From Ischnura elegans (taxonomy: Eukaryota; Arthropoda; Insecta; Odonata; Coenagrionidae), in the NCBI RefSeq assembly GCF_921293095.1, contig NC_060248.1, positions 12,666,744 through 12,730,743 of the forward strand: 64,000 nucleotides of DNA, given 5' to 3'. This document shows positions 1-64,000 of the stretch, in pieces. The position numbers and the translations under genes were made by a program. The notes under the pieces are model-generated. The model saw only the letters and a list, made by a program, of their open reading frames with translations, was not told the DNA's origin and ran no database searches. Position 1 is the stretch's first letter. Every line of letters begins with the position of its first letter.

Positions 1-685
1 TGGAATAAAAAAAAGGAAGCATTTTCGTCCTAAACATCGTTAGCGATTAGAGTTAGCGATATAATTTCTTGACATCTGTGATAAAAATTAGACCATATTG
101 CCCATATTATTGAGGCGAAGGTTTTAGAAGTAAGATACAGGCAAATATTGGTTAGGGTATCGGCAAGCGCCTACTTTCTTCGTCCTATGATTTTCAATAC
201 GATAGAGAAGTTTTCAACAAGCATCATGTAATGAAATTAGACCAGTCGAGCAGGAATCACCAAATGCACATTCAAAAGCTCTGCTGCTCATCACTAATAA
301 CAAGAACAGGATCTCCACATCATGGTCATAAAATTAAATTATTTGGCCTTGAGTTATTAAATTCCTTCTATATATGCTAACGTTAGGCATCCCTGCTTTT
401 ATATAATTCAACTAAGTAGCTATATTTCAATATATAAATAATGCCACAGAAAGCCGACAAAGCTTATGGATTTCACTCCAAGGAATTTGTTGGTGACGAC
501 TTTTTCCACAGTCATCCAATGGTATCCCTAGGCAGAGTTCCGGGATGAGTTAATCTCACTAGTTTCCGCGTTTCAGCTGTACCGGTAAACCAAGTCCACC
601 ACTGTAACTTCTGTAAGTTATTTCAAAAAGAGTACTATTTATTTTCAATTTCAATGTCAAAGGTTGGCTGAATAAAAAACCTCAA
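1..685. other. No recognisable feature
   Basis: AT-rich sequence with no long reading frame, no repeat shared with the rest of the window, and no RNA-gene signature that I can see. Confidence 0.5.
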
Positions 686-711
686 GTAACTTTTAGTCAT
701 CATTTCTGTTC

Positions 712-775
712 AACGATAATAATATTGGTTCGACCCTGCTCTCCACTCAATTCTCCTATCAGCTATTCTTACGGT
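712..775 (-). repeat. LINE-B 3'-end scrap
   Basis: Read on the minus strand this matches the last coding segment and 3' end of the LINE-B family (best copy ends near 56,091): the ancestral codons for an Arg-Glu-Trp-Arg-Ala run and the short tail after the stop are recognisable. It is only about 60 bp, so it is a 5'-truncated or eroded copy. The following short frame at 832-1035 is not credible as a gene. Confidence 0.5.
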
Positions 776-1274
776 TTTAATGCATCTTAAAATAAGTGCA
801 AAAGAAGCGCGTAGGTACCTGGTAATCTCGACTAAAATTTGTAAGCATACAGCAGAACACACAGAGTGATATAGGATTTTCTAAATAAGCCGCTGAGATC
901 CAAATGGAGGAGAAGAAATGCAATAGATGCTGAATATGCACTCAGCCGATTGTAGACATATAAGGAAAGGATTGAGGAACAGAGAAACCAGCCAATCAAG
1001 AGTCGCCTGACTCGGAATCGGCGGCTTGGAATCATATAAAAATGCGAGAAATTCTAACTAGGCAACAACGCCCCGAATAAGACGGCGTAGTTAGCCATTC
1101 TAACTTTGGAAGCAGAAGACCTTATCCCATTGAAAACTCGAGAAGAATTCATCTCTGATAGTTTTACTTCATGTAATATATCGCATTCCTGTTTCCTGCA
1201 TTTTATTTGAATCTATCAACTCTTTGAAAACGAGAAGAATAAACCATTTTATTGATTAAGTTATTACTGTTAAA

Positions 1275-2255
1275 GTATTTTACCGATGAAGGTAGGTTTC
1301 CATGGAGTATTTAAGAAGAATTCTGGGAGCCTCCCTTTCCATCAAGCTCTTAAATTCGCAATAAGGCCAATTCTCTTTCATTTTATCTAAAATATCCTAT
1401 TCTATTCCTTTCTCTCCCTCGATTACCAACCATTCTACCCTCTTTGACCGTTTTCAACGTCCCCTCACCTCTAAGTATCTCTCCATTCATGCATTCTGTC
1501 TTCTCCGTATCTCATATGAGGGGGTGAGAAGCCAAGGGGTACAAGTGATTTTTTTATAAACAGAGTTAAGAACAGAAATGGATAAAATAAATATAAAAAA
1601 TCTTGGTAGCCATGTAATACGAGTGATTCTCTGATCTGTGCATAGATCGACCGGAAAATTAATTGCTCTGCTAAATATCTAGTTCATCTCGTTTGTTTTT
1701 TACCTTATTGCTGTACCTAACTCTGTTTAAAAAACAAATTCACTTGTATCCCCTGCCTTCTCACCTCTTCATATATAAGCTGCATATCTTCACCCGCCGT
1801 GTTCAGCACTTTGACGTACCTGATGCAGTCTCTCGCAAACTGAGATTTATGATGAAGAAAAAACATGAAGGTTATCTTAAAATATTAACTAGAAGCTGCT
1901 ACTCCTCACCCACCATGTCCAGCACTTCGTCGTTCCTCCTTCTCACCGTCCACTTCACCTTCTCCATTCTTCTCCATACCCAAATTTCGAATGCCTCCAA
2001 TCTTCTCTCGTTGTCTTTCCTCAATGTCCACGTTTCCGCACCGTAAAGAGCTACACTCCAGATCAGACTCTTGACTAACCTTTTCTTTGAATTCTTGCAT
2101 AGCGAACCTATCAGAAGCTCCTTCCTGTTCATGAACGCCTCTTTTGCTAACGCAAGTATTTTCCTGATGTCCTTACTGTTGTATCCGTTTCCCTCTAATG
2201 TGCTTCCCAATAAGTTTAACTGCTCTACATGTTCAAGTTTTTCCACAATTTCTTG
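1275..2255 (-). pseudogene. LINE-A 3' fragment, split by a MITE
   Basis: This is a degraded minus-strand copy of the LINE-A retrotransposon whose best copy lies at 35,025-37,372. The frame at 2246-1899 gives the post-RT region: a YLGS-like segment (here NLLGSTLEGNG), then SKDIRK, MNRKELL, SLIWSVALYGAETWTLRK and RLEAFEIWVWRRM, ending at a stop after MVGEE. The Trp codon in ETWTL is intact here, whereas the 35-kb copy has TGA at that place. The extreme 3' end, including the terminal hairpin (1281-1295), is at the low-coordinate side. Between 1778 and 1915 a piece of the family's HPP/CSTS-antisense region appears twice about 113 bp apart, so there is also a small internal duplication. It is interrupted by the MITE at 1518-1768. 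It is a dead copy with no function of its own. Confidence 0.85.
1518..1768. mobile_element. MITE with 6-bp target duplication, inside LINE-A
   Basis: The ends are imperfect terminal inverted repeats of about 28 bp: the left end begins GAGGGGGTGAGAAG and the right end, reversed, begins AGAGGTGAGAAG; both continue to a shared ACAAGTG. TCATAT flanks it on both sides (1512-1517 and 1769-1774). Removing the element plus one TCATAT restores a LINE-A segment of exactly the same length as the copies near 12.0 kb and 28.7 kb, which supports these borders. It has no coding capacity. The superfamily is uncertain. Confidence 0.75.
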
Positions 2256-2774
2256 GATATGGGCTTCGAATACTGAAACGCCAGGGCTTAATATGACATG
2301 CCGTTCATGTGCTACCCTTGACCATGAACTATGAATATTTAGAGAAAACTGGGAGAGGGGACCTTTCCCACTAACTTAGTCTAATTACTTCCAAAATGAG
2401 TTATAATTCTGAAAGCTTGACATCAAAGGACACCAGATTACCACCAAATTGACATGCCCTCAACGACCAAGTAATGAACGTATTCAGGTGATGTGACGCG
2501 GAGTCTTTGCATATTCAAAAGTTAATACTGCGAGATCAAAAAGAAAATAGGCCAATACCTGATAGTAAGACGAACACCAAACTAGCACGACACCGGCATA
2601 AATTTCCTTAGCGCTATAATAACTAGGCGCTCAATGTTCGGCATGTAATAGCATCAGCAGGGGAATGAAAATGGGTTAATAGGACACATTCCTTCCGTCC
2701 TATCGATCATATTCGGCATCTTTTCGCAAATAATTACTCAATTAAGACTTATGATACTACCCTTAATAATTATC

Positions 2775-3000
2775 AGCCATGGCTGTCACATCTGGATGTA
2801 AACCGGAAGCATGACTCTACTTACTTGACGACGCTAACGTAATAACAAAAGAAGAAAAATATTTTCCGCGAATTATAAGAGAGGCCATTTAAACCATCAA
2901 AAGACCACGTAGGATCACAAAGCTTCTAGCCATCTTTCAGCAGAGAAGGCCAGCAGGACGGCTGGCGAAACTGTTGTAAACCTTTGACAACGTATGCTAA
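2775..3000 (+). pseudogene. Penelope-like element C-terminal scrap
   Basis: A plus-strand frame reads DDANVITKEEKYFPRIIREAI and then meets a stop. This matches the end of the GIY-YIG region of the Penelope-like element at 59.6 kb, which has KYFPRLIREAIEI at the same place. About 50 bp downstream lies a GC-rich hairpin followed by GAAAC, the hammerhead-like signature that also follows the 59.6-kb coding region (see separate entry). The upstream part appears frame-shifted. It is a dead fragment of a different, diverged copy. Confidence 0.7.
2941..2976 (+). ncRNA. Degenerate hammerhead-like motif
   Basis: CAGAGAA (degenerate CUGANGA), one extra G, a perfect 6-bp stem GCCAGC/GCTGGC, then GAAAC and TGTT. 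The position, just after a Penelope C-terminal fragment, is the expected one. The stem I pairing is poor and the core is mutated, so it is probably inactive. Confidence 0.4.
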
Positions 3001-3009
3001 CGGAACCAA

Positions 3010-6000
3010 AAAATACTGACTTTATAATAATAATAACTATAATATGTACATTCGATTAGCTGTCAAATCTTTTTTTTTCATATTTCTTAAATTTGGAGAT
3101 TGGGGAAAGGATAACTAGAGCTACGTAAGATGGAAGAATTTCCATTATGAGGTTTTAGCAGAGTAAGAGAGAAGGATGCATGGATAGACAGGGCAGTCAT
3201 TTGCCTTGTAGATATGGCTGATTGAGGAAGATCGGTGCGGAAATTGGGTCAGGCGGAAGTGATGAGAAAGGTGGGCGTGGCGCGCTTCAGATTAATACGG
3301 CCTACACCCTCATTTTTACGTGTAGTCATTGATCTTTTAAAGTTTTATGCAAAGCCGAAAGGACTACAGTGAAGTGATGACATGAGACTTTTAATTAATT
3401 GAACGTAGCTTCACATTATACATAACCCCCGCTCTAGCGGGTTTATCACTTTTTAACAGCTAAAAATTATGTGTCACCTTGAAAATTCAGAGAATATTGA
3501 GTACTTTTTCATCGGAATTCGCCTGTTCCTAAAATATAATAAATAATCATCTGAGAAAATACTGAATTTTTTTAGGATTTCCCACCAGGTCATGGCGCTA
3601 ACAACTACGCTATTATGCATGAAAATAATATTTATTATCGATTAGTTTTCAAATCTTGTCGCTGAACAGTAAAAAATTATAAACAGAGCGTTGCGGACCA
3701 CGGTGGAGTTAGCCATTGAGAGGTCATCAACAGAAGATCTTACTCGGTGGAAAACCCGAGAAAATACTTCTCATAAGTTCGGTTGAAAATAATTACAACC
3801 TATACTGAAGTAAACTTTTCGAATTAAAAATGCAGGCAAATGCTGCCCACGGTTTACCTCATATACAGCCTGGAAATTTCTAAGTGATAGGTGAAGTTTT
3901 GAGCGAGGAACTCATCAACAAAAAGAGATATGTCGGGTGATAGGTATGTGTCATCTGTCAGGGAGAAGCTACGCTCAATTATTTAACCCTTAATTGGAAA
4001 ATAATTCATATTTTGAGATTAATATATTCCATTACATTTAAGCATTGTTGCCTCAGTATAAAGATCAGTATATATTAGTTTATTCGCAAGAATGTACTTA
4101 AATAATTAAATAATGCAATGTTTATCCTGAGATGCATTGCCCATTTTGGATTAATTTGCATAAGTGAAAAATAAATTTAAAATGGACTCCATAATGAACA
4201 TTAGACAGAATGGCGTGGGCTTCCGAATGCCCACAAAACAATAAATTACAAAATTTACGAATCATCGAAATGGGAGTGATGTGCTCGCTGTCACGCTGAT
4301 ATTTATGAAGCATCGAAAATTTCTCCAAGAGGAGATATTTTAGATTAGATTACCATGCCTTTATAACACGTCTTTTTTCCGAGATACATCGCCCGAAGTA
4401 CAAATAAATACGTGAAGCTGTTTAATGCTAGCTAGATCGAGACCATTGAAGAGTTTAGGGTGTCCAGAAAACTCTTGAACCTCTTGTCTTTTTCACAAAG
4501 AGCTTTAGAGGGAAAATAATTAAAGGTAATCTAAGGGATCAAAACAAACTCGCCTGTAATACCACACTACAGCCTTCATTATCTCTCCCGCCTCACACGT
4601 ACTGATCCTCTTCAGCCACCCAAGAGATAAATCATTCTCCCTTCTATCAATGAACACTTTTTTCCTTCTCTTGTTTCCCCACCAAACAATAACTCTCCCT
4701 CTTTCACAGCTTTAGGAAACCCTCTCCCCGTAGTTACCATCTGAACAATTTACACAGTTCACAAACAAAAATAACCTATCCTAAATAAATGTTTCATCAA
4801 AATTAGTTATCAAGTTAGATAATCTTTTTCAAACTTTAGGCTATTCGGTCAATCGAGAGAAAATGTCGATTTGAATACAGAAAACTAATACACTAATGTT
4901 TAGCTGCACAATAATAAATTAAATAAGCGTCAGAAACGAGCTATATTTATGTTTACTATCGTTTACAGCAAGAGGACAGTCGCAATTGTTGCAGAAGGCG
5001 TAAATTCTGGTAATAAGAAAGAGAAGTTGATGCAGGGGAATGCCTGCCTTAATGTTTTTCATATTCTCCGTGAAAAAAGATTTCGAAAAAAATAATTAAT
5101 GATTTCCGCGAAAAAAAACGATTTTTCACCATACTTACTACTTTAATAACGACAGAAGTGGAGTTATGCATTGAAGGGGATATGAAAAATATCTTACTGC
5201 GATTTCGTATCCTTGAAGAAGCATACTGTCGGACAGGTTCGAACAATCACATTCTTATAACTACAGTAGAAATAATTTGTTGCTTTACCCCTGTGTAAAA
5301 CCACGCGCTGATTCCAAAAATGTCTCGTTAAGTGTTTTCTTAGGTCATTCACAGGAACGAGTCAGTCTTCTAGTTTCACTAAATCAAACCGAATTTTAAA
5401 ACGCAGTGGAATTATTTGCAATATTATTGCGGCAGGTATTATATATATTTAACGTTCGTTATCTCTCATCAAAAGGTTACAGCGTAAATTGCATGAAAAT
5501 ATATCCTTCGACAGATCGGCCAATACACGAGAGAAAGCGCAATGACAATCTGAAGGTGAATTTATTATCTAGCATGAGCTGCACAATTCACGTGGCATTA
5601 AACATTGAACAAGCCCCATTTAAATTTCCCGTGGTAATGTGGTAATAAAAATATTGCGGGAGATGGGAATATAGTTCAAATTTCCCTCCTATCGGTACAA
5701 TAGAAAATGCTGACAGCACCCAAACTGAGGCGAAGGCGGCGTCGCTCATATCGTTGCAATATTTTTGAATTCGACTGTGCCATATAAAATCAGGTATCAT
5801 AATGACAGCCTATTCAGGATAGCGCACCACTCTCGCAATATATTATAGCGCTACGATCAATAAAAGCCGTCTGGATCGAGTGCCCGCCTATATATTAAAA
5901 GTATGACATGTGATCGCCGGACCTCTTGATTCATTACTTCCGCCTCAAAAAATGATTCAACGATAGCCCATTTACGTCATCGCTGTCACCATAGAAAATA

Positions 6001-7330
6001 TGAGTGATAAAATGTCGGCCGTGGAAAGTGAAATTTTATTTCTCGGCATAATTATCTATCTCCCATGTTTCTCTTACAAAAAAATAAGAAAAACGATAAA
6101 TCTTGTCCTGAATTTCATTACAGGGGAGATATGAAGGTAATCGTTCATTGGCCACTTTTAATGATACTTTGAATAATTTCATTTTTCTGCGTGAGTTCAT
6201 CGGCAATTTTTATTTTTTTCACTAAATTGTCCTACGTAGAGGAGGAGAGGATAGTGAAAAGTGAAAACTATGATGAATCGGAATAACCTAAGAGATATTA
6301 CGGCCTGATGAACTACATCGAGGACGGAAAGAACTGAAAATAATATATGGAACAGGTAAAGAAGACTGTAAAGTATAAGAATTGTGTGGATATCAAAAGA
6401 TAAGTTGAAATGAGAATTCATTGAAGATCTAAGTCTAACTAATCTTAGGATAATGAAAAGCATTAGATAATGGTGGAAAATGGAGTCATAGAAGTTGTAG
6501 ATTAGACAGCAGTACTTGCTGATAGTGACAACATCATCACTAAACCGGAGCGAGAAATGAAACGAAGATTTGATAAAAATACACCAATCGTGAGTTGATT
6601 TGATACCTTTCAGCTTCCAGTGAAAGACTAACGTGCAATATTTGCATTGTATTCTACTTATAAAGAATTCAATGGTATGCATAAAAAAAAGGTTCTACCT
6701 CACACTTCCATTTTTCTGAATGTTTGATCCACTAATGAAATACTGGTATCCCTTCGCTGGATCACATTTAAAAAGTACTAGAAACTGCACTCCACGTCTT
6801 TCTAATGTAAGATCTGCCACTCCAGATGTCAAGATAAGGAACTACTCAACTTGCATGCCTCCGCAGTCAGAATGACATTGGTTACTTAAAAAAATTCAAA
6901 TTCCACTCGTTCTACCCTCACAATAATTTCTTTCTTCCTACCTTACTACCTAAGTTAAAAACTAAGACTTACATAAACTTCATTTCTGAAAAAAAGCAAT
7001 TCCCTTCCACTCCATTTTAAGTTCATGAATACAATACAACTGATTTCCGCCTAAGATGGTTTTACGATTCTATCCATGATTTATTACCCTCTCCTCGGCC
7101 ATTTCCAGTGATGTCAACCGTCAAAATTCTCCATAATAATCCCGTCTCCGATTATACACGACGCGAAAGTATTAAATAGCAATAGGTAAAAACTACAAAA
7201 CCATGAAAAATATGCCATTTACTAGCAACACTCTAATCTGCTTCAATAGGCGTGTCGCGGTTGGTGTTTGGATCAAATAAAAAGAAAGATCGCAAAATAA
7301 AAAGTCCGCTTAGCATTTATTTTTGTCCTT
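3010..7330. other. Unassigned AT-rich stretch
   Basis: No gene or named element seen. The short frames here (4122-4328, 5049-5246, 5406-5645, 5588-5800, 6197-6682) have low-complexity, AT-driven composition and no motif. 6197-6682 is the longest, with a Phe/Ile-rich protein that looks like translated noise. Confidence 0.4.
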
Positions 7331-7334
7331 TGTT

Positions 7335-7480
7335 ACCGAGGGGAATAAATAATTCCCATATCTATGCGTTTGGCAATATATCTCTCTAAGTTAATTGTTT
7401 CTGTCGGGCCTGGAGATGTAATGGGTATGGGAGAGGTGGGATGCTCCCCCGAATCACCCTGAAAGACATCTGCTCTTGAT
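7335..7480 (+). repeat. Diverged direct repeat, copy 1
   Basis: Shares a recognisable core with 9655-9790, including ATTCCCATATCTAT, then GGCAA.ATATCT, and TCTGTCGG.CCTGGA. By eye the copies are roughly 70 percent alike. A second shared block (8215-8265 here, 9820-9870 in the other copy, around CTCCGAGTC) lies adjacent in copy 2 but about 730 bp away here, which suggests an insertion in this copy. The family is unknown. Confidence 0.5.
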
Positions 7481-9529
7481 TGCTCGAGCATAAACATTCA
7501 AATACAACAACGGAAGTCCCTTAAGTGTCACCACCAGATCTCATTGCGAGGAGAAATAAAATGGACTTATGTGAAAGCACTTATTATAGCTGTATCACTT
7601 ACTCACGTAGATCTTTTTACTCTGTTGCGATGGGGAAAATAAGAGCACGATAGAGATCTGGGCAGTGTAATTTTGTCCCGTTGCGGGGAGCGTGCGTTTT
7701 GGTGTTTACTGGTATTAACCCCTTGCGCTGAAATAGCGAGTGTAGCTCGTCATCAGATTTTATAATTTCATCATCACTTAGGGGAACAGTATGAATATAT
7801 CAAAAGTTAAACAAAGCTAAAGCATCCACAATTTTCATAAAAAACATGATGCATTGAAAGCAATAAAATGATTATATACGAGTAGCGATAACTGTGTTCT
7901 CGATTTGTTTAACTAGACACTTTACTATTTGAAATAATAATCACTTTTTATTTCACCATTATACTTTGATAACAAACTGCAAAATGAGGTTTCATTACCT
8001 TCCGTTACATTTCAAAAGAACCACAGAAAAAATAATTAGAGAATAGGATCACGATACTCAGAAAATAAATTGATTTGAAAGGGGCTAACTCCAAGTATGC
8101 TGAGCGTAAGGGGCTAAAAAATATACATATCATGATAATCCGTTTCCTATCACCTAGAAAAATATGAACAAGTTTTGTTCGTGACTCTTGAGGGATTTCC
8201 CGTGTAAGACTAGCGCATAGCCTCCGAGTCCCTCGCGACTCCCAGCCTAATTCGTTTCCTAAGGACCTTAAGACCGCTTGACAGTATTCAAATAATACAT
8301 GGTCAAAACCTTATTATCCTATTTTATCGTTTGTGTGTGTCTTGAAAAAATTATGACCTTCCACCATGATCCCCACATCATTTTGATTGATGTATGTTTT
8401 AAATAGCTCGAGTAGAAGTTGATAGTTTCAGGCGTCACTTTATGGAATTTACTCATGATGAATAAAATTTGCGGTCGTTGTTAAATAAATATATATGTGG
8501 AAAAACAAAGTTCAAATATTATTCATCATAGCTCGAGTAATTTGTGCCCAGTACTCATCCGCCCAGCCTTTAGCGGCTCCCGGCCTAAATCTTGTATAAG
8601 CGGTGTTACGCTCCTATCTCTTCACTAACAGTGATATAACAGTGATATAACATATGATTGTTACTTCCAACAGAACATCTTCGTCTTCATTGCTATCAGA
8701 AAATTTTAAATTAATTTATTCTCATTTTCTTACTTCGAAATCGTATATCACCACGTGAGTACCCATATTTTCACCTGGAGGGGACATTTTGAGACCATTC
8801 ATCTGGAGCAGACTAAATTCAGCAACTGTTTTTCTTCACACATAAGAGGCATAACCGCCCTCAACTCACGACTTGAGCAGGCCATAAACAAGGATGAGAA
8901 TAGATGCAGATGGGTCAGGGGTGATTCCGAGTGAAGCTGTAAATAACTCCCTCCCATTGGGACTGCTACCTACTGCCTGAGGATACGAATCACAACGCCA
9001 CCGAGAGAAAGCTGCGAAAGGTCTCCGGTCTAGGGGAATTTTTCCCATGGAAATATTTGTAAATGTCATGCTTGCATTCTTTTATTTATTGCAATGAAAA
9101 TAAATTTTTTGCTATGCCTAAAACTTGGTGGCAAAAAAAATGACTTTTACACAAGGTATCGGCTACCAAATTTGGTCCTATTCCTTGAACACCCTTCAAA
9201 TTGAGTACATGTTTTGCTAAAACTATGGTAAATATTCATATAAATGCGTTTTCTAAGTAAAATTAAGTTTTCGGAGACTGCAGAAGGAGAATAGTGACGC
9301 AACTCATGTTTCTGTTCACTTATCGTTTTGAAGTAAATTCTTTACAATCCCGAATACACATAATTTACTCCCTAGCCGTAATCCGATTCAATCCAAGTTC
9401 ACCGTATTTTTCAGTCGTCGTGAATGGCAACGGCAACCGTGGCGTGGGCTTCGTGACTCCCTCTACAACACGCCGAGAATATTTGAAGCGATTCCATGAG
9501 CTGGAACGTCCTTTCCAATTCGTCCAAGT
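7481..9529. other. Unassigned stretch
   Basis: No gene recognised. It holds the separated second block of the direct repeat at about 8215-8265 and a 12-bp near-tandem CAGTGATATAA duplication at about 8627-8655. The frame at 8866-9069 has no recognisable motif. Confidence 0.35.
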
Positions 9530-9606
9530 GGAAAAACCTACATCTACATACTACCCCGTCAGCCACCTAAAAAGGTGTTTGGTAGAGGGTGTTAGGACAC
9601 CAGCTG
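9530..9606 (-). repeat. Short interspersed repeat, also at 27.6 kb
   Basis: On the minus strand this reads GCTGGTG, CCCTCTACCA, TAGGTGGCT and then TATGTAGATGTAG. The same succession lies on the plus strand at 27,582-27,652. It is probably a 3' end of a retroelement ending in a GTAGAT-type tail. It overlaps the 105-residue frame at 9294-9611, which I do not regard as a gene. Confidence 0.5.
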
Positions 9607-9654
9607 TTTAATATAAAAGGTAAATTCTCAAACGAAAGTAGGACTAGCATTTGC

Positions 9655-9790
9655 GGCCCTTTATGGTTCGATGAGAAAACGAATTCCCATATCTATCCGC
9701 TCGGCAAAATATCTTTCTTAATTCATCGCTTCTGTCGGACCTGGAAATATAGCGGGGATGCAACACGATGTTTCCCGTGTCGCTGTTAAA
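9655..9790 (+). repeat. Diverged direct repeat, copy 2
   Basis: Partner of 7335-7480. Here the second block (9820-9870) follows directly, so this copy is the less interrupted one. The reading frame 9589-9789 merely runs through it. Confidence 0.5.
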
Positions 9791-9870
9791 TACATCCATT
9801 CACAAGCAATCCAAGCCAAGCGCGCAACCTCCGAGTCTCTACCGGCTCACAGCCTAACATCAGCTTTCTT

Positions 9871-11560
9871 TAAGCCCGTTGCTGTTTTAGGCGAATCTTT
9901 CAGCTTTTCTTTGTATTTTATTCAGTTCACGGATTAAGTCTTTATGCATCGTATCCCATATGCTCGCCGCATATTCAAGGTGTGATCGTAATTACTTAGT
10001 AACACTGTTATTATTTCTAATATATTTTATGCAACGGTTTATTTCCATATTTCTTGATCCACCCATTCTGAATTTGAAGTTATATTTTTAAGTTCATTAA
10101 GCCTTCTCAGGATATCCACTGGTTTAAACAGTTGTAAATCGCCAAAATTTCAACTGACGATTCCTCCATCGTCATCGTTTCTAATATTTTTAAACTGTTT
10201 CCCATATTCAACTGCTTTATAAGCTTTTCAAAAGATTATTTCAAACACGCAAATTAACTTTGAGGTTTCTTCCGATTAGGAAAATACGAATCAGGTATCC
10301 GATATTTCTGAATAAAATATTTTCAAGGTTAAATCTTATGAATGTTATCGTAAATTATTTTGACAATATTTGAGTTATTAATTATGAGTGCATGAATAGA
10401 ACATATTCTACTCACACAACTTCAGTTCTCAGTAAGTACGACCAATTTTATCGTAAGATGGTGGAATTTGTTTTCATTCAATTACATTTGCATATTTGTG
10501 GATAAAAATTTGTTGATACCGCCGAGTTTATGAGTGGGTCATGCCACGCCATTTTAGTAATCGTTTGGATTGCGAATATTAAGTATAACCTTGCGCATAC
10601 TTGGAAAACCCGAATTTTAAACGATTTTTTAGCGTGAGGTCACAGTGGTAAAATCGGATATGGGAATGCTACGAAAAACGAAGTTAATAAAGATCATGTT
10701 TATGATAATTCTCGATGGCAGGTACACATTTCTTTCAATTTTCAAACTAAAGATACGGAAATTCCACAAATGATCAAATACATCCATTTATATAATGAAA
10801 GCGATATATAGACTAAGCACACGTCTAAATTCTCAAAGAAATACCCGATCCCCAGAGATTTAAATATAGATTCATCATGCTAGAAGTTTATACGTCCACT
10901 TAAAGGAAGGCTGGTGTGTTTACCACGCCCAAGTGTTTACTTAGTTCATAAACTCTGATTGCGCAAAGGAAGAGGCTTCTTAAAGCGCACTTGATGATGT
11001 TTCCGTAAGCAAAGGACGAGATCCGATTCAATTCACACTGGGAGATTGATGTTTGCTCTCTTCATGTCACACTCAAGCATCAAAGCATCATCCTGGATGT
11101 AAGAGCCGCCACGCATGTGCATCAAGATGACTGAAACTAAAGCTTGAAAAAAAAAAACAAAAAAAGGTACACACAGCAATAAACCGCCACCTTATTCCAA
11201 AGAGAAAATTTACGAAAATTTTCAAAAATCCTAATCCCAATAGAAATGCAAAGGAATTAAATAATCGCTGATGATTTGAATTATTTCCCTCACATAAAGC
11301 TCCTGCTAACTCAATATAACTGATTTACGTTTCCTCCCCCGCCCATATTTCTACCATTTCTCTACCCCTTTTCCTTCACGCACACATAAACTGTCTCCTA
11401 TCATTTCACCGGGTCCATCTTCCTTTCCAATCGGGACCCCACATTCATCAATTCACAATAAGACCATTTACCTCTAATTCGATCTATGAATCTGTATCAC
11501 ATTTCCACGCAAAATGGATATGATATAATAATAGTATTTTACGTATTATTATTATAGTTT
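9871..11560. other. Unassigned AT-rich stretch
   Basis: No gene, RNA or named element seen. There is a pyrimidine-rich patch near 11,330-11,420. Confidence 0.4.
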
Positions 11561-11565
11561 TCTAC

Positions 11566-12107
11566 CGATTAAGGTAGGTTCCCATGGAGTATTAAAAAGA
11601 AGTCATCTGGGAGCCTCCCTTTACTTCCATCACTGGCTTCTTCAATTCACTGTAAGGCCCTACTCCCTTTCAATGTATCTAAAAATCATATTATCTTCCT
11701 TCCTCTCCCTCGTTTACCTATCAGACCTACCCCGACGCAGGCCTCGGTGGCGTCGGGGTAAAGTCCCCGGCTGCTAACCTAGAGGTCGCGGGTTCGAATC
11801 CCGCCTGGGTGGATTGATCACCATCCAGGGCATGGATGTTTGTGATTGTCCATCAAGTTAATTGGAAGAGAGGACAACAATGTCCTAAATTCGCTTGCGA
11901 AAAATAAGACGAAATAAAATAATAATAATCAGTCTTCCCTCCAACACAGTTTTCAACATCCCCTTCCCGTTCAGTATTCCTCCCATCCAAACCTTATGTC
12001 TCCTCCGTATCTCATCTATAAACTGCCTCTCTTCACCCACCATATTAAGTGCGTTGCTGTTCCTCCTCCTCCCCGTCACTTTACCTTCCCTAAACCCTAA
12101 TCGCTAA
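11566..12107 (-). pseudogene. LINE-A 3' fragment, split by a SINE
   Basis: A minus-strand copy of the LINE-A 3' end, starting with the conserved terminal hairpin CTACCGATTAAGGTAG (11,572-11,587). Codons for the final part of the protein (GEERQFIDEIRRR, then KVWM, then GMLKTVLEGRL) are readable on the minus strand at 12,079-11,935. The copy is interrupted by the tRNA-derived SINE at 11,733-11,930. Further LINE-A sequence resumes at 12,405-12,545, beyond a foldback element. Confidence 0.8.
11733..11930 (+). mobile_element. tRNA-derived SINE (copy 1)
   Basis: The head is tRNA-like: an A-box-like TGGCGTCGGGG near 11,748 and a B box GGTTCGAATCC at 11,791-11,801. An unrelated body follows, with CATCCAGGGCATGGATG, and then an AATAAAATAATAATAA tail. 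The same head and body occur on the minus strand at 28,369-28,553 and 48,440-48,567, so this is a SINE rather than a functional tRNA. The 5' and 3' ends of the tRNA-like part do not form a good acceptor stem. A diverged target duplication (CAGACCTACCCC against CAGTCTTCCCTC) flanks it within LINE-A. Confidence 0.85.
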
Positions 12108-12125
12108 TGACAAAATACATAACAT

Positions 12126-12308
12126 AAAATCACTTCGTACTTTCCACACAATTTGAATATTTTGCGACCGTTCTCGACAGGTTCTACGTCATTTTCAAGC
12201 TACACTGCATTGGCCAAGCTAGATGGCAGTCTCACTTGAAAATGACGTAGAACACGTCGAGAACGGTCGCAAAATATTAAAATTGTGTGGAAAGTACGAA
12301 GTGATTTT
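12126..12308. repeat. Foldback element, 74-bp arms
   Basis: Arms 12,126-12,199 and 12,235-12,308 are near-perfect inverted repeats around a 35-bp spacer. They share the TTGTGTGGAAA motif seen at other Penelope-related ends in this window (33.7 and 46.2 kb). Each arm includes a degenerate GACGT/ACGTC stem followed by a GAGAAC element, which resembles the hammerhead-like motifs. It lies inside LINE-A remains. Confidence 0.75.
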
Positions 12309-12404
12309 ATTTAGTTCATTTTATCATGTATAACTTCCACGAGGTTAATTCACCAACCATCAACTTCCTAATCACTAATTCCTGCAATCATTTCTCCTTC
12401 TCCG

Positions 12405-12545
12405 TCCTATGTGTCCATGTTTCCGCATCTTGCGCCTAATTTCAGATCAGACTCTTCACCTCTTTCCGTTCTTACATAGTGATCTTATCAGCGGTTCTTT
12501 CCCATTTTAGGGCTATTCATATTTCGTATCAATATGATAAAGCTA
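12405..12545 (-). pseudogene. LINE-A fragment
   Basis: Continuation of the minus-strand LINE-A copy: GTTTCCGCA, ATCAGACTCTT and CTTACATAG match the antisense of the ALYGAET / SLIWS / SLCK part of the family. It is strongly eroded. Confidence 0.6.
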
Positions 12546-12769
12546 TTCTCATCATGATATTCTTGATATCCTTCATGATATCTTGGTAAAAGGAGGTTTT
12601 TCAGCCAGTACAATCTAGTTGTGACTGACAGACGCAACCGGTTGAAAGAAGAAAGTTTTGAAACTTGTTCAATATTGGCGTTGAACTGGCGTAAATGATA
12701 TTCAGGCTACTAATATCAATTTTAATTATTTACTTATATCTTATGCCTTAATTTATTATTGTTATACCC

Positions 12770-12936
12770 CATACTTATTTAAACCATTCCGTATTTTTTC
12801 AAATGACTGTGTTTCGTCGTCAACTACTATTGCTACATTATGAAAATAATGAAAAATATAGATGCTAAAAAATGCTATATACTGCAATTGAAAGTGCAAT
12901 AAAATTTAAACTAAAGTGCTATTTTCGCGTGCCTCT
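12770..12936 (-). repeat. End of a hAT-like non-autonomous element
   Basis: On the minus strand the end reads AGAGGCACGCGAAAATAGCAC and continues through a TTTAATTTTAT-type stretch. It matches the termini of the elements at 42,077-42,542 and in the palindrome arms (19,226 and 23,959). The other end of this copy was not found. Confidence 0.55.
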
Positions 12937-12949
12937 AGGGCTAACACTT

Positions 12950-13300
12950 TCGCACTCACAACATAGTTATCGTGAACACGCGAGGGTAAATGAAGGGGCT
13001 AGGAATTCCTCCCTCGGTTTTGCTGAACAGACCCACAGGGGAGGGCAGGATAACACAGTGCGCCTCAGTGACTCGCAGGAATCCCGAGTTTATGGCAAAG
13101 CGGCGTGCGAGCAGTGACTCAATCACGCGCGAGAACGTGATTAACGGAGCGAATTCCTTCCTTCCCACACGGGACGACCAGGCAGTCAACCCCTCACTGC
13201 TCGAACACAAAGGGTCGATGATTGTACACAGCCATTTGAGATCGGACGCATGCAACAGATATCGCCTATGGCACGAACTAGTGACGAATCTATTCTCGTC
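12950..13300. other. GC-rich, CpG-rich island with overlapping frames
   Basis: Base composition here is clearly richer in G+C and CpG than its surroundings. Frames are open on both strands across it (12,990-13,517 plus, 175 codons; 13,255-12,956 minus, 99 codons; 12,872-13,117 plus). None has a motif I recognise, and open frames on both strands are expected in a GC-rich patch. It could be an unmethylated promoter, an exon or an old element. I cannot choose. Confidence 0.3.
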
Positions 13301-13519
13301 CTTCCTGGAAAACCTGAACTGGAAGCTTCAAATCGAAAGTCTTTTACTTCCAACACACTCAAGTTCTCAAATTAGAGCTACATCCTTTAATATTGCAGTA
13401 TTTCTCATAATTCCCATAATTTTTCCTTCCGTTTCTTGGTTACATAACGAAAAATTTTCAAATAATTTTATCCACTTCAACAAGTTTAAATTGACGCTTT
13501 TCTTTAAAAAAAAATAAAG

Positions 13520-14390
13520 TTGTTAAAACCTAAGATCATCTATTATAATTTACAGTGGAATACCGCTGAGTTGTTTTCCGGGACAACGGTTGAATTCCTT
13601 CACAAGAACAATATCTAAACGTATGACGTAAACAGAAATTAGTCTTTAGCACATGTGCCTAGTTTAAGTCCTGTATTTGAGGCGAGCTTCCAGCTAAAAT
13701 TATCTTGATGTTTCTCCGAGTGTGCCATCAAAGTGAACTTTTTCCGTTTTCGTTTTTATAGAAAACATAAATGGATACATTATGTAACATTTTAACCATC
13801 AAAATTTCGTAAAACAATACAAAAAAATATATTTTAATTTAATCACAACTTATACGCAACTGTTGGTTATTTTGCCTTGTGTTTTTTAACTTTAAACTCT
13901 CGCTGTAATGATATTTTTTACCAATTTTCAATTTTAATCCCTGCTTAACTATTAGTACTACAGCATATAATAAATACACGACAAGGAACTTTTCCGCAGA
14001 AAATTTAATTAGGAGATATACTTCATATCCCAGCATTATTACATAATTCGTACTTTTTTTAACCATTGACTAAAAACACACAAAATTCCCTTTTGGTGGG
14101 CTTTCCTGGCCCCTGCTGACCCTCCAGGGGTCAGGAAGTGTCTATAAGTGGTGATGCAACAGCATAAAATTAGCAGCTAAAAGTTTATATCCATTATAAG
14201 ACGTTCTTAACCACGGCCTGATGAAAATCATGAAAATCACGAAGATTTTAATTTTACAGCAAAAAACTTTCTATGACGAACACCTTTTTCGGGATATGAT
14301 GTCATTTGGGTCCCACTCTGGCTCAAACACTGGCGAATCCATTCAAGAGTGGAAATTTTACCCAACTGCGCGAAATATTCCCGTGAAGTA
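13520..14390. other. No recognisable feature
   Basis: AT-rich sequence with no credible frame or repeat. There is a short GGCCCCTGCTGACC / CCAGGGGTCAGG inverted segment near 14,110-14,136. Confidence 0.4.
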
Positions 14391-14500
14391 GTCAAATGCA
14401 ACATGAAAAGACGCTCTCCATCGTGATTTGAAGGTGGTGCGCGAACTCAAATCCTTTCATCGATTGATCCCAAATTCTTTGTGCTTTATTCAGGACTAAA

Positions 14501-15109
14501 ATGGAGACCAAGACCACAAACGTCCACAAAGTATTTCGAAACTTTGCGATTTCGCAATATTTCAAGTGGATGAGCTTTTTGAAGGGGATAGATATAAACG
14601 GAGAAGGAAAACCGGGATCATGGAAGAATACGACTGGATTAAATAAAACAAAACTACGAGAAATAAATAACAGAAAGAGTTTGCGAGGAGTGGGATGGAT
14701 TGGAAAAGTTTCCTTCGAGGACTGCCACTCAGGGGATGCTGGAGTCAATCGCATGAACTTCGAAATCATTATCTTTTCACCCCTTTCAATTAACCGAGAG
14801 ATAACAGGATATCCTGATCACATGGCATGTGACAAAACGACTCGAATTGTGACAAGTATGATCAAGATAGTTACTCTAAATGGGTCACGTGCAAAACAAC
14901 TAAAAGCTTTTCACCAAGTTCTTGATACGGATGATTGGGACGAAAATACTCGTATGGTTGAAGAACTTAGCGAAAAAATTGGTGATTTTTTCCATATTTA
15001 TTCAACTTATAAAATGTTAATAGATGGTGCCACAAGCGTTAAATATTCGGTACTACATTTTACTCATAATTTACCAACTAAAATTTCATTCTCATCGAGC
15101 TATTGGTAA
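14501..15109 (+). CDS. Uncertain 202-codon frame, function unknown
   Basis: A continuous ATG-started frame of 202 codons in a 35 percent GC background, longer than most chance frames here. The protein starts METKTTNVHKVF and has a charged middle (LDTDDWDENTRMVEELSEKI). I see no known domain, signal peptide or membrane segment, and no clear splice sites or promoter beside it. It may be chance, an exon, or a remnant of an unrecognised element. No relative occurs elsewhere in the window. Confidence 0.15.
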   Translation: METKTTNVHKVFRNFAISQYFKWMSFLKGIDINGEGKPGSWKNTTGLNKTKLREINNRKSLRGVGWIGKVSFEDCHSGDAGVNRMNFEIIIFSPLSINREITGYPDHMACDKTTRIVTSMIKIVTLNGSRAKQLKAFHQVLDTDDWDENTRMVEELSEKIGDFFHIYSTYKMLIDGATSVKYSVLHFTHNLPTKISFSSSYW

Positions 15110-15382
15110 CCCATGTCTCTAGCATACCTATTTGAATTACTAGCGTAATTGACTATTAAGAATTTGGTTAACCGGCTGGAAATAGCGACAGGAATTTTAT
15201 ATTGCCATAATGACCCAATACTCGGTAAAAATCGTAAAATCAATCACAACGGTGCATATTTCTATGATGACCGCAACGGAACGTTAATTTCGATGATTCT
15301 TTGCATTGAAACGTCAATTTCAATTAAAATTCAGGAATTAGATACTTGCAAATTTACAAATAAAATAACTATTTGTTACTGA

Positions 15383-15923
15383 TTTACGGATAAAAATAGC
15401 AAAAGAAAGCATTTTGGAAAAGAAGCTTGTGAAGGTGTTTCTACAATAACTTTCAATTTCCAAAAATATCTGCGAATAATTACCTCCTTCCGGTCAGCCA
15501 TTCAATGCATTTCCCGTGGGGAATCAGTAATTCACGTATTTTCACCGGACCAGAGGTTTTACACTCCACTGCTGATGCAAAAAATGTTTTTGAAGCTATG
15601 AGAAATTTACGAACTACGAGAAATAATTCCAGCTCTAGTTAATATAAATTAATCGAGAAAGCACTCTTATTTATCTTAGCAGCCCACCATTTGAAGCTAT
15701 GGCCACTTAAAGAATGTATTTACACCCCTAAGCTAACATGGTGCTTAGGCCTAACACAAGATAATGTGAATAACTCTATTATTTGAAACCTGATAGTGAG
15801 ATGTATTATTATTGCGAATATATATTAATACATATATTAATCCTGCAAATATTTGCATTTTTAGAAGATTTTTTTATCAGATGACGTGAAAAATATACTT
15901 CGTCAACCGTCGTAATATGGTAT
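15383..15923. other. No recognisable feature; left flank of palindrome
   Basis: AT-rich and unique in this window. It shows no homology to the right flank after 27,261, and there is no target-site duplication at the palindrome borders. Confidence 0.5.
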
Positions 15924-16012
15924 ACGTGAGTAGTGTAGATATGCCGATTCCACCCAGTTATCACTCTCCAGATCTCTTCTCACGCTCCACATGCATCCGG
16001 TCCCAGCGCTTC

Positions 16013-16026
16013 GAGTTTATCAACTC
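16013..16026. promoter_or_regulatory. Small palindrome upstream of the TATA box
   Basis: GAGTTTATCAACTC sits about 90 bp upstream of the TATA box, flanked by a looser CGCTTCGAG / CTCGAGCG pairing. It is a possible binding site only. A copy exists in the right arm at 27,159-27,172. Confidence 0.25.
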
Positions 16027-16110
16027 AAGACTCGAGCGTGGGAATGACTCTGACGTGATCCGTGGGAGCGTAACCAGTTCAAGTCAGTTATGCTTGTCCC
16101 CCTCTGAGGA

Positions 16111-16146
16111 TATAAAAACGCGACTCGATCGGAGCAGACTCATTCT
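16111..16146 (+). promoter_or_regulatory. TATA box plus initiator (left arm)
   Basis: TATAAAAA begins at 16,111. An initiator-like TCATT has its A at 16,142, so the TATA starts at -31, the canonical spacing for insect RNA polymerase II promoters. The downstream exon lacks any ATG and ends in a good splice donor, as expected for a 5' leader. Confidence 0.6.
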
Positions 16147-16344
16147 CTTCCTTCAAGCAGTCAGCATAGACATCTTCACCTAAAGAAGTCAGTAAAATTA
16201 GGAGGACTGCCCTTAGAGCCAGCACAGCAATCTTCACTTAAAGAAGACGGTAAAAAATTCGAGAACCTTCCTCAGGACCAGCATAGCTATCGTCGATATA
16301 AGAAGTCGTCAGAAATCAGGAGGACCAACTCAGACAGTGATTTG
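16142..16344 (+). other. Predicted ATG-free 5' leader exon (left arm)
   Basis: From the initiator to a G/GTGAGT donor at 16,344/16,345 there are 203 bases with no ATG. Most of it is made of three diverged units of about 58 bp, each with CAGCAYAG, then CTTCAC.TAAAGAAG-like and AGGAGGAC-like segments. It reads toward the palindrome centre. If spliced across the spacer it could join the coiled-coil exon that starts at 21,616 on the same strand, but no transcript evidence is available. Alternatively it is the leader of a lost gene. Confidence 0.45.
16162..16336 (+). repeat. Three 58-bp tandem units in the leader exon
   Basis: Units start at 16,162, 16,220 and 16,279, each opening with CAGCA. They are diverged, so the duplication is older than the palindrome. 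The same array is mirrored at 26,849-27,023. Confidence 0.65.
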
Positions 16345-16499
16345 GTGAGTGTCAGCCTGATTCCATATTATTTTGGTTATATTTATAATAAGTCCACAGA
16401 AATGAAAGGTCATTAAATCCGATAATACTGATCAGAGAGCCTAAAAAATCCTTACGAGTGACTTTCACACAACTAGCATTCATCCGTAATATTTTTCTC

Positions 16500-17830
16500 G
16501 TAAAAACCCTTTTCAGGGTATTTAAGGGTATTTTGGGTACGGAAAAATCCTGGTCCTAGTGCTCTCATTTTCGCCCAAAAATTCGGGGGCATAAATATAG
16601 AAACAATTCCGTTGAAAAAATTTTGACAAAGCAAGTAGTTTAGATTTGGTGGGCTAATTTATGAGTGATGGTATTAGGAGAATATAGGTTAGCAGCAGGT
16701 AGCTTTGCAAGAAAATCTTTAATAACTCCGTTATTTGAAGGAATTTGGGTATAGTTTAAAGGAAAGAGTTACTTTGTTTTTCAATGCACATAAGATGCAG
16801 CAATCAAATTCTCTATGACCCTTAAGGGTTCTCATTCAGGGTAATCAAGTACCCTTATTTTCCGTATTAGGGTTTTAAGAGTTATTAGAAAACTTGTTCA
16901 TCTTTCAACTCTATACACGAAGCACCGATTGATTTTTCATAGTTACCCCCCAAAGTGTCCAAAAATCGGTTTCAAGTTAAGAGAGGACTTGGAAAATTTC
17001 TCTCTTCTTGGGGACAATATAAATCTGTTAATATCTTTCTTATTTGAAGTGATAAATGCAAAGTGTAAACGGTGTAGGTGATAAGAATTAACTACCCTTC
17101 AAATATAACAATCAAATTCTCTACGACCCTTAAGGGTTCCGATTCAGGGTACTCAAGTACCCTTATTTTCCATGTTAGGGTTTTAAGAGTTATTAGAAAA
17201 CTTGTTCATCTTGCAACTCTATACACGAAGCACCGCTTGATTTTTTCATAATTACCCCCCAAAGTGTCCAAAAATCGGTTTCAAGTTAAGAGAGGACTTA
17301 GAAAATTTCTCTCTTCTTGGGGACAATATAAATCTGTTAATATCTTTCTTATTTGAAGTGATAAATGCAAAGTGTAAACGGTGTAGGTGATAATATTTAA
17401 CTACCCTTCGAATATAAAACTCAAAATTTCTCAGACCCTCATGTGGTCAGGGTCAGGGGTGTCTTGCTCCCTTATTAAAGGAGCTAACCTTTCGATGTTT
17501 CTGACAAATATTGTTGCTCCTGCAACGTTATACATGAATTAATAATTTGTTTTTTCAAATTCGCTCCGAAAGCCCTTCAAAAATTAACATAAAAATTATA
17601 TTTGGACTTAAAAATTTCTCGTCCGGTGAAGCATATTTAACCTTTCATATCTTCTTTAGTTAAAGTCATAAAAATATGATACAAATAGAAATTTAGGTTA
17701 ATTTTAATTACCTTTATAAATTATTATCTAAACTTTATGAAACCCTGTATGATTCAGGGTCAGGATACTTAGGTACCTCTAATTAGATTGTTACACTATT
17801 GATATTTATTACAGGAAACAAGCTAAATTG
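16500..17830 (+). repeat. About 308-bp tandem repeat array (left arm)
   Basis: Equivalent points lie at 16,801, 17,109, about 17,419 and about 17,727, giving a 308-309 bp period. Units 1 and 2 are nearly identical; units 3 and 4, and a partial unit before 16,800, are diverged. Each contains an ACCC..AAGGGT / CAGGGTA.TCAAGTACCC block with short inverted symmetry. It lies in the presumed intron after the leader exon. Confidence 0.8.
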
Positions 17831-17989
17831 ATAGCTAAATACAATCCTATAACTGAAAAAATGTTTTAATTCCCGTGCAGAAATATGCATTGACTTGCTT
17901 TTGCATGATTCGATTAATTTTGATTCCACCGTCTAAACGAGCTAGTTGTTCCCGGTATACCTAAGGTCACCCCCATCATTCTAATACAA

Positions 17990-18180
17990 CTTCTAATATA
18001 TTTAAGGGTTATTGTTCTGCGTAAATAAATTTACAAATAAATAAATACATTTTTCATTCCACTTGTTATTTTTTTATAATATATATTAATAATATATTTA
18101 AGGGTTATTGTTCTGCGTAAATAAATTTAGAAATAAATAAATACATTTTTCATTCCATTTGTTATTTTTTATTAATTTAC
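17990..18180 (+). repeat. 96-bp tandem duplication (left arm)
   Basis: TTTAAGGGTTATTGTTCTGC occurs at 18,001 and again at 18,097. The two units are almost identical. Mirrored at 25,005-25,195. Confidence 0.85.
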
Positions 18181-19225
18181 GTACATAAAACTTTTCATCC
18201 CCGTTCAAATTTTAAATACATACTCTTCCTTCAATTATCATGCTCACCCGGGGATAGTATATTTTCTCCCCCCATCATAATTAATTAGGGTCAACAAACT
18301 CTCTCCGTATCAGGTACTAATCCTTTCCATCCGATACTTCACCCTCTCCTTCAACTCTTACTTCTTGAGGAAGTGGAACTCCTCCAGTACATCTTGGAAT
18401 CTTCTCCTTAACAAATGGATAGACAAAATATCAGATATTTGATAAATTAGATACATTATCATATATTTCATAACGAAAAAGAAAAGAAACTCTTTCAAAT
18501 GAGCAGGAGGAGCTTGCAGTGTTGGTGAGGGTATGAGGTGGTGGACGTGTAAGAGGTACCGGTCGTGGTAGTGGAGGGGACTTCCAAAACAAAAGGAAGA
18601 GAATAAATTAACATCATATTGAACAATGAGATTTAAGAACTCCGACTCATTCTTCCATTATCTGTATTATTTTTTATTGAAGAAGCAGATCTCATTAATT
18701 ATTTCATTGATTATTATAGCAATAAATTATAGTGATCTTCCTCTCAGCCCATAAAATTCCGTATATTTCACTCATAATCAACTTAAAGTTTAATCTCAAC
18801 GTTTACAACACTCATAAATAACACTTTTCACCCATTTCCGCGAAAAACCGCATGGAAACGGTAGAGTACATTTCTTCTTTATTTTAGGTATTCTAGTAGA
18901 CATTTTTTCCATTTCCTTTCCTTTCTTGGTTCTGCAACTTTTTCTAGTGAGATTTAGGGGTAGGGGGTATCACAGGGGTCATGACTCCGTAACAATCTAT
19001 GCAGTTATGCCTTTAATTGTTGAAATACAAGTGTCCTCCACATTAGATGAGTATTACTTTTTTTAATTAGACGAACCATTACTTCACAATATTGCGTCAA
19101 ACTCGGGTGCTTATACTTATGACGTGGGAAGTCAATGAAGATGATAAATATGCGTTGAAAAGTCGGAAAAAGATATTAAAAAATTGACCCAACCTCAAAA
19201 TAAACCAGAAGCATCTCTAATAACT

Positions 19226-20272
19226 AGAGATACGTGTAAATAGCACTTTCATTTTAATTTTATAGCACTTACAATTATAGTTTATAGCATTATGCAGCCT
19301 TTTTTTTCTTTTTTCACTGTACATTATCAGTAGATGACGACAAAGTGCGGTGAAACACGGTTATTTGAAAAAATGCGGAACAGTTTTAATAATGTGTTGA
19401 AAAAAATTAATTAAGGAATAAGATATATACTAAACTATCTCACCCTCGGTGAACTTCGTACCACCTGATAATCAATGAACGGTTTCAAAACGCCATTTAT
19501 AAATCAAGAACGGTTGTACTGATTTTAATAATTTTTTAATTATTATAGAAATATTAGTAAAAAATGTGCACTCAAGAAAACTGCAAGAATAAGTATTACA
19601 ATGGCTTGTTAGAAAGAGATTTTTATTTATTCTATATACGTTGGGAGACTTAACTTGCCCGTTCTTGGGACAAGCTTACATAACGCTAGACCGATGCTTG
19701 ATTGACGTAACAATCTCGTGAATAGGCCCTAAGGAAGAGCATTAATATATTATAGCTTATGGCGCGCTATAGTTTTAACTCGGTTAGGTAAAGTGCACCG
19801 CGTAAATCTACCCCCATGTGTAAACGTACCTCAGTCTACCTTACACATTCGGGTCTATTCCATTGAGCCAAGCACCTTCTGATATACAAGGCAAAAAACA
19901 AAATGTCATCATCGTATAGATCGCTAACGATCTTTGGTAGCGTTTTTAATAACCGTAGTCAAGGTCACAGCCTGAAAAAAACATTCTCAGGAAGAAAGTA
20001 AAGAAATGCTTCTACATTCCAATTGTCGAACTCGCCGATTTTTGCGCCTTTTAGACGGAAGCGTGCGAAAATGGGCTGGCGGGGGCGGTGGAATAGCTTG
20101 TCCTCGATGGTCTAGTTTAAGTCTCAGTCAATTAGCAGTAAGAGTCGGCAGAGCATTTCAGCAGAGCTCGTGACTAAATTTACGAATTTTAACATCGAAA
20201 AGACAAATTTTGCTGATTAAACATCATAAAAGTCCAGTCATCGCGCCTATGTCGCATTTATTCACGTGCAAC
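19226..20272 (+). mobile_element. hAT-like element (left arm)
   Basis: The start AGAGATACGTGTAAATAGCAC and the end CATTTATTCACGTGCA correspond to the terminal inverted repeats of the 466-bp element at 42,077. Internal blocks are also shared (GTAGATGACGA.AAA.TG, then GTGAAACAC, AGTCCAGTCATCGC, CTATGTCGCATTT). This copy is about 1.05 kb and holds extra sequence. It has no transposase frame. Because it is present in both arms it was there before the palindrome formed. Confidence 0.65.
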
Positions 20273-21164
20273 TTGAGTAGCATTCATGTGTGGTTAAGTG
20301 TACGCTGTGATATTTGACAAATATTAATAACTGACATATATTTCATATTAATAATTTTTATATTAAAATAAAAAGTATATTTCGTACAGTAATTGTAATA
20401 TGTTGCTTTTCCTCCCAAATTTTAGAAGACAGTTTGCCCATCAGACACTTGTGACCCCTCCAGAAAAAAATTCTGGATCCGCCCTTGTGAACTAGTACTA
20501 CTCCAACAATGTCACCAACTCATGAAAAATGAGCAGCAAATTTTTTATTCTCTTGAATCATAGTTACGAGAGAATAGCTGGATGAGGAGGCTATTTTTCG
20601 TATTCTAACATATATTTCTCTTCAGACTACCAATTTATTTTCATAAATGGCAATTTGGGGTCTTAGTGAATGTCCACATTGATAGGCTTGTAAATGATAT
20701 CTACTTATTGTCAACTATAAGAGAAAACTTTATTGCCCAAGCACCCACTGTTTATTTTTCTTGTTTCCAATATAGAAATATGATAGTTTAAATCATATAG
20801 ATAAAGCTAGCAGAGCCTTATTTCAATTATGTGAGGTTCGTGAATAAATTTCCAACAGTTCCACGCCATAATAGTAAAAGAAAATCAAATCTATCATATT
20901 TGAAAAGATCCAAAATATAATGTGTGATATAAGTGAAAGTGCTAAAAAATTCTAAACTAATAAATATTTCCTGTTCAGTGCAATATGTCCATGAGGTTCT
21001 ATCTGCCTATTTTAATATATAGTGACTGGCTGGACCCCCAGGGCAAAGTACTGGTTAGGCCTGTTCTCCCCAAATACCTCAAGATGGGTCTTTTTCTAAC
21101 AGCCACCACAACACCACACCATATTTTTCCTAGAATAACAAAGCCTGAGCGTGAAATAACTCAC

Positions 21165-21569
21165 CATTCGCATCTTTAGGTTTTTCATTTTTAGCTCCAT
21201 GAGATGCATTTCCTTTTGCTGAGCTATCTTCTGCTCGAGTTGCTGTCTCTTAAGTGTCAGGATCTGATTCTGTAGCTCTGCATTCTTCTTTTCAATCCGT
21301 AGGACATCCACCTGTAACTTGTTGTGATGAAGATTAGCCTCCGCACTGTATCGCTCCAACGCAGCTTTTTCCAGAGTCAAGGTTTCCATCCTAGACCTGT
21401 ACTCGTTGTAGTTCTTAAGGTCCGTAATATAGGCTGCTAACTGTGGATCAAGATTTGTTGCTGGTCAGTAAGGGCATTGGCTTGCTGACAACGCCTTCTC
21501 TCTTTCCGAAGCCAATGACTCAGCATATGGACGGAAATGGGTGTTTCTCTCTCTGGCACCTGCAGAATT
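21165..21569 (-). pseudogene. Coiled-coil exon, broken (left-arm copy)
   Basis: Mirror image of 21,616-22,020, coding on the minus strand and reading outward. Its open part is 21,389-21,166, starting METLTLEKAALERY, and is followed by a GTGAGT donor. The same frameshift is present in this copy, so the break came before the palindrome. Confidence 0.6.
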
Positions 21570-21615
21570 TCATTTCATGCATGAAGTTCATTAAAATGGT
21601 GAACAATCCTAATAC
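21570..21615. other. Palindrome spacer (46 bp)
   Basis: The only non-mirrored DNA inside the palindrome, from the base after TGCAGAATT to the base before AATTCTGCA. It contains ATGCAT and gives no sign of a recombination site. A plus-strand frame at 21,443-21,748 runs through it only because both arms are open there. Confidence 0.85.
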
Positions 21616-22020
21616 AATTCTGCAGGTGCCAGAGAGAGAAACACCCATTTCCGTCCATATGCTGAGTCATTGGCTTCGGAAAGAGAGAAGGCGTTGTCAG
21701 CAAGCCAATGCCCTTACTGACCAGCAACAAATCTTGATCCACAGTTAGCAGCCTATATTACGGACCTTAAGAACTACAACGAGTACAGGTCTAGGATGGA
21801 AACCTTGACTCTGGAAAAAGCTGCGTTGGAGCGATACAGTGCGGAGGCTAATCTTCATCACAACAAGTTACAGGTGGATGTCCTACGGATTGAAAAGAAG
21901 AATGCAGAGCTACAGAATCAGATCCTGACACTTAAGAGACAGCAACTCGAGCAGAAGATAGCTCAGCAAAAGGAAATGCATCTCATGGAGCTAAAAATGA
22001 AAAACCTAAAGATGCGAATG
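21616..22020 (+). pseudogene. Coiled-coil exon, broken (right-arm copy)
   Basis: A presumed exon follows an acceptor-like TTCTGCAG at the inner palindrome edge and ends at a GTGAGT donor (22,021). Two frames share the coding: the first covers HWLRKERRRCQQANALTDQQQ and ends at a stop at 21,748. The second begins right after a stop in another frame, reads LDPQLAAYITDLKNYNEY and continues into the helix METLTLEKAALERY ... QNQILTLKRQQLEQKIAQ up to residue 75. The join needs a frameshift near 21,715-21,740, so the exon is probably dead. The Leu/Glu/Lys/Gln-rich heptad pattern predicts a coiled coil, like the C-terminal part of Myb/SANT-like or Zeste-like DNA-binding proteins, but no DNA-binding domain is present here and that resemblance is only an impression. 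Confidence 0.5.
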
Positions 22021-22912
22021 GTGAGTTATTTCACGCTCAGGCTTTGTTATTCTAGGAAAAATATGGTGTGGTGTTGTGGTGGCTGTTAGAAAAAGACCCA
22101 TCTTGAGGTATTTGGGGAGAACAGGCCTAACCAGTACTTTGCCCTGGGGGTCCAGCCAGTCACTATATATTAAAATAGGCAGATAGAACCTCATGGACAT
22201 ATTGCACTGAACAGGAAATATTTATTAGTTTAGAATTTTTTAGCACTTTCACTTATATCACACATTATATTTTGGATCTTTTCAAATATGATAGATTTGA
22301 TTTTCTTTTACTATTATGGCGTGGAACTGTTGGAAATTTATTCACGAACCTCACATAATTGAAATAAGGCTCTGCTAGCTTTATCTATATGATTTAAACT
22401 ATCATATTTCTATATTGGAAACAAGAAAAATAAACAGTGGGTGCTTGGGCAATAAAGTTTTCTCTTATAGTTGACAATAAGTAGATATCATTTACAAGCC
22501 TATCAATGTGGACATTCACTAAGACCCCAAATTGCCATTTATGAAAATAAATTGGTAGTCTGAAGAGAAATATATGTTAGAATACGAAAAATAGCCTCCT
22601 CATCCAGCTATTCTCTCGTAACTATGATTCAAGAGAATAAAAAATTTGCTGCTCATTTTTCATGAGTTGGTGACATTGTTGGAGTAGTACTAGTTCACAA
22701 GGGCGGATCCAGAATTTTTTTCTGGAGGGGTCACAAGTGTCTGATGGGCAAACTGTCTTCTAAAATTTGGGAGGAAAAGCAACATATTACAATTACTGTA
22801 CGAAATATACTTTTTATTTTAATATAAAAATTATTAATATGAAATATATGTCAGTTATTAATATTTGTCAAATATCACAGCGTACACTTAACCACACATG
22901 AATGCTACTCAA

Positions 22913-23959
22913 GTTGCACGTGAATAAATGCGACATAGGCGCGATGACTGGACTTTTATGATGTTTAATCAGCAAAATTTGTCTTTTCGATGTTAAAATT
23001 CGTAAATTTAGTCACGAGCTCTGCTGAAATGCTCTGCCGACTCTTACTGCTAATTGACTGAGACTTAAACTAGACCATCGAGGACAAGCTATTCCACCGC
23101 CCCCGCCAGCCCATTTTCGCACGCTTCCGTCTAAAAGGCGCAAAAATCGGCGAGTTCGACAATTGGAATGTAGAAGCATTTCTTTACTTTCTTCCTGAGA
23201 ATGTTTTTTTCAGGCTGTGACCTTGACTACGGTTATTAAAAACGCTACCAAAGATCGTTAGCGATCTATACGATGATGACATTTTGTTTTTTGCCTTGTA
23301 TATCAGAAGGTGCTTGGCTCAATGGAATAGACCCGAATGTGTAAGGTAGACTGAGGTACGTTTACACATGGGGGTAGATTTACGCGGTGCACTTTACCTA
23401 ACCGAGTTAAAACTATAGCGCGCCATAAGCTATAATATATTAATGCTCTTCCTTAGGGCCTATTCACGAGATTGTTACGTCAATCAAGCATCGGTCTAGC
23501 GTTATGTAAGCTTGTCCCAAGAACGGGCAAGTTAAGTCTCCCAACGTATATAGAATAAATAAAAATCTCTTTCTAACAAGCCATTGTAATACTTATTCTT
23601 GCAGTTTTCTTGAGTGCACATTTTTTACTAATATTTCTATAATAATTAAAAAATTATTAAAATCAGTACAACCGTTCTTGATTTATAAATGGCGTTTTGA
23701 AACCGTTCATTGATTATCAGGTGGTACGAAGTTCACCGAGGGTGAGATAGTTTAGTATATATCTTATTCCTTAATTAATTTTTTTCAACACATTATTAAA
23801 ACTGTTCCGCATTTTTTCAAATAACCGTGTTTCACCGCACTTTGTCGTCATCTACTGATAATGTACAGTGAAAAAAGAAAAAAAAGGCTGCATAATGCTA
23901 TAAACTATAATTGTAAGTGCTATAAAATTAAAATGAAAGTGCTATTTACACGTATCTCT
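22913..23959 (-). mobile_element. hAT-like element (right arm)
   Basis: Mirror copy of 19,226-20,272, in reverse orientation. Confidence 0.65.
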
Positions 23960-25004
23960 AGTTATTAGAGATGCTTCTGGTTTATTTTGAGGTTGGGTCA
24001 ATTTTTTAATATCTTTTTCCGACTTTTCAACGCATATTTATCATCTTCATTGACTTCCCACGTCATAAGTATAAGCACCCGAGTTTGACGCAATATTGTG
24101 AAGTAATGGTTCGTCTAATTAAAAAAAGGATTACTCATCTAATGTGGAGGACACTTGTATTTCAACAATTAAAGGCATAACTGCATAGATTGTTACGGAG
24201 TCATGACCCCTGTGATACCCCCTACCCCTAAATCTCACTAGAAAAAGTTGCAGAACCAAGAAAGGAAAGGAAATGGAAAAAATGTCTACTAGAATACCTA
24301 AAATAAAGAAGAAATGTACTCTACCGTTTCCATGCGGTTTTTCGCGGAAATGGGTGAAAAGTGTTATTTATGAGTGTTGTAAACGTTGAGATTAAACTTT
24401 AAGTTGATTATGAGTGAAATATACGGAATTTTATGGGCTGAGAGGAAGATCACTATAATTTATTGCTATAATAATCAATGAAATAATTAATGAGATCTGC
24501 TTCTTCAATAAAAAATAATACAGATAATGGAAGAATGAGTCGGAGTTCTTAAATCTCATTGTTCAATATGATGTTAATTTATTCTCTTCCTTTTGTTTTG
24601 GAAGTCCCCTCCACTACCACGACCGGTACCTCTTACACGTCCACCACCTCATACCCTCACCAACACTGCAAGCTCCTCCTGCTCATTTGAAAGAGTTTCT
24701 TTTCTTTTTCGTTATGAAATATATGATAATGTATCTAATTTATCAAATATCTGATATTTTGTCTATCCATTTGTTAAGGAGAAGATTCCAAGATGTACTG
24801 GAGGAGTTCCACTTCCTCAAGAAGTAAGAGTTGAAGGAGAGGGTGAAGTATCGGATGGAAAGGATTAGTACCTGATACGGAGAGAGTTTGTTGACCCTAA
24901 TTAATTATGATGGGGGGAGAAAATATACTATCCCCGGGTGAGCATGATAATTGAAGGAAGAGTATGTATTTAAAATTTGAACGGGGATGAAAAGTTTTAT
25001 GTAC

Positions 25005-25195
25005 GTAAATTAATAAAAAATAACAAATGGAATGAAAAATGTATTTATTTATTTCTAAATTTATTTACGCAGAACAATAACCCTTAAATATATTATTAAT
25101 ATATATTATAAAAAAATAACAAGTGGAATGAAAAATGTATTTATTTATTTGTAAATTTATTTACGCAGAACAATAACCCTTAAATATATTAGAAG
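25005..25195 (-). repeat. 96-bp tandem duplication (right arm)
   Basis: Mirror copy of 17,990-18,180. Confidence 0.85.
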
Positions 25196-25354
25196 TTGTA
25201 TTAGAATGATGGGGGTGACCTTAGGTATACCGGGAACAACTAGCTCGTTTAGACGGTGGAATCAAAATTAATCGAATCATGCAAAAGCAAGTCAATGCAT
25301 ATTTCTGCACGGGAATTAAAACATTTTTTCAGTTATAGGATTGTATTTAGCTAT

Positions 25355-26685
25355 CAATTTAGCTTGTTTCCTGTAATAAATATCAATAGTGTAACAATCT
25401 AATTAGAGGTACCTAAGTATCCTGACCCTGAATCATACAGGGTTTCATAAAGTTTAGATAATAATTTATAAAGGTAATTAAAATTAACCTAAATTTCTAT
25501 TTGTATCATATTTTTATGACTTTAACTAAAGAAGATATGAAAGGTTAAATATGCTTCACCGGACGAGAAATTTTTAAGTCCAAATATAATTTTTATGTTA
25601 ATTTTTGAAGGGCTTTCGGAGCGAATTTGAAAAAACAAATTATTAATTCATGTATAACGTTGCAGGAGCAACAATATTTGTCAGAAACATCGAAAGGTTA
25701 GCTCCTTTAATAAGGGAGCAAGACACCCCTGACCCTGACCACATGAGGGTCTGAGAAATTTTGAGTTTTATATTCGAAGGGTAGTTAAATATTATCACCT
25801 ACACCGTTTACACTTTGCATTTATCACTTCAAATAAGAAAGATATTAACAGATTTATATTGTCCCCAAGAAGAGAGAAATTTTCTAAGTCCTCTCTTAAC
25901 TTGAAACCGATTTTTGGACACTTTGGGGGGTAATTATGAAAAAATCAAGCGGTGTTTCGTGTATAGAGTTGCAAGATGACCAAGTTTTCTAATAACTCTT
26001 AAAACCCTAACATGGAAAATAAGGGTACTTGAGTACCCTGAATCGGAACCCTTAAGGGTCGTAGAGAATTTGATTGTTATATTTGAAGGGTAGTTAATTC
26101 TTATCACCTACAACGTTTACTGTTTGCATGTATCACTTCAAATAAGAAAGATATTAAAAGATTTATATTTTCCCCAAGACGAGAGAAATTTTCCAAGTCC
26201 TCTCTTAACTTGAAACCGATTTTTGGACACTTTGGGGGGTAACTATGAAAAATCAATCGGTGCTTCGTGTATAGAGTTGAAAGATGAACAAGTTTTCTAA
26301 TAACTCTTAAAACCCTAATACGGAAAATAAGGGTACTTGATTACCCTGAATGAGAACCCTTAAGGGTCATAGAGAATTTGATTGCTGCATCTTATGTGCA
26401 TTGAAAAACAAAGTAACTCTTTCCTTTAAACTATACCCAAATTCCTTCAAATAACGGAGTTATTAAAGATTTTCTTGCAAAGCTACCTGCTGCTAACCTA
26501 TATTCTCCTAATACCATCACTCATAAATTAGCCCACCAAATCTAAACTACTTGCTTTGTCAAAATTTTTTCAACGGAATTGTTTCTATATTTATGCCCCC
26601 GAATTTTTGGGCGAAAATGAGAGCACTAGGACCAGGATTTTTCCGTACCCAAAATACCCTTAAATACCCTGAAAAGGGTTTTTAC
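25355..26685 (-). repeat. About 308-bp tandem repeat array (right arm)
   Basis: Mirror copy of 16,500-17,830. Its unit 1 differs from left-arm unit 1 over 26,104-26,182, whereas the rest is almost identical. Confidence 0.8.
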
Positions 26686-26840
26686 GAGAAAAATATTACG
26701 GATGAATGCTAGTTGTGTGAAAGTCACTCGTAAGGATTTTTTAGGCTCTCTGATCAGTATTATCGGATTTAATGACCTTTCATTTCTGTGGACTTATTAT
26801 AAATATAACCAAAATAATATGGAATCAGGCTGACACTCAC

Positions 26841-27043
26841 CAAATCACTGTCTGAGTTGGTCCTCCTGATTTCTGACGACTTCTTATATCGACGATAGCT
26901 ATGCTGGTCCTGAGGAAGGTTCTCGAATTTTTTACCGTCTTCTTTAAGTGAAGATTGCTGTGCTGGCTCTAAGGGCAGTCCTCCTAATTTTACTGACTTC
27001 TTTAGGTGAAGATGTCTATGCTGACTGCTTGAAGGAAGAGAAT
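26841..27043 (-). other. Predicted ATG-free 5' leader exon (right arm)
   Basis: Mirror copy of 16,142-16,344 on the minus strand: initiator at 27,043, three 58-bp units (26,849-27,023), donor just after 26,841. The DNA upstream of this copy is different beyond 27,261, so the two promoters have different distal flanks. Confidence 0.45.
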
Positions 27044-27074
27044 GAGTCTGCTCCGATCGAGTCGCGTTTTTATA
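27039..27074 (-). promoter_or_regulatory. TATA box plus initiator (right arm)
   Basis: Mirror of 16,111-16,146: TATAAAAA on the minus strand starts at 27,074, and the initiator A is at 27,043. Confidence 0.6.
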
Positions 27075-27261
27075 TCCTCAGAGGGGGACAAGCATAACTG
27101 ACTTGAACTGGTTACGCTCCCACGGATCACGTCAGAGTCATTCCCACGCTCGAGTCTTGAGTTGATAAACTCGAAGCGCTGGGACCGGATGCATGTGGAG
27201 CGTGAGAAGAGATCTGGAGAGTGATAACTGGGTGGAATCGGCATATCTACACTACTTACGT

Positions 27262-28365
27262 GATCTCGAGAAGAAAGTGAAGAACTCCAAAGGAAAGAAA
27301 AAAAGTGAATGACTGCCAAATGGAGGGATTTAAAATGGCATTCTTCCCTCAAACTATAAAGGGTAGCAGCGGTGTCTCCATTAATAAATTAATGGCATGA
27401 TTCGCAGGGATGACTCATCCCATGTTTTTATTTTCCATTACTCAAACCTTGCATGGATTTACTATAGGAAGTACTACCAATTGGCAAGTTTTGTCATGAA
27501 TGTGCGCGTATTTATTGTTATTATGAGTAATATTTTTATGACCGCGCGGTGCGCATGTGGGGATCCTATTTTAAGCTTCATGCTGGTGATGGGTGACTCC
27601 CTACCATTTATCCTAGAGGTGGCTTGCAGGTTATTATGTAGATGTAGATCCTGAGCCTTTTTTCTATCAAATACCATCACATTCATCTCCGCTTCTTCCT
27701 TCTGACGAAACGAGCAGCAGGTTATTGGTCGGAAAATGATACTGCTGGAAATAAACTGAAGGAGAGCGAAATACGGAAATGGAGCGGAGAGACAGAGAGG
27801 TTGTTGATGATTGATAGAAAAGAGACCCTTGAAAAAATAGCCACAGGGAAACCCTGACGAGAAAGAAAAGACGCAAAAGTGAGAATCATCATTCTCTTTT
27901 CTCGGAGAGGCGTGAAATAAGGCGTAGGAGAGCATGAAAAGTTGTACGAGGTTGAAATAGGAATGAAGGTCAACCGAACACGATCATGAAGAAAACACTG
28001 TTTTCGATATAAAATGCACATAATAGGTGCTGCTTTCCAATCGTCAGGTCACACCTTCGATTCGGGGATAGTACATGGGAGTCGGTGCAAAAAATGTGGC
28101 GCAATCAACCGCTTTGCCGACCTTTAGACATGGACCCCTGACATGGACCTTTGGTTTCCCGCGCGATTGTTCGGACCACTATGGTACCCAGATACCTGGT
28201 TACCTAATGGCAATCGCTCGGTTTACCCATAGTTGGCCCCTGCGGTTCATCCAAGGTAGCTACGCGAGGCAGAAAGGACTTTCGTTTAGCCACATGCGGT
28301 TGAGAGACTCAAACCTGCGCTGAAGTCGCGCACGGCGGATATGTGCGGCAATTTTACCGAGGCTA
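27262..28365. other. Mostly unassigned; right flank of palindrome
   Basis: No gene recognised. It holds the short repeat at 27,582-27,652 and a GC-richer patch at about 28,040-28,340 with an 82-codon frame (28,075-28,323) without any known motif. The overlapping minus frames at 27,474-28,021 are Ser/Phe-rich translations of a purine-rich strand. Confidence 0.35.
27582..27652 (+). repeat. Short interspersed repeat, partner of 9,530-9,606
   Basis: GCTGGTG, TCCCTACCA, TAGAGGTGGCTTGCAGG and TTATGTAGATGTAG in the same order as the minus-strand copy near 9.6 kb. Confidence 0.5.
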
Positions 28366-28368
28366 ATT

Positions 28369-28553
28369 GTAATTTATTTATTTATTTCCATCGCCCCGAA
28401 AACAGCTCACAAGGCCTTTTACATCGGAGGGTATAACATAAAACAATAACTATCACACACAACCATGCCCTGGATAGGGGCAACCTACCCAGGCGGGACT
28501 CGAACCCGCGACCTTCGGTTTGGCAGGCTTTACCCCGCCGCCACCGACGCCGA
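28369..28553 (-). mobile_element. tRNA-derived SINE (copy 2)
   Basis: On the minus strand: A-box-like TGGCGGCGGGG, B box GGTTCGAGTCC, the shared body with CTATCCAGGGCATGG, and an AAATAAATAAATAAATT tail at 28,371-28,391. It abuts a LINE-A fragment. This is the best-defined tail of the family. Confidence 0.85.
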
Positions 28554-28559
28554 CATTGA

Positions 28560-28715
28560 TATATGGTATACTTCTGCTCTTCTTTCCTCTCAATAGTTTA
28601 TCCAACATTCTGCCCTCCAAAACTGTTTTCAATATCGCTTCCCTGCTTAGTATTGCCTTCTGTCTTCTCCGTATCTCACGAATAAGCTGCTTTTCTTCAC
28701 CACCAAAGTTAAGAG
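28560..28715 (-). pseudogene. LINE-A 3' fragment
   Basis: On the minus strand it matches the last coding part of LINE-A: GAGATACGGAGAAGACAGAAGG and the GGGAAGCGATATTGAAAAC / GGAGGGCAGAATG blocks. The terminal hairpin is missing, probably lost when the SINE inserted or by erosion. Confidence 0.7.
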
Positions 28716-29001
28716 ATTTATAGCACCTGACGTAGTAAATTATAATTTTATTATTTCCAAACGTGGTTATCGTCTAATCTCGCAGTACGCAGGAAAGAAT
28801 GGTACACGGATAAAAAATTTAAAATATAACTGCACCATTTTCTCTGCCGCAATACCTTATCGATATACAGCCGCATGTAGGCTATAACAATTATATTTAA
28901 AATGAATTTTTACCTTCAAAAGGTGAATTTACATTTAATTTTTTTTCCTGCCTACAATTCTTTTATACGTACAGTGTCAGTAGGCGAATAAGATTTTCAG
29001 C
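28716..29001. other. No recognisable feature
   Basis: AT-rich; nothing identified. Confidence 0.4.
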
Positions 29002-29426
29002 GATTTACTACGCTGAATAATACTTTTGTACGCTAAATAACACACTTGTGTCTTTACTGCTGTGAAGAGTTTATTTTCACTTTGAAGTACAGACTCAACT
29101 GGCTGAATCATTGTTGGCCAAGCTCGCTTGTTTATACAGTAACGGCGAATGCGAGCGCCGCGCTGGAAGTTCTTGGAACATTCCCGATTTTCTCTATTGC
29201 GTGTTGTGGCACACTGATTTACTACGCTAAATAATACTTTTGTAAGCTAAATAACACACTTGTGTCTTTACTGCTGTGAAGAGTTTATTCTCACTTCGAA
29301 GTACAGACTCAACTGACTGAATCATTGTTGGCCAAGCTCGCTTGTTTATACAGTAACGACGAATGCAATCGCCGCGCTGGAAGTTCTTGGAACATTCCCG
29401 ATTTTCTCTATTGCGTGTGTGGCGGA
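29002..29426 (+). repeat. 214-bp tandem duplication
   Basis: Unit 1 is 29,002-29,215 and unit 2 is 29,216-29,426. Both start GATTTACTACGCT and run through CACACTTGTGTCTTTACTGC and CATTGTTGGCCAAGCTCGC to TCTCTATTGCGTG. They are about 95 percent alike. The frames 29,046-29,234 and 29,496-29,227 are both inside it and are not genes. Confidence 0.85.
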
Positions 29427-29429
29427 TAT

Positions 29430-32400
29430 TGTGCCACAGATGTATAAAAATGTTAATGCAATGGTACAAAAATTTTAATATATTTTGCATTGCCATTCAA
29501 TGTCAAAAGTAATTCCCTGTTTCAGCAATATTTTTTTCAATTTTAATAACAACATTATGAGTTTTTACCCTTTCAAAATAACATAGTTTTGGAAAAAACA
29601 TATTTAAATCATTATTTTTCCTCAGCAACGAAATTTTCCTCCTCATGAAAACCATGGAATAGGAGTGTCTTATAAGCATGAATTTTCATCGGAAGGATGG
29701 ATTGGGAGATACGCTCTGGCTTATTATTTTTTTTAGGGTGCAAGTTCAAAAGAATTTATACCAGTTGAAAAATACAGGTGGCCTTTGAGAATCATTTTAC
29801 CTCAGAAATTGTATTATGTGATTATGTGAATTTACTTGGCTTGAAAATTTCTCGCCACTGAAAAATCGCGCGGAGCATTTAAGGTCTTCGCTGTTTTCAC
29901 GAGGAAAAATTGAGAGCGATTCCGTCCATGCGCAATCTCGAAAACAAACACGCAACGAAATTGGAAGACCACGTGCCAGAATGGCTTTCCTTCGGATATA
30001 CAGTACATTCATATATATGTATATATGCATAAGTTGAATACGGAGTGAAGTCGTTACAGCACGAGCCTGGCGGTCCCCTCTTGTGGTCTCATTAAGGATT
30101 TGGATATGCGCCAATCTTGGCTAAAATACCCGGAAAACTCTCGTAATCGGAGATTGCGCTTTCAATTGCACCACGGGTGGATTAATGACCGCTATAATTA
30201 ACGGATTCCAAAATATTTTCGAGTCAATTTTTACAATCTCTGATTAATAATCTCTGATTAAGGTCATAGATTAAAATTCCTCCGTGCTGTAAAATTTACT
30301 TTTTTCTCTTTTTAATCCAACTAGGCCATGGTAAGTAAGCTAGGCTAGGTAAACACAATTGACCTGGATATATATCCGAGATTCCTAAACAGTAGAAAAC
30401 TATTGTGAAGTCACCGAGTAAAACTCATCAAAAATTGATTATAATTTTATTATAATTCAAGTTAATTAGAATTGGAAGCTGAAATAATTAAAATCACTTC
30501 TCCTATCTTTACCTTTACCTATTTGAAATTATATCCATCGCGATACGACATAGGTAAGTGAAGCTATAAAAACAGATGTTGGAATTTTTAGCACATGGGT
30601 TGAGATATCAAATAAAATACAAGGAATCGGTGATGATAAAAAATCAACAAATTGATATACACCCAGAAGCGCATGGAAAATGAAATTACAACCCTTTTTT
30701 TACCAGCCGAACGGACACATCCCTTGGGCCGCGTTTCCACTCCAGTGCAAATTCAGGATGAAATTCAACGCACAGCGGAAAAACACAATGGAAGCCAGAG
30801 AATGGTCAAACGGAATACGTAAACTTAACGAATTAAAAATGGATATATACACTCTACACTCTGGTTATACGAGCAGTAGAAATTAAAACACACAGGAAAT
30901 ATAAAAAAACAAAGGAAATTGCCAGAAATTGAAGTTCAAAACCATAGTCAATCCAATATATTCTTCAGTAATATATGACCCTGAAATAAATTTTTATAAT
31001 CACTTTTTAACTCCACCAGTAATTGTGTTAATAGGATACACTGTGCTCCGGATTCCAGTGAAGTTACATTATAAAATAATGACTAGTTAAACTAAACATC
31101 AAATGTTCAATGTGCAAAAAAATGTACGTGAAAATGTACAACAAAATTTTCCCTCGAAGGTTCTGACACCAAATACCATATAACATTTTGTGAGAGATCA
31201 TGCAAAGATCAAATAGAATATACAAGCCGTAAATATTTTTGAAAAAATAGCCCCCTCAGAAAGTGAGCCAAAAATACCGTGATATTGGCACTCATATTCA
31301 TGCATGAAGAGGAATCGAGCAGTAACAAAATATATTGCAGCGTTTGATTTTGAGAAAGGAGAAATTTTCAGAGTGATGCCATTCATTTGAGTAGGATTCA
31401 GTGATCAACAATTGATGGGGACCATGTTAGTCTATGGTAGTGACTATGGCCCTTGACTACTGATTGAGGGGTCACGATGGGAGAAATGTGTCGAGGGACT
31501 TGGTTCTTATGTTGAAAAATAGGTAAAATAAGTATCTTCAATGCTATGATATTTATATTGCCTAACTGATTAAACTTTCTGTTAAAACATTGTGCGTTAC
31601 TTATCGATCCACCCTCGGATATTTCCTTTCGTTTCTTGGTCATCTTCGCAATAAGTTTATTCCTATGTCAAACTGAAAGGAAATAAAATGTTATCTAAAA
31701 ATGAAAATACTCTTACGATAAGTATAAATACATCCTAGGTGAATCAAAACGAATGCTCTTCCACGGAACGGACGGATTGGAGATATTTATTTCCCAGTGT
31801 ACAGAAGACAAAATCCAGATTCAGAGAAAATACCAGCATTGAACGAAAAAAAAACAAGAGATGTTTCTAATATTGGGCCAAAAGAACTGCATTGTATTTC
31901 ATAACGCACTATGTCCTACTTGGTAAAGTGCTCTAAAAACATCTAGTATTACTACAAGTCTCACGATACTTCATACCGGTATTTCGGCATGAATAATTTT
32001 CATTAATCGGTCGGGAAAGTAAGATTTTAATACCCCTGATAATTGTCTTAAACGAGATTACTTGTTTGTCAAGTAAATGAGTCTTTAAGTAAATAATACT
32101 TTTTAACACAGAAGAAGGACTATTTTTCATTAAATCAACTACTTTAGTCAAAAACTCACATTATTTATTTATATAAATCACACATTAACAAACAATGTGC
32201 GAACCCTTCACCTTACTCATTAATATTTCAACTGTGATACAACTAAGATTCCGACAGTTCCAGCTGAATGCGTTAATTCATAAAAGCTCTGATGATGCAA
32301 AAGTATATGCTGCGAAACTTTGGCAATAGTATTGGTAAATAACTAGTGTAAAAAAGAGTAACATCTCCAAATAGCTCCAACTACATGCACGAAAGTTTTA

Positions 32401-32870
32401 ACTCAGCCTAATCTTATATTTCAAGCCAGTACGTTCGCTTTATAAAACTTTCAGTTAGTTAGTAAAAACATTATTTGCGATAGTCAATTAAAAATGGATA
32501 TGTACACATATTCTCCACTTATACGAACTTACAAAACTTCAATATAGTTAGAAAAGGTAAAATAACAAAGAAAATTGCCAGAAAATGATGTTCTAAGCCA
32601 TTATGAAAAATAATTCTATTGCTCAGAAATGGACTTTTCCATATAGAAATAGCTTTCAAATATGTGGCTAATTTCGAATAGAAAAAATTATGAATGAATA
32701 ATAACTGCTGAAAATTTCATTCCGACAGCTTATGAGACTCAGCAACTAAGTTTGATAAAAAATATGAAAAATAATGTGTATAATTCTTTTAGGAGGACCT
32801 TATGGACGTTTTCAGAGGTAATATTTAAAACAAAGTGGACCTGATTACATTACCAATGACTCAGTAACTA
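29430..32870. other. Unassigned AT-rich stretch
   Basis: No gene, RNA or shared repeat recognised over 3.4 kb. Candidate frames (29,797-30,114; 30,680-30,886; 31,198-31,386; 31,398-31,643; 31,933-32,151) are short and motif-free. Confidence 0.4.
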
Positions 32871-32879
32871 GGCATGGCA

Positions 32880-33160
32880 TTACTTCCTAAAACTGTTTCT
32901 TCAATATCATCTGGGAGTACCTTCTTGCTGCTAGGCATATCATTCGGCGACCACAAGAGACACTCCACCCTTCATCGCTATTTCAACGACGCTTTCTCTC
33001 CTTACATCGACCGCCCCGTCGTTCAGCCACCCTACAACAGTCTCCGGAGGAACTTCTAACGGAAATCGAGTCTGCAGATACGGAAGTTTCCGGAAATTGA
33101 GGATCAGAAATGAGAAGTGAAATAGAGTGATTTTTTGGTTGAAAAATGATGAAAGTATGA
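32880..33160 (+). repeat. R3 interspersed repeat (copy 1)
   Basis: One of three plus-strand copies (also 34,190 and 38,585). The shared core runs GGAACTTC, then GAAATCGAGTCTGCAGA, GGAAGTT.CCGGAAA.TTGAGGA. The upstream part is pyrimidine-rich with CATCG..CTATTTC and CTCTCCTTACATC. The frame 32,874-33,059 covers part of it. The family is unknown to me; the core may be the end of an old coding region followed by a stop. Confidence 0.6.
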
Positions 33161-33660
33161 GAAAATTTTATAAAACGGGGATTGAAGGTACTGGAATCAA
33201 TTGAAGCAAAGAGTGGGTCTAAGAGATGATGGTGATATAATAAAATGTAAAAAAAAAAATTATAATTTCACAAAAATTCAATGCTTTATGACTTAGTTTT
33301 GACGAGTCACGTCATCATCTGGTGATGAAGTGGATAGTAGACGTAATATAAATTCATCATCATATATTTAAAATTTTAGTTGCAGTTTCGTGATGAATCT
33401 TTAAAGAGAAAACATTGGATTTATGATGACTGACTTTGATACTCACCACGTTTTTTGTTGTATGTGTAGTCCTTTCAATCCAAAATTGAAACGTGGGATC
33501 TTAATCAAGGTAGGTTGATTTACCTACCTCCCCGATTCACTGCCTTTACGTAATCCCTAGTCCCCCCCTCCTTCAAAGACCTTCCCTATTTCGCATCTTT
33601 TTAGTCAAACTGTCTCCCCCCTCCCTTGCTATCCTTTCCACCCCACCTTCCTCTTGCTGG
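33161..33660. other. No recognisable gene
   Basis: AT-rich, then a pyrimidine-rich patch at 33,540-33,650. The frame 33,767-33,573 on the minus strand is not credible. Confidence 0.4.
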
Positions 33661-33691
33661 ACGGTATATATAGAACTTGTAAAGCCAAATT

Positions 33692-33734
33692 GGTACCTTG
33701 ATAATGACACTACGTGTCGAAACCGGGTCGGTAC
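33692..33734 (+). ncRNA. Hammerhead-ribozyme-like motif
   Basis: Stem I is GGTACC (33,692-33,697) with GGTAC (33,730-33,734). The core is TTGATAA in place of CUGANGA, followed by one extra T. Stem II is GACAC/GTGTC with a TAC loop, then GAAAC, a short CGG and GTC immediately before the 3' half of stem I. Two core bases differ from the consensus, so catalysis is doubtful. A TTGTGTGGAAGG.TACC segment 25 bp downstream matches Penelope-related ends at 12.1 and 46.2 kb. Confidence 0.55.
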
Positions 33735-34189
33735 TTTAGTAAATAAAATTGTGTGGAAGGTTACCATTTTAGTTTATTCTCATGGATATAAAACGTTCCA
33801 CCAGATATCGCCGGACACTGTGAATTATTATCGGCGAAAACCTTTCGATATTTTTACTTAACATATAAACTTTAATACGAAGACGTCATGATGTAAATAT
33901 AATTGCTATAAATGTTGGTGGCTGCTTTCGGGAAATGCTGCGTAGGTTGCATTATCTGCTCAACGTTTCACTCCTTCTACTGGGAGCGTTTTCAAGAGAA
34001 TGCAAATTTCATACAAAAGTTCATGCATATTTTGGTGGTGTTTGTTTTCCGCTTGTTCTTTATTTCGCCATATTTTCCTTCACTCATAGGTACTACAACT
34101 ATTTCTTTGAATTAATGTTTCCTTGAATATAAAATGAACTTGTAGGTAAAATTTTCTATATTTCAGCAGATTAAAACACTGCGCGCATC

Positions 34190-34520
34190 TTCCACGACTC
34201 TGCAGCAGCCCCTTCCTCTAAAATCCTTTGCGTAATACTCAGCACATCATTCAGCCGCCGCACACAAATTCTCGTACATTGGCATTTCCACGGGCATTCC
34301 TCCCTTTGCTTTGCTCTCAATAGAACGACATTCCCTGAGGAACTCCACGAACGGAATTCAAGTCTGTAAAGGGAAGATCCCGAAAATTGAGGAAGAGCCG
34401 TGGAGAAAGCGGTTAAGATTGAGGCATGGAGAGATAGAGGAAGGAGGGGATTGGGAAAGATTACAGGATTGAAAGACAATGGGGTGAAGTAGCATGAAGG
34501 AGGGGTTGTGAAAGGGACGA
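34190..34520 (+). repeat. R3 interspersed repeat (copy 2)
   Basis: Shares CATCATTCAGCC, ATTTCCACGGG, GAACTCC..GAACGGAATTCAAGTCTG, GGGAAGATCCCGAAAATTGAGGA with the 38.6-kb copy. The minus-strand frame 34,629-34,171 is an artefact of this purine-rich segment. Confidence 0.6.
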
Positions 34521-34969
34521 AGGAAGTTAAGATGAAAAGGAGGAAGAGGTGTCGGATAGGATATGTTATAGGGTTAAAATAGTGTGTAAAAAGCCACGGA
34601 AACTTATTGAAGCGATGACTATATCGCACTTAAATAGTATATAAATGTATATATGACGCTTATATTGTATGCGAATGGTATAACATTAATTAATTATATA
34701 AGTTTTAATTTTAAATTTGAGAAAAAGACTTTTCAAAGAAATGGTTCATATATCTAAATCAATTAACAGTAGTAATAAAAAAACAGACATTTAAAAACCT
34801 TAGAAAAATTTATTTTTATTTAATTAATCAAAATTAATGGTAACTAGGTTTGGTAATAGCTTAGTTATATATATATTTAAATTATAGTGAAATAACTCTT
34901 TTGTAACATTTACTTATGTAAAAATATTTTATATCATTGTATTTTATATTGTTCTAATGTTTCCATTCA
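34521..34969. other. No recognisable feature
   Basis: Very AT-rich, including a TATATATATATTTAAA run near 34,866. Confidence 0.4.
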
Positions 34970-35010
34970 TAGCCCAGATGATAGTTTAAAATAGACTGAA
35001 ACGTCGGCTA
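34970..35010 (+). ncRNA. Hammerhead-ribozyme-like motif
   Basis: Stem I TAGCC (34,970-34,974) pairs perfectly with GGCTA (35,006-35,010). Between them: CAGATGA (one base from CUGANGA), one extra T, stem II AGTTT/AGACT (five pairs, one G-U) with an AAAAT loop, GAAAC and GTC just before the 3' half of stem I. The order is that of a type I hammerhead with a minimal stem III. The A in place of U in the core and the extra base argue for decay. It sits at the upstream border of the LINE-A copy and is probably a Penelope remnant. Confidence 0.55.
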
Positions 35011-35024
35011 ACAACTTCTTTGCA

Positions 35025-37372
35025 TCATATGCATTTGACCTATTCATCACAAACACGTGGTTTAATCATCATAAAGGGCGAAGGTACACATGGAAAAGTC
35101 CAGGGGATGTGGGGAGATATCAAATAGACTACATTATGGTAAGCCAGAGGTTTAGAAATAGTGTGAAAAACTCGCGCAGCTTCCCAGATGAGGATTCAGA
35201 CCACAATTCCGTACTTATGAAATGCAACGTAGGATTCAAAAGACTCATGGAGGCAGGAGGGTGAGGAAATGGAATGTAGAAGCACTGAAGGGGAGTATGA
35301 GGAGAGAATATCAGGAACTAGTGGACATTAGTATACGGGAGACTGAAAGTACAAAGACTGTTGAGGAAAGATGGGATAATATTAAAACGGGAATAGCCAA
35401 TGCGGTGGAGAGGTCAATTGGCTACATTGACAGCAGAAGGATAAAGAAGACTTGGGTTACGGAGGCAATGGTAAAAGAAATGGAGGAGAGAAGGGAGTGG
35501 AAGAACTTGGACACAGAGAAGGGCAAACGAAAGTATAGGGAACTAAATAATCGATTACGACCTGAAACTAAGAGGGCAAGGGAGGCTTGGTGGAAAAGAC
35601 AGTGTGAGGAAATGGAAAAGTTCCTGAAGGATGGAGAAGTAGGCGCGTTGTACGCCAAGGTTAAGTCGCTATTAGGCGGCAAAAGAGGACAAACCATTTT
35701 AAATTTTAAGGCTAAAGATGGGAATATGCTAACCGAGCGAGATGAGGTGCAGAGTAGATGGAAGGAATACGTGGAGGATCTGTATGACGGAAGAAACAGG
35801 CCGGAGAGATTGAGTTTAGAGGGGGAAAGTGCAGTGGAGGAGAATGAACTTGGGCCGGGGATATTAGATTCGGAAATAGAGAAAGCACTTCGTGATATGA
35901 AGGCTAGGAAAGCAGTAGGAGTGGACAATATCCCGTGTGAGCTTCTGAAGAATCTAGGGAAGGATAGTAAGAAAAGGTTTTTCGAACTAGTGCGCAGGAT
36001 CTACGAGGAGGGATTTTGGCCAGAGAATTTCGTGAAGACGGTTTTAATTCTGCTTCCGAAAAAGAAGAAAGCTGTGGAATGCGGAGATTATAGAACTCTC
36101 AGCCTAATATCGTATGCGGCGAAAGTGGTACTGAGGATATTGAACAGACGGATGGAGGCAAGGGTATAAGAGTATTTGGGAGAAGATCAGTTTGGTTTCA
36201 GAAAAGGGAAGTCAACAAGTGATGCAATAGCAATAATGAGGTCCCTCGTGGAGAGGAACCTAGAATATGACCAGGACGTATATGCGTGTTTCGTGGATTT
36301 TGAGAAAGCGTTTGATAGGGTGAACTGGGTTAAGTTCATGGATATTATCAAGAGAATAGGTGTAGATTGTAGGGATAGACGACTGATTCGTAATCTTTAT
36401 ATGGGCCAGACTGCGCAAGTTAGGGTAGCGGACGGAGAATCTGGGTGGGCCAGCATTGGCCGAGGTGTGAGGCAGGGCTGTCCTCTATCGCCGCTGCTTT
36501 TTAACGTAGACGCTGAGGAGATGTAAGAGAAGCGTGGGGCGAGTTGGAAGCTTGAGTGAAAGTGGGAGGGTTGATGTTCAAATCAGTGAGATTCGCGGAT
36601 GATCAGGCGTTGATTAGCCAGTCAGCGAGGGGGCTTCAGGCTCTAGTGGGTGCGTTAGACGAGCGGTGCGAGGAGTATGGGATGAGGATTAATCACAAGA
36701 AGACTAAGGTAATGCGGTTTTGTAAAGTATCGCGAGTGAGGAAGGTGAGAGTCAAGATAAAAGTAGGTGGGGAAAAACTTGAACAGGTAGAGCAGTTTAA
36801 CTATTTGGGCAGCACATTAGAGGAAAACGGACACAGTAGCAAGGACATCAGGAAGCGAATTGCACTAGCAAAGGAGGGGTTCATGAACAGGAAGGAGCTT
36901 CTGAGAGGATCGTTATGTAAGACTTTAAAGAAAAGATTAGTGAAGAGTTTGATTTGGAGTGTAACTCTCTACGGTGCGGAAACGTGAACATTGAGGAAAG
37001 AAGACGAGAGGAGATTGGAGGCATTCGAGATGTGGGTATGGAGAAGAATGGAGAGGGTGAAATGGATGGAGAGGAAAGTGCTGGAAATGGTGGGTGAGGA
37101 GAGGCAGCTTTTAGATGAGATACGGAGGAGACAGAAGGTATGGATGGAGTTATTGCTTAGCGGGGAGGGGATGTTAAAAATGGTGTTAGAGGGTAGAATG
37201 CTAGGGAAACGAGGGAGGGGAAGGAAAGGAATAGGATTTTTAGATAGATTGAAAGGAATTAGGCCTTATAGTGAATTAAAGAAGGCAATGCTGGAAGGAA
37301 AGGGAGGCTTCCAGATCACTTCTTGAATATCCATGGAAACCTACCTTAATCGGTAGAATAATATAATAAAAA
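35025..37372 (+). pseudogene. LINE-A non-LTR retrotransposon, dead copy
   Basis: The longest copy of family LINE-A. It starts inside an APE-type endonuclease: a frame from about 35,031 gives NTWFNHHKGRRYTWKSPGD, then QIDYIM and DSDHNSV with the catalytic Asp-His pair, and ends at TGA 35,262. The RT part follows in another frame (35,222-36,169). A TAA at 36,167 is read through in the same frame into QFGFRKG and motif A VDFEKAFDRV, motif B GVRQGCPLSPLLFN (to 36,526). Another frameshift leads to motif C FADD (36,556-36,987), then YLGSTLEENG. A TGA at 36,985 replaces the Trp of ETWTL, after which the C-terminal part runs to 37,326. So there are at least two frameshifts and several stops. It encodes EN and RT of the target-primed type. 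It is 5'-truncated. Confidence 0.9.
37341..37356 (+). other. Conserved 3'-terminal hairpin of LINE-A
   Basis: CTACCTTAATCGGTAG forms a 5-bp stem with a 6-base loop right before the AATA-rich tail. The same hairpin, with loop changes but intact pairing, ends the copies at 1,281-1,295 and 11,572-11,587. A role in template recognition by the RT is inferred. Confidence 0.6.
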
Positions 37373-37749
37373 AACATTTTACCTATACTCCAAGAATTAT
37401 TTTGCAATTAATTAATGAGGTCAAGATAAGAAGAAAAAAAATAATAAATTTTAAATTAATAAAAGAATGGCTCAGTGAGGAAAATAGTATTTTCGTCGTC
37501 ACTTCCATTTCCTCTCCGTATACCGGAATCTCTAACGAATTGCTATTTCTAGTCTATTTGAACAATCCCAAAACGTTAAACACTCAAACCTACGGAAGAG
37601 ATTCCCGTCCAACGCGAGACTCGCATTCCACCAATTCGCCTGCTCTTATTTTATCCCCATAATCCTCACTATCGTCCTCTGTTGTGGTGTGGTGTCGCAA
37701 TTTCGATGCAGAAGAGATTTTATAGCTCACAATTCGGGTTTTTCATAAA
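37373..37749. other. No recognisable feature
   Basis: AT-rich; the 86-codon frame at 37,402-37,662 has no motif. Confidence 0.35.
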
Positions 37750-38118
37750 GACGAGAAGTGAGGAAACAGTTCATCATGTGCTACAAATGGTGCACGTTTG
37801 TCTATGGAAGCGAGGCTTGGACGTTGACAGCAGCAGAGAAGTCAAGAGTGGAAGCATTCGAAATGTGGTGCTACTGAAGAGTGAAGAATATTAAATGGAT
37901 CGGCCGAGTAAGAAATGGGAAAGAGCTGAGAAGAGTGGCATAAAAGATAATTCCAAAAACCGTAAGGGAAAGCCGAGATAACTTAGGTGGCCACATTAAG
38001 AGACATGATGGAAGTAATCATAGAATGACAGGTGGAATGGAAGAAGGACTAGAGACGGCTCAGAAGGAGTTACATAGGACAGATTATAAGGGATGGGAAA
38101 CAGAAGAAATACGTCGAT
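37750..38118 (+). pseudogene. LINE-B 3' fragment (tandem member 1)
   Basis: Matches the post-RT part of LINE-B at 55.6-56.0 kb: VYGSEAWTLTAAEKSRVEAFEM is recognisable in one frame up to a stop in place of the Arg of WCYRR. KWIGRV, GHIKRHDG and KKYVD follow with shifts and stops. The frame 37,682-37,894 covers its start. Confidence 0.75.
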
Positions 38119-38147
38119 TAAATTTTAATAAAATTTTCTCCAGTATT

Positions 38148-38505
38148 ACCTATTTGAAAAATGATAGATATAAAATGAATCTAGCTAGCAATGAGGAAGC
38201 GCTGAGGAAAGTAATAAGCGCTGAGGAAAAATATAAGTCTTCTAAAACCTTAAGCAAAAGACTCGAAAACTTAGTGGGCCACATTATGAGGTTTGATGGC
38301 CTGATGAAGACAATCGTAGAAGAATAAGAGGAATGAAAGGAAGGCAATGGACGGCCCCGAATGAGTTTCATAGGACAAAGGGTTATAAAGGATGTAAATT
38401 AGAAGAAATACGTCGCTATGAAAAGGTCAGCGGATAGGAGAGAGGAATGGAGAGCTGCGTCAAACCAAACTCAGGATTGTTGACTCACGATGAAGATCAA
38501 TAAAA
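38148..38505 (+). pseudogene. LINE-B 3' fragment (tandem member 2)
   Basis: Starts again at the IKW/NEEALRKV region of LINE-B and runs through KTLSKRLENLVGHIMRFDGLMKTIVEE (frame 38,025-38,327), then KKYVAMKRSADRREEWRAASNQ before the family 3' end (GGATTGTTGACTCACGATGA). It overlaps in family coordinates with the fragment just upstream, so these are two separate insertions or a duplication. Confidence 0.75.
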
Positions 38506-38584
38506 GCGAAATTTTCATTATAATCATTAACCCTTTAACTCCGTCTCAAACCACTCAATACGAAAGTGTTCCCCCACTGATGCA

Positions 38585-38960
38585 GCCTTCCTTTCTCTCT
38601 CAACATCCCTCGGGATTTTGATCCCTGCTGATCGTTAGCACGTCATTCAGCCACGACCCCAACCTGTATCGCAATTTCCACGGGGCTCTCTCTCCCCTTA
38701 CATCTCCTGCAATAGCTTCTTCCTCCTTCCGCCCCATCCCTCAAGAAGTCCAAAGACAGAAATCGAGTCTACAGAGCGGGAAGTTCCGGAAAATTGAGGA
38801 GGAGCAGTAGAGGAAGATGAGCGGTGTTTTAGAGTCGAACACAAAGAGGGAACGAAGAGAGGTGATTGGAAGATTTATTGGAGTGAGATGAAAGCAAGGA
38901 GTGCCAAAGATGGAAATCGATAGAAAGAGAGAGGCAACGGACAAAGAAGAAAAGAGGTGA
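38585..38960 (+). repeat. R3 interspersed repeat (copy 3)
   Basis: The best-preserved copy: CGTCATTCAGCCACGACC, GCAATTTCCACGGGG, CTCTCTCCCCTTACATC, GAAATCGAGTCTACAGAGCG, GGAAGTTCCGGAAAATTGAGG. It ends in a purine-rich stretch. Function unknown. Confidence 0.6.
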
Positions 38961-39044
38961 TGAGCGGTGGGAATACTGTCGGAATAATGACAATAATGGA
39001 AATTTTGTTTATAAATAATCATCATCATAAACCGAAAATCCTAA

Positions 39045-39445
39045 GATTGGTTCGACGCAGCTCTCCATTCTTCTCTCCTATCCGCTAATCTTTTCATAGC
39101 GACGTATCTCTTCACTTTTACACGCTTTACAACCTATCCTATCTAACTCATTCGGAGTCGTCCCCTGCTCTCTTTCCCTTCCACCTGTCCTTCTACGATT
39201 TCTTCAGCGAACTAAGTTATCCCGTCTTTACCTCAAGGTTTTAAGAAGACTTATCTTTCCTTCCACTCGTCGTAGCACTTCCTCTGTACTTACAGGGTCG
39301 ATCCATTTTATTTTTACCACTTTTCAGTAGCTAAACATTTCTAATGTTTCCACTATTAACTTAACTGCACCTGCCAACGTCAAAGCCTGGCTTTCATAGA
39401 GAGACATGCTCCATACGAAGCACCTGATAAATATGTTAAGTATTG
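39045..39445 (-). pseudogene. LINE-B 3' fragment
   Basis: Minus-strand LINE-B from about the LLYGSEA codons to the 3' end (low-coordinate side: GGTTCGACGCAGCTCTCCATT is the antisense of NQ-SNQ/RAA codons). CGATCC..TTTATTTTTACCA is antisense to the KIKWIDR codons. Many indels. Confidence 0.7.
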
Positions 39446-39825
39446 AGACGGGTAAAGTGAAAAATGCTGTGTATGAGAAGATGTTATAGCGAAGCGAAAG
39501 CATGGAAATAGAGATAAAGGGTGACTAGCAGATGCAGATAGATATACTGGTAAACAATGAATTATAAATCCCAAGAAATAGTGGTACAGACAGACTATTT
39601 GCACAATATAAAGAAAAACTGTACGGAATTATAACCAAAATCCTTAGGTAGGAAGGATAATAAAGCTGTAATAAAAATGGCGTAATTTTCCTGCAAAAAC
39701 GTGAGAAGTATACATTTTTATATTTAATCAGCGTTTGTTGACCCTTGCCGGTGAAAACACTGAAAGAAAGTTGCAAATTTCAAAGAATTTACAAGGAATG
39801 GATTGAATGTAGCACGCTTATAAAT

Positions 39826-40375
39826 ATCATTCGTAAAATCTACGTGCACGAAAACATAGGAGAGAATAAATAAGGACAAAAATAATCATTACTTATTTTC
39901 CAAATGAGCAAAAATTGACGAAATAGTGGAGGAAGTTAAGTAGGGAAGAAAAAAATTACTGGATACGTAAAAGAAAAAAATATTGTGTAAAGAAAATAAA
40001 TTATAAAATGAAAGAAAACTCACTCACAAAATCTACTAGCAGAAAAAATAGAATTATAAGTAAGGACAAAAATATTCATTCAATGTTTTAAAAATGAGCA
40101 AAATTTCATGAAAAAATAGACAACTTCATGTAGAGAAAAAAATGACGAGATATGAAAGAGAAAAAAAATACTGTGGAAAAAATAAATTATAAAGTGAAAG
40201 AAATCTCACTCGCAAAATCTATTTTTAGAAACAAAAATTAGAATTATAAGGACGAAAATATTCATTCATTATTTTAAAAATGAATAAAATTTGATGAAAT
40301 AATAGACAAGTTCATGTAGAGAAAAAAATGACTGGATATGATAGAGAAAAAAATATAGTGGGAAAATCCTCACCG
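39826..40375 (+). repeat. Three-copy tandem repeat, 186-193 bp
   Basis: Copies start near 39,828, 40,021 and 40,207 at CACTC.CAAAATCTA or its variant. They share GAATTATAAG.AAGGAC.AAAATATTCATT, AAATGAGCAAAATT and a GTAGAGAAAAAAATGAC-like segment. Copy 1 is the most diverged. Very A-rich. Confidence 0.75.
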
Positions 40376-40379
40376 TCAA

Positions 40380-42066
40380 ATATGAAAATAAAACTTTGAC
40401 CACACTGAAAGTCTCTCGAAGCCGCTTTTGGGGAAAAAAACTTCAAGAGTTTTGTAGGTAGCTTACTCAACACTCCAAGCTGCGGTCGGCTGCTCAGAGG
40501 TGTACTGACAGCAACATTCACGAAACAAACTCGGAAGGAAGTTCGTGCCCTCAGAGAGAGCGAGGATTTCGGGTTTGTACGGTACCTAAAGACCGCACTC
40601 AACTAAAAGTTCATACTCAATACCTTCGTCGACATCTTCCTCACGGATATATGAAAAAACTACCATTTCTAAAGATATGAGTAGGATAGAACACGAGAGG
40701 CTCATCACTTGAGGTAGTAAAAATATGAACGGAAGGAAATACAATAAAGAATAGAGTTATTAAAACGATTGCAATGGCCAAATTTCAACTGAAACGGAAG
40801 TTACTATTAGGACCTTTGAATGTAGCCATTATTATCAGTTATATCACCTCGAAACATCTTTACTAATAAGAAGCCCTTACACCACGTTCAAGCTTCTAGT
40901 TTCAAATTAATTTTAATTTAGACTTGAGAAAATGTGAAATTTTTTAATTATGTTGTTCCCCACTCTATGTTGGTGTATAAACGATTTTTCCTGAACTTCC
41001 AGTCCACCTGAAAACTGCCAAGAAAATATCGTCAGAAATTGGCGGACAGTGGTTAGTGATACCAAGTCAAAAAGGACTGATTATTAAGAGGATATTGGTC
41101 AAGCTTTTTTCAAAAAGAGAAGGGGGCTATAAAGCACGGAAACTGTCATAGTGGGAGATGTATGATAAAAGATCAATTGTGCAACATGAAATTTAACATT
41201 GAATACACATTTATTCGATGAATGTTCCCCTCGATTGGGAAAAGAAAATTCTCACTAAGGGTGAAGGAGGAAAAACTTGAGACGGTGCAGGTGAGGGCAT
41301 GTGAGAGAATAAAGGGATAGAACGGAGAGAAAGGAAGGGGGAGGGAGAGCTAAACATGGTGGGTAGGTCGAACTCTATGAAGTTAGCAGCTCATCGTGTA
41401 AGTCAAGAATAAACGTAAAGGTAGAATAGCCTTTTTCGCAGCAATTCCTGCTGGTGGAAAAAATACACGAGGAAGATGCTTCAGAGAGTCAAAATTTTTT
41501 TACTAGAGGAAAGGTAGCATTCTTTTTTTTCTTTCGGTGTGCTATGGGAGTGGTGTCTAAGGATTGGCTTGAAAAACGAATTAAATCTGCAGAAGAGAAA
41601 AGAATTTCGACTGGTTAAATGGGAAGATTTCAGGAGGAGGAAATATGATCCGACGCATTGGACATGGAAAAAGAATTTCATTCGGGCGAAACTTGAGTCC
41701 ATCATCCTAGGGCTCAAAATGATGAAAAGAGCAGCGCCTTTTTTCTTCTCTTAGGTGGAACGTGGATATTCCACTCACTGCATCTCACTATGGAACGCTA
41801 CAAATTGAATTAGACGGGCGTCGTATGACGTTATAGGATTTCGCTCGTGTCGGAAGGATGAATAAAAAAACTCGGCTGGGGAAATGAGAAACGCTAATGG
41901 ATATAGCCCATGAAGGTAGGAGCTAAAGATTTAGTGAACACCACATAGAGAGAGGAAAGAAGTTGTAGAGCCATGTTGAGCATGGAAATGAATATTCACT
42001 GGATACGTTTAACACTGACTTTTCCATCGCAATTTTTTGACAAAATTATTTGATTTCCTTACAATG
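40380..42066. other. Unassigned stretch
   Basis: No gene recognised. Purine-rich patch at 41,270-41,360. The frames 40,602-40,312 (minus) and 41,539-41,754 (plus) have no recognisable motif. Confidence 0.35.
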
Positions 42067-42076
42067 AATGATGATT

Positions 42077-42542
42077 GGAGATACGTTAAAATTGCACTTT
42101 CATTTTTATTTTATCGCACTTTCAATAACAGTTTATCGATTTTTGTAGCGTCTATTTTTTTATTTTCATAATGAGGTAGATGACGATAAAATGTAGTGAA
42201 ACACAGTGATATGACAAAATACAGAATATTTCAAATAATTATGTTGTAGAACAATAATAAATCGAGGAATAAGGCATATAGTGGTGGAGGTGTAGCTTGC
42301 CCGCGCCCACTTGTAGTTCGCGGCCACGTAGAGAGTCCTAGGCAACTGGCAGCTGGCCAGTCGCTCACATGATTTAAGTGGCGAGTATCGGCGGAGCATT
42401 TAAACTGCGCTCGACACAAAATGTACGAATTTTGCCGTCGAAAAGGCAAATTTGCGTAAAAATGTCATAAAAGTCCAGTCATCGCATCTATGTCGCATTT
42501 TTTTGCGCACATCGCATCAATATCGCATTTTCACGCATCTCT
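42077..42542. mobile_element. hAT-type MITE with target duplication
   Basis: Terminal inverted repeats: the left end GGAGATACGTTAAAATTGCA pairs with a right end that reads AGAGATGCGTGAAAATGCGA when reversed. AATGATGATT precedes and follows the element (42,067-42,076; 42,543-42,552); an 8-bp duplication plus chance matches fits hAT. It is 466 bp with no transposase. Its relatives are in both palindrome arms and at 12.8 kb. Confidence 0.85.
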
Positions 42543-42552
42543 AATGATGATT

Positions 42553-43574
42553 TATAAATATTTAAGCGATGGTCAAACATTCAGAACCATTAAGGAGCGC
42601 ACCTACTGAATTTTTATTTCCTATTTCAAGGTTTAACAAAGTAAAGACGTAAACGTTAAGCAAAGCAAGCATTCTTATGATGGCATTCCTCCGGACAACT
42701 CAGTTTTACGCTTTTGGAGAAATAATTAAAGAACCTTGACGCTGTAATTTAAACGTAAATATGATGAGCATATGCTCGGGAAGAGATGGGAAAAAAAACA
42801 AATATAATCGAATCAGTGTTAAGTTGGAAGTGTATGAAGTGAAATAAACGTTATCCGCCAAGTGCTTCACTAAAGAGCTATATCTTTCACTAGGATTGCG
42901 AAGAAAAGATGCTATGTGAAACCTTACCACAACATATTTTGACGCTTGATGGTCTTCTTATCATTGACGCCGTTAACTACATTTGAAAAAGTCGTGAGGA
43001 TAGTCTCGTTTGCAAAAAACAAAGGCACTCTTGATGAAAGTTGAATGATAATGTGGCTTACTTAAAGCGAGGTTCATAAAATGGTTTTAAGCAGAAGAAA
43101 TACCAGTTTTTCATACTAAAAATTGATAAATCATACACTGTATTTAACGGTTTTTGGGATATTTGAGATATTCGGGCCTGATTTTAGAAAACTTACGATT
43201 GCCTATTCTGGAAAGTATTGCGTGGAAAACCTAATTCTAGCTTCCTTCAGTCGGTGAAGTACAGTTATCATAGATTATATTTCATTATGATGTCATGCAC
43301 TGCTTGGTTTCTGAGCCTGGTCCTAATTCAGTGCGATTTCAGTTAAACTCGATTTCAGATTTCACCTTCATTTTCACGAATCGATGGAATTGCGAAAGTG
43401 GGTTTTTCCAGCGTGAATATCTACATGCATGTCAAAGTCACTCTCAATTGTGCGACCTTCAGAAGCACGAGTTTCCCAGTTACACGACGCAAAAAGCCTA
43501 TTTACGCTTATAATTTTTACACGCAAATCAATTTAGGCAGAATGAACAATTACAATTTATGAAAAATGAAAAAG
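42553..43574. other. No recognisable gene
   Basis: Nothing identified; the frame 43,295-43,513 has no motif. Confidence 0.4.
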
Positions 43575-43839
43575 CAGGAGCAATTTCCACAATTTTACAT
43601 TTATTAATACTACCCGTTTCGCTTTTCAGGATCATCAGGTACAATATATCAAGTGTGCAACGTCTTAAATAGGAAAGGCAGGATGGGGGTGGTAAGACGG
43701 GAAGGCGGGGGAAGCGTCTTACCACCCCCATCCTGCCTTTCCTATTTAAGACGTTGCACACTTGATATATTGTACCTGATGATCCTGAAAAGCGAAACGG
43801 GTAGAACCAATAAATTTAAAATTGTGGAAATTGCTCCTG
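43575..43839. repeat. Foldback element, 125-bp arms
   Basis: Arms 43,575-43,699 and 43,715-43,839 are near-perfect inverted repeats around 15 bp of GC-rich spacer; paired coordinates add to 87,414. The outer arms carry AATTTCCACAATTTTA and a CCTGATGATCCTGAAAAGCG / GAAACGGGTAG segment, which resembles a weakened hammerhead core. It is probably derived from a Penelope-type terminal repeat pair. The mirrored frames 43,761-43,528 and 43,653-43,895 come from the two arms and are not genes. Confidence 0.85.
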
Positions 43840-44279
43840 ATTCTTCACTATATCATGTTTCCACTCCATCTCGCCTGAAACCTCATATTATATAGGCTGT
43901 ACGATGCCTCTAATCCGCTGTCAGGAATATCGAGCGCCATATGGAGTAGTCTCAACGAACGAATTGTCTCAAGTCCAGTCAAAAGTCGTTAATTAAGGAT
44001 TATTACAAGCAGCGAACCCCAATTCCCTACGCATTAATTTAAGCAAATAATTTTATTTAACAATATATTTCATTTGATGATTTAGAGGAAAATGAATTTA
44101 TTTTACCAATTAGCGTAAGATAAGGTTTATTTTATGCATTTATATTAAACAAGTTTCATAAAATAATGACAACCAATACATACAATTGTATTCATATTAT
44201 TCTATCAATACTTTTAAGAAAAAATAAATATCCTCATTGCTCAAGACTGCAAAATTGGTACTAAGTACGTAGAATAGTA
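43840..44279. other. No recognisable feature
   Basis: AT-rich; nothing identified. Confidence 0.4.
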
Positions 44280-44287
44280 TATGTAGA

Positions 44288-44445
44288 CAGTAGCGGATCC
44301 AGGATAGGGACAAGGGGGTGGGGGTAAACTTCCAGAAGTATTGCGGGTCCGAACAAAAATTGCCATTACATCTAGTGTGGACGTCCAAGGAGGGGGTTTG
44401 GCCCCCTTAGCCCCCCCCCCCCCACCCCCCATAGATTCGCCACTG
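44288..44445. mobile_element. Short hAT-type MITE
   Basis: Begins CAGTAGCGGATCCAGG and ends CATAGATTCGCCACTG, an imperfect inverted pair of the CAGTGGCG type. TATGTAGA and TATGTATA flank it (7 of 8 identical), the 8-bp duplication expected of hAT. It contains a C run at 44,411-44,423. The Pro/Gly-rich frames at 44,241-44,571 are translations of its homopolymers. Confidence 0.8.
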
Positions 44446-44453
44446 TATGTATA

Positions 44454-46233
44454 TTATTTGTTTATATCCTTTGAATGCGCCTTAATTTTTGTTTTAATTA
44501 CTTTATTCTATTTCAAAGCAACGGACATCTCCATACGCACTCATATTGTTTGTTACTTGATTTTTTCTTGAAATTATGAGGATAATACATCCCAATAGCA
44601 TATTTAATTTTTGCATCGACTTTGGTAATTTATACATATGCATGACCATAATCTCTATTTCCGTAGTTTTACTTATTGCCGTCATTCCATCGATTAATTT
44701 ATGAATATGATATTTTATTACTTTAATGAATGCTTCAAAGTTCATTTTTATCAATTATATATGCACTGGCATTTATTTACCATTTTCCCATTTGCGAAAT
44801 TTATTCTTTTGCAGAAAGTTTTATTTGACCCTAATTTGTACATCTAAGCTATTCAAAAATTTTTAACCATTGTCTTAAGAATTTTCCTTTTCCAAAAAAC
44901 TTTATTATTTTTTAACTTTCTCCCTTCAATACACTTAACCAATATTATCTTTACCATTGAGATAAAGATTTTTTACTGGTACGACGCTCTCGCCTGTAAG
45001 TCGGGTTTTCGTTGTACGTGGAGCGTCGTGAAACTGAATAATTCGCTCAATCGGCGCTTTTCTTATTCTATTGATCGTATTACAATTGAGGAAACAATAT
45101 TCCCAGTATTCTTACGCTATCCGATCCGTCAGCTGCTTCTCGAGCTATTCCCGGCGAAAAATCAACGGCCTCAACCCATTCGTAGATACGTCTGCGACGT
45201 CACTGACTCTTGCAATTCGGGTCACCGCTTCTCCGCTATTCTTAGGCCTCGCGTATGTATCTCACTTGGTTCCTTGTGGTTGATACTCAAGTGGGACAGT
45301 CATACCGTCGACTATCGATAATATCTGACCAAGTTAATACACCTCATATATCTCGTGTGACGCCACTAACTCATGAAAAGTGGGCAGCAACTTTTGCATT
45401 TTTTTATTTAAGAGATGATACAAAGTGACTGAATAAAGTGGACTTTAATTTTGTCACTAGTCATTTTCCCCATTCATCTTCCGAATTCATGCATTGAATT
45501 GGAATTTCGGGTATCAGCATGCAACCCCAATCTGCTCCCTGGATGTGCACAACCGTAAGTACACATTTGCATTGTGGATTGCATATCTAACGCCTGCTGT
45601 CCCTCCGAGGCCACTAGCATGATAGGGATTGAAACTCAAAATTGAATCACCGCGAGTTGTGAAGTCAAAAATTTTGTTTGAACACCTTACGACAATTTCT
45701 AATTGAATAGTGTTTCAATTTCATAATTTCATCATTAGAATTACGAGTTAACATGATTGCAGGCCCATTATCGAAGTTCATCTTCTCTTTCATAATTTTT
45801 TAAATTTATTCTCACATTTGTCTAAAATATTGCATGATAATATATTTACGGTGATGCTGCGTCTCGTTATCGTATTCCAAATTCCTACCTCCCTTGATGA
45901 TGACTGAGAAAAGTCATTAAAAATGTAATTATTTTATGATTAATTCGGCATTATAACTCGTCATTAATTGCTTTCTTCCTAAAAATTATTAAAATTCCTA
46001 ATTAATACATCGTAATCCAATAACTTTTTACGCATGCATTAGCATCACCGTTACAGTCTGTACAACTCTAACTCTGCTTTCATTTTTGGTACACACAATG
46101 CATGGTTGACACGTAGAAATTCAATTAAAACAATGAAAAATGAAACATATAAATTATAAAATAAACAATAGAACGACAACAGAGTATAAAAAAGATATGT
46201 GAAGAATGATCGTAGGCTTTCCCGGCGTAAGGA
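44454..46233. other. Unassigned stretch
   Basis: No gene recognised. A GC-richer patch at about 45,000-45,300 has overlapping plus frames (45,028-45,321 and 45,071-45,283), without motifs I know. Confidence 0.35.
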
Positions 46234-46429
46234 ATTGTGGAAGGTTACACGGGATTTCCACCGGGTCAGGTTCTCGGCCGGTTGATACCGCCGTCATCCA
46301 TATATAAGAAGGACGATTTTCAAGACTCGACATGCCCTGAAGACGATGGACAGCTCGCCCATCGAAACGTCGGCCGAGATGGAGTTGGAGAACCTGACCC
46401 GGAGGAAATTCCGTGTAATTTTCCACAAT
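46234..46429. repeat. Penelope-related foldback, 42-bp arms
   Basis: The left arm (46,234-46,275) and right arm (46,388-46,429) pair across the element; coordinates add to 92,663. The arms share CCGGGTCAGGTTCTC. The right half also matches 56,740-56,811. The spacer carries a hammerhead-like motif. The frames 46,237-46,434 and 46,474-46,154 are not genes. Confidence 0.75.
46326..46378 (+). ncRNA. Hammerhead-ribozyme-like motif
   Basis: CTGAAGA (46,337-46,343) matches CUGANGA exactly. One extra C, then stem II GATGG/CCATC with a loop of about nine bases, then GAAAC, GTC and GGC. Stem I is GCC/GGC plus CTCG/CGAG across an internal loop. Stem III is essentially absent, as GAAAC and GTC are adjacent, so self-cleavage as a monomer is doubtful; a dimer could provide it. 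Confidence 0.5.
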
Positions 46430-46439
46430 ATTAAAAAGA

Positions 46440-48439
46440 TACGTTGGCCACATCCTGGTTATTAAGCAAATCATTATTTTTCTTTTTTTAACTTTGCTGA
46501 CACAGCCAAGATGTTTGTTAAAAATATCGGGAGGGACTCGCAGTCACCGTCTAAAATTCACACAACCTATCCACCTTTCGGGTATTTTTCGACTTTTTGA
46601 AGTAGTTCGACTGCTTTAACCCTTCAATATCCGACTTAGGGAATAATTGACCCTTTATCTCGACGCAGGTTATCTAATCGGAGACTATGTTGAACTGAAG
46701 GTAAATTAACTGAAGGCTTGGCGTGCAAATGAGCGGTACCAGATGGCCAAATCATGCTCGTAACTTATTCAAACAGCCCGCTACATTGCCCATTCCAAAG
46801 CGCTGTTGCCATTTTCCTGTGGTCCGCAGCCACGTGTTTAGCAAAGTTAACAAAATCGTTATTTTTCATCGCAGAATCACGCTTCAAAGACGTACTTGAT
46901 CGCACAATTGACAGGAGCACTATGCAAACAATCATCTTTTGATAATTGGATTGATTGATTGATTTCCAAATTGCAGTCACAGCGGTCACTTTTCGGGAGG
47001 GAGACCGCTGGGAGGATCCAAGACACGGGCCAGCGAGGGCGAACGCGTCGAGGAAAGGGTTGAGGATTAAGGACCCTACGGAGGGTGTACCACGCCCATC
47101 TTCGGACTACCTGCTCCATGGCCCCACCAAACGCACTTTAACCCCTCGGGGTATCCTAATAAAATGCCTTTTGCCTAGTAGGGCACCAAACTTGCAAATA
47201 TGTTTAAATTTTGTATAAATTCAACATTATTTCGTAATAATTAATTTTTATAAATGATTTGGATCAAGTAATATTGTCCAAAGACAGTAAAATTATAATT
47301 TGAGAAAGTAAAATGGTCGATATCAGTCGGTAGAGTATTTATTACGGCGGAAACGTAGAAAAGAGAATGCTTAATTATTGATTGCCTGGATATTGGCACA
47401 TAGGATTAAGAGCAAAGAATAGGTGTCACGGGAATGTACCTTCATAATCATGAGGAAAGCAATATCAAGACTTGCATGAAGTCTACTCGGGGTTTACACC
47501 GGGTGAAATCGTTATAGATCACCGATTTTCCAGCTTCTGGGACAGGCTTGCTAAGGAGGCCAATGACATCCTGCTGCGTGATAAATGATTGTTATCAAAA
47601 CAGGGGAAATAAAGTTACCAATGCGAGGAAACGCATTTTAAAAATAATAAATTATTATGGTGCTCCTCCCTTTTATTCCGAATGACCTAGATTTTTCCGG
47701 TCGATCAGTAGTAGCCTTATTGTTGTGACTCTTTGTAGTCACATCTCAATTATTTTTTATTCACTCACACTTGCTCACTTACCGTGATGAGGTAGGACGA
47801 GTAGTCTGCCAAGACGTTGGTGATACGCAACGATTTAAATGAAATTACATAGTAATATTAGAACTGACAAAGCAGGGATTATGGGAGTTTTGAATGAGTC
47901 TTACATCTGATTGACGCCTGAGAAGAAAGAGAGAGACAAATGAATGATTGAGAGGTGTTTTTTTGTACACGTCTTTAAGAACAATGAAGTGGAAAGACTA
48001 ATTTTCTAGAGAATAAGGTACGGCATGACGAGGATGTATTTATGCAGCTATTTACTTATTTATCTTCACACGCCACAGAAACAGCGCACACGTTGCGTAC
48101 CGGGGTATTTAAATTCCAAGGAATTCTGGGTGGAGGTGTTGAGATTGGAAATATGTGCCTATTAGGGCGTAATGCCTTTGGTTTAAACATGGTTGAAAAG
48201 CTAATGTTTAGAATATAACTTTACCCAATCAAACGTTATGATGCATCAATTCATTATGAATTACGAACAACAACTGAAAACGTACTAACGAATACGTATT
48301 GTACGCTTTAAAATTGTTTAGGTTGACGCGCCTAAATGACGAGAATCTTCGTCATCCATCCGGAACGTTCGGAAAAAAATGACGAGAATTCTCGCCATAC
48401 GTACGCACCGTGTTAAGGACTTGGAAGCTGGGGAATCAT
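46440..48439. other. Unassigned stretch
   Basis: No gene recognised. A GC-richer patch lies at 46,980-47,150 next to a GATT microsatellite. Around 48,345-48,400, GACGAGAATCTTCGTC and GACGAGAATTCTCGCC are short inverted motifs of MITE type, but no full element was resolved. Confidence 0.35.
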
Positions 48440-48567
48440 ACGAACAATAACACAGGACGATCACAACCATCTATATCCAGGACAATGGCAACTGTCTCTT
48501 ACGGGACTCGAACCCGCTACCTAGGGATTAACAGTCGAGGACTTTATCTCGCCGCCACTAACGCCAC
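48440..48567 (-). mobile_element. tRNA-derived SINE (copy 3)
   Basis: On the minus strand: TGGCGGCGAGATAAAGTCC, a B box GGTTCGAGTCC, then the family body with GTCCTGGATATAGATGG and TTGTGATCGTCC. More diverged than the other two copies. The tail is not clear. Confidence 0.75.
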
Positions 48568-48599
48568 ATTTTGATATTTCAGCAAATATAACATCTACT

Positions 48600-49600
48600 T
48601 TGTGTCGCTTGGCAAATTTCCTTGAGGAAGGACCCCTAATTATCTCCCGCAGCAAAGAAACAGAAAAGAAACATCTGTGAATGAATTAAGATCCGCCATT
48701 TAGGTCTTCCAAAAAGTAGAATTTCCGTGAGCGGAAAACATGGCCACTCATTAGGAGATAGTAATCTCCCCCTAGAGTAGCTACACTTGTTTCCACGTCA
48801 ATTAAGACTATGAGATTGTTAAGTATTTCACCGCGACCTGAAACTGCGCTGGCTCTTCATGTGGCCCCCTAGGTTGAAATTTTTTAAGCATAATAATTTT
48901 TAGTGAACCGGAGATGCGACCTCGAGTACAAAAGATAAAGCGGCTTCTTTAATTAAGGCTTCCGAAAAATTCCTTGTAAAGAAACCAGAGGTAGAGTAGT
49001 TTCGAAAACAACATCCGATTTGCTTATGAACAACTGTAAAGCCTTGAGTGTATTTCCATAATTGGCTCTTATAAAAACTACCTTCTAGAAAATGAAAACG
49101 AAGCAATCCCTTATATTGATCAGCTACTCATTACGATAATTTTTCCCCGCAACTCGTTACGTGCAGGAATACGAGATAATAATGCAACAAATTTAATATA
49201 TCCCAAAAAATTGATATTAAATTTGAAAAAATATGTAAATATAAATCAACCATCTGTTACTGAACAATCCTTCCCAAATTTATCTGCTGAAATTTTAAAA
49301 TAATTAGTAAATTTTAGAAGTGCACCATTTCCGTGCCTTATCAGATTTTACTGAAAAGACTTTAGTGCTATATAATTATCATTTTAAACTTTTTGACTCA
49401 TATTCCCCTAAGAGTTACCGGAATACAGCTGAGTATTGTGTGAAAATGAAGTATCCACGCTAATTTTTCATTATTATGTCAGGAAAGCTGGATGAGTACC
49501 TCACATAGATCGATATTCTACAAAAAGCAGTAAAAAACAAATAGCAGCCAATTGGGATCAGATAATTTATAATGCTAACGATTCACCTTGACACTCATAA
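48600..49600. other. No recognisable feature
   Basis: AT-rich; frame 49,106-48,900 has no motif. Confidence 0.4.
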
Positions 49601-49615
49601 TGAAATAATGTATAT

Positions 49616-50266
49616 TTAACATAAAGTACTCTTGCGATATTGAATACACTCACGATGTAGTAAAAACAACCCTTGGATATTATTTAGGATAATAAAGTTT
49701 GGATTCAAATAAAGCTTCCAAATACGTAGTTTAAATATTATGCATTTTTCCCAAGTTCTTTTAAATACCACAATATACCTATGCATCCAAATAACACGGT
49801 CACATTTTGGGCCGTCAGCCAAAGTAAAATGGCAGAAGGTGAAAAATTTGGATGAGGGAAGGAAGCTATGACCGTGTATACGAGCACACATACACAGAGA
49901 TACCAAAGCGGCCAAAAAAAAATAACGCCCTATATTCACCCGCGAAAACAGTTTCCTTTGTCGAAGTGCGATTCGGAAAACAAAAGAGAAACGAGCGCGA
50001 AACAGTTGCCTCGCGCCCTCATTGTTGTGGCTTCGTTCCCATTGGGCCGTCATTATCTCGAACGGGTTCGGAGGCGATGGGTGGGTTTTGAATTCGGCGA
50101 CTCTCTTTCGAGGCCATTGTTGCAGGCGGAGGGGGAGGCCCCTCAGTGAGCATTCGCACATCAGCGAAAGCCTGGGTGCAGTGGCCTGGTTTGATTCGCG
50201 GTGATGAACGGAGGATGACAGAAAAAGATGGGGGGGAGTGTTTGCGCGCTCATTTCCAAGACTCAA
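49616..50266 (-). CDS. Uncertain 216-codon frame in a GC-rich patch
   Basis: An ATG-started minus-strand frame of 216 codons across a CpG-rich patch (about 49,850-50,300) and the AT-rich DNA after it. It starts MSLGNERANTPPHL and has a hydrophobic run (YFFLAALVSLCMCARIHG) in the middle. Plus-strand frames are open over the same patch. No domain is recognised. The composition change suggests a CpG island or old exon more than a whole gene. Confidence 0.15.
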   Translation of the reverse strand: MSLGNERANTPPHLFLSSSVHHRESNQATAPRLSLMCECSLRGLPLRLQQWPRKRVAEFKTHPSPPNPFEIMTAQWERSHNNEGARQLFRARFSFVFRIALRQRKLFSRVNIGRYFFLAALVSLCMCARIHGHSFLPSSKFFTFCHFTLADGPKCDRVIWMHRYIVVFKRTWEKCIIFKLRIWKLYLNPNFIILNNIQGLFLLHRECIQYRKSTLC

Positions 50267-50269
50267 ACG

Positions 50270-51512
50270 TCATCGTCTCCGAAGCCATCCCAGCATTATT
50301 TCGATTTTCTTTCTCGACAGTTCATCACAATGCCGCCAGCACCCCAATCAGAATCACGGGCTTTTAGACGCAAAAGCAAAGCTCACTAAAACCCCTGCTT
50401 TCTTCCTATATACTTCAGTTTCTTCAGAAGAAAGTTAAAGGCTATTTATGATGTAAAACATCAATTTCATCATACAAAGTCAATGATAAAGATTTTCCAA
50501 CAAATTTCGGATACTGCCTAATCCTTGATGTCTTATTGTTTTCATTATTATTTATTAAAAATTATCACCTCTATTTGCAGGATAACACTGAAAATGAAGG
50601 TAAAATATGTCTTGTCGATTGAATCTGCTTGGGTGATAGCTAAGAATGATCGTATTACCTTGGAAAATATTTGGTGGTATTTTTTGGCACGTTAAAAAAG
50701 ACTAGAGAATTGGTTGCAAATAATGAACAAAGAACACATTCACACTGGTAAGTCATGCTCATTGGCAGTGGATTTAGAATGACAGGAAATATTTTCTGAG
50801 ATGAAATTAGATACAGCCTACGCCGAAAGACAGCTTGGGATAAACAGTCTTTGTAATTCCTAACTGAACAAGGCGTAACCTTAATGAAGTAGAATTCTTA
50901 ATGGAGTATAAGCTCTCTGGCAAAAATCGGACGCTGGCCGAAGCGTCAACAGTGAATTCTCTACTCACTAGGATCCCCTCCCATTTGCTAAAGCCTCTAT
51001 TTCTCAATTCCAAACACATTTGGGACTTTATTCACCACTGTCCCGTGAACACTCCTCATTCATTCCCGGGGCCCTGAAAGATGAGCTGGCCCAGAGTTTC
51101 GCATACATTACGTTTCACACGATTCTCCGATCACCCATGTAAATTATGAGTGCTACACAGTGCAATTATTAGTGCTATGCCGTCATACTATTAAGTAAGG
51201 TCGGACTTTTCCCAAAACACATTGGAATCCGTGTATTTGAGTTCCTCTTCGCGTTTAATAGGAAATAATTGAGAATTATACTTAGTACATTTAATCATTT
51301 TTTCATTTTCTGTGTAACTTGTCTCGTTCAACATTTCGGTTGGAAGGTGTATGTAGGTATTCATTTGAAAGTACACAGAGTACAGAGAAGAAAAATTCTG
51401 CCTACATTTTTACCCTCGATAGCTCACGCAGTTAAGAACCAAAACTACTCATGATTTTTAGATTGAAAAGACGCCATTTTTTAACGACATAAACTTTGAG
51501 CCAAGCGCTCCG
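50270..51512. other. No recognisable gene
   Basis: Nothing identified; the short frames lack motifs. Confidence 0.4.
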
Positions 51513-51633
51513 ATTGGCCGCAAGTTTACCCTGTTGCCAGATGCCTTGGATATATTGCGATCTCCGGCAGGCAGAGCATTCGAAGTTTGGAGATGTCCCT
51601 TGCAACAGGCAACAAGGCAAACTCGCGGCCAAT
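51513..51633. repeat. Hairpin element, about 26-bp arms
   Basis: The left arm ATTGGCCGCAAGTTTACCCT pairs with a right arm that reads ATTGGCCGCGAGTTTGCCTT when reversed, continuing to TGTTGCC. Some 70 bp lie between. A single arm of the same family is at 61,316-61,350. Confidence 0.7.
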
Positions 51634-51639
51634 TGAAGT

Positions 51640-53699
51640 GATTTACTAAAAGTTTCTGTAGTTTAAAATGTTGCGTTTTCTACTTAAAGATAATCAGTAT
51701 TTTTGATTCCTACTGGAATCTGCTACCCAAAGCTAAAATGTTGTGACACAATTATTCTCCGTCCTGTATTACTGAAATAATTATTTTAGATGCGTAGTAG
51801 ATTATTTGCCCGCTGATCGCAAGATACCGGTTTCAATTCCCCGTTAATGCCTTCCGACACTCCATACGCAAAAATCAATGAAAAGGCGACGTAGCCTAGG
51901 GAAATAAACTATCCGCCCCATTCTCTGAATTTGTGAGGTTAAAATGTCTATGGTCTATTCAGGGTGAGCTCTACCCTCATCTAACCAAACTAACCTTCGG
52001 GAAAAACTGTGAGATATAATGCCGTCGCTCCGCTGACCAGTTGCTACTTCAGTCGTCTTCTTCGACCGGGAACAAGAATCATAGCTCATAGAAGGCCTGA
52101 TTCTATTCATCACATTTTTAGATAATATTTCACTAAAGGAGTAAGTACTGCGATTTACCATTATTTTCATGATTTTTCCCGAATATATTATTTTTCTGCT
52201 GGGATTTTTTTGTCTTCACAACTAAATTCCACCCCCTTATAACTTCTTTCATTAAATCTCCCAAATATTACGCTTTAATTCATTCGTAAATGCTCCAATT
52301 TAGGCCACTTAGTCGCTCCGATCGCCCTTCTTCGCCAACTATTCGTTTACTTCCGGGAAGACCTCTTTTATCTCTGGACTCTTCGTTGACGTCCAATTCA
52401 AACAATATAATTTTCTAGAGTAGAAAAGGAAGTGTAAATTAAATACCAAGTACAAGTTTGCGGTTTCCATTATTCATCCGCATCAATTTTCAATTGAAGC
52501 ATTTAACCACAATCCTTTAAATTTAATACAATTGCTACGAAAAAAATAGATTCGAAAAAAGAAGTCTTCCCGATATTTCCATTGGTGCAATTTACTCTAT
52601 ATCGCCAACGTTAAAAAAAAGGCCTCCCACTTTTTTATGCGATATTCCTAAGTATCATTCCGGTCAGTTAGGAGTAACCTGATGATTTTTAAAATTTTAT
52701 AGAGATATCTTAAGTTGTTTGTTTAATCAAACGTATTCATTCACCCTGATACGATGGACGAGTCGTCCGTTGAAAATTTGATAATACACAACGATTTAAA
52801 CGTGTGGAAATCCTGAGAAGATTTCACGAAAATAATTTGACGGGAAATAGATAATTACCTCATGTTTTAAATAAAATGTTCTCTATTATATTGAATGCAT
52901 TTTTCCACCCACTGAATTAAACAAGTTTTTGAACTCTTGCGTCGCAATTTTTCATTCCCAAGTCTTGCAAAGCATTCTATTTCATATCCCCGTCAACCGA
53001 GTTGTTATTTTAACGGTTTAAATGGAAAATATACTTTTCCCCTTGATTATAAGCATATTTTCTGGCATATGTGGCACATTCCCTGAATGTATAAATGTTT
53101 CCAATAGGAATCTATTGCCTGAAGAAAAAACTATCAATATCAGCTGAATCATAAAGTCAAATGAGTCACTCATACGGAAAAATAAATAATCAAGTAAAAC
53201 GAATGCTAAACAATTATCATTCTTACAAATGTGCAAATTCTAATGACAATGCATCTCAACCATGAATGACAAAACAAATGCGATTTCTAGCAATGAAAAG
53301 AGAACACGATACGTGTACTGAAAAATTTTAAAGCAGATAACACGAAACGCTTTAATATTTAGATCTCAATTAGCCTAACTTCCGTCAGCCGCAAGCTTTT
53401 AATTTTGAGATCATTCAGGATAATTAATAATCCTCTACGGCATGATTAGTTCAGCAGAAAAAAAACGTCATTACCAACGGTACCAACAAAAACATTTCCA
53501 CAGGGACATTACAGCCATATGTACTTAGCCCTGAATGTTTTAAAGAGCAAGTTATGATTTCTAATTTCTTCCTTTTGTCCATTTCTCATAAAATAAATAT
53601 TCACAGACTGTTATAGAACGTTCTTAAAAATTATTCAATCCGAGAGTTTTGATGTCCTATCCGGTTGAAATTCCTACGTCAATTCCATCATCAATTGCA
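51640..53699. other. No recognisable gene
   Basis: Unassigned AT-rich DNA over about 2 kb. Confidence 0.4.
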
Positions 53700-54623
53700 G
53701 TTATCCTAAAATTAGTTTGAAGCAGCTCTCCATTCCTCTCTCCTATCCGCCAATCTTTTCATAGCTACATATTTCTTCTCTTTTACATCCTTCATAACCT
53801 GTCCTATGTAACTCGTCCGGGGCCGTCCATTGCCCTTCTTACCTTCCACCTGTCCTCCAATGACTAATTTCATCAGGCCATCCTGCATCAAAATGTGGCC
53901 AACTACGTTTTTTTGTCTTCTGCTTAAGGTTTTTAGTAGAGACTTCTCTTTTCTCCCACTCTCCTTAGCACTTCCTCATTACTTACACGGTCGATCAATT
54001 TTATCTTCATCATTCTTCGTTAGCATCACATATCGAATGTTTCCATTCTTGACGTCTCTGCTGCTGTCAACGTCCAAGCCTCGTTTCCATAGAGAAAAAT
54101 GCTATTTCTATAGCATCTGATGAATTGTTTCCTTACTTCTATGCTTGTAGTCTCAGCTGTAAGAAGATTCTTCATTTTGTAGGAAGCTCACTTTGCCTGC
54201 GCTATTCTACTGGCTATTCTTTCTAGCTTCGTCCATCGTTGGTAATTTGGCTTCCATGGTAAGAAAACTCTTTCACCTCTTCGAGCTTATGCTTCCGTAG
54301 GTTAATGTTTGTCTTAGCCTCCTCTCTTTTGCTGCAAAGTAATATCTTAGTCTTCATTTTGTTGATTTTCAGCTGATATCTGGCCATTGTCCTTTCCATA
54401 TTTGTCAAAGTCTACTTCAAATTATTTTCTATCTCGGCTATGACTACAATGTCTTCAGCAAATTGCAGCATACTTATTATTTCTCCGTTGATATTGACAC
54501 CCAAAGCTTACTCCTCGATTTCATTGATGGATTTCTCAATGTGTAGGTACATCAAAAATTACGGGAGACAGTGCACACCCTTATCTCATTCCTTTTCCTA
54601 TTCTTGCTTCTACACAGTTGGGC
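53700..54623 (-). pseudogene. Older LINE-B copy, interrupted
   Basis: A minus-strand LINE-B: the 3' end is at 53,700 (GAAGCAGCTCTCCATTCC is the antisense of the RAAS codons), and the frame 54,408-54,223 gives MARYQLKINKMKTKILLCSKREE and EVKEFSYHGSQITNDGRS. Reading upstream, the motif B region is near 54,560-54,620. At 54,623 it is cut by the younger plus-strand LINE-B, and its continuation (GGGCCCAGCTGTGAAG in the family) is visible after 56,103 as antisense TCCACATTTCATCACAGCTG. Several frameshifts and substitutions. Confidence 0.85.
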
Positions 54624-56061
54624 ATCTAAAGCGTCTGGCATTGATGACATTTCTGCAGAACTAATCAAAAATTCAGGAGAGAAGACATTGAACCAGCTAT
54701 ACAAAATCATTAGTGAAATGTATACGACAGGTGAGATACCAAAGGATTTCGAGAGGAACATTATAATCCCTATTCCTAAGAAGAAACGAGCGGAGAAGTG
54801 CGAAGATTTTAGGACCATAAGCCTTACGACACATGCATCAAAGATACTAACAAGTATCATCTATAGAAGAATAGAACGAAAAGCAGAAGAGTACTTGGAT
54901 GAGGACCAATTTGGATTCAGAAAAAACAAAGGCACAAGGGAAGCAATATTGGCCCTAAGAATGCTCATAGAGAAGAGAATGGAAAAGAACAAGCCAACAA
55001 TCGTTGCGTTTGTGGACTTAGAGAAAGCATTTGATAACGTGGATTGGAGCACAATGCTTGGAATCCTAAAGGAAATTGGGGTTCTTTATAATGACAGAAG
55101 AATCATCCACAGTTTATACAAAAACCAAGTAGCCATGATAAAATCAGGGCCCAGCTGTGAAGAAGCAAGAATTGAGAAAGGAGTGCGACAAGGCTGTACA
55201 TTGTCACCCGTAATTTTCAACGTTTACATTGAAAAAGCCATTAATGAAATCAAAGAAAAGGCATTGGGAGTGAATATCCATGGAGAAAAAATAAGCATGC
55301 TAAGATTTGCCGATGACATAGCCGTTATAGCAGAAACAGAGAAGGATTTGAAAAATATTCTGATTAATATGGTTAGGGTAATGAGTAGATATCAACTGAA
55401 AATAAGCACGAAGAAAACCAAGATCTTAGTATGCAGCAGAAGAGAAGAAGTCAAGGCCAACATTAAAATAGGGAGGCAAAAACTGATAGAAGTGGATGAA
55501 TTCTGTTATTTGGGAAGCAAGATAACTAGTGACGGGAGAAGCAAGAAAGAAATTATCAGCAGAATAGCCCAGGCGAAGAGAGCATTCCACCAAAAGAGAG
55601 ACCTGCTTACAGCGGGAAACTTAAATATGGATGTAAAGAAACAATTTATAAGAACCTACATCTGGAGTATGCTCCTATACGGAAGTGAGGCATGGACAAT
55701 GACCGCAGCGGAGAAAGCAAGGATAGAGGCCTTTGAAATGTGGTGCTACAGAAGAATGATGAAAATCAAATGGATCGACCGAGTTAGTAACGAGGAAGTC
55801 CTAAGAAGGGTAGGAGAGAAGAGAAGCCTCATGAAAACCTTAATAAGAAGACGGAACAACCTTATAGGCCACATCTTGAGACATGATGGCCTGTTGAAGA
55901 CAATCGTCGAAGGGCAAGTGGAAGGCAAGAATGGAAAAGGAAGAACTCGAACAAACTATATGGAACAAGTAAAGAGAGATGTGAAAGAGAAGAAATACGT
56001 AGGAGTGAAAAGATTAGCTGATAGGAGAACTGAGTGGAGAGCTGCGTCAAACCAATCCTAG
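54571..56061 (+). CDS. LINE-B reverse transcriptase fragment, intact frame
   Basis: A 496-codon frame. The first 17-18 residues (MHTLISFLFLFLLLHSW) are antisense flank from the older LINE-B; the element's own frame starts at 54,624 and runs 479 codons to TAG at 56,059. It begins inside the RT domain: SGIDDISAELIKN, PIPKKK, FRTISL, QFGFRKNKGTREAI, motif A VDLEKAFDNVDW (Asp at residue 149), motif B GVRQGCTLSPVIFN, motif C RFADDIAVI (Asp-Asp 248-249). After it come YLGSKITSDG, LLYGSEAWTM, AFEMWCYRRM and a basic tail with GHILRHDG. It encodes the polymerase of target-primed retrotransposition, but endonuclease and the RT N-terminus are missing, so it cannot move by itself. No in-frame stop means the insertion is recent. 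Its promoter, if any, is unknown. Confidence 0.85.
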   Translation: MHTLISFLFLFLLLHSWASKASGIDDISAELIKNSGEKTLNQLYKIISEMYTTGEIPKDFERNIIIPIPKKKRAEKCEDFRTISLTTHASKILTSIIYRRIERKAEEYLDEDQFGFRKNKGTREAILALRMLIEKRMEKNKPTIVAFVDLEKAFDNVDWSTMLGILKEIGVLYNDRRIIHSLYKNQVAMIKSGPSCEEARIEKGVRQGCTLSPVIFNVYIEKAINEIKEKALGVNIHGEKISMLRFADDIAVIAETEKDLKNILINMVRVMSRYQLKISTKKTKILVCSRREEVKANIKIGRQKLIEVDEFCYLGSKITSDGRSKKEIISRIAQAKRAFHQKRDLLTAGNLNMDVKKQFIRTYIWSMLLYGSEAWTMTAAEKARIEAFEMWCYRRMMKIKWIDRVSNEEVLRRVGEKRSLMKTLIRRRNNLIGHILRHDGLLKTIVEGQVEGKNGKGRTRTNYMEQVKRDVKEKKYVGVKRLADRRTEWRAASNQS

Positions 56062-56091
56062 GATTGTTGACCAGTGATGATGATGATGATG
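54624..56091 (+). mobile_element. Young 5'-truncated LINE-B insertion with 11-bp TSD
   Basis: ACACAGTTGGG occurs just before (54,613-54,623) and just after (56,092-56,102) the element. The 3' end carries a (GAT)n-type tail after GGATTGTTGACCA. It is 1,468 bp and inserted head to head into the older minus-strand copy. Target site, truncation and tail are typical of target-primed reverse transcription. Confidence 0.92.
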
Positions 56092-56102
56092 ACACAGTTG
56101 GG

Positions 56103-56360
56103 TCCACATTTCATCACAGCTGCTTATGTTTTACACAAACTGTGCACAATTCAATTATCATAACATATATTTCACTTTTATAGCAAAAGAAAAAGCATTG
56201 AGTGACAATGTCATTAACTCAGTGCTTCAAACCGAAGGTTGTTTTGGATATGAGAGGGTAGAGATCATTCTGAACTAAGCCAGAGGCATGTAAATGTCAA
56301 ACGTTGAGGGTAGGGGGGCCATTTCCTTTCCCTAGGCCACCTCACCCTTCAAGCATATTA
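56103..56360. other. Older LINE-B continuation, then unassigned
   Basis: About 25-40 bp continue the interrupted minus-strand LINE-B; after that nothing is recognisable. Confidence 0.4.
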
Positions 56361-56372
56361 TAAGGGGTTATT

Positions 56373-56438
56373 CGTAGGCTTCACGCGGCATTTGAACCCA
56401 GGGCCTCTAAATCAATAGCCAAGCGCTCAGACTCCTCC
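56373..56438 (-). repeat. Possible second tRNA-like SINE head
   Basis: On the minus strand: TCTGAGCGCTTGGCTATTG (A-box-like) and GGGTTCAAATGCCG (B-box-like), 30-odd bases apart. No relative is in this window, and no tail was identified. It could be a tRNA-derived SINE of another family or a tRNA pseudogene. Confidence 0.4.
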
Positions 56439-56709
56439 ACAATGTTATTACCCCTGCAAAATATAATGGCTTATAATAAACTTATGTCGCCTTACGATGG
56501 CAATAATACGATTCTCAATTATTTTTCTTCTAAGTTTAAAACGATCTGTGAATTCTGTCCCACGTTAATGACCAATTTAATAAAATATAAAACTTACTCA
56601 ATTTTAATTTTTCAATTTTTCTGAATACTGCCGATTCTTTAAAGAATTATTGGAAATGCAAGATATCCTACTACCTAGCATTCTACAGCATACGAGGGCT
56701 TTCGACTAG

Positions 56710-56811
56710 GCTCTCAAACCCTGATGACGATGGACAACCCGTACATCGAAAAGTCGGCCGAGATGGAATTGGAGAACCTGACCCGGTGGAATTCCCGAAT
56801 AACCTTCCACG
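56710..56811 (+). ncRNA. Penelope-related end with hammerhead-like motif
   Basis: CTGATGA (56,721-56,727) matches the core exactly. One extra C, stem II GATG/CATC, then GAAAA and GTC. Stem I is CC/GG plus CTC/GAG across an internal loop. The following GGAGAACCTGACCCGGTGGA matches the 46.2-kb foldback. It is a single end, with no inverted partner found. Confidence 0.5.
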
Positions 56812-56814
56812 ATG

Positions 56815-58370
56815 ATAAATATCTAACACTGCACTGACTACAAATTCCATCGTCTCTCGCCAGAGGGGGTTTAATGCACACCGATAATCGGAAATGGTGG
56901 CATTAAGAGCGATCACCACTAACTCTTAGGAAATGGCAACGTTTCATTACGGATGTGCGAGGTTGACAATTGCTGGGATACGGGATAGCGGATGGAAAGA
57001 GCGTAATTACTATTGCAAAATCGATAATCGATTCGGTAGGCAAGCCTGATTAATATGTTGAAGTTGATTACTATTGCAATTGCTCTGGAAAGATTTATCT
57101 AAAATTTATGTATACATAACTATCCTGAGAGTAAGACCTGTTCGCGATAGCAGAGGTAATTTAAAAAACCTGCTGTTTTTAATTCCATTCTTTTTACATT
57201 AAGAAATGATGGTTCCAAAATCATCTCATAGAGAAATATTTTACATTCTCTCCTTTTTGATACAATTTGAAGTCAAATTTCGGATTACCGTCGAAGAGTA
57301 AAATAATTACTAAATTGAGGCTACTAGCTGAATGACAGCATTTACCTAGTTTATATTCAAGCACGTTCTCTCTATTAACGTTACCCCCTTGAGGTATATC
57401 TACTATTATCTATAGCTATCGATTCCCACTGCGTTGAAAGAGTAACTGGTGCAATAAACTCTGACCTCAAAACAATGGTATACTGGTCGCTACGCACCGC
57501 AATTCACTATGGGAGCAGATGAAGCCAAGCTGAACCCCATCCGGGCAATCACAGAAACTTATCCGACTCTCATTACCCTTGGAAATAGGAAAAGTCGCAA
57601 ATGGTGAATAAGCGTTCGCCTGCGATCCGAGTAATTTAACCTTAAATTCGCAATCTCGTGTGAAATTTAAAGCTGATGATATAAACCGTTGATAATCAAG
57701 GTTGCCATAAAGCATGATGATGCAATTCTATAAAGCATTACTTATCCTTGAGGGTCTCATTTAATTAAAAGCTTGCATCGGATGGGGATAGCCTAATTAG
57801 TATCGATATATACCTAAAGAGTTTTGAAGTATCAGCTTTAAAATTTTTCAGCACGATTCGTATCCTCTTCGTCATATTTTAAAATCGTATTCGATATGCC
57901 ATTCGTGCTAGAGATGCATCTTCATTATGATGTGCAAATATTTAAATAGGGTCCATTTTTGCCGTTCAATTTCTATGAGATTTTATTTTGTCGTATGATT
58001 TACTCAGCTAACGTTTAAAAAAAGTCAAAAATTTGGCATGGATTAGGTCAATTCTGGATGTCCTTCCCAAGATGATATTATGTGCAATTTTTTGGCTTCG
58101 TTTGGGGGAGGGGGAATCAATCTTCACTCCATTGTTTAGAGCTAAAATGTCAACAAAGTATATAGATGGAATTAAGATCGACCACGTCCTCAATCGCTAT
58201 GAACTCCATTCGCATACTCTGCCCACACGTCTGAGTCGAGCGTAATTGTCCACTTCAGAATTTAAGTTTATAACATCACTTTCAGCGGAAACAACGACTA
58301 TTTTTTATTAAAATTCACATTTTTTTTATATATTATCAACCAAAATCGCTAAAAAGCCTTCATTGATAAG
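56815..58370. other. No recognisable gene
   Basis: Unassigned. The frames 57,715-57,467 and 58,033-58,245 have no motif. Confidence 0.4.
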
Positions 58371-58374
58371 TGAA

Positions 58375-58470
58375 CGATACTATAAGTAGGAAAAATATTA
58401 TAAGTAGAGTAAATACTATAAATAGAAATACTATAAGTAGAAAATACTATAAATACTATTAGTAGAAAAA
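58375..58470. repeat. Short degenerate tandem repeat
   Basis: ATACTATAAGTAGAAA-type units of about 12-20 bp repeated some six times with variants. Confidence 0.7.
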
Positions 58471-58829
58471 TTCTGACACTAGTTTAAGGATCAATATCTT
58501 TAACATTGTTCGCATTTGAAACTAAGTACCTCTTCTATACCTGCGTTTCTCATGAATTATCTTGTCTCGATGATAATTATTCAATTGTGTCCCAGAAAAA
58601 TTTACTAATCAAAACAATGTAGGGGTTACCTCATCTCTGAATTGCTTTTTAAGGTACCCGTAAGACTGTTTTGGTAGCAAGAGACTATCCCACGCAAAAC
58701 TACAAGTATATGTACCTTCTGGACACTAATTTCACAATAACATGGATAATCTATATTTCATGCGTTGCTCACTGGAATTGGAAATAGACTACCAAACTGA
58801 CGAGCTGCAAATTTATGATCGAAAAATTC

Positions 58830-59003
58830 AAATTTAAAATGATCAAGAAAAGGCCACTCATCAATATTCATAAAGGTGGACGCGACAAGTTTTATCTTCA
58901 TGATATGCTAACAGTTTCCAACGCCTCATCCTCAAACAAGCACGTGATGAACAATAAAAAACGAGCTTCAGTAAAAAAGCGTATATATTATATTAAGTCC
59001 AAT
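58830..59003 (+). repeat. Dispersed direct repeat, copy 1
   Basis: Matches 60,985-61,151 in the same orientation: AAAATGATCAA, CTCATCAATATT, CTTCATGATATGC, ACAGTTTCCAACGCCTCATC, AAGCACGTGATGAACAATAA. The 82-codon frame at 58,815-59,063 runs through it but the second copy is closed by stops, so coding is unlikely. Confidence 0.75.
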
Positions 59004-59411
59004 GTATGTTATATTTTTCATATTAGATGTAATAAGTTTTTTAAACAAAAATGCATATCTTAGCGTCTCCCAGGGCTGTTATCGCATCCAACAAAGATTC
59101 AAACTTTAGGAAATGAATACTGATTTCTTCCATAGGTTTCCAAATAGATCAAGTATCTAAATCAAACTCAGTATTGCCTGAGATGCATCGTTGAAGACGT
59201 GCTGACGACCATATGTTAAAAATTAAAGTTTCAACTGTCCAAGAATGTATTGATGTTGCTAAAAACTATATGCTCGAGAATCTTCCCTGTAATCAAGGTT
59301 TATGATTTTTGTCGATAACTCCCTGGGCCTTATTTATTTCGTTTAGCAGGTATGCTTCCCTCAAATCCGAAATATGAACTCATTTTAATTAATTCGTAGA
59401 TTATTACGGAG

Positions 59412-60325
59412 GCTTCCGCGGTTAGTTGATTGGTGATGGTTTTCCGGGTTTACACCGCGTTGGTACATGTTTTGCGGACGACAGTTTCGGGCGCGTTCCA
59501 GCTCCCGTCTTCGGGTCCAAATGATTTGCAGATCTGTGATCCTTATTTATTTACAGCTAGTCAGACGGATGTTGATTTTTAATTCCATTGTTGGAAAAGC
59601 CGTTTGAAAGATGAGGATAAAGGATAGCCGTCTTCCCTATTGAAGTTCTTTGGGTGACTCGCTATTTCAATCGCCTCCCTTATCAGCCTAGGGAAATATT
59701 TATTTTCCCTGGCGATGATTTTCGATTCCTTGAAAAGTATGACGTGCCCAGGTTCCGACCATGCATGCTCTGCAACCGCAGAAAGACGAAAATTTTTCTT
59801 TTCGGTTGCCTTAAGATGTTCATTTATTCTGCATTTGAGGGATCTAGATGTTTGCCCGATGTATGATAAACCACAGGAACACGTTACTTCATACACTACT
59901 TCATAGATATCTGATGGATGACGATCTTTTTCACTCCGGAGGAGGTCAGAGGTCTTCTTCAAACTTATAAATCGCGTCAGAACGTCATGTTTGGCGAGAA
60001 CTCTAGTAATTCTTTCCGACGTTCCAGCCACGTATGGCAAGAGAGCATGTGCCTTTGCCTTTTGCTGGTCTTCCTTTGCAATGTCCAAGGCCACATCTCT
60101 TTTCTCTTCTTCCCTACGCGCGATTTTTTTAATCAGCACCCGATCGTAGCCATTTTCTTGGAGCGTGGTAAGGAGGTGTTGTTTCTCTCTAGCGAGCGAA
60201 TCTGTATCCGATATGGAATATGCCCTATGATATAGAGTTTTAATAACTGATGCTTTTTGCCTGGGATGATGGTGTTATTTGGCATTCAAATAGCGATCAG
60301 TATGCGTTTCCTTACGATGTGATAA
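59412..60325 (-). pseudogene. Penelope-like element: RT end and GIY-YIG domain
   Basis: The minus-strand frame starts in the last RT part (HRKETHTDRYLNAK, about 60,325-60,278), is broken by one TAA (60,275-60,277), and continues open to 59,579. In the open part from 60,139: a linker rich in Arg/Glu, PYVAGTSERI (residues 35-44), then the GIY-YIG nuclease with VVYEV (81-85), CSCG (87-90), YIGQT (93-97), Arg104 and NEHL. HAWSEPGH and KYFPRLIREAIEI follow. This arrangement, RT followed by GIY-YIG, defines Penelope-like elements, where the nuclease primes insertion. The upstream RT is missing, so the copy is 5'-truncated. The 3' side carries a hammerhead-like motif. LINE-A and direct-repeat pieces lie on either side. 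Confidence 0.9.
59476..59518 (-). ncRNA. Hammerhead-like motif in the Penelope 3' region
   Basis: On the minus strand: stem I GGAC/GTCC at the two ends, CCGAAGA (one base from CUGANGA), one extra C, stem II GGG/CCC with a 12-base loop, GAAAC, T, GTC. It lies about 60 bp after the stop codon of the GIY-YIG frame. Known biology of Penelope elements makes a ribozyme here plausible; this copy has one core change. Confidence 0.55.
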
Positions 60326-60534
60326 TAAGTTAGGACGAAAAAAATATCTTCCCCATAAAAGAATTTTCTTTTTAGTGAAGTTTATTAAAATAATGCAAAC
60401 TTAGAGCCCGCGATACGGAAAATTACTACCTAAAGGATCACAAACAGTAATACCTTAATTAAGTTCAAACAAAAATAAACGTCTACAGCATTGGAAAACT
60501 CCTAAAGATATAAAAGTGGTCATGGATAAAACGT

Positions 60535-60765
60535 TCAAGAAGGAGGAGGAGAGAAGATTGGAGGGGTTTGAAATGTGGGAAAAGAGAAGACAGAATAAGG
60601 TTAAAAGCACTTAAAAGGAATACAGAACAAAGAAGTGCTGGACATGGTGGGCGAGAAGAGGAAGCATCTAGATTAGAAATGAAGATGACCGAGGGTTTTG
60701 GGTGGAGCGCGTACTGAAGGGAGAGGGGATGTTGAAAACATTTTTAGAGGGAAGAATTTTTATAC
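60535..60765 (+). pseudogene. LINE-A 3' fragment
   Basis: EERRLEGFEMW, KEVLDMVGE and GEGMLKTFLEGR are readable with frame changes, in the order of the LINE-A C-terminal region. The terminal hairpin is absent. Confidence 0.75.
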
Positions 60766-60984
60766 AACGGGTAATATTATAATAATGATAATAAATTTAT
60801 TGCTCTAGGACCTTATCCTACGGAACATATCACATTTTACAAATAAGTCTTAGCAGTGAACAACAAGAAAAAGTGAAAATACAATTTTACAGTATTAATA
60901 ATATATAGTATTACAGTATTTTAATTACAATTATATTTTTCAAGTAAATAAGCAAGCATTTTCATTTTGAATTGAGAATTTAAT

Positions 60985-61151
60985 TTTAAAATGATCAAAA
61001 AGAGCACGCTCATCAATATTTATAAAGGTTGACGCGACAATTTTTATCTTCATGATATGCAAACAGTTTCCAACGCCTCATCCTCGAGCAAGCACGTGAT
61101 GAACAATAAAAAACGAGCTTCCGTAAAAAAAGTGGATATGTTATATTAAGT
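60985..61151 (+). repeat. Dispersed direct repeat, copy 2
   Basis: Partner of 58,830-59,003, about 2.15 kb away, flanking the Penelope and LINE-A pieces. Confidence 0.75.
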
Positions 61152-61315
61152 CGAAATAGGGATGGCAAAGAATTGGATTTACAGGGTAGAGAGAAATTAT
61201 GTCACGAAATTTAATCCCTGAATAGCTAATGGCAGTAGCAACCAAAATTTCTAAAAATGTTTAGGTCAAAAACGCACCATTTTCCTATAAAAGAAACTTT
61301 TAGCCTAGCACTCTG

Positions 61316-61350
61316 ATTGGCCGCGAGTTTGCCCTGTTGCCGGATGCTCT
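61316..61350 (+). repeat. Single arm of the 51.5-kb hairpin family
   Basis: ATTGGCCGCGAGTTTGCCCT and TGTTGCCGGATGC match the left arm of 51,513-51,633, including the CTAGCACTC..GATTGG approach. No inverted partner follows. Confidence 0.6.
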
Positions 61351-61399
61351 GGACAAATCAAGACTTCGGATGCTTCGCCTACACTTGCCTTTAACTCTG

Positions 61400-64000
61400 T
61401 TTGTTCGGAAACTTTGAATAAATAGAAACAACGAGACAAGAAAGCCAAAGGGAGCGTGAGGACCTTGAAATTTTGAGTGAAGTAGGCAATGGATGCTGTC
61501 TGTACATTAAAGGGAATGTACAGAAATACAAAAGAGACGTATAACTACTATCAATTGTTATTATCGATCAAGAAATTTGAGTAAACCCTATCCATTTGCA
61601 TTATGTGTTGCAGTATTTAAATATTCAGTGTCCATGATTAGTATTTTCTTACTATTTCTTTAAATTCCTGTCCTGGGTTGAATTTTAAAGAATTCATTGA
61701 TATCGCACTATAATTAGTGCCCTATTTATTATTAAAAATAGTCTATACAGGGTAAAACGTTCTGCCATCGATTTATCCATTAAGCACTCCTAACGAATCG
61801 GTAAACTTTGAGTGGCATTGTACTTATTTGATAAAAAGTTTAATTTTAATTTTAAAAGTGAAGGAAAATTCTTTATCAACCAATATTATGATTAAAAATT
61901 TATATTTCTCTTCATCGCAAAAAACGAGGAAATTATCTAAAATATAACGATAAAATGTATTACATATAACATTCTAAAATTACGAATATTCATCTTAAAA
62001 ATTATTTTATTTACGTCATTTTGACGCTGGTTTAAAATTTTCATTAAAATCCCTAGGCGCTTTGAAATAACTTGGTGGAATTTTGGCAGGAACTTTAAGT
62101 GTAAAGCAGATTAGAGAATAAATTTTCATTGAAGTATACCTGGAAATGCATAAATTTTGAATGATACCTAAATAGGTTAGCTAAAAGTTCGTAGCTACTC
62201 TTGGAATTCCCATTATTCAGATCATGATTTCAAAGATTTTTGAGAGAATAATGTTGCGTTATTTTTTTGAATTAATGGTACAATAATTATTTTGGTTTGG
62301 CTGTCGCAATTTGGTTGCCTCCTGACATGCAAAACATATTTAACATATAAAATATTTAATTTTCAATCTCTCTATATGAACTACAAAAAGTAATATTATC
62401 AATACCTCCGTCATCTATTTTCCAACTTCTGCATACCACTCATGCATTTGTGAATTTTTCCGTATGGAAAGAACTTTTTCATCTTTTTCCACTGCCGTCA
62501 AACTCCATTCTTTTCAGTTCAATATGGATAATTACGGAGTCGTTTTGCAGCTTTTATTTTAGAAGGCTTGGTCTGATTGAAAATTCCCTGGAAAGTTCGA
62601 TACCGCCAAATTGGGTTTTTATTCTTGAGTTATTTATTCTAAGATAATCTCGACCCTCCCAACGATAAGTCTCATAGCAATGCTGGTTCCTCTTCTCATT
62701 CACCTATGCTATAACACTCCCAATCAAAGTCAGATTTTGCCAATTGGCTGTTAGGTATAATCGCAGCGCCAGGGAGAAATTTTGGATTCCAGAATTCTTC
62801 CCCCAACTGCAATAGGAATTCGGGGCATCAAACGGAGAAGCCATGGCTCAGAACACAATTTCTAATCGCTATTGTTGACCCATTTTTATCTCTCCAGATT
62901 TTGGCAATGGTGTGTGTTTTCCTGTAATGCCTGCCAGCAAATTCCAGCTCCATTCCATGCCAGATCTGAAATGCGTTCCATCGAACACATTGGGTTAATC
63001 CTTCCGTCGGGATTCGTGAAATGTTTGTAGGAGATAGGTACGTGCAGGGATTTGTGTTAATACTACGGATGGCGATAACTGGAACTCTCTCGTGGTGAGT
63101 CGAATTTCCTGGAGTAAACGCGAAGAAACATCAAGAATAAATGAATGAATTATTCCTTTAAAATAACCTAATCCTTTGGAATTTAGTTACATAATATAAT
63201 GTAGTATAATACAATATAATATTAAACATTAGGGAGAGAACTCTCCCAAAAATCACATCGTAGGTTCAACAAGTGATAACAAATGACACACAACAAAAAG
63301 GTAAAAGTACGGAAACACCTGTCTAATGTGACAGTAGGATATTATGATATTTGAATATATACTAACAAAAATAAGGATAACACATGTTCAAAGATCAATT
63401 ACTGATTATATTCATTAAGATATAAATATGTTATGTGAGAAGTGATCGAGTTCTTCAATGCTGTCCAATGATCCCTTACATCAGTGATTTTGTAACATAA
63501 TAGCCTTCATCACTATTTTTACATGCTGTCAATTTTGATAGAATTTGAAAACTATTGATCCATCCATATTTTTCCTTTTTTCAGTGCGTCGATTTTTCTC
63601 CGGATATTTTCCACTAAGAAGCATTTCTTTAAGCTTTTCGCGCAGGAGTTTATGACGTAACGACCTTACACCAAGCTAATTATTCCTCTGCTTCGCGCTT
63701 CGGACTCAAGTGGTCCACTGCAGTTCGCTTTCCTGAGATTAAAAAAATCCTTTTTCACCTGAGCGATCCTCTTAGAATGAATCAAAGAGCCGAAACGATT
63801 ATGGCTTCAACAACTGATGAGTTGCAGGCTTCACGAAAATTTGTGTTTTTTAAAGTAAAAATGTTCACGTATGGATGATTTTTTTAGGGCTAAATTTTAA
63901 TCCCCTATCATTTATCGAAAGTAATCCCTTAAGTGATTATATAGAGCTAGAAGTAGAAACATGTTAAAATTACATGCTTTCCTTATAGATAAATATACAG
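61400..64000. other. Unassigned stretch to the window end
   Basis: No gene, RNA or shared repeat recognised. The 65-codon frame at 62,450-62,647 has no motif. Confidence 0.4.

What the first reader, a model, noticed from the sequence alone, without database searches (positions are those of the whole stretch)
15924..27261. 11.3-kb near-perfect palindrome with a 46-bp spacer
Two 5,646-bp arms mirror each other with coordinates that always add to 43,185, so there is no net indel between arms, yet there are real mismatches. There is no target-site duplication at the borders, and the flanks are unrelated. This is either a large inverted duplication (as from a hairpin-capped break or template switching), a palindromic mobile unit, or an assembly fold-back. 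Such palindromes in other genomes keep identity by arm-to-arm conversion.
Basis: seen in the sequence. Interest (0 to 1): 0.85.

Follow-up and report, generated by a model that had tools for sequence, protein, structure and literature searches.

The report
Palindromic copy-back derivative of Polinton transposon
The giant palindrome is a mobile element: a gutted, doubled-back version of a virus-like Polinton transposon, and sister copies appear to preserve the spot where a DNA strand folded back and copied itself, as copy-back defective virus genomes do.

Summary
The palindrome is real: arms 15929-21569 and 21616-27256, 11 mismatches in 5,641 bp, 46-bp spacer. With 5'-AGTAGT termini these are Polinton/Maverick hallmarks. 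The outer 2,034 bp of each arm match one end of five ~14-17-kb elements of the same genome (97-99%); the one examined for genes encodes an integrase with chromodomain. The palindrome has no ORF above 116 aa; its inner arms hold a core shared with other inverted pairs and a host-like segment. Four copies (window, C2, C8, C12) are palindromic, at unrelated sites with perfect 6-bp TSDs. Arms within a copy are nearly identical, private changes mostly sit in both arms, and outer ends follow different Polinton subfamilies. In C2 the loop follows, with gaps, a linear host locus up to a 13-nt sequence complementary (one mismatch) to an upstream site; exactly there it turns into a copy of its own arm. 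I read this as a fossil of fold-back (copy-back) priming. A second family with Polinton-like ends also has a palindromic member and probably more. The window copy later lost its centre. New variant of a known kind; trans-mobilisation is inferred.

The parts
15923..15928 (.). left copy of 6-bp target-site duplication TACGTG
15929..21569 (+). left arm (5,641 bp)
15929..15938 (+). terminal motif AGTAGTGTAG, (AGT)2 as in Mavericks
   Evidence: motif described in PMC8097293 section 7
15929..17962 (+). outer module = end of ~14-17-kb Polinton-like elements (97.3-99.4% to five of them)
16801..17439 (+). 309-bp tandem repeats (2.1 copies), where outer ends switch between subfamilies and nine of the arm mismatches lie
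17963..20269 (+). palindrome-specific core; about 18091-19499 and 20107-20270 also in other inverted pairs at 86-96%
20270..21562 (+). segment homologous to a linear locus at C3:115.478 Mb (95%), probably captured host DNA
21096..21389 (-). coiled-coil-like ORF (my reading; 97 aa here; its frame is 139 aa or more in sister copies and has one TGA in this copy), left arm
21570..21615 (.). spacer left by an asymmetric deletion of the ancestral centre; 36 bp of it are inner right-arm sequence of sister copies
21616..27256 (-). right arm (mirror of left arm)
21623..22915 (-). mirror of host-like segment
   Evidence: (mirror coordinates)
21796..22089 (+). mirror of coiled-coil-like ORF, same TGA in its frame
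22916..25222 (-). mirror of palindrome-specific core
   Evidence: (mirror coordinates)
25223..27256 (-). mirror of outer Polinton-end module
27257..27262 (.). right copy of target-site duplication TACGTG

Best explanation
A non-autonomous, palindromic mobile element with Polinton/Maverick ends. Shown: 6-bp TSD, AGTAGT termini, an outer 2 kb that is 97-99% the end of larger elements of the same genome (one of which, examined, encodes an integrase), dispersed sister palindromes, arms that share private changes, and in sister copy C2 a turn point at a 13-nt inverted match. Inferred: a strand started at one Polinton end stopped inside captured host DNA, folded its 3' end back on itself, and copied itself out to its own start, giving a molecule with the same end twice (copy-back, as in defective virus genomes). 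Such a molecule has both ends needed for replication and integration in trans by full Polintons. Whenever one strand refolds and is copied, one arm becomes the template of both, which explains why changes and swapped ends sit in both arms. The window copy lost its centre by an asymmetric deletion.
For: TSD and termini: window, C2, C8, C12 perfect, 4 of 5 family-A palindrome-type copies read; larger relatives 4 of 5 directly, the fifth if one extra terminal ACT is allowed. Relative C12:71.0 Mb: rve 5e-13 and Chromo 9e-8, integrases of solved structure 3.7e-9. Arms within a copy: C2 5,894 bp with 1 mismatch and 1 gap, C12 5,917 bp with 1 mismatch, C8 3,788 bp with 1 mismatch and 1 gap, against up to 0.97% between copies in 17963-20018. 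Private changes in 17500-21420: 16 in both arms, 3 arm-specific. Outer 872 bp: window 0.34% from three Polintons but 5.2-5.3% from palindromes C2/C8, which are 2.5-2.6% from another Polinton. Turn point: the lone mismatch in the 13-mer is the host base and the only substitution between the C2 arms; 1 of 2,000 shuffled upstream stretches gave as good a partner (single-base shuffles, 13-mer chosen after seeing it); C8 shares the junction. Other turn points: C12 (6 nt), C9:90.46 of the second family (about 5 nt, 31-nt loop, read by eye).
Against: The window copy's own turn point is gone, so the junction is read from sister copies. The 13-nt partner lies in a 72-bp stretch of C2 that the host locus lacks, and the host has about 690 bp extra; identity there is 81-94%. 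The C12 and C9 turns rest on 5-6 nt, weak on their own. The polymerase of the relative was recognised by motifs I recall, not by any profile; capsid candidates had no hit. Nine of the window's 11 arm mismatches lie in the tandem repeats, outside the stretch counted. C13 has unequal 6-bp flanks and arms 4.7% apart in the outer 872 bp. The arms of C9:90.46 differ by one repeat unit of about 0.35 kb. The host locus might instead be a relic of a linear element. Replication in trans was not observed.
Confidence: 0.72

Rival explanations
1. The palindrome arose in the chromosome: a break or replication fault made an inverted duplication of a Polinton end (microhomology template switch or annealing of short inverted repeats), and the product, having two good ends, was then mobilised. 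Arms stay alike by chromosomal gene conversion.
For: Needs no element-encoded replication; the 13-nt inverted match fits any template switch. Long inverted repeats in another transposon (Galileo) are attributed to recombination and conversion (PMC3573991 passages).
Against: It must recur: turn points differ in C2/C8, C12 and the C9 copy of a second family. Swapped outer ends stand in both arms of copies with intact TSDs.
Confidence: 0.2
2. A Foldback/Galileo-type cut-and-paste transposon family with unusually long inverted repeats, unrelated to Polinton replication.
For: Long arms with internal tandem repeats and size variation resemble Galileo (passages).
Against: TSD is 6 bp, termini AGTAGT, and the outer 2 kb is the end of larger elements, one of them shown to encode an integrase. 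Galileo is bounded by 7-bp sequences.
Confidence: 0.04
3. Assembly or library fold-back artefact.
For: Near-perfect palindromes are a known artefact form; no reads were available to test it.
Against: TSD at the outer borders, different flanks, arm differences, and sister palindromes with other centres and other TSDs at unrelated sites.
Confidence: 0.02

Closest known systems
Polinton/Maverick self-synthesising transposons
   Same: 6-bp TSD, (AGT)2 end motif, inverted terminal repeats, end module shared with larger elements of the same genome, one of them shown to encode an integrase
   Different: No ORF above 116 aa, so no integrase, polymerase or capsid gene; inverted repeats of 5.6-5.9 kb against 46-1,447 bp (mean 402) in intact vertebrate Mavericks (PMC8097293, section 7)
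Copy-back (snap-back) defective viral genomes of negative-strand RNA viruses (their anatomy recalled; papers seen only as listings)
   Same: One end doubled as inverted complement, a turn at a short match, presumed dependence on a helper
   Different: DNA; integrated and dispersed as a family; carries a host-like segment; no interference shown
Symmetric inverted-duplication genomes of adenovirus (recalled; one search listed no source)
   Same: Protein-primed linear DNA with one end doubled into a palindrome
   Different: Those are passage products; this is a family with several chromosomal insertions
Galileo / Foldback elements
   Same: Very long, internally repetitive inverted repeats; non-autonomous members; chimeric copies
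   Different: P-superfamily transposase and 7-bp TSD for Galileo (passages)

Membership tests
Polinton/Maverick | 6-bp target-site duplication | tested here: met
   TACGTG both sides
Polinton/Maverick | 5'-AG / (AGT)2 end motif in inverted terminal repeats | tested here: met
   AGTAGTGTAG at both ends; motif per PMC8097293 section 7
Polinton/Maverick | retrovirus-like integrase | tested here: not met
   Longest ORF overlapping the palindrome is 116 aa; an integrase is present in relative C12:71.0 Mb
Polinton/Maverick | protein-primed DNA polymerase B | tested here: not met
   No large ORF in the palindrome. In the relative a 902-aa ORF shows motifs that I recall; profiles gave only Endonuclease_7 below cut-off
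Polinton/Maverick | ATPase, protease and capsid genes | tested here: inconclusive
   None in the palindrome. In the relative: weak P-loop hits, Peptidase_C5 E=0.032 below cut-off, capsid candidates without hits
Copy-back defective genome | one terminus present at both ends as inverted complement | tested here: met
   Both arms end in the module that relatives carry at one end; the other end of the two relatives compared shares 177 bp
Copy-back defective genome | turn point at a short complementary sequence | tested here: met
   Met in sister copies C2 and C8 (13 nt, 1 mismatch); not readable in the window copy, whose centre is deleted
Copy-back defective genome | replication by, and interference with, a helper | not testable with these tools
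   No expression or DNA-form data
Foldback/Galileo | P-superfamily transposase, 7-bp TSD | tested here: not met
   6-bp TSD; no ORF of transposase size inside

The most novel reading that the evidence does not exclude
Palindromic copy-back derivatives are a recurrent, evolving class of parasites of Polintons: they form anew at different turn points, swap ends between Polinton families, carry captured host DNA, and re-create their symmetry at each round of fold-back replication. They would be a DNA counterpart of copy-back defective genomes fixed in a chromosome, and a record of protein-primed replication errors.
Probability: 0.45. Interest if true: 0.85.

Novelty: new variant of a known kind. 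Interest (0 to 1): 0.7.

Why it matters
To my knowledge Polinton replication is mostly inferred from gene content. A junction where a strand visibly folded back and copied itself, with a linear counterpart still in the genome for comparison, would be direct evidence on how these elements replicate. Doubled end swaps would suggest that the palindrome is renewed outside the chromosome. It also gives a route by which host DNA is captured and spread, and a natural set of long palindromes for studying how host repair erodes their centres.

Tried and rejected
Rejected: assembly artefact; Foldback/Galileo membership (6-bp TSD); a gene-bearing element (no large ORF). No tRNA in the window. The coiled-coil-like ORF had no Pfam match above cut-off, nor had the 88-aa ORF at the left end. 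Polymerase and capsid candidates of the relative had no useful match among solved structures. A scan of viral contigs with the polymerase fragment found no relative. The nine mismatches in the tandem repeats are not simple conversion from the next unit: the left arm has the base of both Polintons compared at 9 of 9, and the right-arm base equals that of the preceding unit at 3 of 9.

Literature: searches showed no title or abstract start on palindromic or copy-back Polintons in the rows I saw (open-licence library only; for example 42 held 44 papers, 30 listed; one held 54, 12 listed; one held 3,622, 12 listed). Seen: passages of PMC4642659, PMC3573991, PMC2836005, PMC6431247, PMC8097293 and section 7 of PMC8097293; others as listings only.
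Full report
Observation. TACGTG stands at 15923-15928 and at 27257-27262; as it is almost its own reverse complement it hid in the arm ends. The element is 15929-27256, starts AGTAGTGTAG at both ends, and has arms of 5,641 bp with 11 mismatches.

Context. The window lies in an unnamed eukaryote genome of 1.72 Gb in 110 contigs, at C3:12.67 Mb. The species is unknown; that it is an animal is my inference from its repeats and a hemopexin domain. The outer 1.5 kb of the arm has 59 match rows there, some of them pieces of one place (40 of 221 candidates scored); the tip pattern has 57 (27 forward, 30 reverse, control 0). By my own pairing of the coordinates there are four palindromes (window 11.3 kb, C2 12.0, C12 12.4, C8 14.0 with a 2.7-kb insertion in one arm), the irregular C13 (11.4 kb) and 17 further pairs of 12.8-19.8 kb; the rest are unpaired or nested tips.

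Relation to Polintons. The outer 2,034 bp of the arm (15929-17962) match one end of five larger elements at 97.3-99.4%; in the two whose other end was compared, that end shares only 177 bp. The element at C12:71.0 Mb, the only one examined for genes and read in two pieces, holds an integrase with chromodomain (Pfam rve 5e-13, Chromo 9e-8; integrases of known structure 3.7e-9), a 902-aa ORF cut by the piece border and apparently continued in the next piece, a 216-aa P-loop ORF, a protease-like ORF (Peptidase_C5 E=0.032, below cut-off) and further ORFs without hits. I take the long ORF for the family-B polymerase from motifs that I recall; no profile confirmed it. The TSD length and the (AGT)2 end motif agree with those described for Mavericks (PMC8097293, passages and section 7). 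In one relative (C5:36.07 Mb) the right end has one extra ACT and the TSD is perfect only when this is allowed; slippage of a terminal triplet is what protein-primed jumping-back could leave, but this is one case.

Palindromes as a family. TSDs are perfect in 4 of 5 family-A palindrome-type copies read: window TACGTG, C2 ATTTCA, C8 TACAAT, C12 TACACT; C13 has ATCCTC against TACCTC. Among 12 flanks compared, the only matches of 150 bp or more were one of 596 bp at 81% between a C12-palindrome flank and a C2-relative flank, and repeats between the two C8 flanks. C13's right arm keeps only the outer 1.5 kb (7% from its left arm there; 4.7% in the outer 872 bp) and that half contains a LINE-type ORF. 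The copy at C12:49.78 Mb has one arm and no second one in the stretch read.

Arms evolve together. Within a copy, arms differ by 1 mismatch and 1 gap in 5,894 bp (C2), 1 mismatch in 5,917 (C12), 1 mismatch and 1 gap in 3,788 (C8, part). Between copies 17963-20018 differs by up to 0.97%. In 17500-21420, substitutions private to one copy and present in both arms number 16; differences between the arms of a copy number 3 (C8 could be scored only in the first of two stretches; the tandem repeats and outer module, with nine of the window's mismatches, were not in this count). The in-frame TGA of the coiled-coil-like frame stands in both arms of the window copy and is absent from the 8 stop-free rows at 96-99% (six other copies). 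A TGA reported for the truncated C8 right arm lies outside the arm, before the point where it resumes.

Ends are modular. In the outer 872 bp the window arms are 0.34% from three Polinton ends and 0.80% from two more, but 5.2-5.3% from palindromes C2 and C8, which are 2.5-2.6% from a Polinton end at C19:107.96 Mb; in 17500-17962 the palindromes are within 0.9% of each other and 1.5-2.8% from Polintons. The switch falls in the 309-bp tandem repeats. So ends seem to have been exchanged with resident Polintons, and each exchange stands in both arms. C12 carries a 26-bp longer tip, also seen (within 3 mismatches, at one end each) in three elements of 12.85 kb.

Turn point. The inner arm from 20270 on is homologous to a linear locus at C3:115.476-115.479 Mb, 4.65-4.74% from the palindromes compared, one of three diverged copies within 0.1 Mb. 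This locus follows the inner arm and the 231-nt loop of C2, with gaps (about 690 bp extra in the host, 72 bp extra in C2; pieces at 81-94%), up to TTAGTTGCACCTA; there C2 leaves it and turns into the complement of its own left arm. The 13-mer is complementary, with one mismatch, to a site just before the loop, and the mismatching base is that of the host. It is the only substitution between the C2 arms. In 2,000 single-base shuffles of the upstream 700 bases one gave as good a partner; the 13-mer was picked after it was seen. C8 has the same junction within a rearranged centre. C12 turns elsewhere, at a 6-nt match with a loop of 128 nt. The simplest reading is a nascent strand that began at a Polinton end, stopped, folded back and copied itself. 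The partner site lies in the 72 bp that the host locus lacks, so the host may have lost it or the element gained it.

Window centre. Here the centre is missing: after the left arm come about ten other bases and then 36 bp of inner right-arm sequence known from C2. This asymmetric loss fits repair of an unstable palindrome; it also means the window copy cannot by itself show its turn point. In 17963-20018 the window is closest to C8 (0.29-0.44%), then to C2 and the C12:49.78 copy (0.39-0.49%).

A second family. Part of the core, 18134-19499, also occurs at 94-95% in three elements with other ends, AGTAGGGTAAAA, and at 86-91% in a third group whose ends were not read. For the second end type TSDs are perfect in 9 of 9 pairs read. 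Its subterminal pattern has 79 matches (control 0). From typed positions 36 elements pair up: 14 of 19.8-22.4 kb, each with exactly one hit of a subterminal hemopexin-domain stretch (Pfam E=1.6e-4), and 22 of 12.8-15.9 kb (one of them 16.7 kb by its outermost tips), of which 7 have it at both ends, 4 once and 11 not listed. One search scored 40 of 179 candidates, so low counts are not absences. One small member, C9:90.46 Mb (15.9 kb), is palindromic in the stretches read: outer parts 99.8-100% apart from one repeat unit of about 0.35 kb that the right arm has extra, and 465 bp at the centre with a 31-nt loop by eye. One (C4:74.7 Mb) has different tips left and right with a perfect TSD: perhaps an end exchange not yet doubled. 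Whether the 20-kb members encode Polinton genes did not complete.

Judgement. That this is a non-autonomous palindrome with Polinton ends is close to certain; that the family arose by copy-back is likely; that symmetry is renewed by replication rather than chromosomal conversion is plausible. It is not a Polinton proper, because the defining genes are absent.

Noticed in passing
window 54571-56061 (+) and 59579-60139 (-): Reverse transcriptase ORF (RVT_1 1.7e-42) and a GIY-YIG ORF (5e-6) in the same window; perhaps Penelope-like, not followed.
   Followed up: no
L022:1173-3866 (-): LINE-type reverse transcriptase ORF of 897 aa in the right half of the irregular C13 copy.
   Followed up: no
C9:21788438-21805165: A second-family element with nested tips about 1.0 kb apart at both ends, symmetrically: perhaps an end duplication that was doubled too.
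   Followed up: no
window 17005-17230 / 25955-26180: Nine of the eleven arm mismatches cluster in the tandem repeats; the right arm is the one that differs from both Polintons compared at all nine.
   Followed up: partly
C3:115.387, 115.441 and 115.478 Mb: Three diverged copies of the host-like coiled-coil locus; more distant matches (30-33%) at 14 other places.
   Followed up: partly
L012 and L023/L024, C8 copy: C8 centre is rearranged: part of the loop is deleted and part inverted, and a 2.7-kb insertion sits in one arm.
   Followed up: partly
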